Source: a virus
Reading direction: 5' to 3' (one strand)
Virus record (IMG/VR): IMGVR_UViG_3300017605_000114
Location: 1 to 44,769 of that record
Length of the DNA stretch: 44,769 nucleotides
The position numbers and the translations under genes were made by a program. This document shows positions 1 through 44,769 of this stretch, in pieces (the stretch's first letter is position 1; the number at the start of each line of letters is the position of its first letter). The notes under the pieces are model-generated. The model did not search any database. It was not told the DNA's origin and worked only from the letters and a program-made list of their open reading frames with translations.

Positions 1-276
1 GACGCTGGGTTCGTGAACCTGCTCTACCGTGGCGCTCCCGTCACGTTCGATGTCGCCCTCACGGCGATCTCGGGGTACACGTTCGACACCACGCCGATGT
101 ACTTCCTCAACTCCAGCCACCTCTGGATCGCCAAGGCGAACTCGACGTGGTTCTCGTCCACGGGCTTCATGCGGCCTCCGAACCAGGACGCCACGTACGC
201 ACAGATCCTGTGCTACGGGCAACTGGTGACGAACTGCCGCCGCCGACTCGGCAAGCTCACCGCCCGAACGGCCTGA
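1..276 (+). CDS. Major capsid protein, C-terminal fragment (gene cut by window edge)
   Basis: The window opens in frame inside the major capsid gene; 91 codons precede the TGA stop. The translation matches the C-terminus of the complete copy at 43792-44754 except for one residue (Ile instead of Thr, base 68). The stop is TGA here and TAA in the other copy. This is not a second gene: the next gene at 281 follows it just as a partial copy of that gene follows the full-length capsid gene at 44759. It fixes the gene order across the origin of numbering. Confidence 0.93.
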   Translation, partial: DAGFVNLLYRGAPVTFDVALTAISGYTFDTTPMYFLNSSHLWIAKANSTWFSSTGFMRPPNQDATYAQILCYGQLVTNCRRRLGKLTARTA

Positions 277-291
277 TCTCATGGCTGTCGC
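1..291. repeat. Left copy of the terminal overlap of a circular genome
   Basis: Bases 1-291 repeat 44479-44769 at a fixed offset of 44478 with 8 mismatches, at window positions 68, 165, 264, 275, 277, 279, 280 and 286. The repeat covers the 3' end of the capsid gene and the start of the next gene. The simplest reading is that the window is a circular or circularly permuted genome whose ends overlap. The mismatches, six of them in the last 28 bases, suggest that the two ends come from different strain variants rather than from an exact physical terminal repeat. Confidence 0.9.
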
Positions 292-640
292 AGACATCAG
301 CAAGAGTGCCCAGCACCAGATCGAGTCTCTCGTCCTGGGAACGGACACTCCAAGCACGGGCACTGCCCCGCTTACTGCTGGCACCGTAACGGTGACGGTA
401 CCCACGGGTACCGCCGCCGCGGCGAACGCCAGTGTGGCGTATCAGATCGCTGCCACAGTGACTGGCGTCAAGGTGGGCGACATCGTGCACATTTCGGCCC
501 CGACGGTCGCCCTCACGGGCGTGCTGGCAGTGTTCGCCAACGTGATCGCCAACGACGCGATCATGGTGACGTACCTGACCTCGGCGGGTTTCACCCCGAC
601 TGCCAAGACCCACAACTACGTGGTGTTCCGCCAGTCCTAA
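281..640 (+). CDS. Capsid decoration-like protein A
   Basis: A 119-residue protein rich in Ala, Thr and Val, encoded four bases after the capsid stop. Its N-terminus (KSAQHQIESLVLGT) and a central segment (VTGVKVGDIV) match the next protein at 693-1076, so the two are tandem paralogues. Position directly after the capsid gene, small size and beta-rich composition suggest a head decoration or stabilising protein that binds the capsid shell. That role is inferred from position; no named family was recognised. A hairpin follows the stop codon. Confidence 0.7.
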   Translation: MAVADISKSAQHQIESLVLGTDTPSTGTAPLTAGTVTVTVPTGTAAAANASVAYQIAATVTGVKVGDIVHISAPTVALTGVLAVFANVIANDAIMVTYLTSAGFTPTAKTHNYVVFRQS

Positions 641-650
641 TCCTTCACTG

Positions 651-670
651 GTGGGGGCTTCGGCCCCCAC
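651..670 (+). terminator. GC-rich TTCG hairpin between decoration genes
   Basis: Perfect 8-bp stem GTGGGGGC / GCCCCCAC around a TTCG tetraloop, 11 bases after the stop of the 281-640 gene. There is no U-tract, so it may tune expression by pausing, partial termination or 3'-end protection of the capsid transcript rather than fully terminate. Confidence 0.6.
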
Positions 671-692
671 CTACTGATCGGAGAAACACAGC

Positions 693-1076
693 ATGACCGC
701 AGCAACCACCACGAAGTCGGGCCAGCATCTCATCGAGAAGCTGGTCCTCGGCTTGCCCGTGGCAACGGGAGAGACGACCCTCCCCGTCAAGGGCATCCTC
801 AACTACGCAGGCGTCACCTCAGCCAACCCGACCGACTTCACGGCTGTCGCCAACGCGTCAGCCCTGACGACCGCCGACATCACCTGCACTGGTGTTGCCG
901 TGGGTGACGTAGTGATCGGGTTCGGGGTTGTGTCTGGCCTCGCCACCAACCAGTACGTCGTTGGCTGCTACGTCAGCGCCACCGACACCGTGCGTCTCAT
1001 CATCGGCAACCTGTTCAACTCGTCGGTCACCACGACCGCCGTGGTTGTGAACGTGCTTGTGGCGGACGTGACCTGA
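693..1076 (+). CDS. Capsid decoration-like protein B (paralogue of A)
   Basis: A 127-residue Ala/Thr/Val-rich protein with a start preceded by GGAG. It shares the N-terminal KS(G/A)QHxIExLVLG element and the central CTGVAVGDVV segment with the 281-640 protein, which shows tandem duplication followed by divergence. It overlaps the next gene as TGATG at 1074-1078. A virion decoration or head-stabilisation role is inferred from location and paralogy, not from a recognised domain. Confidence 0.68.
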   Translation: MTAATTTKSGQHLIEKLVLGLPVATGETTLPVKGILNYAGVTSANPTDFTAVANASALTTADITCTGVAVGDVVIGFGVVSGLATNQYVVGCYVSATDTVRLIIGNLFNSSVTTTAVVVNVLVADVT

Positions 1077-1495
1077 TGGCTACGACCTGGGCCGCTTCGG
1101 CTCCCGACACTGCAGCGCAGAAGTACGTCCAGCAAGCTGGACTCGGCTCTGGCTACGGCGCTCCCACCACTTCGGTGGCTGTCGACCTCAAGTGGCCTGG
1201 CAACAAGCGTGCCAAGCTGACGAAGCTGACAGCGACGGGTACCTACTCGACGGGTGGTGACGCAGTCACCGCGTCCGACGTGGGCTTGTCGGAGATTCAC
1301 GCAGCGTTCCTCGTGGACGCTGCGCTCACCAACGTCACGCCCGTCATCGACGCTACGGCGTCGTCGGGCACTCCTGCCTTCCTCGTGTCGGCTGGCGTCA
1401 GCACGAAGATCCAATACTTCGATGACGGCGTCGAGACGGCGGCGGGTGCAACCCTCACGGGTGACAGCTTCCACGTCGTCCTCGTGGGCGTCTGA
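1076..1495 (+). CDS. Putative head or neck structural protein
   Basis: A 139-residue protein starting in a TGATG overlap with the previous gene. It is rich in Thr, Ala, Val and Gly, with alternating beta-type patterns and no signal peptide or membrane segment. It lies in the string of small structural genes between capsid and connector, so a virion component is likely. I do not recognise the family; it could be a third decoration-type protein of similar fold, though without clear sequence identity to the two before it. Confidence 0.62.
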   Translation: MATTWAASAPDTAAQKYVQQAGLGSGYGAPTTSVAVDLKWPGNKRAKLTKLTATGTYSTGGDAVTASDVGLSEIHAAFLVDAALTNVTPVIDATASSGTPAFLVSAGVSTKIQYFDDGVETAAGATLTGDSFHVVLVGV

Positions 1496-1541
1496 TGCGT
1501 CATCCGTACGCTGGGCCGCGTCCAGGCAACTAGGAGGCATC

Positions 1542-1682
1542 ATGGGCAAGCGCAAGAAGGTCGAAGTCGAAGAGGCAGCCCCCGAGGTTGTCGAAGAGGT
1601 CGAGGCCGTCGAGGACGAGATCGTCTGGATGGACTCGGCTACTGGCCACAAGCGCGGGGTCGATGACCCCGACCCGAAGTAA
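1542..1682 (+). CDS. Small acidic protein with basic N-terminus
   Basis: A 46-residue protein with a strong ribosome-binding site (AGGAGG, 1532-1537) before ATG 1542. It begins MGKRKKVEVEEAAPE, continues as a Glu-rich helix and ends with a polar tail. The stop overlaps the next start as TAATG. Such short charged proteins are common in head gene clusters. No function can be assigned. Confidence 0.7.
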   Translation: MGKRKKVEVEEAAPEVVEEVEAVEDEIVWMDSATGHKRGVDDPDPK

Positions 1683-1963
1683 TGCCCGAACCCGCAGGCC
1701 CGCGCGTCAACGCGATGGTGGTCGGCGTCGAGGGCGCACGTCCGTATCTGCCTGGGCAGGGTAACCTGCCCGCAGATGCAGTGGGCGTGGTGTACGGCGT
1801 TCACGGCAACGGGGACGCCATCAGGTACGTGTCGGATGCGCCGTACGAGGTCCCGTACAAGGAACGTGACCTCTGCATCGGTACCCGCACAGACGGATCG
1901 GCCTGCAAGGCGAAGCAGTCGCCTGGCCATCTCCACTGCGCGCGGCACCTCGAACAGGAGTAA
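1682..1963 (+). CDS. Small zinc-binding-like protein in head-tail cluster
   Basis: A 93-residue protein starting in a TAATG overlap. Its C-terminal third has a Cys/His arrangement (C-x9-C near residues 65-75, then HLHCARH) typical of small treble-clef or zinc-ribbon proteins. The N-terminal half is Gly/Pro/Val-rich. It sits between the small head genes and the connector gene; structural or regulatory roles are both possible. Metal binding is inferred from the Cys/His spacing only. Confidence 0.65.
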   Translation: MPEPAGPRVNAMVVGVEGARPYLPGQGNLPADAVGVVYGVHGNGDAIRYVSDAPYEVPYKERDLCIGTRTDGSACKAKQSPGHLHCARHLEQE

Positions 1964-1966
1964 CCC

Positions 1967-2665
1967 GTGCTGGTGTCTGCGATTCTGACGCAGATTCGCA
2001 CTGCGTTGGACTCGGATTCCACCGAGCTTCCTGACGCTGCGTGCATCTACTGGATCAACGAGGCTGAGGCCCGTTGCTACCAGGCGTTGAAGGACTCGTC
2101 GTTCTTCCGCTCGTCGTTTACTGCTACGTCCTCCACGTCTACCGCGATCTTGACGGTGACGACGGTGACGGAGCCGACAGCGATCATCGGCCCGCAGTGG
2201 GAAGTGGTCCCCATCGACCATGAGACTGCGCTGCGTATCTGGCCGCTCAACGCGAGCCCGACCTCGTCGGGCCGCACCACTGGCACGCCGACGCACTGGT
2301 CGGTCGACTACTCCAGCGGGGCTGCGCAGGTCTTCCTCTGGCCGTCTCCGACGGCCGCCGAGTCGTACATCGTGAAGGGCTACCGCGCCTACACGCCGAT
2401 CACGGCGGGCGGCGACACGCCTGACTTCCCGACGAGCGTCCAGTTCCTGCTGGGCGAGTACGCGTGCGCGAAGGCGTACGTGCTACAACAGGACGCCACG
2501 ATGGCGCAGTTGGTCATGGCTCGCTTCGAGGGCGAACTCGACATCATCCAGCGCCAGTTGAACCGCACGAGCGGTGCCAACCGCTTCGTGCTGGGCGGGG
2601 ATCGCAGCGGCGACGGGCCTGGGTACAAGTACCCCGACGGCCGCCTTCGCATGCCGTGGGAGTAG
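1967..2665 (+). CDS. Head-to-tail connector / tail tubular A-like protein
   Basis: A 232-residue protein with GTG start 1967 preceded by AGGAG. The N-terminal part (ILTQIRTALDSDSTELPDA, then an Asn-Glu-Ala-rich helix) resembles adaptor proteins that dock on the portal and open the tail. A Trp/Pro-rich middle and a helical C-terminal part follow. Its place just before a beta-propeller-like tail protein matches the gp11-gp12 pair of T7-like podoviruses. The family assignment rests on size, position and overall pattern, so it remains an inference. Confidence 0.6.
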   Translation: MLVSAILTQIRTALDSDSTELPDAACIYWINEAEARCYQALKDSSFFRSSFTATSSTSTAILTVTTVTEPTAIIGPQWEVVPIDHETALRIWPLNASPTSSGRTTGTPTHWSVDYSSGAAQVFLWPSPTAAESYIVKGYRAYTPITAGGDTPDFPTSVQFLLGEYACAKAYVLQQDATMAQLVMARFEGELDIIQRQLNRTSGANRFVLGGDRSGDGPGYKYPDGRLRMPWE

Positions 2666-2671
2666 GTCGGC

Positions 2672-4351
2672 ATGCCGATCATCCCCACACCACCGATCCA
2701 GGGCTCGCCTCCGCCGATCTCGTCGGCGTTCTTGCGCGATTTCACTGGCGGCATCAACCTGTCTGCCGACGACCTGCAGCTTCCGAAGAACCAGTTCGCT
2801 GACGCGCTAGACATCGACCCCGACGTGAAGGGCGGATTCGTCCGCCGCTCGTCGTTCCGCTCGCTGGGCAACGCGGGCACGACGACTGACGCGTCGAAGC
2901 CCGTCAAGTTCTTGTACCACTATCAGAACGACACCGACAATGGTTACATTCTGATGGGCAACACGGACGGTACGCACGACCGCTTGGCGACGTGGAACTC
3001 GGCCGCCATCACGGACGGCGGAGCGCGCACGGCGCTACTCACATTCACGACGGACGCTGACACGACGTTGAGCTACCGCTGGTCGGCGGCGCTGATGGCG
3101 CGCGCCACCACGGTGACGGAGCAGTACCTGTACATCCACAGGGACTACCTGACTCCGACGCAGACGTTCCAGACCGACGGCACACTGCACGCCGAGTTGA
3201 CGGACGCGTTCGGCAACTACAACGACAACCTGGCTGCGCCTGCGGGCGGCAAGTCTCCGAAGGCGAGCCTCGTGTGCGCGCACGGCTCGTACCTGTTCCA
3301 CGCTGACGTGCGTGAGAACTCGGTGCGGCACCCCGCACGCATTCGCTGGTCACACCCTGGCCAGCCTGGCGACTACCGCACGAACGACTTCATCGACGTG
3401 GGCGAGGGCCAGGACAACGACCGCATCGTTGCGATGGTGAGTGCGCAGGGCCGCCTGTTCATGTTCAAGCACCACTCGGTGTGGGTGCTGGATGGCTACT
3501 CGACCGAGACGTACGCGATCACGAAGATCGCTGACGGCGTCGGCATCCCCAACAAGGCGTGTGCTGCGGGCTACCTCGACGGCGTGGTGTTCTTCGATGA
3601 GGCCGTCGGCGTTATGAAGATCACGCCGATGAACAAGGGCTGGAAAGTCGAGGACATGTTCTCGAACATCTCCAGGGCGATGGATGATGGTCGACTGACT
3701 GACTCGCGTAACGTCACGCTGACTACGTGCGGCACGAAGATTGCCGTGAGCGGGATGAAGTGGCAGGGTGCGACTCGCACGAACCGTACGTTCATCCACG
3801 ACGAGAACGTGGGCGACGGGTGGTGGGTCTACTCTGTTGGCTTCTCGTACCTTGCGACGTTCACGGGGTCTGCGGGCCGCCACTTTATCATGGGCGCTGG
3901 CCCGTTCACGAACGAGGGTGGTGCGAGCACCACCTATCAGAACTTCCTGGCGATCCAGCAGGTCCTGTCCACCGACGTGGACGACCGCTTCGATGCAACG
4001 AACGAGGTCAACTACAACGGGTACCTGTTCACGTCCTGGGTCGATGGCGGGGACCCTGCCCGCAAGAAGCGGTTCCGCCGCTTCTCGCTGACGTTCGACG
4101 CGATGGCAACGAACAAGAGCTTCACGGTGAATGCGTACCGCAACTGGAGCGTGGACATCCCGCCCGTGCGTACGTTCACGGTGGCGGGGCTGGGCACTGC
4201 CACGCCTGGTATCGCTGGGCAGCAGAACAACGTGCGTGGTGGAGCAATGGGCACCGCGTATAGCGCGGCGTTGAAGATCACGGGTCCGAACGATGTAGCG
4301 TGGGGAGTCAACCAGGTCACGTTCCGCTTCGTGCCTAAGCGGGTGACGTAG
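2672..4351 (+). CDS. Podoviral tail tubular / nozzle protein (beta-propeller type)
   Basis: A 559-residue protein. The opening FTGGINLSADDLQLPKNQF and the segment that follows are typical of podoviral tail tubular B/stabilisation proteins, which form the tail nozzle after the adaptor ring. Repeated beta-strand segments with GRLFMFKHHSVWVLDG and DGVVFFDEAVGVMKI are consistent with propeller blades. It overlaps the next gene as TAGTG at 4349-4353. There is no signal peptide or membrane segment. The structural tail role is well supported by position and family pattern; the exact fold is inferred. Confidence 0.75.
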   Translation: MPIIPTPPIQGSPPPISSAFLRDFTGGINLSADDLQLPKNQFADALDIDPDVKGGFVRRSSFRSLGNAGTTTDASKPVKFLYHYQNDTDNGYILMGNTDGTHDRLATWNSAAITDGGARTALLTFTTDADTTLSYRWSAALMARATTVTEQYLYIHRDYLTPTQTFQTDGTLHAELTDAFGNYNDNLAAPAGGKSPKASLVCAHGSYLFHADVRENSVRHPARIRWSHPGQPGDYRTNDFIDVGEGQDNDRIVAMVSAQGRLFMFKHHSVWVLDGYSTETYAITKIADGVGIPNKACAAGYLDGVVFFDEAVGVMKITPMNKGWKVEDMFSNISRAMDDGRLTDSRNVTLTTCGTKIAVSGMKWQGATRTNRTFIHDENVGDGWWVYSVGFSYLATFTGSAGRHFIMGAGPFTNEGGASTTYQNFLAIQQVLSTDVDDRFDATNEVNYNGYLFTSWVDGGDPARKKRFRRFSLTFDAMATNKSFTVNAYRNWSVDIPPVRTFTVAGLGTATPGIAGQQNNVRGGAMGTAYSAALKITGPNDVAWGVNQVTFRFVPKRVT

Positions 4352-6210
4352 TGGACCCGAATGCGAACTGGAAGATCCTCCACTTCTCGGACGGTGAGTT
4401 CAAGTTCGTATCGAAGCGTGACATGTCGAACATGCCGTTCGTGGTGGTTGCCTCGGACGGCACTGGCGACTACACGAGCATCAAGGATGCTATCGACGCT
4501 GCGCCGTCGAGTCTGACGGTTCCGACGTGGATCGTCGTCAAGGAGTCTTCGACTACATACGACGACTCCGCCGCTGGCGGCATCGAACTCTTCGGCAAGG
4601 CCATCGTCGTCATGTCTGGCTCCGCTCAGACGTTCGATGAGGTCGGCAACGTCGGCACGCAGGCCGCGCCGCTGTGGAGTATCGGCACGCAGGGCTTCAA
4701 GTCGACTGGTGGTACTGGCTACATCAACCTGATCGGCATGAACATCACTAGTAGTGGTTCTGCCATCTGCAACCAGACGAACCCGCCGACGATCTTTGCT
4801 GAGAACTGCACGCTAGAGGCGATCTTCGGCACGGGCATGGCGTTCTTTCACGCTCGCCAGTGCAAGATCCAGACGGTCTTCTCTGCCACCATCGGCGTGA
4901 ACTCGGCTGCCAACAACCTCGTCATGGAGGATTGCGAGATCACGAGTGTGTTGATGGCGAACGGCATCACCGTGAACCTCAACGTCAACCCCATCAACTG
5001 GATGTTCAAGCGATGCAACATCAACCAGGGCTCAGCGTCTGCTGCATTCCAGTTCGGTGCCACTGCCATCAGTGCCAACTACATCCTTGAGTTCTCGAAG
5101 TGCAAGCTGCAGTCCACGACGGGCGTCATCACCTTCACGACTCCACGCACGCTGAACCGCATCTCAATCACCGACTGCTGGGGTGACATCGCTGGGCTCA
5201 CGTTCGCTTTCGGCTCGTCGGGTGCAGCGTCTGTCAACCTGGCAGGCAACAACCTGTCGCTGACGGCGATCATCTCGACGGAATCGGTCGGCGCACAGAA
5301 CAACGTGCTGGAGATCCAGGGCATCTACAAGTCGATTGCGACGGCGACGGACGCCACGCACATTGACGCCACGCTGAACCAGCGGGGCATCTCTTCGGGC
5401 ACGGCTCTGACGATCACGGGCGACTACTGCCTGGCTACGGTCAACGTGATCCCTGGCACGACCACGACGGGTGTGTCGTTGGGTGCTGCATCCAACAACA
5501 ACGTGGTGGTCGCACCGAACATCCCGAACTGCGCTACACCGTCGAGCGACAGCGGTACGGCGAACCGCATCATCACGGCGACGGCCGATGGGTTCTCCCT
5601 CACGAAGACGTTGACGAATGCCCACATTTTCGTGGGCAACGGCTCGAACGTGGCTACCGACGTGGCGGTCACGGGCGACGTGACGATCAGCAACGCTGGC
5701 GTCACGACGATCAAGAACGACGTGGCTCTCGCTGGGAACCCGACGACGACCACGCAGACGGCGGGCAACAACTCCACGAGGATCGCCACAACAGCGTACG
5801 TGGACCAGTCGTTCGTGTCGGGCGCGTGGACGGGCTACACGCCCGTCATCACGCAGAGCGGCACGGTGACGTTCACCACGAGCTACGCCAAGAGTGTGAC
5901 GAATGGCAAGATGCGGACGGTGTCCGTGCTGCTGGCCGTCACGGGGTCGGGCACGACCAACAACAAGATCACGGTGACGCTACCCGCTGGTGCTACCACG
6001 GGCATCGCCAACCAGGTGTACGGGCACGGCCAGGTGACCCTGGCTGGCACCGTGTACGGCGTCACGGTGCGGGAGGACTCGAACGGTGCAGCCACCGTCC
6101 ACTTCTCGCGGGACGACACCAACCCGACCGACACCCTGGGCAAGGACCCGAATGCGGCCCTGGCCTCGGGCGACTCGATCTCCTTCACAATCGTCTACGA
6201 ACTGACCTAA
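4351..6210 (+). CDS. Tail fibre/spike with pectin-lyase-like beta-helix
   Basis: A 619-residue protein with GTG start overlapping the previous TAG. After a short N-terminal virion-binding segment, residues about 30-60 (VVVASDGTGDYTSIKDAIDAA) are the classic entry to a right-handed parallel beta-helix. The following Asn/Cys-rich repeats fit its rungs. Near residue 470 is the fibre-type TTTTQTAGNNSTRIATTAYVD segment. The last 130 residues (from WTGYTPVITQ, about 490) are a beta-rich tip that resembles the C-terminus of the 41316-42323 protein. Likely the host-recognition fibre; enzymatic depolymerase activity cannot be judged. Confidence 0.78.
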   Translation: MDPNANWKILHFSDGEFKFVSKRDMSNMPFVVVASDGTGDYTSIKDAIDAAPSSLTVPTWIVVKESSTTYDDSAAGGIELFGKAIVVMSGSAQTFDEVGNVGTQAAPLWSIGTQGFKSTGGTGYINLIGMNITSSGSAICNQTNPPTIFAENCTLEAIFGTGMAFFHARQCKIQTVFSATIGVNSAANNLVMEDCEITSVLMANGITVNLNVNPINWMFKRCNINQGSASAAFQFGATAISANYILEFSKCKLQSTTGVITFTTPRTLNRISITDCWGDIAGLTFAFGSSGAASVNLAGNNLSLTAIISTESVGAQNNVLEIQGIYKSIATATDATHIDATLNQRGISSGTALTITGDYCLATVNVIPGTTTTGVSLGAASNNNVVVAPNIPNCATPSSDSGTANRIITATADGFSLTKTLTNAHIFVGNGSNVATDVAVTGDVTISNAGVTTIKNDVALAGNPTTTTQTAGNNSTRIATTAYVDQSFVSGAWTGYTPVITQSGTVTFTTSYAKSVTNGKMRTVSVLLAVTGSGTTNNKITVTLPAGATTGIANQVYGHGQVTLAGTVYGVTVREDSNGAATVHFSRDDTNPTDTLGKDPNAALASGDSISFTIVYELT

Positions 6211-6233
6211 CGGGACGAAAAGGACCTCCTAGT

Positions 6234-6803
6234 ATGGCCTACAATGGCGTGCCGACCTGGGCACTCACCCCCCGCCAGCGGATCGCACAACTCCAGCCGT
6301 GGCAGCGGACGGCCTTCCGCAACTACATCGCTGGGGCTGCTGCCAAGCCTGTCACCCCTCCTGCTCCTGCCCCGCAAGCGGGTGCGACGTTCGTTCTGCC
6401 TGGCTCTGCCGAGGCAGAGTTCGGCGCGCAGCGCAGCAACATCGGTGAGACGTACACCGAAGAGACGGCGGCCAACCAGTACGCCCTGGCGAATGCGCAG
6501 CTTGCGCACCAGCGGGACATCCGTGACCAGGCAGACCAGTACGAGCAGACTCGTGGATCGTTCGCCCAGCCCTACTTCGCCCGCGGCCTTGGGGCCAGCG
6601 GGATCTACCGAGGTGACCTCGCTCACCTCGTGCAGATGCGGCAGCGGCAGATGAACGACACTCGCACCGACTACACCCGCCAGGTGGCGGGCTTGCGGCT
6701 GAGCCGTGAGGGCATCGAGCGCCGACGGGCGCTCGCTCTCGCCAACCTGCGCATGAAGCACCAGGCGGCTCTCGGTGACGCCGCAGCCAGGAGCATCAGG
6801 TAA
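6234..6803 (+). CDS. Internal virion protein (small)
   Basis: A 189-residue protein. ATG 6234 (MAYNGVPTWALTPRQR) is chosen because AAAAGGA lies upstream at 6218-6224; longer in-frame extension would run inside the fibre gene. A Pro/Ala linker near residues 38-50 leads into a long Gln/Arg-rich helical region. It overlaps the next gene as TAATG. It is the first of three consecutive genes in the position of T7 gp14-gp16 ejection proteins. Role inferred from position and helical composition. Confidence 0.68.
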   Translation: MAYNGVPTWALTPRQRIAQLQPWQRTAFRNYIAGAAAKPVTPPAPAPQAGATFVLPGSAEAEFGAQRSNIGETYTEETAANQYALANAQLAHQRDIRDQADQYEQTRGSFAQPYFARGLGASGIYRGDLAHLVQMRQRQMNDTRTDYTRQVAGLRLSREGIERRRALALANLRMKHQAALGDAAARSIR

Positions 6804-8170
6804 TGGGCACGGGCAGCACTCGCAAGCGCAGCATCCAGCGGTCACGGTACGAGAACTACCGCGCTGGCAACTTCACCCCGTCGGCAGCGCCGACCTCGGG
6901 TCCCCTGACGACGAGTCAGTTGGACGCTCGCTATGCGGGTGGGGGGACAGGCACGTTCGAGTTGGACCCTCAGGGCAACTGGCGGCCCGTGGCCGACCCG
7001 CGTATCTCGCTGGGTGGCGGCGGGATGTTCGGCCCCGCAGGGCAGGGGCGCATTGCGAACCCGAAGCCGAACCCCGAGCCGAGGCTGCCCACCGACGTGG
7101 GCATCGAGGCAGGGCGACGTGAGGCGCTGCTTGGCGCGCTGCACGGCAGGCAGGGTCCTGGCGCTGGCGCTGGTAGTGGCAGGCTGGGGCTGGAGGCACA
7201 GTTCAACCAGTTGTACGGCGACCCGACGGCGGACATCCGTAAGGCGTACGCCGATCAGGAAGCAGCGATCAACAAGCAGTACGACGCCATGTTGGGCCGA
7301 CTCGGCAACGAGCACGGTGCGGCCGAACGGGGCGTCCGTGCGGAGGGTGCACAACTGCAGACTGCGCTCACGGCGATTGGCGCTGACGCTACCGCCGCGC
7401 TCTCACAGTCGAACCGCCAGATCGACCAGGACTACGCGAAGGCCCTCAAGGGTGTGAACGCGGACTATAAGCCTGGTGCTCGTGACTTGGCGGCGCAGGG
7501 CGCGGGTGGCGCTGGCCTCAAGGCAGAGGCAGCGGCTGGCCGCGCTGACTTGCGGGAGGCGCACGTCGCTGACTCTGCTCTCGGGCAGCGGTACCAGCAG
7601 ATGTTGTCGCAGGAGATCAACAACCGCCAGGCGACTGGCGCTACGGTCACGACGGCGAACGTCCAGGACCTCGCGCGCATTCTGCAGCAGGCCCGTGACA
7701 CCACGAGCACAGACCGTTTGGCGGCGGTCGCTAAGGTCGAAGCCAACATGGCGGGCGACTTGGCGCAAGCGAATAACGCCAAGCGCCAAGCGAAGTACAG
7801 CTTCTTCCTCGACGTGCTCAAGAGCGGTGGCTCCCTCGGCAAGGCTGGCCTCAAGGTCGCCACGCCTGGCACCATCAACTCTGCGATCCGCACGCTCAAG
7901 TCGGGCAACATCGACTACTCGGCATCGTTCGGTGGTCTGTCGAAGTCGAAGAACCCTGACGAGATTGCGCTGGGCCAGAAGTACGAAGAGAGTCTGCTCA
8001 ACAAGACGCGGACAGCCCAGCAGATTTGGGCCGAGTGGCAGGCCAATCCCAACCGCGCGGACATGCCGTTGCTAGGTGACGCGATCATGCAGTTGGTCGG
8101 TTACGCGCAGGCCCTCCAGGTCAGTCCCACCGCGCTCAAGAAGTACCTGCGTGAGCGGGGCTTGAAGTAA
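6803..8170 (+). CDS. Internal virion protein (medium)
   Basis: A 455-residue protein starting in a TAATG overlap. The N-terminal 130 residues are Gly/Pro-rich and flexible. Residues about 140-330 are strongly helical and Ala/Gln/Lys-rich, with coiled-coil-like character. The C-terminal part contains KLxKLSGGSLGKAG-type helices ending in KKYLRERGLK. It sits between a small helical protein and the giant virion protein, as in podoviral ejection protein clusters. No enzymatic motif was recognised. Confidence 0.66.
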   Translation: MGTGSTRKRSIQRSRYENYRAGNFTPSAAPTSGPLTTSQLDARYAGGGTGTFELDPQGNWRPVADPRISLGGGGMFGPAGQGRIANPKPNPEPRLPTDVGIEAGRREALLGALHGRQGPGAGAGSGRLGLEAQFNQLYGDPTADIRKAYADQEAAINKQYDAMLGRLGNEHGAAERGVRAEGAQLQTALTAIGADATAALSQSNRQIDQDYAKALKGVNADYKPGARDLAAQGAGGAGLKAEAAAGRADLREAHVADSALGQRYQQMLSQEINNRQATGATVTTANVQDLARILQQARDTTSTDRLAAVAKVEANMAGDLAQANNAKRQAKYSFFLDVLKSGGSLGKAGLKVATPGTINSAIRTLKSGNIDYSASFGGLSKSKNPDEIALGQKYEESLLNKTRTAQQIWAEWQANPNRADMPLLGDAIMQLVGYAQALQVSPTALKKYLRERGLK

Positions 8171-8172
8171 TC

Positions 8173-11100
8173 GTGAGCGCGCTGGATGATGCCCTTGCCT
8201 CCATCAACGGTGGAAACGGGGGCGGGTGGGGTCCACCCTCGGCTGGTGCTGGCGGCGGTGACAACACACCGCTGTGGGCGCAGTACACACCGAAGCGCAA
8301 GGAGAAGAAGAAGGGCCTCTTCGGAGGTAACCTTCTCTCCGACGCGTTCCAGGCCGTTTCGCTCCCACTCCACGCTGTCACCTCGGGCCTGACGCAAGAG
8401 TCCCGCGCTATCGGCGGGCTATTCGGCAAGAAGTACGGGACGCACAACTACCTGTACATCGACCTGCCCAACGGCAAGCGCCAGTCGGTGGACGCTGAGG
8501 GGCGTCCGATCACTGAGGCGCAGCAGCACGCGGAAGACACGAGCGGTTCGTTCGGCAACTTCGTGCAGGGCGTCATCGACCCTGAGAAGCAGATCGACTT
8601 TGCCGACTACGTCAACAGCAACAACGAGAAGGCTATCGGCGCTGGGCTGTTTGCTGGTAGTGGCAACAAGAGCATCCTGCCGTACGACGCGCCTGGCCCC
8701 GTCCGCTTTGCGGCGGGCCTGGCTGGCGACATCGGGCTGGACCCGCTCTCGTTCATCGCTCCCGCTGGCGAGGTACATGGAGCAGCCGAGGCTGCTTCGC
8801 ACATCACGGAGACTGCAAGCAAGCAGATCGGTGAGTTGCTACTGCCCGAGACGGGCGGCAAGATGTCGGGCGAGTTGATCCATCAGATCCTGACGAAGAC
8901 AAAGCCGATTGACGAGATTGTCAAGGTCAGCCCTGAGACTGCGCTCAAGGTCGAAGAGATCCGCAACGCGGCGCAGGACGCAGTGTACGCGGCACGCCGT
9001 GGTGGACCGAGCGCGCTGACGGCTGGGCAGCTTGACCAGTTTGGTCAGTTCACCAACGAGGCTGGGATCACCAAGTCACTGGAGAAGGGACTCAACCTCG
9101 ACTTCGGTCGCCTCGGCAGTATCAAGTTGACGAGCGGCGAGGGGCCGCTCTCGCAGTTCAGCATCCTCCGCCACAAGGCAGAGATGTCGTTGGGCGACCT
9201 GCTGCTGGGCAAGAACGGCGTGCCTCGTGGGTTGGGCAAGCTGAACGGTGCACCCGATCTGAACGCGGCAGCGCGCAGCGGTGCTGCTCGCCGCGTGGGC
9301 GAGAACATGAGCATGATGGACGCAACGCTGTTCAAGCGGTTGCGGGCCACGACGCGGGCCATCTCGGAGACGGCTACGCGTGACGCGCAGCGCACCCTGA
9401 ACGAAGCGGTCAAGGGCTTCACCGACGAAGAGATCGCTAAGGCGCACGAGATCATCGACACGGGCGGCCAGGCTGCAGCGCAGGCGGAACCGCGCGTGCA
9501 GGAGTTGGCGAAGAACATCTCGGACGCACAGAAGAAGTTGGGTGACCAGCTTGTGGCTGCTGGCGTCCTGTCTCCCCAGGACCTGATCCAGGAGGGCGGC
9601 TACTTCCCGAGCCCGATCACGAAGGACACGAGAGACGCACTGGTTGCGGCGGGGCTGCACCCCGCCGAGGGTGGCACGTTCGACAACGTGCGTGGTTTCA
9701 TCGAGGGCCAGCGCAAGCTGTGGGATGAGTCAACGGGGATCGGCGGGATCGGACGGGACACCGAGACGAGCCAGCGGATCACGTTCAAGGCGGCGACTCG
9801 TGCCGAGGCAGAGAAGAAGGCCAGCAAGATCCTGGCCGAGCAGTTGAAGAAGGCTGCCGACGAGGGTAGCGAGGCTGCCAAGAACTTCATCGGGGAGCAC
9901 CCCGAGGCCGTGCAGATGCTGGAGGATGGCGAGTACCCCCTCTTCCAGGAGGGGCGTGAGGCGCTGCGCTCGCAGACGAGGGCGATGGGCCGCCGCATCG
10001 GGCAGGCCCGTGCGGGGCGCAAGCTGTTCGAGGCTGGCTACGGCCTGGTGGACCCGCGTGTCACCAAGGGCTTCGTGAACTACGGGCCGACGGCGGAAGA
10101 GGTGCAGCGCATGCTGCGCCTGGGTGGCCAGGCGTCTGAGGACGCGCTGGACCGTGCGGCTGCCGCGCGGGAGATGGAGGCGGCTATCAAGGAGATGGGC
10201 GGGGAAGGCCCGCCCGAGGGTGGCGCTGGAGGCATTTCGCCTGAGAGGCCCCCAGAAGGCCCTGTAAGCCCCGCAGGCCCCGTTGCGCCCAACGGTGCCA
10301 CTCTGGACCTGCGTGGAAGCGAGGCTGGGGCCGAGGCTCGCCTCGCTGGAGAATCTGGCCAGGTGGCTACGGCGGCTCCGCCCGCCGCCCCGACAGGCCC
10401 GAGCTACGACTTCGCCAAGTTCATGGAAGAGGCGCAGAATGCGCCGCCCGTCAGCGAGGACGTGATCGCTGGCAAGGCCGCCAAGGTCGAGGCGATCCGC
10501 TCTGCGGCTCCGCCCCTCGATGAGGGCAAGACCCGCCTGTGGAATAGTGGCGGGACCAACTGGTGGATGCCAGAGGAAGCCCCGCAGGGCGACGGGCTCG
10601 CGTACGTGGCAGGGTTCCCTGGCACCGTACGGCACCTGGACGTGGACCCTGCCGAGTTCCAGAAGCTCAAGCAGGCCAACCAGTTGTCCAAGATCGGTGG
10701 ACAGCCTGGAAGCATCGTCATTGACGAGACGCTCAACCCCGAGTTGACCAGCATCCTCAACAAGGCAGAGGACGTGTCGCCGCTGGCGAAGGCGCTGCCG
10801 ACCGCCGAAGCCGCGCCCGTGCTTGGTCCGCACCCTGGGCTCGCCTACCACTTGGGTGGGGCTCCGCCCGATCTGGCCACCGCACTGGAAGAACTGCAGC
10901 GCGGTCAGTACCTGACCGTCGATGAAGCTGCGGCTCTGATGAACGTGTACGCGAAGACGCCGACGGCGTCCGATCTGCGCAACGCGGCAGAGCTTATGCA
11001 CATGAGTCCCGACCTGAGTGCCGTGGACATGAAGGCTGCGATCTACGACCAGTTGAAGCAGGCCACCGAGGGCCGCGTGCAGCAGGGTGCGAAGGCGCAC

Positions 11101-14100
11101 CCGCCGATCTACGACAGCATGACCGAACCGTTCAACGCGACCTTCCACACGACGGAGGCTGTCGGGCAGAATCTGCCCGAGCCCGCGCCGTTGGCGAAGG
11201 CAGTGCAGGGCCTGGACGTGCGAGGCAGCGAAGCAGCGCAAGAGGCGCGGCTGGCGGGGGGTGCGCCGCGCGCTCAGCGCGCCGCGGCTGCCGCTCGTGG
11301 CGCGCTCACGCGCCAGCAGGTGTTGGAGAACATGCACCAGGTCGAGGGTGTCATGGACGATGTCCGTGCGTACCTCAAGAACCGTACGGTGTTCAAGGGG
11401 TCGACGCCCGTCGGCAAGATCGACCCCGAAGCGGTGACCGCCCACTTCGACCAGTTGAAGCAGTTCGCCCAGCAACTGCAGTTGGATGAGCCGTCGAGCT
11501 TCGGCTACCGCGATCCGCTCGCCGCACTGGAGCCCGCAGGCTACCTGCCGACTGGCGGAAACGCTGGCCGCACAGGCTTCTCGGTGCAGGAGCAGGCCAA
11601 CCGCTTGGAGAAGCTGCTCAAGTCGGAGGTCAAGAAGTTCGAGGCCGAGCCCGACGTGTACGCAGCGAAGACGCGCGCACGCATCGAGGGGCACTTGGCC
11701 GAAGAGGCCAACCGTGCCCGCGTCGGATCGACCAAGCCGTTCACCGAACTCGTGCAGGAACCTCGCCGTCCGTGGACGTTCGAGGAAAAGGAAGGCCACA
11801 AGGCCGCCGTCGCTGCCGTCAAGACGTTGGGCGAGGAACGCGGCAGGGCTCTGCAGGAACTCAAGGCAGCCAAGGCCGAGGTCGCTGCCATCGGCAAGCG
11901 CGGTGCCACTGTTGTCTCCCAGGACACAGCCAACGTCGAGCGGGACATCATGCTGCTCGAACAGCAGAAGGCGATGCTGCAGCGTGGGCTGGAACAGAAG
12001 CAGGAGTTGGACGCTGCCGATGCTGCCCGCACGGCGGAGCAGCAGGCGTACGAGTCTCCCGTTGGGGGGACAGAGGATCTCGTCTCGGAGAACCTGCCGA
12101 ACTGGGCGGAGCGCAACGCGCCCCCGCCGCCTGAGGGTGAACTGACGGGCGAGCAGCGCCGCATCTACGAAGAGAAGTACCGCCAGTGGGAAGAACGGCA
12201 GGGGATGCCGATTGACAACTCGGCGGAGGCACAGTACCAGCGCGAGAACGCACAGAAGGCGACGACGCGCAGGCCGCGGCCTGCGCTGCAAACTGACCGT
12301 GGCGTGGACAACGAGGTGCGTCTGGAGCTTGAGCGTCTCGACGCGAAGATCGAGCGCCTCAAGCGAGTGGGCAATATCCACGGCCCTGGCGAGCCGAGGA
12401 AGGGTCCCGTCACCGACCTCGACATTGCGAAGGCGCGCGTCGAGGATGCCGCGCGGCACCTGGACGAGGTCAACACGAAGATGGAGACGGCGAAGGCGGG
12501 CATCCCGCCGAGGGAGAACCGCTACTACGCGCCGTCGAGCGGCAAGCAAGTCGAGCGCGTGGTCGAGGGCAGCGCGTACGACGAGGCGCTCAAGAAGTTC
12601 CACGAAGAGATCGCAGCACTGAACGCCCGTGCGGTCGAGCCGCACCTCGAATCGCGTGAGCAGTGGAACATCGGTGACACTCCGTTCCGTGACGCCGAGA
12701 CGGGCCTCACGATCCGTGAGGGCACGCTATCCGAGGCGACTGGCGCACTGTCTCGCCCATCCCCGAAGGAGATTCGTGGCGGGCACTGGGTCGAGCCTCG
12801 TGCTATCAACGGCAACGTGGTGAAGGCTCGTGCCGAGAAGATCCTGGCCGAGTGGAAGAAGTTCGGGCAGACAGCCAACGACCACTCGCAGATGCGTGAC
12901 GCTTTCGCTGCCTACAAGGGTCAACTCGACAAGGCGATCAAGCCGTCGGTCGAGCGGGACATGGTGGTGAAGGCCGAGCGCCAGGTCGACGCGGTGAGCC
13001 GACTCGCACAGAGCGAGTCGCACGTCCAGTCGATTGCCGACGATCTGACCGCCGACGCTCAGGCAGTGCAGGGCGTCAGCAATCGCGTGGTGCCCGAGCA
13101 GGTGCAGGTCAACTTCGAGCAGCGTGCTGCCGAAGGCCAGGAGTTGGTGCAGGAGTCTGCGAAGGCTACGGCGATGGGCGCTCCTGCTGCGGCAGAGATC
13201 GCGCACATGCGTCTGATCGCCAACCACTTGGCGAACGACGCCGACATGTACCGTGCCAACGCGCGTGAGTGGCTGTCCGAGTGGAACAGCATCACCGAGG
13301 AACGCCGACTGCACAGCGCGGTCAACTCGCTGCTCGTGCAGGGCCAGTTCGACTGGCTGGCACACACGTCGCTGCAGCGTGGCATCCTCACGCCTCGCTC
13401 CGTGGTCGACGCGATCATGTACACCGAGAAGCTGGCACAGCCCGAGACGCAGAACCGACTGGCCGACTCGTGGCGCAAGGCGCTGCACTGGATGCGAGTG
13501 TGGCAGATCACGAGCCCTGGCTTCCACGTACGCAACCTGTTCGGTGGCATCTTCAACAACGCACTCGCTGGCGTGGACGCCAGCACCTACCCGCAGTTCG
13601 CTTCGCTGTGGCGCAAGGCCGCGAGCGGCGGCGAACTGACTGCGGAGGAACGCAAGTTCTGGGGCGCGATCACGTCCATCGTGACGCCTGGCCAGATCGG
13701 TAGCGAGGCCCTCGGTAACCCCGAGGCTCGCCTGATGGGCGAGGCTGCCGTCAGTAAGACGCCGTGGGGCCAGCTTGGCACGCACGGTGTGCTGCCCCGC
13801 ATTTCCGAGAACAGCGGTGCGAACGTCGAGTTCTACCTGCGTGGCTCGCTGGCATACGACACCCTCAAGAAGGGTGGCACGCTGGACGACGCGGTCGAAG
13901 CGATCAACAAGTTCCACTTCGACTACCACGACGCCAGCGCGAAGGAGCAGTGGCTCAAGGCGAACGCCATCCCGTTCCTCACCTGGACGCGTCACAACGT
14001 GCCGCTGCAGTTGCAGATGATGGTGGAGAACCCGAAGACGTACGCACGGTTCGCTCACTTCCAGAACAACGTCGAGTATTACTCGAAGGCGGACCCTGTC

Positions 14101-14709
14101 ATCCCCGCATACTTCGCGGACATCCAGGCGACCCGCCTGCCGTTCACGACGGGTGGCGGTCACACGTACTACATCCCCGACTTGCCGTTCCGTGACGTGG
14201 GCTTGGCGACCGAGCCGCTGCAGCAACTGTTCAGCGGTCAAGGCGACCTGGGTGACAGGGCGCTCGCTGCGTTCGGTGAGCCCGTGTCGCAGACGACACC
14301 GCTCATCAGCGGCCCCATCGAGTGGATGTTGGGCAAGCAGTTCTTCAAGGGCATCCCGCTGCGGGATGACCGTGGCATCAAGCTGCACGACCTGCACATC
14401 CCCGAGTGGCTGGCTGCACCACTGCGGCTGACGCCACTCGTGAAGCGCGGTGCGAACGGACAGTCGTACATCACCGAGAAGGACTTCTACATCTTGGAGA
14501 AGACGCTGCCGATCCTCGGCCGCGCTCGCCGTCTCGGTGGTTCGAGTGAGACGAAGCAGCAGAACAAGTTGCTGTCACACCTCATCTCGTTCTTCGCTGG
14601 TACGCAGATCCGAACGAACACTCTCGAAGATCAGAAGATCGCCAACTACCTCTCGACGTTGGAGACGAAGCGGCGAACGACCATCAACAACGGACTGCAA
14701 GGACCCTAG
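8173..14709 (+). CDS. Giant internal virion / DNA-ejection protein (2178 residues)
   Basis: The largest gene, with GTG start at 8173. Its length, position after smaller internal proteins and helical, Ala/Glu/Lys-rich composition match large podoviral ejection proteins that enter the host envelope with the DNA. The C-terminal 450 residues contain SPGFHVRNLFGGIFNNALAG and PFLTWTRHNVPLQLQMM, patterns seen in giant phage virion proteins. A 16-residue motif occurs twice (residues 711 and 1014: LDLRGSEAGAEARLAG and LDVRGSEAAQEARLAG), bracketing a distinct segment with a possible ADP-ribosyltransferase-like stretch (about 786-835). No lytic transglycosylase motif was recognised. Long open frames on the other strand here are shadows. 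Confidence 0.85.
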   Translation: MSALDDALASINGGNGGGWGPPSAGAGGGDNTPLWAQYTPKRKEKKKGLFGGNLLSDAFQAVSLPLHAVTSGLTQESRAIGGLFGKKYGTHNYLYIDLPNGKRQSVDAEGRPITEAQQHAEDTSGSFGNFVQGVIDPEKQIDFADYVNSNNEKAIGAGLFAGSGNKSILPYDAPGPVRFAAGLAGDIGLDPLSFIAPAGEVHGAAEAASHITETASKQIGELLLPETGGKMSGELIHQILTKTKPIDEIVKVSPETALKVEEIRNAAQDAVYAARRGGPSALTAGQLDQFGQFTNEAGITKSLEKGLNLDFGRLGSIKLTSGEGPLSQFSILRHKAEMSLGDLLLGKNGVPRGLGKLNGAPDLNAAARSGAARRVGENMSMMDATLFKRLRATTRAISETATRDAQRTLNEAVKGFTDEEIAKAHEIIDTGGQAAAQAEPRVQELAKNISDAQKKLGDQLVAAGVLSPQDLIQEGGYFPSPITKDTRDALVAAGLHPAEGGTFDNVRGFIEGQRKLWDESTGIGGIGRDTETSQRITFKAATRAEAEKKASKILAEQLKKAADEGSEAAKNFIGEHPEAVQMLEDGEYPLFQEGREALRSQTRAMGRRIGQARAGRKLFEAGYGLVDPRVTKGFVNYGPTAEEVQRMLRLGGQASEDALDRAAAAREMEAAIKEMGGEGPPEGGAGGISPERPPEGPVSPAGPVAPNGATLDLRGSEAGAEARLAGESGQVATAAPPAAPTGPSYDFAKFMEEAQNAPPVSEDVIAGKAAKVEAIRSAAPPLDEGKTRLWNSGGTNWWMPEEAPQGDGLAYVAGFPGTVRHLDVDPAEFQKLKQANQLSKIGGQPGSIVIDETLNPELTSILNKAEDVSPLAKALPTAEAAPVLGPHPGLAYHLGGAPPDLATALEELQRGQYLTVDEAAALMNVYAKTPTASDLRNAAELMHMSPDLSAVDMKAAIYDQLKQATEGRVQQGAKAHPPIYDSMTEPFNATFHTTEAVGQNLPEPAPLAKAVQGLDVRGSEAAQEARLAGGAPRAQRAAAAARGALTRQQVLENMHQVEGVMDDVRAYLKNRTVFKGSTPVGKIDPEAVTAHFDQLKQFAQQLQLDEPSSFGYRDPLAALEPAGYLPTGGNAGRTGFSVQEQANRLEKLLKSEVKKFEAEPDVYAAKTRARIEGHLAEEANRARVGSTKPFTELVQEPRRPWTFEEKEGHKAAVAAVKTLGEERGRALQELKAAKAEVAAIGKRGATVVSQDTANVERDIMLLEQQKAMLQRGLEQKQELDAADAARTAEQQAYESPVGGTEDLVSENLPNWAERNAPPPPEGELTGEQRRIYEEKYRQWEERQGMPIDNSAEAQYQRENAQKATTRRPRPALQTDRGVDNEVRLELERLDAKIERLKRVGNIHGPGEPRKGPVTDLDIAKARVEDAARHLDEVNTKMETAKAGIPPRENRYYAPSSGKQVERVVEGSAYDEALKKFHEEIAALNARAVEPHLESREQWNIGDTPFRDAETGLTIREGTLSEATGALSRPSPKEIRGGHWVEPRAINGNVVKARAEKILAEWKKFGQTANDHSQMRDAFAAYKGQLDKAIKPSVERDMVVKAERQVDAVSRLAQSESHVQSIADDLTADAQAVQGVSNRVVPEQVQVNFEQRAAEGQELVQESAKATAMGAPAAAEIAHMRLIANHLANDADMYRANAREWLSEWNSITEERRLHSAVNSLLVQGQFDWLAHTSLQRGILTPRSVVDAIMYTEKLAQPETQNRLADSWRKALHWMRVWQITSPGFHVRNLFGGIFNNALAGVDASTYPQFASLWRKAASGGELTAEERKFWGAITSIVTPGQIGSEALGNPEARLMGEAAVSKTPWGQLGTHGVLPRISENSGANVEFYLRGSLAYDTLKKGGTLDDAVEAINKFHFDYHDASAKEQWLKANAIPFLTWTRHNVPLQLQMMVENPKTYARFAHFQNNVEYYSKADPVIPAYFADIQATRLPFTTGGGHTYYIPDLPFRDVGLATEPLQQLFSGQGDLGDRALAAFGEPVSQTTPLISGPIEWMLGKQFFKGIPLRDDRGIKLHDLHIPEWLAAPLRLTPLVKRGANGQSYITEKDFYILEKTLPILGRARRLGGSSETKQQNKLLSHLISFFAGTQIRTNTLEDQKIANYLSTLETKRRTTINNGLQGP

Positions 14710-14714
14710 ACCTC

Positions 14715-14933
14715 ATGGCCCTCATCACCCGTACTGAACAGCGCAAGGCGTTCCAGCCTCCTGTGCGTCTCACCCTCCTTGAGGGTGATATGGACACGCA
14801 TGAGATTGAGGACGAGGAACGCTTCGGGAAGATCGAGAAGAAGCTCGACACGATGAACGCCCGCCTGTTGGGCGTGCTGTCCTCGTTGATTGTGGCAGTC
14901 ATCATGCTGGCTCTGAACCTGGCGGTGAAATGA
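14715..14933 (+). CDS. Small one-TM protein, holin-like (XhlA type)
   Basis: A 72-residue protein. The second half is a charged helix (EIEDEERFGKIEKKLDTMNARL) followed by a C-terminal hydrophobic segment LLGVLSSLIVAVIMLALNLAV. This charged-helix-plus-C-terminal-TM layout is that of XhlA-like holin partners. ATG 14715 has a poor ribosome-binding site; the in-frame ATG 14790 has GAGGGTGAT upstream and would give a 47-residue protein, so the start is uncertain. It opens the lysis cassette directly after the giant virion gene. Confidence 0.65.
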   Translation: MALITRTEQRKAFQPPVRLTLLEGDMDTHEIEDEERFGKIEKKLDTMNARLLGVLSSLIVAVIMLALNLAVK

Positions 14934-14934
14934 A

Positions 14935-15237
14935 GTGGGACGCAAGATCCAACTCGCCTGGAACTTCATAGTTCCCGTCCTCCTGACCGTCCTGATCGCG
15001 ACCATCATCGTGGTCACGTTGAGGGTGGACAGCAAGTTCGCCAAGGAGGCCGTGGCCTCCCGACGGGCGGCCTGCGTTGCCGTGTTCGACGGCAACAAGG
15101 ACACGTACGACTACCTCAAGAGTCTGTACGACTCGGCCGATCCCGACTCGGCCAACTTCCTGGACGGCCTGCTGGCCGCCTACCAGGGGAACCTCAAGAC
15201 CTGCCTCGTGAAGGCGAACGCGCCACCGAAGGTCTAG
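14935..15237 (+). CDS. Membrane-anchored protein of lysis cassette
   Basis: A 100-residue protein with GTG start one base after the previous stop. Residues about 8-28 (WNFIVPVLLTVLIATIIVVTL) form one membrane span; the remaining 70 residues are soluble, probably external, with two Cys residues. The N-in, C-out layout resembles spanin-like or holin-accessory proteins. The family is not recognised; a lysis role is inferred from neighbours. Confidence 0.62.
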   Translation: MGRKIQLAWNFIVPVLLTVLIATIIVVTLRVDSKFAKEAVASRRAACVAVFDGNKDTYDYLKSLYDSADPDSANFLDGLLAAYQGNLKTCLVKANAPPKV

Positions 15238-15255
15238 ACGGGACACTTCGCCCCT
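15234..15255 (+). promoter_or_regulatory. Late-type motif copy before endolysin
   Basis: The 17-bp string CTAGACGGGACACTTCG at 15234-15250 is identical to 42810-42826, the only other place it was noticed. It spans the stop codon of the previous gene and ends about 12 bases before the endolysin start. It belongs to the ACGGGACACTTYR set (15238, 36129, 38451, 42814), all just upstream of rightward genes. Promoter or regulator site is inferred. Confidence 0.55.
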
Positions 15256-15262
15256 CTAGGTG

Positions 15263-16075
15263 ATGGCCGACTACGAGATCATCCCCCGAGCGGCGTGGGG
15301 GGCCAAGCCCCCGACAGCCCCCCTCTCGCCCATGACCCAGCCCGACGGCTGGGTAGTCCACTACGTGGGCGGGCCGATGCAGCAGGACCCGACGTACGCG
15401 CAGAGCGTCAGCGCCGTGTACAACCTGCAGCAGGGAGCGTTCAATGGGGACAACGGCGAGAAGTACATCGACATCCCCTACAACTTCTTGGTCGACCTCA
15501 ACGGTCGCATCTTCGAGGGCAGGGGCTGGGACTACAAGAGCGGAGCGAACGGGTCGTCCAACTACAACGGCCACGCCTGGGCCGTGTGTGTCCTCATGGG
15601 GCCAGGTGATGGCCAGCCCTCGGACAAGAACCGCCTGACGCAAGAGGCGAAGGACGCGCTCTCTTGGCTGACGAGAGAGGGGGCGAAACGCAGACCCGCT
15701 GTCTCCTACGTCAAGGGCCACCGTGACGTGTACGCCACCCACTGTCCTGGTGACGAGTGCTACGCGTATGTCAGCGAACTGAACAGTAATCTCCACGTTG
15801 TGGAGGTTGTGCCACCCATCGACTGGCACGCACTGGAGGGCATCGCCAAGTTCTTGAACGGGCTTCCCGTTCGGTTGGGAGACAGAGGTCCCGTCGTTGC
15901 TTCCCTCAACGACTTGCTCATCCTCCACGGTGCGCCGAAAACCCTCAAGGGTGAGGCGTACGGCTATCGCACCCGAGTGTGGGTCAACCACTTGAAGGTT
16001 GCGTGGGGGTGGCAGAACACCGATGGGAAGGCCGTGGGCAAGCCCTTCGGTCACGAACTGGTCACCCACAAATGA
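15263..16075 (+). CDS. Endolysin: N-acetylmuramoyl-L-alanine amidase with peptidoglycan-binding domain
   Basis: A 270-residue protein in the Amidase_2/PGRP family. It cleaves the amide bond between N-acetylmuramic acid and the stem peptide. Visible zinc ligands are H33 (VVHYVGG), H153 (KGHRD) and C161 (THCPG); Y73 and H160 are near the catalytic site. Residues about 201-262 (LPVRLGDRGPVVASLNDLL ... DGKAVG) look like a PG_binding_1 cell-wall domain. There is no signal peptide, so export depends on a holin. A GTG one codon upstream (15260) is an alternative start. Confidence 0.92.
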   Translation: MADYEIIPRAAWGAKPPTAPLSPMTQPDGWVVHYVGGPMQQDPTYAQSVSAVYNLQQGAFNGDNGEKYIDIPYNFLVDLNGRIFEGRGWDYKSGANGSSNYNGHAWAVCVLMGPGDGQPSDKNRLTQEAKDALSWLTREGAKRRPAVSYVKGHRDVYATHCPGDECYAYVSELNSNLHVVEVVPPIDWHALEGIAKFLNGLPVRLGDRGPVVASLNDLLILHGAPKTLKGEAYGYRTRVWVNHLKVAWGWQNTDGKAVGKPFGHELVTHK

Positions 16076-16150
16076 CCGTGTTGCTTCGCCTCTGGAACCT
16101 CGGGCAGTTAGCAGCGGACGTAGTCATTCACAGACATCGAAAGGTCTGAC

Positions 16151-16318
16151 ATGGTAAAGCTCGCACTCGTTGTGTTCGCCGTGGCCGTCTTCGTTCTGCT
16201 CGCCTTCAACGTCGTCATCGACGCCGACAAGGTGCGCTGGGCCGAGGGCGCAGTCGCTGCGTACATGGCAGCTTCTCTGCCGATCCCCGACATCTCAATC
16301 CCGAAGCGTGGTGAGTGA
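16151..16318 (+). CDS. Small one-TM membrane protein, lysis cassette
   Basis: A 55-residue protein with AAAGG upstream of ATG 16151. It begins with a strongly hydrophobic segment (LALVVFAVAVFVLLAFNVVI, residues 4-23), then a charged turn and a short amphipathic stretch. It overlaps the next gene as TGATG at 16316-16320. Size, topology and place between endolysin and a second membrane protein suggest a holin, antiholin or spanin-like part. The exact role is unknown. Confidence 0.68.
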   Translation: MVKLALVVFAVAVFVLLAFNVVIDADKVRWAEGAVAAYMAASLPIPDISIPKRGE

Positions 16319-16503
16319 TGGACTCAGTCGTCAAGTTCGTAGCCGAGGCGCGTAAGGCGCTCATCTCGGCTGCTGCCGTGCTCACTGCGATCACGGCCGC
16401 CAACGGCGTGCCTGCCAACTGGCAGCAGTATGCGGGCACTGCGCTCGCCGTGCTCGCTGCTGGCGGGATCGTCTACCAGGTTCCGAACAAGCCTGCAGTC
16501 TGA
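16318..16503 (+). CDS. Putative holin
   Basis: A 61-residue protein. Two hydrophobic segments (about ALISAAAVLTAITAA, residues 13-27, and AGTALAVLAAGGIVYQV, residues 39-55) are joined by a short NGVPANWQQY loop. This pattern of KxVAEARKAL followed by two Ala-rich spans is common among holins of high-GC Gram-positive phages. It would form membrane lesions that release the amidase. ATG 16318 overlaps the previous TGA; an in-frame GTG lies just upstream. Confidence 0.75.
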   Translation: MDSVVKFVAEARKALISAAAVLTAITAANGVPANWQQYAGTALAVLAAGGIVYQVPNKPAV

Positions 16504-16685
16504 TGGCTAGCGGCATCCATATCGACCCGTCGAAGCGGGGGACGTTCACGGCCGCCGCCAAGCGGGCTGGCATGGGTGTCCAAGCCTACGCTGCGTACGT
16601 GCTGGCGAACCCTGGCAAGTTCTCGCCTGCGCTGCGCAAGAAGGCGAACTTCGCACGCAACGCGAGGAAGTTCAATCATGGGTAA
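16503..16685 (+). CDS. Conserved small basic phage protein
   Basis: A 60-residue protein starting in a TGATG overlap with the holin. It reads GIHIDPSKRGTFTAAAKRAGMGVQAYAAYVLANPGKFSPALRKKANFARNARKFN, a pattern I know from many phages as an uncharacterised small protein. Lys/Arg-rich helices could bind nucleic acid. No function is established. It overlaps the next gene by 8 bases. Confidence 0.75.
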   Translation: MASGIHIDPSKRGTFTAAAKRAGMGVQAYAAYVLANPGKFSPALRKKANFARNARKFNHG

Positions 16686-16944
16686 GAAGCAGAAGGCGAG
16701 CGACGACGAGCCGATCCCCGTGATGGACCCTGCCGTCGAGTTGGGTAGGTGGCACGAGTTCGAGCCGTCGCTCGAACATCTGCGCACCACGAAGGCGATC
16801 ATCGTCGTCACGCTCGACCGCTTGACGGGCGAGGTGGAAGTGGACGACAAGCTGTCCACGCCTGCCGAGACGTGGTACTCGCTGGATCGTGCTGCCACGG
16901 AGCGCGCCGCCGTCCTCGATGGCACGCGTCCGTGGGACGACTAG
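16678..16944 (+). CDS. Hypothetical protein, last rightward gene
   Basis: An 88-residue acidic protein starting at ATG 16678 inside the previous gene's end. It begins MGKKQKASDDEPIP and has a central IIVVTLDRLTGEVEVDDKLS beta-type stretch. No signal, membrane segment or known motif. Its stop TAG (16942-16944) interlocks with the stop of the convergent leftward gene at 16941-16943 through the palindrome CTAG, with no visible terminator between them. Confidence 0.72.
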   Translation: MGKKQKASDDEPIPVMDPAVELGRWHEFEPSLEHLRTTKAIIVVTLDRLTGEVEVDDKLSTPAETWYSLDRAATERAAVLDGTRPWDD

Positions 16945-17285
16945 CCCTGCTGGAACCCGACTTCCACGCCCTCCGCGTACGGCACCTTGGGGGTGCCGAG
17001 CACTTCCTGTAGGGTGATGGCGTTCTCGCGTTCCTCGGCGGAGGGCGCTTGCGCCCACGCCGTGCAGTAGACCTCTCGCCCGCAGATCATCGGGGCGACA
17101 GCGTCCTCTTCCCACTCGTAGATCCCCTTGACGGGGACTTCGTCGCCCGTGTTCGGGTCGATGGCCGTGCCGATGATCGGTCGGCACTCTTCAATGTGCT
17201 TCTCGATCTCGGAGTACAGGCCAGGCCCGACGAAGAGGGGCTCGTCGGTGCCTTCCCACTGCGCTAGTTGTGCGTCACTCAGCAT
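16941..17285 (-). CDS. Hypothetical protein, last gene of leftward operon A
   Basis: A 114-residue acidic protein. ATG 17285 overlaps the preceding gene's TGA by 7 bases. The sequence includes CRPIIGTAIDPNTGDEVPVKGIYEWEEDAV, which looks like a compact beta domain, and a helical C-terminal part. No known family recognised. It ends convergently with the late transcript, sharing CTAG. Confidence 0.72.
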   Translation of the reverse strand: MLSDAQLAQWEGTDEPLFVGPGLYSEIEKHIEECRPIIGTAIDPNTGDEVPVKGIYEWEEDAVAPMICGREVYCTAWAQAPSAEERENAITLQEVLGTPKVPYAEGVEVGFQQG

Positions 17286-17377
17286 TGCTTCACCGTCCAG
17301 GTGGTTAGGTCGTACTCGCAGCCAGCGAGTGCGAGGATGATGACACAGAGCCTATGGGCAATGCGCCTACGCACCAT
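17279..17377 (-). CDS. Candidate 32-residue lipoprotein
   Basis: A very short gene. ATG 17377 overlaps the previous stop by 11 bases and its TGA overlaps the next start by 7 bases, so it fits the operon's coupling pattern. The product has a basic start (MVRRRIAHR), a short hydrophobic core (LCVIILALAGC) with a lipobox-like LAGC, and a 13-residue mature tail. It could be an Rz1-type or other surface lipopeptide. Coding status is inferred from context. Confidence 0.5.
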   Translation of the reverse strand: MVRRRIAHRLCVIILALAGCEYDLTTWTVKQC

Positions 17378-17618
17378 CTTCGTCCTTCCAGTCGGTGGCC
17401 TCACGGCCACAGCTTGGGCGGTCACACTTGAACCGCCGCCACAGTTTGCCTTCGTAGCGGAAGCACCGTCGCCCAGGCTGCATGAGCCCAGGGCATTGCG
17501 ACGTGTGCTGGCCAACGGCCCCGTACCGCAGGCACGGGTACGCCTTGCCCCACTGTAGCTCACGCTTGGTGGGGTTGGGCGGTACGACTTCGGGTGGCAG
17601 CAGACCCCCCCCCATCAT
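17367..17618 (-). CDS. Cys-rich small protein, zinc-binding candidate
   Basis: An 83-residue protein. ATG 17618 overlaps the upstream TGA in ATGA; ATG 17624 in the same frame is possible. The second half has Cys at spacings compatible with metal binding (YPCLRYG, SQCPG, RRCFR, FKCDRPSCG). No family recognised. The much longer upstream extension of this frame is a shadow of the neighbouring genes. Confidence 0.65.
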   Translation of the reverse strand: MMGGGLLPPEVVPPNPTKRELQWGKAYPCLRYGAVGQHTSQCPGLMQPGRRCFRYEGKLWRRFKCDRPSCGREATDWKDEDGA

Positions 17619-17842
17619 TCCCATCGTATCTCGAACTGGTCTACGAACGTGCGGAGGGTGTTGCGGATATGCAACGCCAACCACATGGCCGACATGGCCA
17701 GCAGGGACGGTGAGTGGAGGGCGATGGCGTACGCTGCCCACACGAACTCGGAGAGGGCGCTGATGGCCCAGCCGTACCAGTGGCGGGCAGACAGCCACAC
17801 TCCGAGGACGGAAATGGGGACGAGCGCGAGGAACCACTTCAT
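17615..17842 (-). CDS. Small integral membrane protein
   Basis: A 75-residue protein with about two or three hydrophobic segments: MKWFLALVPISVLGVWL, YGWAISALSEFVWAAYAIAL and LLAMSAMWLALHI. ATG 17842 lies in an ATGA overlap with the upstream gene. Function unknown; inner-membrane location is likely. Confidence 0.72.
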   Translation of the reverse strand: MKWFLALVPISVLGVWLSARHWYGWAISALSEFVWAAYAIALHSPSLLAMSAMWLALHIRNTLRTFVDQFEIRWE

Positions 17843-18087
17843 GGTGCTCGCCTCCCCGCCTGCGCGGTGATCTGCTCGTCCGTGTAGCCAAACTGCTTCT
17901 TGTACTCGTATGACGACGGCGGGCCGAGGCCCAGCTTCTGCTCGATCTGACGGAGCAGGTTGTCGGCCATCTCCATCTCGCGGCGAGCACGCTGCAAGGC
18001 AAGCTGCGCCCTACGCAGACGCTCCTGCGCTGCGTGCAGATCCATCTGCTCCAGCCCACTGAGCGGGAGCCGTCGGTCGTTAGGCAT
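17839..18087 (-). CDS. Hypothetical helical protein
   Basis: An 82-residue protein. Residues about 10-52 form a long Ala/Arg/Gln-rich helix with coiled-coil character (AAQERLRRAQLALQRARRE), followed by a short C-terminal domain (YEYKKQFGYTDEQITAQ). It overlaps both neighbours. No known family. Confidence 0.7.
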   Translation of the reverse strand: MPNDRRLPLSGLEQMDLHAAQERLRRAQLALQRARREMEMADNLLRQIEQKLGLGPPSSYEYKKQFGYTDEQITAQAGRRAP

Positions 18088-18451
18088 CGACCGTCGCTCC
18101 CAGCAACTGTGCGATGGTCACCTTCAACGTCTCGTTGAGACGCATCGAGCAGGCCGTCTCGTACTGCAGGCGAGCCTCGTCGTTCTCGAACACGAAGTCG
18201 AGCAGCGTGTCCACCTGGATCTTGAGCAGCATGAGGGGGTTGATCCCCTTGCCCAGGATCTGGAGACGGTTGAGAAGCTCTGCGTTCTGCCCTTCGATCT
18301 CAGCGAACAGGGCCGCCACCTTCTCGGGGGTGGCCATGTCTTCGGCCAGGAACTCTTCCTCGCTCTGCAACTCGCTACTGCCGATGTCGGGCACGATGCT
18401 CAGTCGTTCGAGGGCTTCGATGTCGTCGCCCTCGACTCGGTCATTGCTCAC
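18080..18451 (-). CDS. Hypothetical acidic helical protein
   Basis: A 123-residue protein with GTG start at 18451 that overlaps the upstream TGA by 11 bases. It is acidic at the N-terminus (EGDDIEALERL, SEEEFLAED) and helical after that (VAALFAEIEGQNAELLNRLQILG, LKIQVDTLLDFVF). No membrane segment or catalytic motif is visible. Function unknown. Confidence 0.7.
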   Translation of the reverse strand: MSNDRVEGDDIEALERLSIVPDIGSSELQSEEEFLAEDMATPEKVAALFAEIEGQNAELLNRLQILGKGINPLMLLKIQVDTLLDFVFENDEARLQYETACSMRLNETLKVTIAQLLGATVDA

Positions 18452-19295
18452 GGGGAACCTCCGCTGTCATGTTGGTGTTGCGCCAGGCGAGTGATGCCTC
18501 GGAAGCGCCGAGCAGCATGCAGAGCAGGACGCTCATGCGCTGTGTGTTGCAGGTGAAGGCCGTGCCGTCGGTGTCGATGGTGATGTAGCCAGCCGTCGCC
18601 ATGATGTCGACCACGTTGCCTTCGCCGTCCTGGATGACGACGTGCGTGTGGCTGCCGTCAGGGGCAGGGTAGACCTGGATGGCCCCGCCACCGTTGATGT
18701 TGTACTCGTCGTCGCCTTCACGTTCCACGTACTCGGGCTTGGACGCGTTCGCCACGAACTGGCGGAGCGCGTCCTTGATGTTCGGGTCTTCGGCAAGCTG
18801 GGCGAACGGGTCGGGCACAGCCTCGACCGCGAGGTCCCGTGCGAGCGGGCGCTCGAACGTGCCGTCGATCAGCATGACGCCGACAATGGCGTAGCCCACC
18901 AGGTCCAGCCACGAGTCGGCCAGCGACTCGTTGCCTGGCACTTCACGTCGGGCCAGGTTCTTGATGCGCGCCGTCTTGTCGTGCATGCGCAGGAGGATGC
19001 CTTGCGTGCCAGCCCACAGGATGTTCTGCGGGCCATAGTCGGCCTGCTTCTCTGCGATGGTGGCCAGCACGATGTCGAGGGCCTGTGCCCTCGTCATGTT
19101 CATCGTGTACGAGTAGACCGACAGGGCTTCGTCTGCGATCAGCATGAACGAAGCGCGCGGGTCTACTGTGGGGTTGCCGTACGTGTTGTCGATGAACGCC
19201 TCGACCGCTTCGAGCGGATCGGGGTAGCCCCCGATCTCCATGTCGCGGATCTCTCGACCCACGTCGGCCGCCGCGTTCTCCCAAGTGTCGATCAT
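18441..19295 (-). CDS. Nucleotide modification-associated domain 1 (DUF1599)-like protein
   Basis: A 284-residue protein; ATG 19295 is in an ATGA overlap. Residues about 75-145 (AEKQADYGPQNI ... GILLRMHDKTARIKNL ... ESLADSWLDLVGYAIVGVML) match the DUF1599/Nmad1 pattern, found in phages linked to modified nucleotides. The C-terminal 120 residues are unrelated and beta-rich. The co-occurring MazG-like and deoxyribosyltransferase-like genes support a role in nucleotide metabolism. The reaction is unknown. Confidence 0.78.
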   Translation of the reverse strand: MIDTWENAAADVGREIRDMEIGGYPDPLEAVEAFIDNTYGNPTVDPRASFMLIADEALSVYSYTMNMTRAQALDIVLATIAEKQADYGPQNILWAGTQGILLRMHDKTARIKNLARREVPGNESLADSWLDLVGYAIVGVMLIDGTFERPLARDLAVEAVPDPFAQLAEDPNIKDALRQFVANASKPEYVEREGDDEYNINGGGAIQVYPAPDGSHTHVVIQDGEGNVVDIMATAGYITIDTDGTAFTCNTQRMSVLLCMLLGASEASLAWRNTNMTAEVPREQ

Positions 19296-19693
19296 CGCAG
19301 ATAGCTCCTGACTTCCTCGTGCTCGATGAGCATGGTCCGCATCTTCATGTAGATGGCTTCTCGTTCTCGTTGGACGTGCGTCTTGCTGAGCCCTAGCTCA
19401 GCGGCGCACTGCCGCAGGCTCAGCTTGCGGGTGGTCAGTGCATCGAAGATCCACTGTTCCCTTGGCGTCAGCCGCTCGATGGCATCCTGCAGGATATCAC
19501 GGAGGGGCAACAGTTCGTCACGGCTCGCCAGCGGGTCCATGCCTGGCGCACACTGCATGAGCGCCTCGATAGGGTTGTCGGGCCTTGTCTCTCCATGCCC
19601 GACTGTCCCCTCGTGCGTACGGTTCGGCTCGATCTGGCCGTCACCTTCGGTGCGGCCCTGGTTGAGCGTGGCAATCTCACGCTTCCTGGCCAT
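19292..19693 (-). CDS. Sigma-factor region 4-like DNA-binding protein
   Basis: A 133-residue protein. ATG 19693 is preferred over an in-frame start 13 codons upstream because it gives a 17-base overlap like its neighbours. Residues about 75-122 (LTPREQWIFDALTTRKLSLRQCAAELGLSKTHVQREREAIYMKMR) are a helix-turn-helix of sigma-70 region 4/LuxR type. The N-terminal half is polar and disordered-looking; no region 2 is present. It may act as a transcription activator or anti-sigma partner that directs host polymerase, possibly to the repeated motifs in this genome. Confidence 0.75.
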   Translation of the reverse strand: MARKREIATLNQGRTEGDGQIEPNRTHEGTVGHGETRPDNPIEALMQCAPGMDPLASRDELLPLRDILQDAIERLTPREQWIFDALTTRKLSLRQCAAELGLSKTHVQREREAIYMKMRTMLIEHEEVRSYLR

Positions 19694-20150
19694 CACCCTC
19701 GCCCGTCTCCCGCGCGTGATCGAAGATGGCATCCCCAGGGATGGCCATGTACGCCTTCCCCTCGGGGAAGTGGCGGATCTCTCCGCACTGCTCGACCAGG
19801 GTGTCGATGGTGGACAGGCTGAGGATGCACCACCGCTTGTTGGTGGTGTCCCACACGAACAGGTCGACGGGGTGCACTGAGTTCCACCAGTGCAGGCTCT
19901 GCCACTTGTCGATCTTGAGCTTGAACGTCTGATCCTTGCCGAAGCCTTGGACTTCGACCAGGCTGTTGGTGGTGATGTAGTCGGGCGTGTAGCGGAGGCG
20001 GGCTGGCACCTTGGCCATCTGGATCGGCGGGCGGTTCAGCCCGTACCGCGCCCAGCCTTTCGGGAAGACTCGCTCGAACACGCCTTCGGCTTCGTCGCCC
20101 ATGCCGCCTGCGGCGAGGCGATCATCGAACGCCTTATCCTTGAATGACAC
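19677..20150 (-). CDS. PD-(D/E)xK-like conserved phage protein
   Basis: A 157-residue protein with GTG start 20150 chosen for the GGGAGGA ribosome-binding site eight bases upstream. The core YTPDYI ... LVEVQGFGKDQTFKLKIDKW has the PD ... ExQ spacing of the restriction-endonuclease-like fold, with Gln where Lys is usual. Such proteins are widespread in phages of high-GC hosts and may be Holliday-junction or repair nucleases. Nuclease activity is not certain because of the changed motif residue. Confidence 0.62.
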   Translation of the reverse strand: MSFKDKAFDDRLAAGGMGDEAEGVFERVFPKGWARYGLNRPPIQMAKVPARLRYTPDYITTNSLVEVQGFGKDQTFKLKIDKWQSLHWWNSVHPVDLFVWDTTNKRWCILSLSTIDTLVEQCGEIRHFPEGKAYMAIPGDAIFDHARETGEGDGQEA

Positions 20151-20274
20151 GCTCGATCCTCCCGTCCAGTTCCCGTAGCTCAGCAACCTTGCGTGCAACG
20201 AAGGCCCTCTTCTTCTCGTGTGGCTGCTTGCGGAGGTCTGCGTCCCGCTGCTTCTGCCGCGCCTTCCTACCCAT
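20134..20274 (-). CDS. Very small basic protein
   Basis: A 46-residue, Lys/Arg-rich, helical protein (MGRKARQKQRDADLRKQPHEKK...). ATG 20274 overlaps the upstream stop by 8 bases; its end overlaps the next GTG start by 17 bases. It may bind nucleic acid. No family recognised. Confidence 0.6.
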   Translation of the reverse strand: MGRKARQKQRDADLRKQPHEKKRAFVARKVAELRELDGRIERVIQG

Positions 20275-20692
20275 ACACCACGCTCTTTACGTCGGCGGGC
20301 TTGAAGCCCTCGCCCTTGGTGGGCTTGCGGTTCGGACCAGCGTAGTCCTTCGTGAAGTTGGCGTCCATCACCTCGTGGGCGACAGCCTCCAGGTCGAACC
20401 CGAGTTCGACGGCCAGGCCGCAGAGCACGATGTACAGGTCGGCCGCTTCGTGCGCCAGCTTGACGAGGTCGGGCTTGGCCCGCCCCATCTCGTGGTGCAA
20501 CTCATCGAACTCTTCCATGATGAGGTCGTCGCGGTGCCGTAGCTCCTGCCATGACGGCTCGTGTGGCTCGTCGGCCACGTCGCCGTCGAACTTGCGGTGG
20601 AACTTGCGGACCCTGTCCTGCATGGCACGGGTGTGGTCCCACATCTTGAACGAGTCGGCTACCGTGAGGCCGACGTTCTCTGCAAAGCTCAT
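20267..20692 (-). CDS. MazG-like NTP pyrophosphohydrolase
   Basis: A 141-residue all-alpha protein. The EEFDELHHE cluster (E60, E61, E64) and AHEAADLYIVLCG (E82, D85) match the metal-binding ExxE and ExxD helices of the MazG/HisE/phage dCTPase-like superfamily, which cleave nucleoside triphosphates to monophosphates and pyrophosphate. The GPNRKPTKGEGFKP tail is also typical of phage members. It probably adjusts nucleotide pools during replication. Substrate is unknown. Confidence 0.82.
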   Translation of the reverse strand: MSFAENVGLTVADSFKMWDHTRAMQDRVRKFHRKFDGDVADEPHEPSWQELRHRDDLIMEEFDELHHEMGRAKPDLVKLAHEAADLYIVLCGLAVELGFDLEAVAHEVMDANFTKDYAGPNRKPTKGEGFKPADVKSVVYG

Positions 20693-20922
20693 GCCTTCTT
20701 CGCCTTCTTCGCTTTGGCACTCAACTTCTTGAGTGCGGGGATCGCTTCCTCCAGCCTACGCCCGATGAGATAGTCGGTGTCACCCACGTTCTTCGCCAGG
20801 TACGAGTCAGCGAAGTGCATCTCGATGGGGGGACCGACCGCGTGGTTGTCTTCGCCCTGCGTTAGCTGGGCGGTGATGACCCACTCGGCGTCTGCGATTG
20901 CCGTCCTAGTTCGCTTAGGCAT
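20689..20922 (-). CDS. Hypothetical protein with Lys-rich tail
   Basis: A 77-residue protein. ATG 20922 overlaps the upstream gene by 8 bases; its TGA overlaps the next ATG as ATGA. A short beta-type N-terminal part is followed by LKKLSAKAKKAKKA, a basic tail likely to contact nucleic acid. No family recognised. Confidence 0.65.
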   Translation of the reverse strand: MPKRTRTAIADAEWVITAQLTQGEDNHAVGPPIEMHFADSYLAKNVGDTDYLIGRRLEEAIPALKKLSAKAKKAKKA

Positions 20923-21388
20923 TGCGCCACACTCCGTGAGTCTCCTGGCGGTAGCCTTCCGCCGTCAGCTTGAGCACCTGCTGTGCGCATTCCCGTGCGT
21001 TCTCCAGGTACCATATCGCTTGCTTGAGGATCTGCACGCTGTCCGTGCAGGATGGCAGCAGGCGGCGGTTGCACCGCTTGCAGAGCAGGCCACGGATCGT
21101 ATCCTCGATGGGCATGCCAGCCTTCTCCAGGCCGTGATCGTGGTCGACATCGTACATGGGGCGCTTGCCGCCACAGATCCAACAGCCACCACCACCGTAG
21201 ATGAGTAGCTGCTGCCACTGCTCCATCGTGATATTGAACGACTCTTGCAGGCGGGCGTCCTTCGTGGTCGCCCGTCGGCTGCCGCGCTGGCAGGTGATGC
21301 AGACGCGCCCTCGGGGCGTCTTGTATCCCTTCGTCACGTCCTTGTTCTTGCCGCACTTCGTGCAGACTCGTCTGACTACTGCGGCCAC
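20915..21388 (-). CDS. HNH endonuclease of the recombination endonuclease VII type
   Basis: A 157-residue protein. Cys pairs C9/C12 and C30/C33 form a first zinc knuckle. C69/C72 (CWICG) and C103/C106 (CKRCN) flank YDVDHDH (80-85), the catalytic His-Me finger of T4 Endo VII relatives, with N107 conserved. These enzymes resolve branched DNA before packaging or act as nicking nucleases. GTG start at 21388 overlaps the upstream gene by 13 bases. Confidence 0.88.
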   Translation of the reverse strand: MAAVVRRVCTKCGKNKDVTKGYKTPRGRVCITCQRGSRRATTKDARLQESFNITMEQWQQLLIYGGGGCWICGGKRPMYDVDHDHGLEKAGMPIEDTIRGLLCKRCNRRLLPSCTDSVQILKQAIWYLENARECAQQVLKLTAEGYRQETHGVWRNA

Positions 21389-21630
21389 GGCAGGTCCCCG
21401 TTCTCCGCAATCTTGCGATCCTCGTAGGGGGCAACCACCCTGCGCTGGAACTCAGCCTTCACCCCTTCGAGCGCGCCGACCACGTCGTTGATGACCTGAT
21501 AGTTGAGGCCGTTGCGGTCCACGTACTTGATGACCGACATCGCCACCATGTAGTTCAACTCGCCTGGGGTGGTGGGGTGCTTGAGGAAGTGGCGCAGCCT
21601 GGTGCGCAACCTCTGCTCGACGTAGGGCAT
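21376..21630 (-). CDS. Conserved phage protein (DUF6899-like)
   Basis: An 84-residue protein in a TGATG overlap. The pattern GELNYMVAMSVIKY ... INDVVGALEGVKAEFQRRVVAPYEDRKIAENGDLP matches a family common in phage genomes (DUF6899), mostly helical and of unknown function. There is no catalytic motif. Confidence 0.75.
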   Translation of the reverse strand: MPYVEQRLRTRLRHFLKHPTTPGELNYMVAMSVIKYVDRNGLNYQVINDVVGALEGVKAEFQRRVVAPYEDRKIAENGDLPWPQ

Positions 21631-21971
21631 CAGAGTTCACCCTTCCTGGCCCACCGCCACAGAACAGTGCGCGAGAAGAACACGGGCTGGCCGTTGTCGA
21701 ACGCGGCGTTGACCTCACCGTCAGCGCCGCTACTCTCGCCACCCCAACGGTACACGGCATCGCAGCGAGACATGACCTTGAGGTCATACTCCAACCAGTG
21801 CGCGTACTCATGCGGGCGGATCAGATGCCAGAAGGCTGTCAGGTGCGGGATGATCGGGACGATGATCCCGCCGCTCTCGACGTACAGATCATCAGCCAGC
21901 TTGATGGCCTCGTTGGTGTTCTCAATCGGGTCGGGGGAAGTGTACGGCCCCGCCAGGTAGACCAGTTTCAT
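21630..21971 (-). CDS. Nucleoside 2-deoxyribosyltransferase-like (DUF4406) protein
   Basis: A 113-residue protein. Start 21971 (MKLVYLAGPY) is chosen because it lies in an ATGA overlap; ATG 21977 is an alternative. YLAGPYTSP at the N-terminus, AHWLEYDLKVMSRCDAVYRW and SSGADGEVNAA match the Rossmann-like deoxyribosyltransferase/DUF4406 fold. Members may transfer or hydrolyse N-glycosidic bonds of deoxynucleosides. It lies in the same operon as Nmad1 and MazG-like genes. Confidence 0.78.
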   Translation of the reverse strand: MKLVYLAGPYTSPDPIENTNEAIKLADDLYVESGGIIVPIIPHLTAFWHLIRPHEYAHWLEYDLKVMSRCDAVYRWGGESSGADGEVNAAFDNGQPVFFSRTVLWRWARKGEL

Positions 21972-22873
21972 TGCCATGCCCTCTCGACAATCTCGGTGAG
22001 CCGCTGCTCGCGGTCACGTCTGCCAGTGTACTTGCCCCATGCGTCGTCTGCGATCATCACCAGGTCGAGCGCCTGCTTCGGCGGGAGGCCCGCCTTCTTG
22101 CACTCGTGTGCGATGTACAGCAGACCCTTAGAGCGGTCGCCGTCGTTCGGCCCGTTCTCGATGACGTGCCGTACGACTCGGGGGACTCGGTCGGTGTACT
22201 CGTCCAGCCCGTTCGTCTCCCACTGGATGACTGGCATGGGCGGGCGGTACAGGGCGGCCACTCTCTCCAGCTTGTCCTTCGTGACGAGCATCTCGTGGGC
22301 CATCTCCACGAACACGTTGGCGGGGACAGCCTTCTCGAAGCGGTCGAGTATCACTCGGTCGCCGTGGCATGGCAGGCGCACGTAGTTCCCAAGCTGGTCG
22401 GGCGTCAGGTTGCTGCCGTCCGACTTCGGGTTGACCTCCCGCTGGCTGACGCCAGCGATCTCTGTGCAGACGAGCAGGGCTTCCCGCATGACCTTGGCCG
22501 TGACGGCCTGCGCAGCGAACACCCAAACGTGCCTGCCGTGTGAACGGGTGCGCTCCACCCAGCAGCCGATGTCGAACGCGTTGAGCACCTTCTGCAGATT
22601 GCGAGCAGCGACGTGTGCCAGATCCTCAGTCTCGTAGTCGAACTTCTCGTGGCCCTCCGACTTGATGTCGAAGTCCACGCAGCCCCACTTCACCATCCAT
22701 CCCTCGGGCTGGTGAACGAGCGGGTACACGCCGACGGCAGGGCCACTACCGTCGTAGTGCTTGCGCACGGCATGGAACCACTCGTTCGGGGAGCACCGCA
22801 CGGCGCGGCCTTCGTCGCCGCCGTACGCGTACTGGTTGCCCAAGAACAGGCGGGCGAACTCAACCGCACCCAT
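21968..22873 (-). CDS. Archaeo-eukaryotic primase superfamily protein
   Basis: A 301-residue protein. Residues 66-70 (VDFDI) give the catalytic acidic pair; SHGRHVWVF (111-119) and EVNPKSD ... LGNYVRLPCHG (146-171) are the conserved sGxGxHvW, substrate-contact and LGNxxRLP motifs of AEP/TOTE-type primases. The C-terminal 100 residues are helical, like primase C-terminal domains. It would make RNA or DNA primers; its TGATG overlap with the helicase gene suggests a primase-helicase pair. Confidence 0.85.
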   Translation of the reverse strand: MGAVEFARLFLGNQYAYGGDEGRAVRCSPNEWFHAVRKHYDGSGPAVGVYPLVHQPEGWMVKWGCVDFDIKSEGHEKFDYETEDLAHVAARNLQKVLNAFDIGCWVERTRSHGRHVWVFAAQAVTAKVMREALLVCTEIAGVSQREVNPKSDGSNLTPDQLGNYVRLPCHGDRVILDRFEKAVPANVFVEMAHEMLVTKDKLERVAALYRPPMPVIQWETNGLDEYTDRVPRVVRHVIENGPNDGDRSKGLLYIAHECKKAGLPPKQALDLVMIADDAWGKYTGRRDREQRLTEIVERAWQ

Positions 22874-23913
22874 CAGAGTTCCACTCCCCCCAACTGGTCA
22901 GCCAAGCGATCCTCGGCGTCCCGCTGGTAGCCGTTGGACGCGTGCTGCTGGCGCTCACGCAAGATGTCGGCAGTCGATGTCTCCCTCGGGTCACGAAGCT
23001 GACCGATCACACCAGTCGTCGGGTCCAGGTGGTAGTCGACCCCGTTGAAGTGGGTGACCCTCCCGCCAGGCCGCTTGTTCTTGACGAGGTGGACGGTGAT
23101 CGTGTGCTCGTGCTGCTGGCGCTCGTACTCTTCGAGCCCAGCATCGTCCTTCTTGCGGCGCACGCCAAGCACCAGCGTGGCCTGCTGCTCGCCGCTGAAC
23201 CCCATCGACAGGAGCGTGATCGGCTCGCCAGGCTTCGCACCGCTACGGGTGCCCTGGTGCAGGGCGATCACGGGGTACTCTGCCTGCTTGGCCCACGTCT
23301 TGAGCGCGTTGATCTTGCGCTTGACCTGTGCGCCGTGGTCGTCGCTCACCCCGTCGCCTGGCATCATCTCAACGTAGTCGAGGATGACAGCGTTCGGGGG
23401 TGCGCCCCAAATCTTCTCGGCCTCAGCGACGGCCTGCAGCATGGACGGGATGCCGATGACTTCGTCCACCACGAACAGGTTGGGGAACCACTTCTCGGCC
23501 ACTTCCATAATCATGCGGACGGTGCCTTCGTCACCGTCACGAACACGATCCTCGATGCGTTCGGAGCCGACGCCCTTGACCATCGCCACGAGCTTGGCGA
23601 GGATCATCTCGGCGGGGTCGTCCAGCGAGAAGAACACGATGCGCTTGGTCGGGTTCTCGACCAGCATCTGATTGACGATCTGCGTCTTGCCCGAGTGGGC
23701 GAAGCCAGTCAGGATGACCAGGTCACTCGGGCGGAAGCCACGAGTGAGCACGTCGATCTGTGTGAGCCCGAGTGCGATGCCGTCTTCGACGCGCAGTGCG
23801 TCGATGAGGCTTTCCCCAACTTCGGACAGGGGCTTGATGAAGCGGTTGAGCGGGCGGTTCTCCGCCTCCGCAATGCGCCGTGCAATCTCGGCGTCTTCGA
23901 GTAGGTTCGTCAC
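22873..23913 (-). CDS. DnaB-like (SF4/RecA-fold) replicative helicase
   Basis: A 346-residue protein with GTG start and GGAGGG upstream. Walker A is TGFAHSGKT (69-77), Walker B is NAVILDY (174-180) and ALHQGTR (218-224) fits motif 3. The RRKKD and KNKRPGG segments fit the arginine-finger and DNA-loop regions. No N-terminal DnaB partner domain is present, as in T7-like phages. It unwinds DNA together with the adjacent primase gene product. Two inverted repeats lie upstream. Confidence 0.92.
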   Translation of the reverse strand: MTNLLEDAEIARRIAEAENRPLNRFIKPLSEVGESLIDALRVEDGIALGLTQIDVLTRGFRPSDLVILTGFAHSGKTQIVNQMLVENPTKRIVFFSLDDPAEMILAKLVAMVKGVGSERIEDRVRDGDEGTVRMIMEVAEKWFPNLFVVDEVIGIPSMLQAVAEAEKIWGAPPNAVILDYVEMMPGDGVSDDHGAQVKRKINALKTWAKQAEYPVIALHQGTRSGAKPGEPITLLSMGFSGEQQATLVLGVRRKKDDAGLEEYERQQHEHTITVHLVKNKRPGGRVTHFNGVDYHLDPTTGVIGQLRDPRETSTADILRERQQHASNGYQRDAEDRLADQLGGVEL

Positions 23914-23934
23914 GAGGTCCCTCCGACCAGTGGA

Positions 23935-23956
23935 GTGTTACCTGAACAGGTTACAC
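23935..23956. promoter_or_regulatory. Imperfect dyad upstream of helicase
   Basis: GTGTTACCTG and CAGGTTACAC face each other across AA, with one mismatched pair, in the 85-bp gap between the helicase and the ssDNA-binding-like gene. It lies next to a strong hairpin. It could be a repressor operator or part of a transcript stem. Function not known. Confidence 0.45.
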
Positions 23957-23962
23957 GGAGTG

Positions 23963-23982
23963 GCGGGGGCCGAAGCCCCCGC
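23963..23982 (-). terminator. GC-rich hairpin in leftward operon A
   Basis: Perfect 8-bp stem GCGGGGGC / GCCCCCGC; read on the leftward transcript its loop is TTCG. No U-tract follows, so attenuation or mRNA processing between the upstream and downstream genes is more likely than full termination. Confidence 0.55.
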
Positions 23983-23998
23983 TGCGTCCGCCTCCTGG

Positions 23999-24796
23999 TC
24001 AGAGTTCGATGCCCCCGCCAGGCTCCGTGAACCAGGACGGTGCGTCCTTGAGCCACAGTGCCAGTTCGGAGTCCTTGAACTTGAAGTCAGGCCCGTTGGC
24101 CGACTTCTTCGACGTGCGGTTGTCGTACACCGTCTCGCCCTGCTGCGTGGTGATCGACAGGTACGAGCCCTTGTCTTCCACGGTAGCGCCAGCAAGCTGT
24201 GCCCAGCCGTCGTCCTTCTCTTCGTCGGTGAACTGCTTGAAGTTGGAGTTGCCTCCACCGCGGGGAGCGCCACCGCTGCGGGGCTTGCCCCCGCCGCTGG
24301 CCTTCGCCGCCTTCGGAGCACCGACCTGCGCAGGTGAAGTGACCACGCCGTTCGCCTGGACCTCGACGGTCAGGCCAAGCTGCGTGTACACCGCCGCCTT
24401 CGCAGTTGCGAAGCCGTCCTCGACCTGCTTGGTGATGGCCTCGGCGCTCACGCCGTCGACCAACGGAACCTGCAGGAAGATGGAAGCCTCTTCCTTCGCA
24501 CCGAACGTGTCGGGGAAGGTGACCGTGCGGCTGAACGAGATCGTCGCAGTCGGCACGGTGTCGAGGGTGCTGATGACCGCGCCGTCGGCGTCGGTCGTGA
24601 TTGCTGTCTGCATTAGTTTGCCTTTCTGGCTGGGTGCTACCTGCTCCCCAGCAATCTCCACCCTATCAGTTGGGGGAGACACTTTGTCACTTAGCCACTT
24701 CGTGAAAATCGCTTCCTGCTCGTTGAACATCCTACGCCAATCCTCGTAGGCTTCCTGAACTTCGGGACTGTTCAGGATCTCTTCGAGCTTATGCAC
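23999..24796 (-). CDS. Possible ssDNA-binding protein (replication module)
   Basis: GTG 24796 overlaps the upstream stop and gives 265 residues. An in-frame ATG with AGAAAGG upstream (MQTAITTDADG, near 24613) would give about 204 residues; which start is used is open. Region: a beta-rich N-terminal domain with aromatic residues (ISFSRTVTFPDTFG), a Gly/Ser/Lys-rich linker (SGGGKPRSGGAPRGGGN) and a C-terminal domain (FTDEEKDDGWAQLAGA ... DFKFKDSELALWL). The layout and neighbours (helicase, primase, Cas4-like nuclease) fit a replication/recombination ssDNA binder, but the family is not recognised. Confidence 0.6.
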   Translation of the reverse strand: MHKLEEILNSPEVQEAYEDWRRMFNEQEAIFTKWLSDKVSPPTDRVEIAGEQVAPSQKGKLMQTAITTDADGAVISTLDTVPTATISFSRTVTFPDTFGAKEEASIFLQVPLVDGVSAEAITKQVEDGFATAKAAVYTQLGLTVEVQANGVVTSPAQVGAPKAAKASGGGKPRSGGAPRGGGNSNFKQFTDEEKDDGWAQLAGATVEDKGSYLSITTQQGETVYDNRTSKKSANGPDFKFKDSELALWLKDAPSWFTEPGGGIEL

Positions 24797-25661
24797 GGGA
24801 CTTCCAATCGACTGGCATGTCAGCGCCCTTGCAGTCCTTCCACTTGCCACACCACTTCTCGGAGCACCACCAGCCCCCATCATTGAGGACCCACGGCTTG
24901 ACGCCGTGCTCGATCATCCACGCAAGCTGGCTGGCCTGCTGGCGCAGCCACATGACGTGGCTCTCGTCACGCCACACGTCGTACTGCTGCGTCGTGCCGT
25001 CCAAGAACACGACGCCGTAGTGGAACACGCTGTGCTCCAGCGCACGGTGGACTCCACGGTCCAGTGGCGAGGGCGCTGCCTCGCCCAACAAGACGGCGTT
25101 GGCGTACGTGTACACGGTCGGCTGGGTAGCCCAGCGTTGGTGCTCCCACACTTCGTGCTCGCGGCTAGCGGACTTCCAGTCCCACACTTCGTCGTTGTCT
25201 GCCACGCAGTCCATCGTGCCGCAGACGCTCACGGAGCGATGCAGCGAGTCGTAGAGGGGAACGCTGAACGGAAGCTCGACGTGCTGGGGCTCGAACAGCG
25301 GCCTCAGATCGCGCAGCCAACCAGCAAGCATGCCAGGCAGAGCATCGAACATCGTGGCCTTGCTGTACTTCGTGTACTTCCACTCCAACCCTTCCAGGTG
25401 GTGGTGGGCGACGGCCACCAACTCGGTCAGCGAATCGCAATCCTCCAGGAGACTGTACTGGATGCCCTCGTGCATCGACTCGCCCAACGCTGTCGAGTCG
25501 GTGTACTCACGAGGAACTTCGCCAGCCCACTGCGCTCTCGTCTGCTCAGGGCAAAGCTGCAGCCCAGCGATGAACGACTGGCTGAACGCATGCTCCCAGC
25601 CAGGCAGCCCGCTCGTGGCGAGCGGGCCGAACTGGCTGTACTGGCGGTTGACGTAACTCAT
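24789..25661 (-). CDS. Cas4/RecB-like PD-(D/E)xK exonuclease with Fe-S cysteines
   Basis: A 290-residue protein. ATG 25661 is in an ATGA overlap, so longer frames are not needed. Active-site pattern: D151 in GTMDCV, D161 and K163 in VWDWKSA, with Q180 and a Tyr following. C37 plus C266, C271 and C277 give the four-cysteine layout of iron-sulphur RecB/Cas4/AddB nucleases. It probably processes DNA ends in recombination-dependent replication. Not part of a CRISPR system: no other cas gene or array is present. Confidence 0.85.
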   Translation of the reverse strand: MSYVNRQYSQFGPLATSGLPGWEHAFSQSFIAGLQLCPEQTRAQWAGEVPREYTDSTALGESMHEGIQYSLLEDCDSLTELVAVAHHHLEGLEWKYTKYSKATMFDALPGMLAGWLRDLRPLFEPQHVELPFSVPLYDSLHRSVSVCGTMDCVADNDEVWDWKSASREHEVWEHQRWATQPTVYTYANAVLLGEAAPSPLDRGVHRALEHSVFHYGVVFLDGTTQQYDVWRDESHVMWLRQQASQLAWMIEHGVKPWVLNDGGWWCSEKWCGKWKDCKGADMPVDWKSRA

Positions 25662-25909
25662 GGCTTGACCACCCACATACCTTCCATCAGTTCCCGTTGG
25701 GTGGCACCGTGCTCGATTGCCTTGCCGTACAGGAACGTGCAGCGTTCCGACAGGCGGCGCTGCTCATCGAACGCCTCGTGCGCCCACGCAGTGGTGTGCG
25801 CGTTGTGCCGCTTCTCGAAGTCTACCTGCATCTCCAGCATGCTGATGCGAGCGTGGAGGTTCTCGTACTGCTTGGCGGTGATGGTGACGTTATTGCCGTC
25901 TCGGATCAT
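25658..25909 (-). CDS. Hypothetical helical protein
   Basis: An 83-residue protein; ATG 25909 overlaps the upstream stop as TAATG. It begins MIRDGNNVTITAKQYENLHARI and continues as a long helix with EKRHNAHTTAWAHEAFDEQRRLSERC. No catalytic or membrane motif. Function unknown. Confidence 0.68.
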   Translation of the reverse strand: MIRDGNNVTITAKQYENLHARISMLEMQVDFEKRHNAHTTAWAHEAFDEQRRLSERCTFLYGKAIEHGATQRELMEGMWVVKP

Positions 25910-26421
25910 TAGGGCTTCTGCAACCTCTCCCAGCGGATACGCCACTGTGTGATCGTGTTGCGCTTCGGCGGCTCCGAGTCGGGCAGCGCCTCAGCGATGG
26001 CCGCAAGGATAACACGCGGTCGTGTCTCGCCGTCACGGAAGTGGGCTTCTGCAACATCACGGGCGGCACCCTTACGGGGCCTGAGCGTGATGCCCAGGTC
26101 GCCAGCCACGCGGGCCACCGTCGAACGGTGGCACTCGTAGCGGCGGGCCAACTCGACCGAACCGAGCCAGCCCTCCCCGCGAAGGAGGGCCTTCTGCAAC
26201 TCAGTTGCGGGAGTGCACTCGTCGGCCACCACGTCATGCGTGGTGGGCAGGCGGCCTTCTGCAGCCGCCTGCTCGTAACCATCACAGATGGTTTGGTAGA
26301 CAGAACAGAAGGCTTCTGCAAACGATTCGGATGCGTCCCACGCATCCTGCAGAAAGTTCGGACAAGTGACTTGCATCGCCGTGCCCGTCCAAGCGGGCAT
26401 CGGCTTCTGCAGAGTAGACAC
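25909..26421 (-). CDS. HTH protein, first gene of leftward operon A
   Basis: GTG 26421 (170 residues) is preferred because GAGGAAGGGA lies a few bases upstream; ATG starts at about 26478 and 26520 in the same frame are alternatives. The central part (GSVELARRYECHRSTVARVAGDLGITLRP) is a helix-turn-helix, with a second possible one near ITQWRIRWERL. Four copies of a short CTGCAGAAG(C/G)C-type codon pattern occur. It could be an autoregulator of operon A, acting on the dyads at 26490 and 26536. Confidence 0.68.
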   Translation of the reverse strand: MSTLQKPMPAWTGTAMQVTCPNFLQDAWDASESFAEAFCSVYQTICDGYEQAAAEGRLPTTHDVVADECTPATELQKALLRGEGWLGSVELARRYECHRSTVARVAGDLGITLRPRKGAARDVAEAHFRDGETRPRVILAAIAEALPDSEPPKRNTITQWRIRWERLQKP

Positions 26422-26489
26422 AGTGGTCCCTTCCTCTCCCTCAGCCGTCTCGGCTGTTCGCTGCGGCGACAGCCGCATGGCGTTCTCTC

Positions 26490-26505
26490 TGTAGACCATT
26501 CTACA
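26490..26505. promoter_or_regulatory. Perfect 6-4-6 dyad before operon A
   Basis: TGTAGA, four bases, TCTACA, about 70 bases upstream of the preferred GTG start of the HTH gene. With the dyad at 26536 the centre-to-centre distance is 46 bp. The symmetric layout is that of a dimeric-repressor operator. It would fall inside the coding sequence if the 26520 start were used. Confidence 0.5.
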
Positions 26506-26535
26506 CACCGATGCGACCACCTGTCACCCACCTAG

Positions 26536-26551
26536 TGTGACATCCGTCACA
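26536..26551. promoter_or_regulatory. Perfect 6-4-6 dyad next to repeated motif
   Basis: TGTGAC, ATCC, GTCACA; it adjoins the early-type motif copy at 26552-26570. Two more GTCAC/GTGAC half-sites lie within 25 bases. Operator site proposed. Confidence 0.5.
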
Positions 26552-26570
26552 TGGACGCCTTACCCCATAC
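26552..26570 (-). promoter_or_regulatory. Early-type motif copy before operon A
   Basis: TGGACGCCTTACCCCATAC on the plus strand; on the leftward strand it reads GTATGGGGTAAGGCGTCCA. It lies between the terminator at 26607-26640 and the operator dyads. It is one of about ten related copies in this window, and a promoter or regulator site for leftward transcription is proposed. Confidence 0.55.
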
Positions 26571-26606
26571 ACCGTAGAGCGTCACTACGTCTCTAGATAA
26601 CGCTAC

Positions 26607-26640
26607 AAAAAAGGGGTAGCGGGCGGCTCGCGCCGCCCGC
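26607..26640 (-). terminator. Rho-independent terminator ending accessory unit
   Basis: A perfect 9-bp stem (GCGGGCGGC / GCCGCCCGC, loop TCGC, 26619-26640) is followed on the leftward transcript by CTACCCC and six T residues (26607-26612). It separates block B from operon A. Confidence 0.85.
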
Positions 26641-26716
26641 CCTTCCCTCTGGCCCTGGCAGGCCCTGACATGCAGTGGAAAGACGTACCATCCTTTCTCG
26701 CTAGTGGTTGGACAGA

Positions 26717-26896
26717 TCACTTGTGGGGGCGGTAGTGCTGGATGAGAGCACCGAGGGTACGTCCACTGTACCCTACGGGGTGCTTCAATCCCTTCGCTCC
26801 CTTGGGATTGTTGTTGCCGCTCCTGTTGGACTTCGCCACTCCCTTGTAGCGTAGCCCCGTTCGCTGGCGCGCTCTCGTGCGCAGTGGTTGCTCCAT
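26717..26896 (-). CDS. Small basic protein, last gene of accessory unit
   Basis: A 59-residue Arg/Lys/Gly-rich protein. ATG 26896 follows the previous TAG directly and has AAGGAG upstream. It contains SNRSGNNNPKGAKGLKHPVGYSGRT and looks disordered and nucleic-acid-binding. No family recognised. It is absent from longer-frame surveys because of its size. Confidence 0.65.
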   Translation of the reverse strand: MEQPLRTRARQRTGLRYKGVAKSNRSGNNNPKGAKGLKHPVGYSGRTLGALIQHYRPHK

Positions 26897-27259
26897 CTAG
26901 AACTCCTTCTCGATCAGATCAGCGATCTGCTCGAACGTGGTGCCGTACTGGTCGTTGAGCTTGGCCAGCTTGGCCTGGCCGACGTGCTGGCTCTTGCTGT
27001 TGCGGGTCAGCAGCCCGAGGCCGCGGAGGGAGGGAAGGTTGATGAGTCCCGACCCCATGCGGTGGGTGCCCAGCGCAATCGACTCGTCCGTCAAGTCCTT
27101 TCTGGCCCAGCCGTCGGGGTCCACGATGTCGCACAGCACGCCGAGGCAACAGTGCCCGACAGCCCCGTCGAATAGCCTACCCCGCAACTGGCCTGTGGTT
27201 CGGCTGTACTTGCCGCTGCGCAGGGCAGCGACCCACTTCTTCTTGAGTGCAGCTTCCAT
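26897..27259 (-). CDS. CCLGVLC-family phage protein, paralogue 1
   Basis: A 120-residue protein starting in a TGATG overlap. It reads KKKWVAALRSGKYSRTTGQLR ... HCCLGVLCDIVDPDGW ... LAKLNDQYGTTFEQIADLIE. The WxxALRSGKYxQxxGxL, CCLGVLC and LNDxxxxFxxIADxIE blocks define a family of unknown function found in many phages. Paralogues lie at 27259-27768 and 32728-33225. The adjacent Cys pair could bind metal or be redox-active; no role is known. Confidence 0.78.
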   Translation of the reverse strand: MEAALKKKWVAALRSGKYSRTTGQLRGRLFDGAVGHCCLGVLCDIVDPDGWARKDLTDESIALGTHRMGSGLINLPSLRGLGLLTRNSKSQHVGQAKLAKLNDQYGTTFEQIADLIEKEF

Positions 27260-27768
27260 CAGTTCTTCTCCTTGATGTCGATGTTCTGCTCGATGAAGTC
27301 GGCAATCGCCGCGAAGTCGGAGCCGCCGTCGTTCAACGACGCGAGGTGGCCTTGCGGGTCGACGGGGACCTGCACTTCCTTGCCCTGCTGCTGGTGCATC
27401 ACGTACACCTGCTTGCCAGGCAGCCACACCATCTCGCCGTACTGCGACACGAAGTCCTCTTCGAGAAGCTCCCCGCTCCAGCCGAGCGGGTGCACCCACG
27501 CCGCTGCCTCGTACGTCCCGCCCGTCTCGTACCCGCTGTCGTCGTACGCTGGCCCCTCAGTGTGCTGCCAGCCGTTCGGCTGGAGCACGTCGCACAGCAC
27601 GCCCAGGCAGCAGTAGCCAATGGGCGCGTCCGACGGCACCGAGTCGACAGGCTCGTCGTCGTAGACGGCCTTCGAGTCCTTGAACTTGGTTGCCTTGAGA
27701 CGACCGACTGCCTGCTGGTACTTGTCCGAGCGAAGCGCGGTCAGCCAGCGTTCCTTGATGGTGCTCAC
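27259..27768 (-). CDS. CCLGVLC-family phage protein, paralogue 2
   Basis: A 169-residue member of the same family as the neighbour: IKERWLTALRSDKYQQAVGRL, YCCLGVLCDVLQPNGW and LASLNDGGSDFAAIADFIEQ. An insert of about 60 residues (EGPAYDDSGYETGGTYEAAAWVHP...) separates the CCLGVLC and LND blocks. GTG start 27768 is in a GTGA overlap with the upstream gene. Tandem duplication with 26897-27259 is evident. Confidence 0.8.
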   Translation of the reverse strand: MSTIKERWLTALRSDKYQQAVGRLKATKFKDSKAVYDDEPVDSVPSDAPIGYCCLGVLCDVLQPNGWQHTEGPAYDDSGYETGGTYEAAAWVHPLGWSGELLEEDFVSQYGEMVWLPGKQVYVMHQQQGKEVQVPVDPQGHLASLNDGGSDFAAIADFIEQNIDIKEKN

Positions 27769-27950
27769 GGTAGTTCCTTCCTGAGCCTGTCGGCTCTGAT
27801 GTTGAACATCGTGCCCTTCCAGATGACGGGCACGCAGATGACGAACCTTCCTCCTGGTGAGATGCGAGTGATCTTCAACCCGCCTCTCCTGTACTTGTCG
27901 AGTTGCTGCACGCGGTCGCCAACCTTGAAGCCATTAGCCGTCTCGGCCAC
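27765..27950 (-). CDS. Small protein with KOW/SH3-like pattern
   Basis: A 61-residue protein; GTG 27950 overlaps the upstream gene by 17 bases. The sequence FKVGDRVQQLDKYRRGGLKITRISPGGRFVICV ... FNIRADRLRKE has the xVGDxVxxL ... GGxxxI pattern of small KOW/SH3-like beta barrels. RNA or protein binding is possible. Longer upstream frame is a shadow. Confidence 0.6.
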   Translation of the reverse strand: MAETANGFKVGDRVQQLDKYRRGGLKITRISPGGRFVICVPVIWKGTMFNIRADRLRKELP

Positions 27951-28260
27951 TGCGTTTGATCCCCTTCGCTCGTTTCCTCGCAGCCAGTGCACGCACCTGC
28001 TGCCTGATCTTCTCCTTGTATTCGTCGCCGTGAAGCACTGGAAGCTGTCCGTACAGGTCAGTGTTCTCGCCCTGCACGAACAGCCCCAGCGCGCGCTGCT
28101 CACGCTGTTGATGTCTCCGCATTCCCATGCGGAGACGCATGGCAGCGACAGCCTCCCAAGCCGCAGGGTTTGCTATCCGCTGTCCTCGTGCTTCTGCTAG
28201 GAGGCGATCCTGTCGGGCATCATGGGCAGCATCAACTTCGATCCACCCATCCCGATTCAC
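27934..28260 (-). CDS. Hypothetical basic helical protein
   Basis: A 108-residue, Arg/Ala/Gln-rich protein; GTG 28260 overlaps the upstream TGA as GTGA. It reads MNRDGWIEVDAAHDARQDRLLAEARGQRI and ends KEKIRQQVRALAARKRAKGIKRSGRDG. No family recognised; a nucleic-acid-associated role is possible from charge. Confidence 0.65.
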   Translation of the reverse strand: MNRDGWIEVDAAHDARQDRLLAEARGQRIANPAAWEAVAAMRLRMGMRRHQQREQRALGLFVQGENTDLYGQLPVLHGDEYKEKIRQQVRALAARKRAKGIKRSGRDG

Positions 28261-28460
28261 AGCACCACTCCGTGCCTTCGTAGATCACGCTTCGCCTGCT
28301 TGACGCAGGTGAACGCGTTCTTCGGCGTCTGACTGACCGTCACTACGAACCCCTTTCCGATGATCTTGAAGTGGCCACTACCGCAGTCCTTCACTTCCAA
28401 TCCTTCGTCCTCGCACTGCTTGATGAGGCGACGGATCTCTTTACTGCTGCTGTTCACCAC
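28257..28460 (-). CDS. HicA-like dsRBD-fold small protein
   Basis: A 67-residue protein with GTG GTG at its start (28460 or 28457). KEIRRLIKQCEDEGLEVKDCGSGHFKII ... VTVSQTPKNAFTCVKQAKRDLRRHGV follows the HicA/YcfA pattern (helix, GxGSHxKI strand, TP turn, LRxxGI). HicA proteins are RNA-cleaving toxins, with a HicB antitoxin; no HicB is seen next to it and the catalytic His aligns with GHF. Phages often carry solitary HicA-like proteins of unknown role. Confidence 0.68.
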   Translation of the reverse strand: MVNSSSKEIRRLIKQCEDEGLEVKDCGSGHFKIIGKGFVVTVSQTPKNAFTCVKQAKRDLRRHGVVL

Positions 28461-28827
28461 AGTTGATCCCCCACATGACGGGTGTGCGATGCGGTGTGAT
28501 TGTGAGCATGACCTGATCGGACACCTTGACCGCTACCTCTTTCTTGCCGTCAAGGATGAAGAACGTGTCGCTCACGAAAGGATTATATCGCACACGATGG
28601 AGTAGTCCGCTGTACTCCAAGTCATCGCTGGGTTCGAGGGTGCCTCTCACGAAAGCGTGGACGTTCTTGACTCCAGTCTCCCTCACCCGACGTTGCCCTG
28701 CGGGCTGCACCACGAAGGTGCAGCCCGACAGGACGACCAGTTGACGGTGGTCGATTACTCGACCCCGTTGCCTGATCGAGAAGCAACGCTTGTGCAGGTT
28801 GAAGTAGACCTCAACCCGCCCAACCAT
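28441..28827 (-). CDS. Conserved phage protein (NLHK family)
   Basis: A 128-residue protein in a TGATG overlap. The VYFNLHKRCFSIRQRGRVIDH ... CTFVVQPAGQRRVRETGVKNVHAFVRGTL pattern recurs in many phages, uncharacterised. The C-terminal part is an unrelated beta segment. A strong copy of the repeated motif lies within its coding sequence (28518-28537). Confidence 0.75.
   Translation of the reverse strand: MVGRVEVYFNLHKRCFSIRQRGRVIDHRQLVVLSGCTFVVQPAGQRRVRETGVKNVHAFVRGTLEPSDDLEYSGLLHRVRYNPFVSDTFFILDGKKEVAVKVSDQVMLTITPHRTPVMWGINCGEQQQ
28518..28537 (-). promoter_or_regulatory. Early-type motif copy inside a coding region
   Basis: CGGACACCTTGACCGCTACC on the plus strand matches the copy at 34413-34432 at 17 of 20 positions, although it lies within a leftward gene. 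It could be an internal promoter or a silent binding site, or chance conservation of codons. Confidence 0.4.
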
Positions 28828-29345
28828 CAGGTGACGGTCCGCTGGGCGACCCAGTTACCCGCCTTCGGGAAGAAGGCGACGATGAGGTCGGCCTTCTCCC
28901 TGGTGAGTGCCTTGAGGGCCGTGCCGAACGCTTCCTTCATGTCCTCGTAGTTCGTGACCTCGTAGTCGTTCCACGTCGCGATGCCGCGGAAGAGGCCGCT
29001 GTTGGGCTCACGCCCGTTGAGGGTCTGGAACAGGTCGAGGTGCCTGTAGGCCAGGTCCTTGACCTTGGTCTTGTTCCATCGGCGTGGCGCTGCGTAACGC
29101 TGGGCAGCGAAGTCGATGGCGATGCCTGCGCAGACGGCTCCGCCGTTGAAGCAGACATCCTCTTCGTACGTGCCGCCCGAGCCGTTGGGCATCAGTACCG
29201 TGCACTTGGACAGACCAGCGTGGTCAGGACCGCGACCGAACCAGCCGTCGACCTCCATAAGGCCCACCGCGTGGGTGAAGATCCAGGTGGCAGCCTCGAT
29301 CTGCTTGAGGCGGCGCTTCGCCGCCTCGACAGTCTTCACAGTCAT
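28827..29345 (-). CDS. DUF6197-like conserved protein
   Basis: A 172-residue protein with AGGGG upstream of ATG 29345. The features AATWIFTH, FNGGAVCAGIAIDFAAQ and IATWNDYEVTNYEDMKEAFGTAL resemble DUF6197, a family with a Cys-containing GAxC block followed by a WND block, present in actinobacteria and their phages. It also parallels the CCLGVLC/LND arrangement of the nearby family, which may reflect a distant link. Longer frame upstream is a shadow. Function unknown. Confidence 0.65.
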   Translation of the reverse strand: MTVKTVEAAKRRLKQIEAATWIFTHAVGLMEVDGWFGRGPDHAGLSKCTVLMPNGSGGTYEEDVCFNGGAVCAGIAIDFAAQRYAAPRRWNKTKVKDLAYRHLDLFQTLNGREPNSGLFRGIATWNDYEVTNYEDMKEAFGTALKALTREKADLIVAFFPKAGNWVAQRTVT

Positions 29346-29370
29346 TGCTGTTCCCCTTTCAAGGGATGGT

Positions 29371-29395
29371 GGGGTGGGGCCGACTGCCCCACCCC
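29371..29395 (-). terminator. 10-bp perfect hairpin between accessory genes
   Basis: GGGGTGGGGC / GCCCCACCCC around a 5-base loop, between the DUF932 gene and the next gene on the leftward strand. No T-run follows, so it may cut or pause the transcript, or shape the leader of the 28827-29345 gene. Confidence 0.6.
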
Positions 29396-29410
29396 GAGAG
29401 TGTCGCTGTA

Positions 29411-30424
29411 CTAGTTGGTGACCAACTGACGGGCACGCGCCGTCAGCGGGTAGTTGCCACGCAGTGCCTTCACTGCCTGGTTCTCCGAACGCGAGCCCTT
29501 CTTGATGCGCTGCGCCCAGTTCTCGTACGAGTTGACAGCCATGATGGCTCCCCACGCCGTACCCTTGATGTTCTCCTGGTCGGGCCGCTTGTAGGCGTTC
29601 AGGAACGCCTCCTGGCGGTTCATCCAGTTCGTCAGCTTGCGCGGCGGGATGGCGATGCCATCCTCGACGGCAGGCTTCGGATTGAGGTCAGCGACCACGA
29701 GACGCTCGTACTCGCTGTCGGCAAACGGCATGCTCAGAAGCTGCTCGATCTCGGCGTCCAACTCCGCACTGTGTGCGTAGAGGGCGTCGATGGTCAGCTT
29801 CGCGAGAGCCAGCCGCTCATCCACCTTGGATGTGTGCCGCAACTCGATGTCCGCTGTCTCCCCGAGGTGCATCGCGAAGGTGTTCATGCACTCGATCCTG
29901 GTGTCGGTCGGAGTGCAGCGGAACTTCGCAGAGCCGTCGAACGAGTTGCTGACGGCGAAGTAGCGAGCGAGACGCTCGCCACGGTCGATGAAGTGCTTGT
30001 CCGTGCCGAGCTTGGCAAGCATCCAAACGACGGGACCGCCGAACAACTCTCCGCTGGACACCATCTCCACGTCGTTGCCGACGATCTTGATGGCTTCCAT
30101 GAACTCGCACATGATCTCGTTCTGGATGAGTCCGTACGAGTCGGAGTGATCTCCGAGGATGAAGCGCGTGTCCGTTCGGACCAGCGCCTTCTTGTTGGGC
30201 ACCGTGACGAGCTTCTGGGGCTCGTCGTCAATGCCCACATCCACGAACATCGGACGCTCGACCACCTGCCAGTCGAGTGTCAACTCGAATGCCTCGCGGG
30301 GAGACAGGGTTCTGCCATCGACGTGGATCACGTCGACTGTTCCCTGTACGCCTTCCCACCAGGGCTTGAACTCGACGGCGACGATGTTGCTGACGCCGCC
30401 GATGACTCCGTTGCGCTCTCCCAT
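29411..30424 (-). CDS. DUF932 / phage-plasmid-like protein (TIGR03299-like)
   Basis: A 337-residue protein in a TGATG overlap. N-terminal WxVxxxPMF (DWQVVERPMFVDV), the central block around VRTDTRFILGDHSDSYGLIQNEIMCEFMEAI and the later TRIECMNTFAMHL ... HTSKVDERL match DUF932, widespread on phages and plasmids. Its role is unknown; it is often found in early or accessory regions. Strong family confidence, weak functional inference. Confidence 0.85.
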   Translation of the reverse strand: MGERNGVIGGVSNIVAVEFKPWWEGVQGTVDVIHVDGRTLSPREAFELTLDWQVVERPMFVDVGIDDEPQKLVTVPNKKALVRTDTRFILGDHSDSYGLIQNEIMCEFMEAIKIVGNDVEMVSSGELFGGPVVWMLAKLGTDKHFIDRGERLARYFAVSNSFDGSAKFRCTPTDTRIECMNTFAMHLGETADIELRHTSKVDERLALAKLTIDALYAHSAELDAEIEQLLSMPFADSEYERLVVADLNPKPAVEDGIAIPPRKLTNWMNRQEAFLNAYKRPDQENIKGTAWGAIMAVNSYENWAQRIKKGSRSENQAVKALRGNYPLTARARQLVTN

Positions 30425-30681
30425 CAGTGTCCTTCCTGTTCGCAGAGTGCGAGGATCGCTTCTGCGAACTGTCGTGCTGTCTCGAATGAGACATTCAGGT
30501 TGTCGAGTGTCGAGGGTCCTTTACCGAAATCGCCATTGAATGCGATCTGTCGTTTGGGGTTCGTTGCACGTACCCTCGCCGTAATGAAGCTCCCGCTCCC
30601 GCCCTCCGACTTCAACTCGATGTTGGTGATCGGGTTGATCGGCGGTGGTTCAGGAACGCTTCGCTGGATGTTGACGCTCAT
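30424..30681 (-). CDS. Small paralogue 1 of MxVNxxR family
   Basis: An 85-residue protein starting at ATG 30681 in an ATGA overlap. It begins MSVNIQRSVPEPP; a beta-rich middle follows, then FETARQFAEAILALCEQ. The N-terminal M-x-V-(N/T)-(V/I)-x-R element and C-terminal helix are shared with 30678-30923 and 31535-31771. Function unknown; the family may be phage-specific. Confidence 0.68.
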   Translation of the reverse strand: MSVNIQRSVPEPPPINPITNIELKSEGGSGSFITARVRATNPKRQIAFNGDFGKGPSTLDNLNVSFETARQFAEAILALCEQEGH

Positions 30682-30923
30682 GCCGTCACCACTTCCGTGA
30701 GGGCCTGGATGAGGTCCAGAGCCTCGTTGCGGCGAAGCCTGAGAGTCCATCCACCGCGAGCATCGGAGAGTACGGTGTCACCGAACGCACCGATGCCACT
30801 GAAGATGAATGAACTACCTGACTTATAGAACCTGAAGCCGCGGCCACTGGCATTGCCAGCGACGACGACTTCCTTGGCGGGCGGAGCCTCCGTGGGCTCC
30901 TTTCGCTTGACGTTGACCGCCAT
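30678..30923 (-). CDS. Small paralogue 2 of MxVNxxR family
   Basis: An 81-residue protein, ATG 30923 in a TAATG overlap. MAVNVKRKEPTEAPP leads to a short beta domain (GRGFRFYKSGSSFIFSG) and a final helix (EALDLIQALTEVV). Clear kinship to the two similar small genes nearby. Function unknown. Confidence 0.68.
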   Translation of the reverse strand: MAVNVKRKEPTEAPPAKEVVVAGNASGRGFRFYKSGSSFIFSGIGAFGDTVLSDARGGWTLRLRRNEALDLIQALTEVVTA

Positions 30924-31114
30924 TAGACGGCTTCCTCTCCGCCCTCTTCGGGCATTGTTGGGGGTGAATCGAGCCCATCAACGGCGATATCGTGCACGTC
31001 GATGTGGCTTTCTTCGAGGGATTTCACTGACTTGTCGAGAGCATCATAGACATCTTTGTTCCCGACGAAATCGGGAACATTGATGCCCATTGAGACGCTT
31101 GCGTCACGTCCCAC
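30923..31114 (-). CDS. Small acidic hypothetical protein
   Basis: 63 residues from GTG 31114, which overlaps the upstream gene by 11 bases, or 55 residues from the in-frame ATG 31090. It is acidic (SPPTMPEEGGEEAV at the C-terminus) and predicted to be largely disordered. Function unknown. Confidence 0.55.
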   Translation of the reverse strand: MGRDASVSMGINVPDFVGNKDVYDALDKSVKSLEESHIDVHDIAVDGLDSPPTMPEEGGEEAV

Positions 31115-31535
31115 GGCGAGCTTCGATCACTCGTCGCCACTCAGCCGTCAACGCGACCCATTCTTCTGTCTTGAACGTGAGCGTGTGGAAGCCCAGTTCC
31201 CGTGCTTCCTGCTCGCTGAGGATCATCGACGGCAAGCCGTTGATGCCTTCCAGCCAGGTAGGATCGCCGTCGCAGAGAGCATCGAACGCCATGTCCTTGA
31301 TGTCGAGGGCCTTCTCGCCCAACTCTTCGTCATCCTCGTAGCGTTCGGCTTGGTTGGTCACGATCTGTCCGAGGACGCAGTTACAGGACGATGCCAGATC
31401 GAGAGTGGAGAGATCGACTTCCTCGTCCCATCCCTTGTGGACTCTGTCCAGCCACGAGACGCCGAGGGCGACTCGCAGAGGATAGTTCGTCCCGAAACTA
31501 CCGCTGTTGATGAGGCTTTCGGTGAGTTCTCCCAT
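31104..31535 (-). CDS. Conserved phage protein (LDxVxxGWxxxVDLxTLDL family)
   Basis: A 143-residue protein in a TGATG overlap. SWLDRVHKGWDEEVDLSTLDLASSCNCVLGQIV is the signature of a frequent phage protein with a Cys-x-Cys-VLGQ element. The C-terminal part (EARELGFHTLTFKTEEWVALTAEWRRVIE) is also conserved in pattern. Function unknown. Confidence 0.72.
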   Translation of the reverse strand: MGELTESLINSGSFGTNYPLRVALGVSWLDRVHKGWDEEVDLSTLDLASSCNCVLGQIVTNQAERYEDDEELGEKALDIKDMAFDALCDGDPTWLEGINGLPSMILSEQEARELGFHTLTFKTEEWVALTAEWRRVIEARRGT

Positions 31536-31771
31536 CACTTACCGTCCGCGATGTCGATGAGCGCCTGTCCGAACGAGCGGAGGTCACCGAGCGTTGCCGC
31601 CCATTTAGCCTCCATGCTGAAGCTGCTGTGAAGCTCGACCGTTCGCACGTTCGACCTTCCATTCGAGACGGGACGAACGACGACGCTGCGCCCACTCGGG
31701 CCAGCGAGCGTTACCGTCTCGATGGGTTCGACTGACGGCTTCGGGTCCTGTCTCTTCACTGTGACACCCAT
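31535..31771 (-). CDS. Small paralogue 3 of MxVNxxR family
   Basis: A 78-residue protein with AAAGGAG upstream of ATG 31771. It begins MGVTVKRQDPKP, then a beta-rich middle and the C-terminal helix SFGQALIDIA. It has its own leader hairpin (31810-31838). Related to 30424-30681 and 30678-30923; function unknown. Confidence 0.68.
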   Translation of the reverse strand: MGVTVKRQDPKPSVEPIETVTLAGPSGRSVVVRPVSNGRSNVRTVELHSSFSMEAKWAATLGDLRSFGQALIDIADGK

Positions 31772-31795
31772 GATAAGTGTCTCCTTTCTGTTGTT

Positions 31796-31848
31796 GTGGA
31801 ACCGAGCAAGCGCCCTGGCCCGAAGGAAGCCAGGGCGCAGAGGTCACC
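31796..31848 (-). promoter_or_regulatory. Conserved leader hairpin, copy 1
   Basis: A 10-bp perfect stem at 31810-31838 with the 9-base loop CCGAAGGAA (plus strand; TTCCTTCGG on the transcript). It sits 39 bases upstream of a leftward start. Copy 2 lies at 34347-34397. The two copies share the loop and flanks and carry one compensatory stem change (C-G versus G-C at stem position 4), which supports an RNA structure. The loop can pair with the downstream AAGGAG ribosome-binding site. Confidence 0.68.
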
Positions 31849-32728
31849 CTGTGTGGACTTTCCTTACCATGTCCCATTTGCCCTTGCGCATGCGACCTTT
31901 GGCTCTCAGACCAACGATGACATAGCTAGGGTCCAGCCATCTGTCGTCGTGCAGGTCACCGTCGATCACCTGGACACCTTGCCAGATACCAGGTAGTGGT
32001 TGACCAACAGGCACGTCGAACAGAACGGCTGTGTTCACGCCTTGCAACGCTTGACGAACGATACCTTCGTTCGTCGTCTTCTCGCTTGCGCTGTACGTGA
32101 GACGATAGTTGCCAGGCCACTCGAAGGCACCGAGGTTGGCATCCATAGCGCGGATACCCCACTTGGTGTAGTCGTAGAAGCGCAGACGCGGGAACATCTC
32201 GAAGAGTGTGATCGCACGCTGTTGCTGTACTTCCACCCCGTGAGGGGTGACGTAGATCGTCTCCCACGGAATGTCTGAGAAGTTGTTGAGCCGCACGCGA
32301 GCATCGACGCCGTACTTGTCCCACACCTTCTGCAACTCGTACACGAGCAATGTGAGGAACTCCGCTGGGTGCTCTGCCAAGAACAGAGTCTTGATGACGC
32401 GGGCCTTGATGACCCACGGCATCTCACCGTGGCCAGCATAGGCCACACATCCCTTACGACAGTTCGCTGTACTGAACCTGCAAATGTTCCACAAGATCGA
32501 GAGCATCGCAGGGGCCAACGAGAGTCCGAACTCGAAGATGCCGTTCTTGAGGCCCTTACCGAGCTTCGCATTCGCCGTTGGCGGTGTGAGCAGTTGAGGG
32601 ACTTGCCCCTTGGTCGGGGGAGCCCCCTGGTCGACGCGGAACTGCCTGTAACAGTCCCGCGCCGACTGGAGGTCCACCAACTGGAACGGTCCCTGGTCCT
32701 GCAGATGGCGAACCAGGTCCGTTGCCAT
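31844..32728 (-). CDS. GP88-like conserved phage protein
   Basis: A 294-residue protein in a TGATG overlap. FSTANCRKGCVAYAGHG (C90, C94), RVRLNNFSDIPWE, FPRLRFYDYTKW, NYRLTYSASE and PGIWQGVQVIDGDLHDDRWLDP ... VGLRAKGRMRKG match the gene product 88 family seen in mycobacteriophages and others. The CxxxC near a Tyr resembles metal-binding or radical-type motifs, but the biochemistry is unknown. Coded bases 31971-31990 include a weak copy of the repeated motif. Confidence 0.8.
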   Translation of the reverse strand: MATDLVRHLQDQGPFQLVDLQSARDCYRQFRVDQGAPPTKGQVPQLLTPPTANAKLGKGLKNGIFEFGLSLAPAMLSILWNICRFSTANCRKGCVAYAGHGEMPWVIKARVIKTLFLAEHPAEFLTLLVYELQKVWDKYGVDARVRLNNFSDIPWETIYVTPHGVEVQQQRAITLFEMFPRLRFYDYTKWGIRAMDANLGAFEWPGNYRLTYSASEKTTNEGIVRQALQGVNTAVLFDVPVGQPLPGIWQGVQVIDGDLHDDRWLDPSYVIVGLRAKGRMRKGKWDMVRKVHTG

Positions 32729-33225
32729 CAGTCCAACTGCTCTTGCAGGACGGCGATGCGGTCGCAGAGCCTGCCGATCTCCGTCTCCTTGCGCGTGGCG
32801 ATGTCGCCAAGCTCGACCAGGTCCGAGAAGATCCTGGAGATTTGGTCGAACGTCACGCCGCCGTCGTTGAGGGCGATGAGGATGCGCTGTACGAAGGTGT
32901 GCATCCCCAGCTTCTCCAACTGCTCGATGGAGAACTTGCCCGTTGCACCGCCGATGCAGAGGTTCTTACCCTCTGTCTCATATTCGGGGATGTCTTCGAC
33001 CTTGAAGAAGTTGGCCAGCGGAGTGCCCGCCCACTTCTTCGCAGCCAACTCACCCACAACTCCGAGGCAGCAGTGCTTCGCCTCGACCTTCGTGGTGGCG
33101 AACGTCACGTTGCCCTCGTGGGACTCCGTCTTCTCGACTTGTACGTGCTTCAACGTACCCTCGGTCTGCACGTAGTCACCGCAACGCAACGCGTCGAGCA
33201 CCCTGTACTTGAGGTCCTGATCCAC
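32728..33225 (-). CDS. CCLGV-family phage protein, paralogue 3 (diverged)
   Basis: A 165-residue protein with GTG start 33225. LKYRVLDALRCGDYVQTEGTL, HCCLGVVGELAAKKW and LIALNDGGVTFDQISRI keep the family order of the 26897 and 27259 genes but lose the third Cys. The C-terminal helix (RKETEIGRLCDRIAVLQEQL) is an added coiled-coil-like stretch. Paralogous expansion; function unknown. Confidence 0.76.
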   Translation of the reverse strand: MDQDLKYRVLDALRCGDYVQTEGTLKHVQVEKTESHEGNVTFATTKVEAKHCCLGVVGELAAKKWAGTPLANFFKVEDIPEYETEGKNLCIGGATGKFSIEQLEKLGMHTFVQRILIALNDGGVTFDQISRIFSDLVELGDIATRKETEIGRLCDRIAVLQEQLD

Positions 33226-33603
33226 TCACTTGCTCCCTTCGTTGGTGAACTCACACTGTCCAGTGTGAATGTTGAACTCTTCCTTACGACATGTTGGCTC
33301 GTTGTCGCCGTTGGCGACACACGGAGCCTCGCTGTTCTGCGCAGTACACAGACGCGGCGTGCCACAGATATGATTACCCATTGTGTGGCAGTCCCAACAC
33401 GGCATGTCTTCCTGACATGACTTGTGGATCGCAGTACCGATACGAACTCGCTGGACCTGCTGGCATCCCGCCAGGAGCGTGAACAAAAGCAACGCGGTGA
33501 TGACGATGAACACAACCGACTTTGCGGCCGACCACTGCTCGTGGTGCGAAGCCCGCTCCACCTCGACAACCTTGTCGGTCGAGGACGACTGGGTGTTAGA
33601 CAT
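33226..33603 (-). CDS. Cys-rich exported protein, lipoprotein candidate
   Basis: A 125-residue protein. After a 28-residue polar start lies a hydrophobic segment (SVVFIVITALLLFTLLAGC) ending in an LAGC lipobox-like sequence. The mature part has eight more Cys residues in a compact polar domain (SCQEDMPCWDCH, ICGTPRLCTAQ, CVANGDNEPTCRKE, GQCEF), likely disulphide-bonded outside the cell. It may act at the host surface, for example in superinfection exclusion; this is inference. ATG 33603 overlaps the upstream gene by 8 bases. Confidence 0.7.
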   Translation of the reverse strand: MSNTQSSSTDKVVEVERASHHEQWSAAKSVVFIVITALLLFTLLAGCQQVQRVRIGTAIHKSCQEDMPCWDCHTMGNHICGTPRLCTAQNSEAPCVANGDNEPTCRKEEFNIHTGQCEFTNEGSK

Positions 33604-33754
33604 GGACCTGACTCCTGTCGATCAGCTTCGACTTGAGTTCGGCCACATCCTCGATGATGTCTCCCCGAGGCCACCCCCACGCTTCGAGCTTGAGGGCTTC
33701 TGCAGTGCTCTGAGCGGAGATCCCCAGCAGAGCACACAACGTCTCTAGCGACAT
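33596..33754 (-). CDS. Small hypothetical protein
   Basis: A 52-residue protein with GGGAGAG upstream of ATG 33754. SLETLCALLGISAQSTAEALKLEAWGWPRGDIIEDV contains a short helix-turn-helix-like stretch, but evidence is weak. It starts a transcription unit just after the motif copy at 33772. Confidence 0.62.
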   Translation of the reverse strand: MSLETLCALLGISAQSTAEALKLEAWGWPRGDIIEDVAELKSKLIDRSQVHV

Positions 33755-33771
33755 TGCACTCTCCCTTCATT

Positions 33772-33791
33772 TGGACACCTTCATCGCTACC
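33772..33791 (-). promoter_or_regulatory. Early-type motif copy
   Basis: TGGACACCTTCATCGCTACC on the plus strand, between the terminator at 33804-33838 and ATG 33754, 18 bases before the leftward start. Promoter or operator proposed. Confidence 0.55.
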
Positions 33792-33803
33792 ACTTACTGG
33801 CTG

Positions 33804-33838
33804 AAAAATGAGAGAGAGCAGGGCCGAAGCCCTGCCCT
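33804..33838 (-). terminator. Rho-independent terminator with TTCG loop
   Basis: GCAGGGC / GCCCTGC stem (33818-33835), read leftward with a TTCG loop, followed by TCTCTCTCA and five T residues (33804-33808). It ends the unit that contains 33847-34304. Confidence 0.82.
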
Positions 33839-33846
33839 CTCCCTGC

Positions 33847-34029
33847 TCACTCGGTACCCAGACCGAACGGACTGTGATCCGCCATGTCGGCCTGCTTGCG
33901 ACCCTCATCGCGGTTGAGCTTCGCGATGATTGCCTGCTGGACATCCGACCACGTCCAGTGGTCAGGCATGTCGACAACGATCTCCTGCCTCTTCCAGCCG
34001 AGAGCAGGGCCGTTCGGATCGAGAGCCAT
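33847..34029 (-). CDS. Small hypothetical protein
   Basis: A 60-residue protein; ATG 34029 lies in a TGATG overlap. It has GPALGWKRQEIVVDMPDHWTWSDVQQAIIAKLNRDEG, a strand-helix pattern. The longer frame upstream is a shadow. Function unknown. Confidence 0.65.
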   Translation of the reverse strand: MALDPNGPALGWKRQEIVVDMPDHWTWSDVQQAIIAKLNRDEGRKQADMADHSPFGLGTE

Positions 34030-34304
34030 CACGCACTCTCGGACTGCTCGACCGCACGCGCGAGGCCATTCAACGTCGGCCTCGCCTCCCGCATCGGCTT
34101 GTGAGCCGACTGCAGGTACTTCACTGCGTCGTCCCACTCTTCGAGGTCCTGGATCAGCCTCGTCACTGCGAGGCGGACCAGCTTCGAGACACTGAACGCC
34201 TGCTGCGCAGGGTTCGTGACCTTCCGTGTGGCTTCCGCCAGGACACGCAACGCGTGGTACTGGTGAATACCGAGGAACACTGACACTGGCCTGTACTTCT
34301 GCAT
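34029..34304 (-). CDS. Ribbon-helix-helix-like small regulator candidate
   Basis: A 91-residue protein with AGGAGAG before ATG 34304. RPVSVFLGIHQYHALRVLAEATRKV ... AFSVSKLVRLAVTRLIQDLEEW has a strand-helix-turn-helix layout like CopG/RHH regulators. It could control accessory units. Its leader contains hairpin copy 2. Confidence 0.55.
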   Translation of the reverse strand: MQKYRPVSVFLGIHQYHALRVLAEATRKVTNPAQQAFSVSKLVRLAVTRLIQDLEEWDDAVKYLQSAHKPMREARPTLNGLARAVEQSESA

Positions 34305-34346
34305 TGCGCTCTCCTGTGGTTGAAACCCGTGAGGGTTGCTGTGGAA

Positions 34347-34397
34347 GGAACAGACCAAGCGGCCTGGCCCGAAGGAAGCCAGGCCGCAAGGTCATAC
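34347..34397 (-). promoter_or_regulatory. Conserved leader hairpin, copy 2
   Basis: Stem GCGGCCTGGC / GCCAGGCCGC at 34359-34387 with the loop CCGAAGGAA, identical to copy 1 at 31810-31838. It lies 55 bases upstream of ATG 34304. Stem position 4 is G-C here and C-G in copy 1 (compensatory). Flanks GGAACnGAnCAAGCG and AGGTCA are also shared. Structured leader, attenuator or protein-binding RNA proposed. Confidence 0.68.
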
Positions 34398-34412
34398 TGT
34401 ACTCGCTGGGAT

Positions 34413-34432
34413 TGGACGCCTTGACCCCTACC
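34413..34432 (-). promoter_or_regulatory. Early-type motif copy
   Basis: TGGACGCCTTGACCCCTACC on the plus strand; leftward GGTAGGGGTCAAGG resembles the mycobacteriophage stoperator consensus at about 10 of 13 positions. A TTGTAC ... TAGGGG pair with 17-base spacing overlaps it, suggesting a promoter with the terminator's T-tract as its -35 element. Confidence 0.5.
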
Positions 34433-34463
34433 CACTACTCGCGGTAGGTACAAATGAAAGTGA

Positions 34464-34492
34464 GGGCTGGCATGCTTGCGCATGCCAACCCC
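34464..34492 (-). terminator. Hairpin terminator ending the 34504-34692 unit
   Basis: GGCATGC / GCATGCC core stem (34469-34486) with outer GGG-CCC pairs; the leftward transcript continues CACTTTCATTTG, a weak T-rich tail. Probable terminator of the gene at 34504. Confidence 0.6.
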
Positions 34493-34503
34493 CACGAGAG
34501 CTA

Positions 34504-34692
34504 CTACCAGCCCCTGTGCTCCCGAAGCAGAGCTTGGGGAGACAGGATGAGGTTGCCGTCCGCATCCGTACGACAGTCGTCATACTCGGGCTGCAAGTGA
34601 GGCCACACCTTCCGTGTGACCTTCAACGCGGGCTCGTTGTTGATCGTGCGCTCTGCCAGCGGCAGACCGCGGTTCTTCCGACGCTTCATCAT
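34504..34692 (-). CDS. Small basic hypothetical protein
   Basis: A 62-residue protein from ATG 34692 (or 34689). MMKRRKNRGLPLAERTINNEPALKVTRKVWPHLQPEYDDCRT with a polar C-terminus; no family recognised. Sole gene in its transcription unit between two terminators. Confidence 0.6.
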   Translation of the reverse strand: MMKRRKNRGLPLAERTINNEPALKVTRKVWPHLQPEYDDCRTDADGNLILSPQALLREHRGW

Positions 34693-34714
34693 GGCTGACT
34701 CGCTTTCTTGTTGA

Positions 34715-34734
34715 TGGACACCTTGCCCCCTACC
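34715..34734 (-). promoter_or_regulatory. Early-type motif copy
   Basis: TGGACACCTTGCCCCCTACC on the plus strand, 23 bases before ATG 34692. A TTGTAC follows the terminator's T-tract and precedes TAGGGG with an 18-base spacer. Probable promoter or binding site for leftward transcription. Confidence 0.55.
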
Positions 34735-34753
34735 AATCACTAGCGTGGAGGTA

Positions 34754-34793
34754 CAAAAAAAGGGAGAGAGGCGGCTTGCGCCGCCCCTCTCCC
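34754..34793 (-). terminator. Strong rho-independent terminator
   Basis: Long stem GGGAGAGAGGCGGC / GCCGCCCCTCTCCC with loop TTGC (34762-34793), followed leftward by seven T residues. Ends the 34802-35284 unit. Confidence 0.85.
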
Positions 34794-34801
34794 GCCGAGA
34801 G

Positions 34802-35284
34802 CTAGAAGCTCTCGGCCTGTGCGCTCACCTCAGTGAGCGCACCGTCAGCGCCTCGCTTGAGGCGCTGACCACCGAAGTGCTCGATCATCTCGCCGTAGCC
34901 CAGCTTGCGGATCGAGAAGACGCCTTCGGCGGACTTCTCGACCAGCACCTGGGTCGACTCGATGTGCACCTCGTCGGTGTCATCATCGACGGCCCGAGCG
35001 GAGAGGTCGTAGACCCCTTCCGCCTTCGGGACCTCGAAGGCGAACCACTTGTCGAGCCAGCCGTGCTGCTCGACATCGTAGGTCGGGACGGAACGCCCGC
35101 CACCCTGCGGGTGGGGGGCGATTCCGACGATCTTCCGACCGACGAGAGTGCGGAGTTGCACTCCGCTCACGTACACTTTCACCAACCAGCGGTCGCCAAG
35201 GTCGACCAGGTTGGTGAACGTGCTCGCTTGCGTTGCGGCTTCCGCCTTCGGCGGAGCCTGACGCGTGCGCTTCGCAACTGCCAT
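34802..35284 (-). CDS. Hypothetical protein, possibly abundant early protein
   Basis: A 160-residue protein with GGAG upstream of ATG 35284. It starts with a basic, Ala-rich tail (MAVAKRTRQAPPKAEAATQA) followed by a soluble alpha/beta-like domain with FTNLVDLGDRWLVKVYV and VYDLSARAVDDDTDEV. A long structured leader (35285-35879) precedes it and a strong terminator follows, so it is a single-gene unit with an unusually elaborate 5' region. No family recognised. Confidence 0.68.
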   Translation of the reverse strand: MAVAKRTRQAPPKAEAATQASTFTNLVDLGDRWLVKVYVSGVQLRTLVGRKIVGIAPHPQGGGRSVPTYDVEQHGWLDKWFAFEVPKAEGVYDLSARAVDDDTDEVHIESTQVLVEKSAEGVFSIRKLGYGEMIEHFGGQRLKRGADGALTEVSAQAESF

Positions 35285-35879
35285 AGCTGTACTCCAATCT
35301 CACGCACACACTCGGTGTGCTATCGAATGGACCACCCCAGGCGGGGCGGCCCAAAGGGCCGACGCCCCGCCAGGTCAGCCACGGCAGACACTACGGGATG
35401 CATGCGCTAGCTTGCTCTCCGAGCTACGCTATCACCTGTCTCCCAGAAGTGGTGGAGCAGTTGAGCACTGCGTTCCGCAGTGCCCACCTACTGGGGAGAC
35501 AGTGTGACCACTGTCTTGTGAGTAGGGTAGCATCCTCCCCGCCCTGGGGGGCGTGGAGGCTGACTGAGTCGAGCTTTGCTCGACGTAGGCAGCGGCCACC
35601 CCCCTGTAGGGGGGGTGCCCCCTGCGAACCATTACTTCTGTTACCGTCTGAACGCAAATGCGAAACAGAAAATCGGAAGAAGTTAGGTGATCCTTAGTGG
35701 ATCACCTGCAGGGTGGTCTACCTGGGGAGGGAGGTGACTTCACCTCCGCCCGCCCGTCCTCCTACCAAGCTGTGGCACCGTGGTTTTTTCAGAGTGTCTC
35801 GTTCGGCCAACGCTTTGGGCGCTTGGCCTCCCCAGGGGATTGACCGCGAGAGCTTCTCTTGCTTGGGAGACAGGCAGTT
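35285..35879. promoter_or_regulatory. 595-bp non-coding hairpin array between early and late blocks
   Basis: No convincing gene on either strand. Successive inverted repeats: 35340-35371, 35436-35502 (CTGTCTCCC paired with GGGAGACAG) enclosing 35465-35483, 35498-35515, 35534-35559, 35568-35584, 35597-35617, 35653-35662, 35686-35706, 35730-35747 and 35805-35828. Most stems are 7-8 bp with loops of 2-5 bases. Candidate roles: replication origin, packaging region, long structured leader of the 34802-35284 gene, or an untranslated RNA. A short AT-richer stretch occurs at 35640-35690. Confidence 0.6.
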
Positions 35880-35963
35880 CTACGAGTTGGGTGCTTTCCC
35901 GATTCCGTTGATGAGGGCGATCAGGATGATCCCGACGCTCCCGATGATTGCGACCTCAAGCAT
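35880..35963 (-). CDS. 27-residue membrane peptide
   Basis: MLEVAIIGSVGIILIALINGIGKAPNS: a single short hydrophobic span with a charged end. ATG 35963 overlaps the upstream zinc-ribbon gene's TGA by 8 bases, in line with coupling elsewhere in the genome, and AGGTG lies upstream. It could be a small membrane peptide. Coding status is moderate because of the tiny size. Confidence 0.45.
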   Translation of the reverse strand: MLEVAIIGSVGIILIALINGIGKAPNS

Positions 35964-36102
35964 GGAACACCTGGGGTTGCATTCGGATGGTGTCCTCACG
36001 CCGCTGGTCGGCCAAGACCTCGTAAGTGCACGGAGCGCACCACGCGCTCTCGCTGCTGAACTTCGGTTCTTCGGTGCTTCCGCAACTGGGGCAAGGTTCC
36101 AT
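35956..36102 (-). CDS. Small zinc-ribbon protein, first leftward gene
   Basis: A 48-residue protein. MEPCPSCGSTEEPKFSSESAWCAPCTYEVLADQRR has two CxxC knuckles about 18 residues apart (C4/C7 and C22/C25), a typical zinc ribbon. It lies 18 bases downstream of the 36121-36136 palindrome on the leftward strand. Likely a nucleic-acid or protein-binding regulator; too short for routine gene calls. Confidence 0.6.
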   Translation of the reverse strand: MEPCPSCGSTEEPKFSSESAWCAPCTYEVLADQRREDTIRMQPQVFHA

Positions 36103-36120
36103 CTATGGTAAGGCCCTAAC

Positions 36121-36136
36121 TGTCCCGTACGGGACA
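36121..36136. promoter_or_regulatory. 16-bp perfect palindrome at the divergence
   Basis: TGTCCCGTACGGGACA, perfectly symmetric. Its right half begins the late-type motif ACGGGACACTTTACCC (36129-36144). It lies between the first leftward gene (start 36102) and the terminase genes (start 36226). A dimeric regulator or a bidirectional promoter element is proposed. Confidence 0.65.
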
Positions 36137-36225
36137 CTTTACCCTTCTGTTGTGACGGGCCTGGCGGGGTGTGGCGCTGCTTCGCTCCCTCCCAGCGCCC
36201 CCCGCCGCCTGTCCCAAGAGGTCAC

Positions 36226-36657
36226 ATGAGCAACATGAAGGTTCCTGGTGCGTGGGAGGGCGGTAAGCCGCCCGACTACGTGCTGGAGTATGTCGAGTGG
36301 CTGGTGACTCCTGAGCAGTTGCGGCAGCCGCGCACGAAGGCGGCGTGGGCTGAGGAACACGGGTTCAACCGTAAGACTCTAACGGACTGGGAGCACGATG
36401 ATCGTGTCCGTTGGGCGATCAGGGACCGTGCCGATTCGCTGAACATGAGCCCCGAGCGGGTTCAGGAAGTGATGAACGCGCTGTTCAACAAGGCGAAGGC
36501 TGGCGACGTGCAGGCCAGCAAGCTGTATCTGGACCACGTCGACAAGATCATGCCTCGTGAGGGCACCGCTGGCAAGGGTGGCTACGAGGACATGTCGGAC
36601 GAGCAACTGGCCGAACTGGCCAAGGAGATTCTCAGTGAGCACTCACTACACGCCTGA
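36226..36657 (+). CDS. terS: Terminase small subunit
   Basis: A 143-residue protein with AAGAGGT before ATG 36226. EYVEWLVTPEQLRQPRTKAAWAEEHGFNRKTLTDWEHDDRVRW is the helix-turn-helix DNA-recognition part of phBC6A51-like small terminases. The middle is helical (oligomerisation), and a C-terminal EDMSDEQLAELAKEIL helix contacts the large subunit. It recognises the phage DNA end or pac site for packaging. First gene of the late block. Confidence 0.85.
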   Translation: MSNMKVPGAWEGGKPPDYVLEYVEWLVTPEQLRQPRTKAAWAEEHGFNRKTLTDWEHDDRVRWAIRDRADSLNMSPERVQEVMNALFNKAKAGDVQASKLYLDHVDKIMPREGTAGKGGYEDMSDEQLAELAKEILSEHSLHA

Positions 36658-36904
36658 CGACCGCGAGGCGGCCCTCAAGCTCTACCAGGTCAACCACCTG
36701 AATCCGAACGGGTGCGGGGACGAGGCGTACTTCTGGCTCAACTCCGAGTCTGTCTCCCCCATCCCTACAGGCACCGCGCGGGACGACGCGTTCGTTGCGG
36801 CAGGCACGCACTTGGGCGTGACGGTGGATGCGACTTCTCCGTGGCTGCGTGAGCAGCAGTTCTGGGCTGGGTGGCTGGCGAAGCCGCCGACTGCGAAGCC
36901 GTGA
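36635..36904 (+). CDS. Hypothetical protein between terminase genes
   Basis: An 89-residue protein. GTG 36635 is chosen because AAGGAG lies seven bases upstream. Sequence THYTPDDREAALKLYQVNHLNPNGCGDEAYFWLNSESVSPI has a compact alpha/beta look. Its stop overlaps the large terminase start as GTGA. Function unknown. Confidence 0.7.
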   Translation: MSTHYTPDDREAALKLYQVNHLNPNGCGDEAYFWLNSESVSPIPTGTARDDAFVAAGTHLGVTVDATSPWLREQQFWAGWLAKPPTAKP

Positions 36905-38451
36905 CGACTTCTCTTCTCGAAGAGATCAAGTACCGCAAGTACAGGGACGACCCTGTCGCCTTCTTCCAGGAGGTGTGGTACATCCAGCACCCTGAGCGGG
37001 GTGCGATCCTCTTCGATCTCTTCCCCGCCCAGTCGGATGCGCTCGAAGTGTTCATGTCGACGCGCATGATTATCACCCTCAAGTCCCGCCAGATTGGGTG
37101 GACGACGTTGGTGGCTGGCTACGCGTTCTGGCTGGCGTTCTTCCATCCCGACAGGCTCGTCATCTTCTTGTCGAAGGGTGAGCGCGAGGCCGCGAACATC
37201 CTCAAGATGGCGAAGTACGGTTTCAAGCGTCTCCCCGCCTGGCTACTGCGGCGGGGTCCCGCGAAGATGACCGACAATATGTCGATCCTGGAGTTCGACA
37301 ACGGTTCTGCGGTGGAGAGCCTCCCCTCGAAGAAGGACCCTGCTCGTGGGCGTAGCGCATACTTGGTCATTGTGGACGAATGGGCGTTCTTGGAGGACCC
37401 TGACGAGGCGTGGGCGTCGATTGAGCCCATCGCTGACGTTGGAGGCCGCATTATCGGCCTATCAACCGCCAATGGAAGTGGTAACTTCTTCCATACCACC
37501 TGGATCGAAGCAGAACTGGGTCACAACGACTTCAAGACGCTGTTCGAGCCTTGGCACGCGCGAGGCGACCGTAACGCCGATTGGTATGCGACGAAGAAGC
37601 GTACGCTCCCGCCCTGGCAGCTAGCGCAGGAGTACCCGTCCACGCCCGAAGAGGCGTTCATCAAGTCAGGTAACCCGTACTTCGATACCGACAAGCTGGC
37701 GGTGATCGACACGAAGGAGCCGACCTGTGGGTGGCTGGAGAAGGGTGACTTCGTCACGTTCACCGAGGGTCCTGGTGGCAAACTCAGGATCTTCGAGATG
37801 CCAGAAGCCCTCGACACATACGTTGTTGGTGCTGACGTGGCCGAAGGACTTGCGCATGGGGATTACTCTGTTGCGCATGTCATCAGGTGGCGCACCCGTG
37901 AGGTTGTGGCAGTGTGGCACGGCCACATCGCACCCGAGAAGTTCGCTGGGGTGGTTGCTGACCTCGGCTGGTTCTACAACACAGCCCTCGTCGGCGTGGA
38001 GTCGAATAACCACGGGCTGACCACCTGCAAGTACCTCAAGGACTGGTACAACTACAGCAACATCTTCTACGCGCGCATCGTGGACGAGCGCACCAAGAAG
38101 GTGACGAACAAGATCGGGTGGGCGACAACGAAGCGCACCCGCCCGCTCATGCTCGATGCACTGAGCATGGGCATCACGGAAGGGACGTTGGGCATTCCCG
38201 ATGCCCCCACGATTGCCGAGTTGCGCACGTTCGTGCGGGACGAGTACGGCCGCCTGCGGGGATCGCCCTTCGATGACCGTACGATGAGCCTCGCAGTGGC
38301 GGTCCAGATGCTGGACTACGTGACCGCCCCGATGCGGGATCGTGGCGCAGAAGCGCCGTGGGGCACGATGGCGTGGTGGGACCGCCAGGCCAAGGAACAC
38401 GCCCGTCAGATGTCGGACACTGGCCCTATCGGCTCGTTCAACGTCCGCTGA
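36901..38451 (+). CDS. terL: Terminase large subunit
   Basis: A 516-residue ATPase-nuclease that drives DNA packaging. Walker A-like LKSRQIGWTT (60-69), Walker B AYLVIVDEWAF with D159/E160 and an LSTANG coupling motif (188-192) form the motor domain. The RNase H-like nuclease domain has VVGADVAEG (D312), ALVGVESNN (E367) and an Asp pair near 458-459. GTG 36901 overlaps the upstream TGA; an in-frame upstream start lies in the previous gene and is rejected. A late-type motif copy overlaps the stop codon region. Confidence 0.95.
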   Translation: MTTSLLEEIKYRKYRDDPVAFFQEVWYIQHPERGAILFDLFPAQSDALEVFMSTRMIITLKSRQIGWTTLVAGYAFWLAFFHPDRLVIFLSKGEREAANILKMAKYGFKRLPAWLLRRGPAKMTDNMSILEFDNGSAVESLPSKKDPARGRSAYLVIVDEWAFLEDPDEAWASIEPIADVGGRIIGLSTANGSGNFFHTTWIEAELGHNDFKTLFEPWHARGDRNADWYATKKRTLPPWQLAQEYPSTPEEAFIKSGNPYFDTDKLAVIDTKEPTCGWLEKGDFVTFTEGPGGKLRIFEMPEALDTYVVGADVAEGLAHGDYSVAHVIRWRTREVVAVWHGHIAPEKFAGVVADLGWFYNTALVGVESNNHGLTTCKYLKDWYNYSNIFYARIVDERTKKVTNKIGWATTKRTRPLMLDALSMGITEGTLGIPDAPTIAELRTFVRDEYGRLRGSPFDDRTMSLAVAVQMLDYVTAPMRDRGAEAPWGTMAWWDRQAKEHARQMSDTGPIGSFNVR

Positions 38452-38467
38452 CGGGACGCTTTGTACT
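38451..38467 (+). promoter_or_regulatory. Late-type motif copy after the large terminase gene
   Basis: ACGGGACGCTTTGTACT, immediately after the terL stop codon and 9 bases before the next start (38476). Differs from the 15238/42814 copies at a few positions. Promoter or regulator site proposed. Confidence 0.5.
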
Positions 38468-38475
38468 GGAGAGTG

Positions 38476-38739
38476 ATGGACCCCTGCGACCACATTCAAC
38501 ATCACGGCATGCTCAAGTGCCCTGGCCTAACTCAACGAGAACTTGAGTTTGGCGAGAAGGTGAAGTCGGTTGGCCTGCAGTTCACTGCTGGCCGCAGCGA
38601 CTTCCACGGGGATGAGGGGACGCTCCGTGAGCGCCAGGCCGAGATCATGGCTAACGCGAAGAAGTACGGCAACGAACCGCCCGAATACGTGGGGCCGCGC
38701 TCGAAGATGCGCCCCTATTCCGAACTGGCCGCAGAATGA
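38476..38739 (+). CDS. Small hypothetical protein
   Basis: An 87-residue protein; ATG 38476 has GGAG five bases upstream, better than the earlier TTG. It begins MDPCDHIQHHGMLKCPGLTQRE, with Cys/His residues that could bind zinc, and ends in a helical, polar stretch. It overlaps the next gene as ATGA. Function unknown. Confidence 0.68.
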   Translation: MDPCDHIQHHGMLKCPGLTQRELEFGEKVKSVGLQFTAGRSDFHGDEGTLRERQAEIMANAKKYGNEPPEYVGPRSKMRPYSELAAE

Positions 38740-38870
38740 GCGACCAGGGTGGGCTCTGCCCCACCTGCAAAGAGCCTTTCGATGACCACAAGCTGCCGAC
38801 GCCAGTCGCTGCGATGATGGGCCTCTCCATCACCAAGCCTGTCTGCCGCCCGATCAAGGACCGCAAGTGA
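38736..38870 (+). CDS. 44-residue zinc-finger-like protein
   Basis: MSDQGGLCPTCKEPFDDHKLPTPVAAMMGLSITKPVCRPIKDRK. CPTC plus a later His and Cys give a plausible metal site. ATG 38736 and stop 38870 overlap both neighbours. Role unknown; size put it below standard gene-length cut-offs. Confidence 0.6.
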   Translation: MSDQGGLCPTCKEPFDDHKLPTPVAAMMGLSITKPVCRPIKDRK

Positions 38871-40927
38871 GCGAATACGGACTGGACACGGGCGGGCTGC
38901 CCACGGTAGCCTCGTACTGGCCTGGATACGACAACGCCAGTAGCGACGGCGAGAAGCCGTACACGCGCACGGGCAAGACGCAGAAGGAACTTCTCGTCTG
39001 CTACGCGCAGCGGTGCAAGATCAGCAAGAAGTGGCGGGCTGACAAGTTCGACAAGACGTGGAAGCGTCTCATCGAGTTGTACAAGGGCAAGCAACTGCAG
39101 GGCATCACGAAGGATGACCGCATCGTCATCAACATCGTCTTCTCGACGGTGAACGTGATCGTGCCGTCCATCGCAGTCAACGACCCGAAGATCACGGTCA
39201 ACGCCCGCACGCAGGACCAAGAGCAGAACGCGATGACCTGCGAAGCCGCCATCAACTACTGGTGGAGGCACTTCAACTGGAAGCTCGACATCAAGCGGGC
39301 AGTGAAGGACTCGATCACCCTCGGGCACGGGTGGGTGAAGGTGGGCTGGCGCTACTCGGAGAAGGCGCGCCCGACCACACCCGAGGAACAGCAGGCGCAG
39401 TACCAGGGCCTGCAGCAGCAGGCCGAGCAGGCGGCGTACGCCAACCCCGCCATCGCCGCCCAGCTTCCCACCGATGAGGACATCTACGACTCGGTCGAGA
39501 CGCAAGTCTTCGAGCCCGAGGTCGACTGCCCGTTCGTGGAGCGAGTGTCTCCTTTCGACCTGTTCATCGACCCCGAAGCGACCTGCCCGACCGACCTCAA
39601 GTGGATTGCGCAGCGCATCGTGCTGCCCATCGAGGCCGTCAAGGCGGACGAGCGGTACGACAAGGCCGCACGCAACGACCTCAAGGCCGACATGGCCACC
39701 AACGCACGGTGGCGTGACGACGACCTGACTGGCGAGCAAGAGAAGGCCAACGACGACATCAGGCGCGTCACGATTTGGGAATACTGGGACATCCAGCACG
39801 AGTTCTACTGCATCTACGCAGAAGGCGCGAAGCGGTTCCTGCTCAAGCCCACGGACAACCCGTACCCGTTCGGCCACCCGTTCTTCCTGCTGCCGAACTA
39901 CGAGGTCACCGACCAGTTCTACCCCATCGGGGATGTCGAGCAGATCGAGCCGATTCAGTACGAACTGAACGGCGTTCGCTCCGACATGATGAACCACCGC
40001 AAGCGGTACCAGCGCGCGTACCTCTTCTTGCGGGACAAGTTCACGGCCGACGGCATGTCGGCCCTCAGTTCCAGCGAAGATGGGCGCATGATCCCCGTCG
40101 ATGGCGACGAGGACCTGCAGCGTCTCGTTCAGCCGCTGCAGCAGGTGCCGCTGGACGCACAGATGTACTCGTACTCCGAGACAATCGAGAGCGACCTCGA
40201 ACTCGTGAGTGGGGTGACAGAGTTCCAGCGTGGCAGTGCGCCCGAGACGCGTCGTACCGCCACCGAAGCGCAGATGCTGAACAGTGCGACAAACGCACGC
40301 GTTTCGGACAAACTGGCACAGGTCGAGGTCTTCATGGCCGAGATCGCAGAGGCTGTCATCCAACTCGCGCAGATGTACATGACGCAGGAGGAAGCCGCCA
40401 AGATCGTTGGTGGCAACGGCCAGGTCAGTTGGGCGAACTTCACGCCCGAGAACATCCAGGGCGAGTTCGACTTCGAGGTCGAGGCGGGGTCGACACAGCC
40501 GAAGGACGAGAACTTCAAGCGCCAGCAGGCGCTCGAACTGTTCGCCACGATGCAGCCGTTCATCGAGCAGGGCATCCTGGACCCGACCGCGATGGTCACG
40601 TACGTGCTACGCGAGGGGTACGGGGTCAAGAACCCCGACCAGTTCATGCCGAAGCAGCCGCCGCCCGAGCAGCCGCCCGCACAGAAGATCATCGAGTCCC
40701 TGAACTACAGGGACCTGCCGCCCGACATCCAGCGCCAGGTGGAAGCCCAGGCGGGCTTCACGCCATCGCAGACGGGTGGGTCGGCCCCCATCGAGCAGAA
40801 TACCGACAACGGCCTGCCCGCTGCCATGCCGCAGGGCGGCCCGCCGCCGCCACCCGACCAGCAGCTTGCACTGCAGGACGCTATGCAGAACCCGCCGCCC
40901 GCGGCGCAAGAGGTGCCCAGTGGATAG
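38867..40927 (+). CDS. Portal protein
   Basis: A 686-residue protein with GTG start in a GTGA overlap. Helical core with VNVIVPSIAVNDPKITVNARTQDQEQNAMTCEAAINYWWRHF and SITLGHGWVKVGW is typical of podoviral portals; later EYWDIQHEFYCIYAEG and QYELNGVRSDMMNHRKRYQRAYLF lie in the wing and stem. The Pro/Gln-rich C-terminal 80 residues are flexible. It forms the ring at the capsid vertex through which TerL packages DNA. Long open frames on the other strand are shadows. Confidence 0.9.
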   Translation: MSEYGLDTGGLPTVASYWPGYDNASSDGEKPYTRTGKTQKELLVCYAQRCKISKKWRADKFDKTWKRLIELYKGKQLQGITKDDRIVINIVFSTVNVIVPSIAVNDPKITVNARTQDQEQNAMTCEAAINYWWRHFNWKLDIKRAVKDSITLGHGWVKVGWRYSEKARPTTPEEQQAQYQGLQQQAEQAAYANPAIAAQLPTDEDIYDSVETQVFEPEVDCPFVERVSPFDLFIDPEATCPTDLKWIAQRIVLPIEAVKADERYDKAARNDLKADMATNARWRDDDLTGEQEKANDDIRRVTIWEYWDIQHEFYCIYAEGAKRFLLKPTDNPYPFGHPFFLLPNYEVTDQFYPIGDVEQIEPIQYELNGVRSDMMNHRKRYQRAYLFLRDKFTADGMSALSSSEDGRMIPVDGDEDLQRLVQPLQQVPLDAQMYSYSETIESDLELVSGVTEFQRGSAPETRRTATEAQMLNSATNARVSDKLAQVEVFMAEIAEAVIQLAQMYMTQEEAAKIVGGNGQVSWANFTPENIQGEFDFEVEAGSTQPKDENFKRQQALELFATMQPFIEQGILDPTAMVTYVLREGYGVKNPDQFMPKQPPPEQPPAQKIIESLNYRDLPPDIQRQVEAQAGFTPSQTGGSAPIEQNTDNGLPAAMPQGGPPPPPDQQLALQDAMQNPPPAAQEVPSG

Positions 40928-41135
40928 CAACCAGCTTCTAGAGCGGGTGCTCAGTGTCCTCGAAGCGAACGCTTCTCGTCCGATCAACGTGAACGTCCAG
41001 GTCGCTAACCCTGCCCAGGACTTTGCGGACTGGAAGAAGAAGCGCAACAAGAACACGATGGACGCCGAAGGCGCACACGACGGCCACGAGATCGACAACA
41101 GTGGCTCTGCGATGCCCCACCCTTGGGTGAGTTGA
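40920..41135 (+). CDS. Small hypothetical protein after portal
   Basis: A 71-residue protein, GTG 40920 overlapping the portal stop by 8 bases. NQLLERVLSVLEANASRPINVNVQVANPAQDFADWKKKRNKN is helical with an acidic/polar C-terminal end. Possibly a portal partner. Function unknown. Confidence 0.62.
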   Translation: MDSNQLLERVLSVLEANASRPINVNVQVANPAQDFADWKKKRNKNTMDAEGAHDGHEIDNSGSAMPHPWVS

Positions 41136-41136
41136 C

Positions 41137-41319
41137 GTGAACACATACGGGGAGCGGGACGCCTTCAAGGCTATCGTGATGGTCAGTGATGATGGTGGGC
41201 TGACCTGGTATCCGCGCGGCGGTAACGCCGCACTGGCAGCCCCGATGAGCACGCAGGTTTCGGTGATGACGACGCTCGAAAGCAGCGATGCAGGCGTGAC
41301 CTGGCAGGCCACACCATGA
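41137..41319 (+). CDS. Small Asp-box protein
   Basis: A 60-residue protein with GTG start. It contains two Asp-box motifs (SxDxGxTW): SDDGGLTW and SSDAGVTW. Its N-terminus (NTYGERDAFKAIVMVSDDGGLTWYP) matches that of the next protein, so an internal or gene-level duplication is visible. Asp-boxes stabilise beta-propellers in sialidases and many surface proteins; here only two short copies occur. Function unknown, possibly a fibre accessory. It overlaps the next gene as ATGA. Confidence 0.65.
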   Translation: MNTYGERDAFKAIVMVSDDGGLTWYPRGGNAALAAPMSTQVSVMTTLESSDAGVTWQATP

Positions 41320-42323
41320 CATTGAACACATACCGTGAGGGCGATGCGATGCACGTTGTCGTCCTCAAGTCGGACGATGCAGGCGTTACCTGGTATCCCG
41401 ACGTAACGGGTGGTGGTGGAGTCACGTCGGTTGACGGACTCACGGGCGCAGTCACGCTCACAAGTAGGTACCAGCGGTCGATGACGCCGACCGCAACGAA
41501 GACGGCAACCACCTACTCCGCTGGTGCCAACGAGTTCATACCCGTCAGCACAGCCTCGAATGCCGTGACTGTCACCCTCCCGAATGCTCCCGCCGACAGG
41601 ACGGTAGTTGAGGTCAGGATGGTGGCGCAGGGGGGCACCAATGCCGTCACGATCAACACCGCGGGGACTGACGTTTTTAGCGTGTCGGGCGGGGCCACTA
41701 GCGCCACGCTGACCGCCCTCGGTGAAGCCTTCCACATGCAGTACGCGTCTTCGACGGGACTGTGGCACATTCTCGGGAAGACGCCACCGCGCACCGAACA
41801 GTTGTGGCAGCAGATGGCTCCCGCAGTCTCCGCCAATGACAACTTCATGCAGGTCAAGTCGAGCGCGTGGATCTCACGCACGCCCGCACAGGCGAGAACA
41901 GACCTCTTTCCAGCGTGGACGGCGTACACACCGACCGTGACGCAGGGTGCTACCTTTACGTTGACCAGTAACAACAGTCGCTACATGCAGTTCGGTAAGA
42001 CCGTGGTGGGGGTGGTGCGGTGTGTGCTGGGAAGCACGGGCACGGCCAACAGCCCCATCAGGGCCACCATGCCAGTGACAGGGTTCTACAACGGCGCAAG
42101 CATCAACCCAGCGGCGGGAACGGGAACCTTCTTCGACGCGTCGACTGGCGAACGTAGCAAGTTTTGGGTGCAGAACAACTCAGATGGCAGCTTCTTTCAG
42201 TTCTTTCCGATCCACTTTGGGTCAGAGGCCGTTAGCTACGAGTTGGGTGATGCCCAACTTCCTGGCCCGCAGGGTGCCAGTGGTGACGTTCTCACCTTCT
42301 TCTTCATGTACGAGGCGGCATAA
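41316..42323 (+). CDS. Tail fibre-like / receptor-binding protein
   Basis: A 335-residue protein. An N-terminal Asp-box element (NTYREGDAMHVVVLKSDDAGVTWYP) is followed by GGGGVTSVDGLTGAVTL, a frequent fibre-entry motif, a beta-rich Thr/Ala domain and a C-terminal module starting at residue about 198 (FPAWTAYTPTVTQ) similar to the tip of the 4351-6210 fibre. It overlaps the next gene as TAATG. Separate from the other fibre by most of the genome but sharing the receptor-facing module. Confidence 0.7.
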   Translation: MTLNTYREGDAMHVVVLKSDDAGVTWYPDVTGGGGVTSVDGLTGAVTLTSRYQRSMTPTATKTATTYSAGANEFIPVSTASNAVTVTLPNAPADRTVVEVRMVAQGGTNAVTINTAGTDVFSVSGGATSATLTALGEAFHMQYASSTGLWHILGKTPPRTEQLWQQMAPAVSANDNFMQVKSSAWISRTPAQARTDLFPAWTAYTPTVTQGATFTLTSNNSRYMQFGKTVVGVVRCVLGSTGTANSPIRATMPVTGFYNGASINPAAGTGTFFDASTGERSKFWVQNNSDGSFFQFFPIHFGSEAVSYELGDAQLPGPQGASGDVLTFFFMYEAA

Positions 42324-42637
42324 TGGGACTTGACCTGGGCGGAGAAGCCCTCATCGCACCCGTCGGGGAACTCTCCACGGACGGGACTCACGTGATCGTT
42401 GCACTGCTTGACACCGAGGGAAAGGAACACTTCTGTGTTGTGGACCCGCAGGTGGCGCAGAGTCTTGCGGCCGTCACTGATCCTCGCACGCTGCCCGCAC
42501 TACAACACGCCATCCAGCAGCGGGCCATCATCACGGTGGACGGTGTCGTTCTCGACAACGACCCGCCGTGGATCAACGGCACCATCGAGGTGCAGACCCG
42601 AGACATCGCAGTACGTCCCACCCAACCATCCCCGTAG
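42323..42637 (+). CDS. Hypothetical protein
   Basis: A 104-residue protein starting in a TAATG overlap with the fibre-like gene. LDLGGEALIAPVGELSTDGTHVIVALLDTEGKEHFCVVDPQVAQSLAAV suggests a compact alpha/beta domain. No known family. Its place between fibre and scaffold genes suggests a virion or assembly role. Confidence 0.65.
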   Translation: MGLDLGGEALIAPVGELSTDGTHVIVALLDTEGKEHFCVVDPQVAQSLAAVTDPRTLPALQHAIQQRAIITVDGVVLDNDPPWINGTIEVQTRDIAVRPTQPSP

Positions 42638-42645
42638 GAGCGAGC

Positions 42646-42813
42646 ATGGAGAACAGGCAGGCATTCGTGGCGTTGGCGGTCAACATCGCTGAGTTACTCG
42701 TGGAGCGAGATGAGGCGCGGGCTGAGGTCGACGCCCTCAAGGCACACAACGAGTCACTCACGAGCCAGATCGACTCCCTTCTGATGGCGCAAGAAGACCA
42801 GGAAAGCCGCTAG
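42646..42813 (+). CDS. Small coiled-coil protein
   Basis: A 55-residue protein with AGGAG upstream of ATG 42646. One long helix with heptads (NIAELLVERDEARAEVDALKAHNESLTSQIDSLLMAQED). It may be an assembly factor or small chaperone near the scaffold. Its TAG is part of the 42810-42826 motif copy. Confidence 0.66.
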   Translation: MENRQAFVALAVNIAELLVERDEARAEVDALKAHNESLTSQIDSLLMAQEDQESR

Positions 42814-42831
42814 ACGGGACACTTCGTACCT
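42810..42831 (+). promoter_or_regulatory. Late-type motif copy before scaffold gene
   Basis: CTAGACGGGACACTTCG at 42810-42826, identical over 17 bases to 15234-15250. It precedes a hairpin (42839-42856) and the scaffold/capsid genes. Probable late promoter or regulator site for the virion structural genes. Confidence 0.55.
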
Positions 42832-42838
42832 ATCCATG

Positions 42839-42856
42839 ACGGGGGTTTGCCCCCGT
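42839..42856 (+). terminator. Leader hairpin before scaffold gene
   Basis: 7-bp perfect stem ACGGGGG / CCCCCGT with loop TTTG, 40 bases upstream of the scaffold start. No T-run, so a leader or processing element is more likely than a terminator. Confidence 0.5.
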
Positions 42857-42895
42857 TGACAACTCAAGACGAGCGGAACAACCCCTGAGGATTCC

Positions 42896-43735
42896 ATGCC
42901 CGAGCAAGAGTACGACACCAGCCTTCCTGTCGAGGAAGCCTCCGCCCCCACCGCACCTGTCGCCCCCGAAGCGCCAGTAACGGACCCAGCGGAACAAGCT
43001 CCCGAGGCGGCACCCGAAGTCGGGACGGCGATGCCGACGTTCACCGTGACGGTGGACGGCGAGCAGTTCGAGGTCACGGCCGAAGAGGCGATTGCGGGGT
43101 ACCAGCGTCAAGCTGACTACACTCGCAAGACCCAGGCGCTGGCGTCTGAGCGTGAGCAGACAGCGCGTGCCCAGCAGTTGTGGGACGCCATCGAGAACAA
43201 CCCCCAAGCCACAATCGAAGCGATTGCCACGGCGTACGGCTTCAAGCTGACGCCAGCACAGGCAGCCGCAGCGGAAGCGCAGCGCACGGCAAATGCGGAA
43301 GCGGACCCGTTCGAGGACTTCTTGGCCGAAGGGGCTCCGACGGCACCTGCAGACGACGAGCGTTGGCAGCGCGTTGAGCAGTTCATGCAACAGCAGGTGG
43401 AGCGGGAACAGACCGCAGCGATTGAGGCTGAACTCAACGGTGTGCGTGCACGGTACGGGGTCAACCTGGCCGACACCACGACCTTCGACCAGGCTCTGAT
43501 CGAGTACGCAATCCAGAACGACATCGGCTCTTTGGACGCAGCGTTCAGGGCAATGTCCTTCGAGGCTGCGCAGCAAGCAGCGAGCCGCCGTGCGACGGCG
43601 GGCCGCAAGCAGGCACTACCCCCCGTTGCGGGCGGGCACCCTGTGCAGGCTGGCGTTCTTGTCCCAGGTGCGGGCAGCACTCACCCCTCCATCGAAGAGG
43701 CTTTCGAGGCGGCGCAAGCCGAGTTGAACGCCTAA
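42896..43735 (+). CDS. Scaffolding protein
   Basis: A 279-residue acidic, Ala/Glu/Pro-rich protein with GAGG before ATG 42896. A disordered N-terminal part leads to FTVTVDGEQFEVTAEEAIAGYQRQADYTRKTQALASE, typical of phage scaffold proteins, and long helices. The C-terminal part is proline-rich and ends in an amphipathic helix, the usual capsid-binding end. It is placed directly before the capsid gene, as usual. Removed before or during DNA packaging. Confidence 0.82.
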   Translation: MPEQEYDTSLPVEEASAPTAPVAPEAPVTDPAEQAPEAAPEVGTAMPTFTVTVDGEQFEVTAEEAIAGYQRQADYTRKTQALASEREQTARAQQLWDAIENNPQATIEAIATAYGFKLTPAQAAAAEAQRTANAEADPFEDFLAEGAPTAPADDERWQRVEQFMQQQVEREQTAAIEAELNGVRARYGVNLADTTTFDQALIEYAIQNDIGSLDAAFRAMSFEAAQQAASRRATAGRKQALPPVAGGHPVQAGVLVPGAGSTHPSIEEAFEAAQAELNA

Positions 43736-43791
43736 TCTTCCTCGGACAACCAACGACGGCCTAAGGGCCTCTCCCCAGGAGACACACCACA

Positions 43792-44754
43792 ATGGTGGAC
43801 ACCACGTCCTTGGCGTACGACAGTCTTCTGTCGACCACGCTTTACAAGTTCCTCCCGACGTTGGAGAACAACGTCTTCAACAAGCGGCCCCTCCTGGAGT
43901 GGCTGCAGCGCAAGGGCAGCATCAAGGGCTACGACGGCGGCGCACGCATCGTGGTTCCGATCATCGAGGGCACGAACTCCACTGCGGGGTTCTACTCGAT
44001 GTACGACACTGTCCCGACCACCCCGCAGGATGGCATCACTGCGGCTGAGTACCTGTGGAAGCAGGCAGCCGTCAGCATCGCCATCGCAGGTCTGGAGAAG
44101 TTCCAGAACTCGGGTGCGGCGCAGAACATCGACCTGCTCAAGGCGAAGACCATGCAGGCGGAAGAGTCGCTGAGCAACCTGCTCAACACGACCTTCCTCT
44201 CGGTCACGGGTCCGACGGGTGCCTTCACGGGCATCGGTGCCATCGTGGACTCCACGGGCACCATCGGTGGCCTCGACCAGACGGTCCACGCCAACTGGGC
44301 CTCGTACGAGGACTCGACGGCAGTCCCGCTCACCATCGGCGCGATGTCCACTGCGTGGAACACCATCGCCAAGGGTGGCAACGACACGCCCGACTTCATC
44401 CTCACCACGCAAACGCTGTGGGAGAAGTACGAGTCGCTGCTCCAGCCGCAGTTGCGGTACTCCGACCCGAAGACAGCCGACGCTGGGTTCGTGAACCTGC
44501 TCTACCGTGGCGCTCCCGTCACGTTCGATGTCGCCCTCACGGCGACCTCGGGGTACACGTTCGACACCACGCCGATGTACTTCCTCAACTCCAGCCACCT
44601 CTGGATCGCCAAGGCGAACTCGACGTGGTTCTCGTCCACGGGTTTCATGCGGCCTCCGAACCAGGACGCCACGTACGCACAGATCCTGTGCTACGGGCAA
44701 CTGGTGACGAACTGCCGCCGCCGACTCGGCAAGCTCACCGCACGAACGGCCTAA
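43792..44754 (+). CDS. Major capsid protein
   Basis: A 320-residue protein, HK97 fold inferred from family pattern and position after the scaffold. LPTLENNVFNKRPLLEWLQRKGSIKGYDGGARIVVPIIEGTN is the N-terminal arm and E-loop-like region; the middle carries GLEKFQNSGAAQNIDLLKAKTMQAEESLSN (spine helix). The C-terminal domain ends VTNCRRRLGKLTARTA. The 276-base end of the gene is duplicated at the start of the window. AGGAGA precedes ATG 43792. Confidence 0.9.
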   Translation: MVDTTSLAYDSLLSTTLYKFLPTLENNVFNKRPLLEWLQRKGSIKGYDGGARIVVPIIEGTNSTAGFYSMYDTVPTTPQDGITAAEYLWKQAAVSIAIAGLEKFQNSGAAQNIDLLKAKTMQAEESLSNLLNTTFLSVTGPTGAFTGIGAIVDSTGTIGGLDQTVHANWASYEDSTAVPLTIGAMSTAWNTIAKGGNDTPDFILTTQTLWEKYESLLQPQLRYSDPKTADAGFVNLLYRGAPVTFDVALTATSGYTFDTTPMYFLNSSHLWIAKANSTWFSSTGFMRPPNQDATYAQILCYGQLVTNCRRRLGKLTARTA

Positions 44755-44769
44755 CCCGATGGCCGTCGC
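44479..44769. repeat. Right copy of the terminal overlap
   Basis: Matches 1-291 at 283 of 291 positions. It contains the end of the capsid gene and the first bases of the decoration-like gene. This copy carries Thr instead of Ile at one codon and TAA instead of TGA as the capsid stop. Confidence 0.9.
44759..44769 (+). CDS. Start of decoration-like gene A (truncated at window edge)
   Basis: ATGGCCGTCGC encodes M-A-V and begins a second copy of the gene complete at 281-640 (ATGGCTGTCGC there). It is cut by the window end and shows the gene order capsid then decoration protein. Confidence 0.8.

Follow-up and report, generated by a model that had tools for sequence, protein, structure and literature searches.

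In phage T7, intercistronic RNase III hairpins and a stem-loop in the gene 10 leader process or stabilize the mRNA. A few cultured phages are known to carry repeated hairpins ahead of start codons, and the role of these is unsettled. The nearest described kind to the hairpins reported here is the extended start-associated sequence (ESAS) found in cluster K mycobacteriophages. ESAS are inverted repeats before start codons whose arms differ between subclusters and whose function is unsettled (PMC3203893), and which were later found to contain promoter hexamers (PMC11373665). In phage T4, a hairpin located approximately 40 nt upstream of the start codon of gene 43 can serve as a translational operator (PMC3014915). 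The DNA analyzed here, which we call the window, is the phage record IMGVR_UViG_3300017605_000114 of IMG/VR over its full 44,769 nt. Its plus strand carries podovirus-like structural genes (terminase, portal, and major head protein), and its leftward early/replication arm encodes a DnaB-like helicase, a primase, a nuclease, DUF932, and gp88, with genes called by a simple home-made predictor.

Two hairpins lie in this leftward arm, both on the transcribed strand, which is the strand of the flanking genes. An earlier note on this DNA had described them as sharing a common loop and differing by one compensatory pair, which was confirmed by direct reading of the sequence. Copy 1 (31810..31838, minus strand) reads GCGCCCTGGC-TTCCTTCGG-GCCAGGGCGC from 31838 to 31810, and copy 2 (34359..34387, minus strand) reads GCGGCCTGGC-TTCCTTCGG-GCCAGGCCGC from 34387 to 34359. 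Each forms a GC stem of 10 bp with the same 9-nt loop (UUCCUUCGG), and the sole difference between the copies in stem or loop is stem pair 4, where one copy has C-G and the other G-C. Copy 2 has an additional lower stem, GACC/GGUC, beyond a UU/UU internal loop, and both hairpins carry a CUUCGG apex on the transcribed strand. The RNA fold z-scores on that strand were -2.8 and -6.9, the fold there was stronger than on the opposite strand, and a 10-bp stem was rare in dinucleotide shuffles of each copy's gap (P of 0.00 and 0.01).

The hairpins are part of a duplicated unit of approximately 50 nt (31797..31846, starting with the gp88 stop codon, and 34346..34394, both minus strand) that is roughly 85 to 90% identical between its two copies. 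Copy 1 begins 5 nt past the end of the gp88-family gene (PF17338; 31844..32728, minus strand) and ends 38 nt before the start codon of P0002, a 78-aa orphan gene (31535..31771, minus strand) with the Shine-Dalgarno site AAAGGAG at 31781..31787 (minus strand). Copy 2 ends 54 nt before the start codon of P0004, a 91-aa orphan gene (34029..34304, minus strand) with the Shine-Dalgarno site AGGAG at 34311..34315 (minus strand). No homology was found between the P0002 and P0004 proteins; thus, the unit appears to have been copied without its gene. P0004 was considered as a possible ribbon-helix-helix auto-repressor and rejected, with no Pfam or PHROG match and a weak all-helical model. The short minus-strand proteins at 30678-30923 and 31535-31771 have similar N-termini (MAVNVKRKEP and MGVTVKRQDP) and are possible paralogues (E value of 0.014).

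The window hairpins resemble ESAS in being genome-specific inverted repeats with varying arms that recur several times in a genome, ahead of the start codons of a subset of nonstructural genes, and here the inverted repeats do lie just upstream of nonstructural gene starts, at 38 and 54 nt. They differ in that their arms are shorter and their copies far fewer, and in two further features. The 13-bp SAS GGGATAGGAGCCC that adjoins the start codon in ESAS was not found in the full leaders, ACAGAAAGGAGACACTTATCATG and CCACAGGAGAGCGCAATG, and a sigma-70 scan found no promoter hexamers within the inverted repeat at either copy. Given that SAS and promoter are defining features of ESAS, the window hairpins are not members of this kind and were not filed as such. 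The T7 hairpins are similar as strong stem-loops between or before genes, although cleavage of those in the window by RNase III would be putative.

The two hairpins are also not plain terminators, given that the tails after the 10-bp stems (TTGCTCGGTT and TTGGTCTGTT) contain no T-run and that copy 2 precedes its gene. A terminator scan listed 34762, 34460, and 33810 but neither 10-bp stem, and the leftward terminator-like sites at 33810-34793 carry T-runs, unlike the two hairpins. Copy 2 stands before its gene and after a terminator-like hairpin (34460..34495, minus strand) and a promoter-like repeat of the AAGGyGTCCA family (34413..34442, minus strand), the latter lying between the U-tract terminator and copy 2. 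A further terminator-like hairpin (33810..33843, minus strand) ends the copy-2 gene unit. The promoter-like repeat, which contains no sigma-70 hexamers, is found on the minus strand as GGTAGsG..cAAGGyGTCCA at 34715-34744, 34413-34442, 33772-33801, 28518-28547, 26552-26581, and 31971-32000, and the first three of these lie directly 3' of terminator-like hairpins with T-rich tails. The motif AAGGnGTCCA is also present three times on the same strand in the relative G001, twice after a terminator-like hairpin.

Of the 12 leftward gaps in the window that span 40 nt or more, 9 hold a hairpin at a shuffle P of ≤0.02, compared to 14 of 120 coding-stretch controls in the same test; these gap statistics rest on few gaps, but they indicate an arm rich in intergenic hairpins, among which the pair is one duplicated type. 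Some of these intergenic hairpins are terminators, and one upstream hairpin of different sequence (29371..29395, minus strand) separates the DUF932 gene from the one that follows. The distance from hairpin to start codon is variable, at about 20 to 55 nt. In other phages, 51 of the 206 gaps around gp88 genes (25%) had a hairpin, a count for which the stem also had to reach 7 bp, and not all gp88 relatives carry the hairpins.

The 21-base core of the pair, with up to three mismatches allowed, occurs at just these two places in the window (0.00 expected), and searching with a covariance model built from both copies yielded no other convincing match in the window or its relatives. A blastn search against phage records gave no match, and Rfam gave 0 matches in the window at the gathering score and none at the hairpins in a lax search. 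The 17-base core was present in 25 genome contigs across 257 Gb of bacterial and archaeal genomes, approximately the chance level by estimate, and none of the 25 extends the stem beyond two further pairs. The single IMG/VR match to this core, at 2188-2234 of the serine-integrase contig L003 from an unrelated phage, is doubtful; its hairpin has the same loop and an A.C mismatch, lies in noncoding sequence that ends with a terminator, and may be a coincidence.

The best relatives found were G001 and G003, with portal identities of 57% and 58%, respectively, and a DUF932 search yielded no new close relative. G001 lacks the window hairpin but carries three others, located upstream of the genes that start at 23970, 24833, and 25691, one reading GGCUGCGGCAGCC-UGAG-GGCUgGCCGCAGCC and two reading GGGGGCGGCAGCC-UACG-GGCUgGCCGCCCCC. 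Among these three copies, two pairs are compensated and zero are broken, a bulged G is conserved on one side, and the 4-nt apex is asymmetric throughout, with a CUACGG apex on the transcribed strand in two of the three. A second phage contig, L060, whose gp88 is 43% identical, has five copies of NNAACUUAUCAGCCUGAUAAGUUNN before start codons with Shine-Dalgarno sites close behind. Three pair positions are compensated among the five, and two pairs are broken, both in the divergent copy at approximately position 92. Window copy 1 and one L060 copy share an identical linker, ACAACAGAAAGGA, ahead of the start codon. The five L060 copies, between 92 and 5676, are near-perfect 21-bp palindromes, AACTTATCAGCCTGATAAGTT, symmetric to the center base, and AGGATATCCT-like palindromes occur near several gene starts of L060.

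A hairpin follows DUF932 at a matching place in the window, G001, and L060, and another follows gp88 at a matching place in the window, L059, L060, and L061, in both cases with unrelated sequences. Since the hairpins of different phages have unrelated sequences, they do not imply a common binding partner. Over the window, G001, and L060, six pair positions are compensated and two cells are broken. The earlier note had taken the change at pair 4 as a sign of a selected RNA structure. Two copies alone are too few for covariation statistics, and the covariation value of the window pair is weak by itself, being matched by 249 of 500 shuffles and open to mimicry by template switching. What stands of that claim is a selected structure upstream of genes, and it stands mainly through the multicopy hairpins of G001 and L060 with their compensated pairs.

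The presence, strand, and position of the two hairpins, their duplication, the pairing-preserving change, and the parallel hairpins in relatives are established. Given that pairing is maintained among the copies of three phages, which lie near start codons on the coding strand, we favor a selected stem, and we tentatively consider it most likely to be an mRNA stability or processing element. The relatives' own repeated hairpins occupy similar sites with different sequences; thus, they and the window pair look like mRNA-control structures. If the stems matter and the sequence does not, processing or stability of the mRNA would be favored over a sequence-specific switch. The unit of approximately 50 nt was duplicated within the leftward early/replication arm, and we propose that its copies now stand in the mRNA shortly before two small genes unrelated to each other, as part of a strong hairpin set that fills most gaps of this arm. 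The unit is probably transcribed and would work as RNA rather than DNA, with the stem-loop protecting or defining the 5' end of the message that follows and, in the case of copy 1, possibly also the 3' end of the gp88 message; the A/C-rich linker could meanwhile keep the Shine-Dalgarno site open. A role in mRNA stability or processing is the most economical one, with a DNA-bound site and a protein-bound mRNA operator next.

A dimeric phage protein acting as a repressor or organizer could instead bind the inverted repeat as a DNA duplex, with compensation keeping the dyad symmetry. We consider this unlikely, even though the L060 copies, as near-perfect palindromes symmetric to the center base, would suit it, and even though the more than 30 dyad 17-bp repeats of cluster O mycobacteriophages have been read as protein sites (PMC4351075). 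The cluster O repeats resemble the window hairpins as short dyad repeats, many of them before genes, but keep their arms invariant around a short spacer that varies, whereas the window hairpins have a fixed loop and arms that change pairwise. By eye, the product of the gene after copy 2 resembles a ribbon-helix-helix protein, an idea that neither databases nor modeling supported. The asymmetric 9-nt spacer is identical in both window copies, the bulged G of G001 is one-sided and its apex asymmetric in three of three copies, and most sites lie between genes of one operon and not at recognized promoters, all of which argue against duplex binding. An RNA form is somewhat favored over a DNA form by the bulge, by the fixed and asymmetric loop, and by the UNCG-type apex of the transcribed strand. 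By analogy with T4 gp43, a phage protein might also bind the hairpin in mRNA and repress the downstream genes. The distance, the identical loop, and the compensated stem would all fit, and the T4 and RB69 operators likewise place a hairpin tens of nucleotides upstream of the start codon and keep its top and loop (PMC3014915). However, in those phages one protein represses its own gene, whereas unrelated genes follow the copies here, no candidate binding protein was found, and the loop is wholly different between relatives, which makes such an operator rather improbable.

It is about equally improbable that the pair is a recent duplication kept by chance, in which a single template switch made the compensated pair and the hairpins are T-run-less terminators or functionless. 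There are only two copies, copy 1 lies directly at the gp88 stop codon, and a single template-switch event in replication is able to produce compensated stems without selection (PMC8794818). Against this explanation stand the balance of compensated to broken pairs over three phages, the hairpins that relatives carry at matching positions, and the location of copy 2 before, not after, its gene. The earlier note had further suggested a possible translational switch based on pairing of the loop with the Shine-Dalgarno site downstream. Such a switch, which would close that site, we now regard as very unlikely, given that the loop is nonspecific and is not kept in relatives. The loop can form 6 bp with the copy-1 AAGGAG, including a terminal G-U, and only 5 bp, with a G-U, with the copy-2 AGGAG, and complementarity to both was found in 1.6% of random genome 9-mers. 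However, at least five bases of the loop match 55 of the 71 predicted ribosome sites, which marks it as nonspecific, the MFE structure of leader 2 pairs the Shine-Dalgarno site with the linker UUCCUU and not with the loop, and the loops of the relatives (UACG/UGAG and GCC) cannot pair with their own Shine-Dalgarno sites.

Beyond the stability or processing reading that we prefer for the pair itself, a broader and speculative possibility, to which we assign a low likelihood, concerns the gp88/DUF932 lineage. Upstream early-arm hairpins in these phages might keep their places while their sequence is replaced wholesale, with each genome respreading its own version to several genes and the copies staying paired, as a turnover-prone RNA regulatory set that is perhaps responsive to a single RNA-binding factor of the phage or the host. 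An independent, testable set is provided by several uncultured phages, each with paired copies of its own in front of early genes. Elsewhere in the window, three tandem hairpins of 10 to 11 bp lie at 34762-34869 on the minus strand, at the 3' end of the open reading frame at 34802-35284, and are followed by a terminator with seven T; this stretch has a weak Rfam resemblance, below the gathering score, to the sRNA BjrC68.
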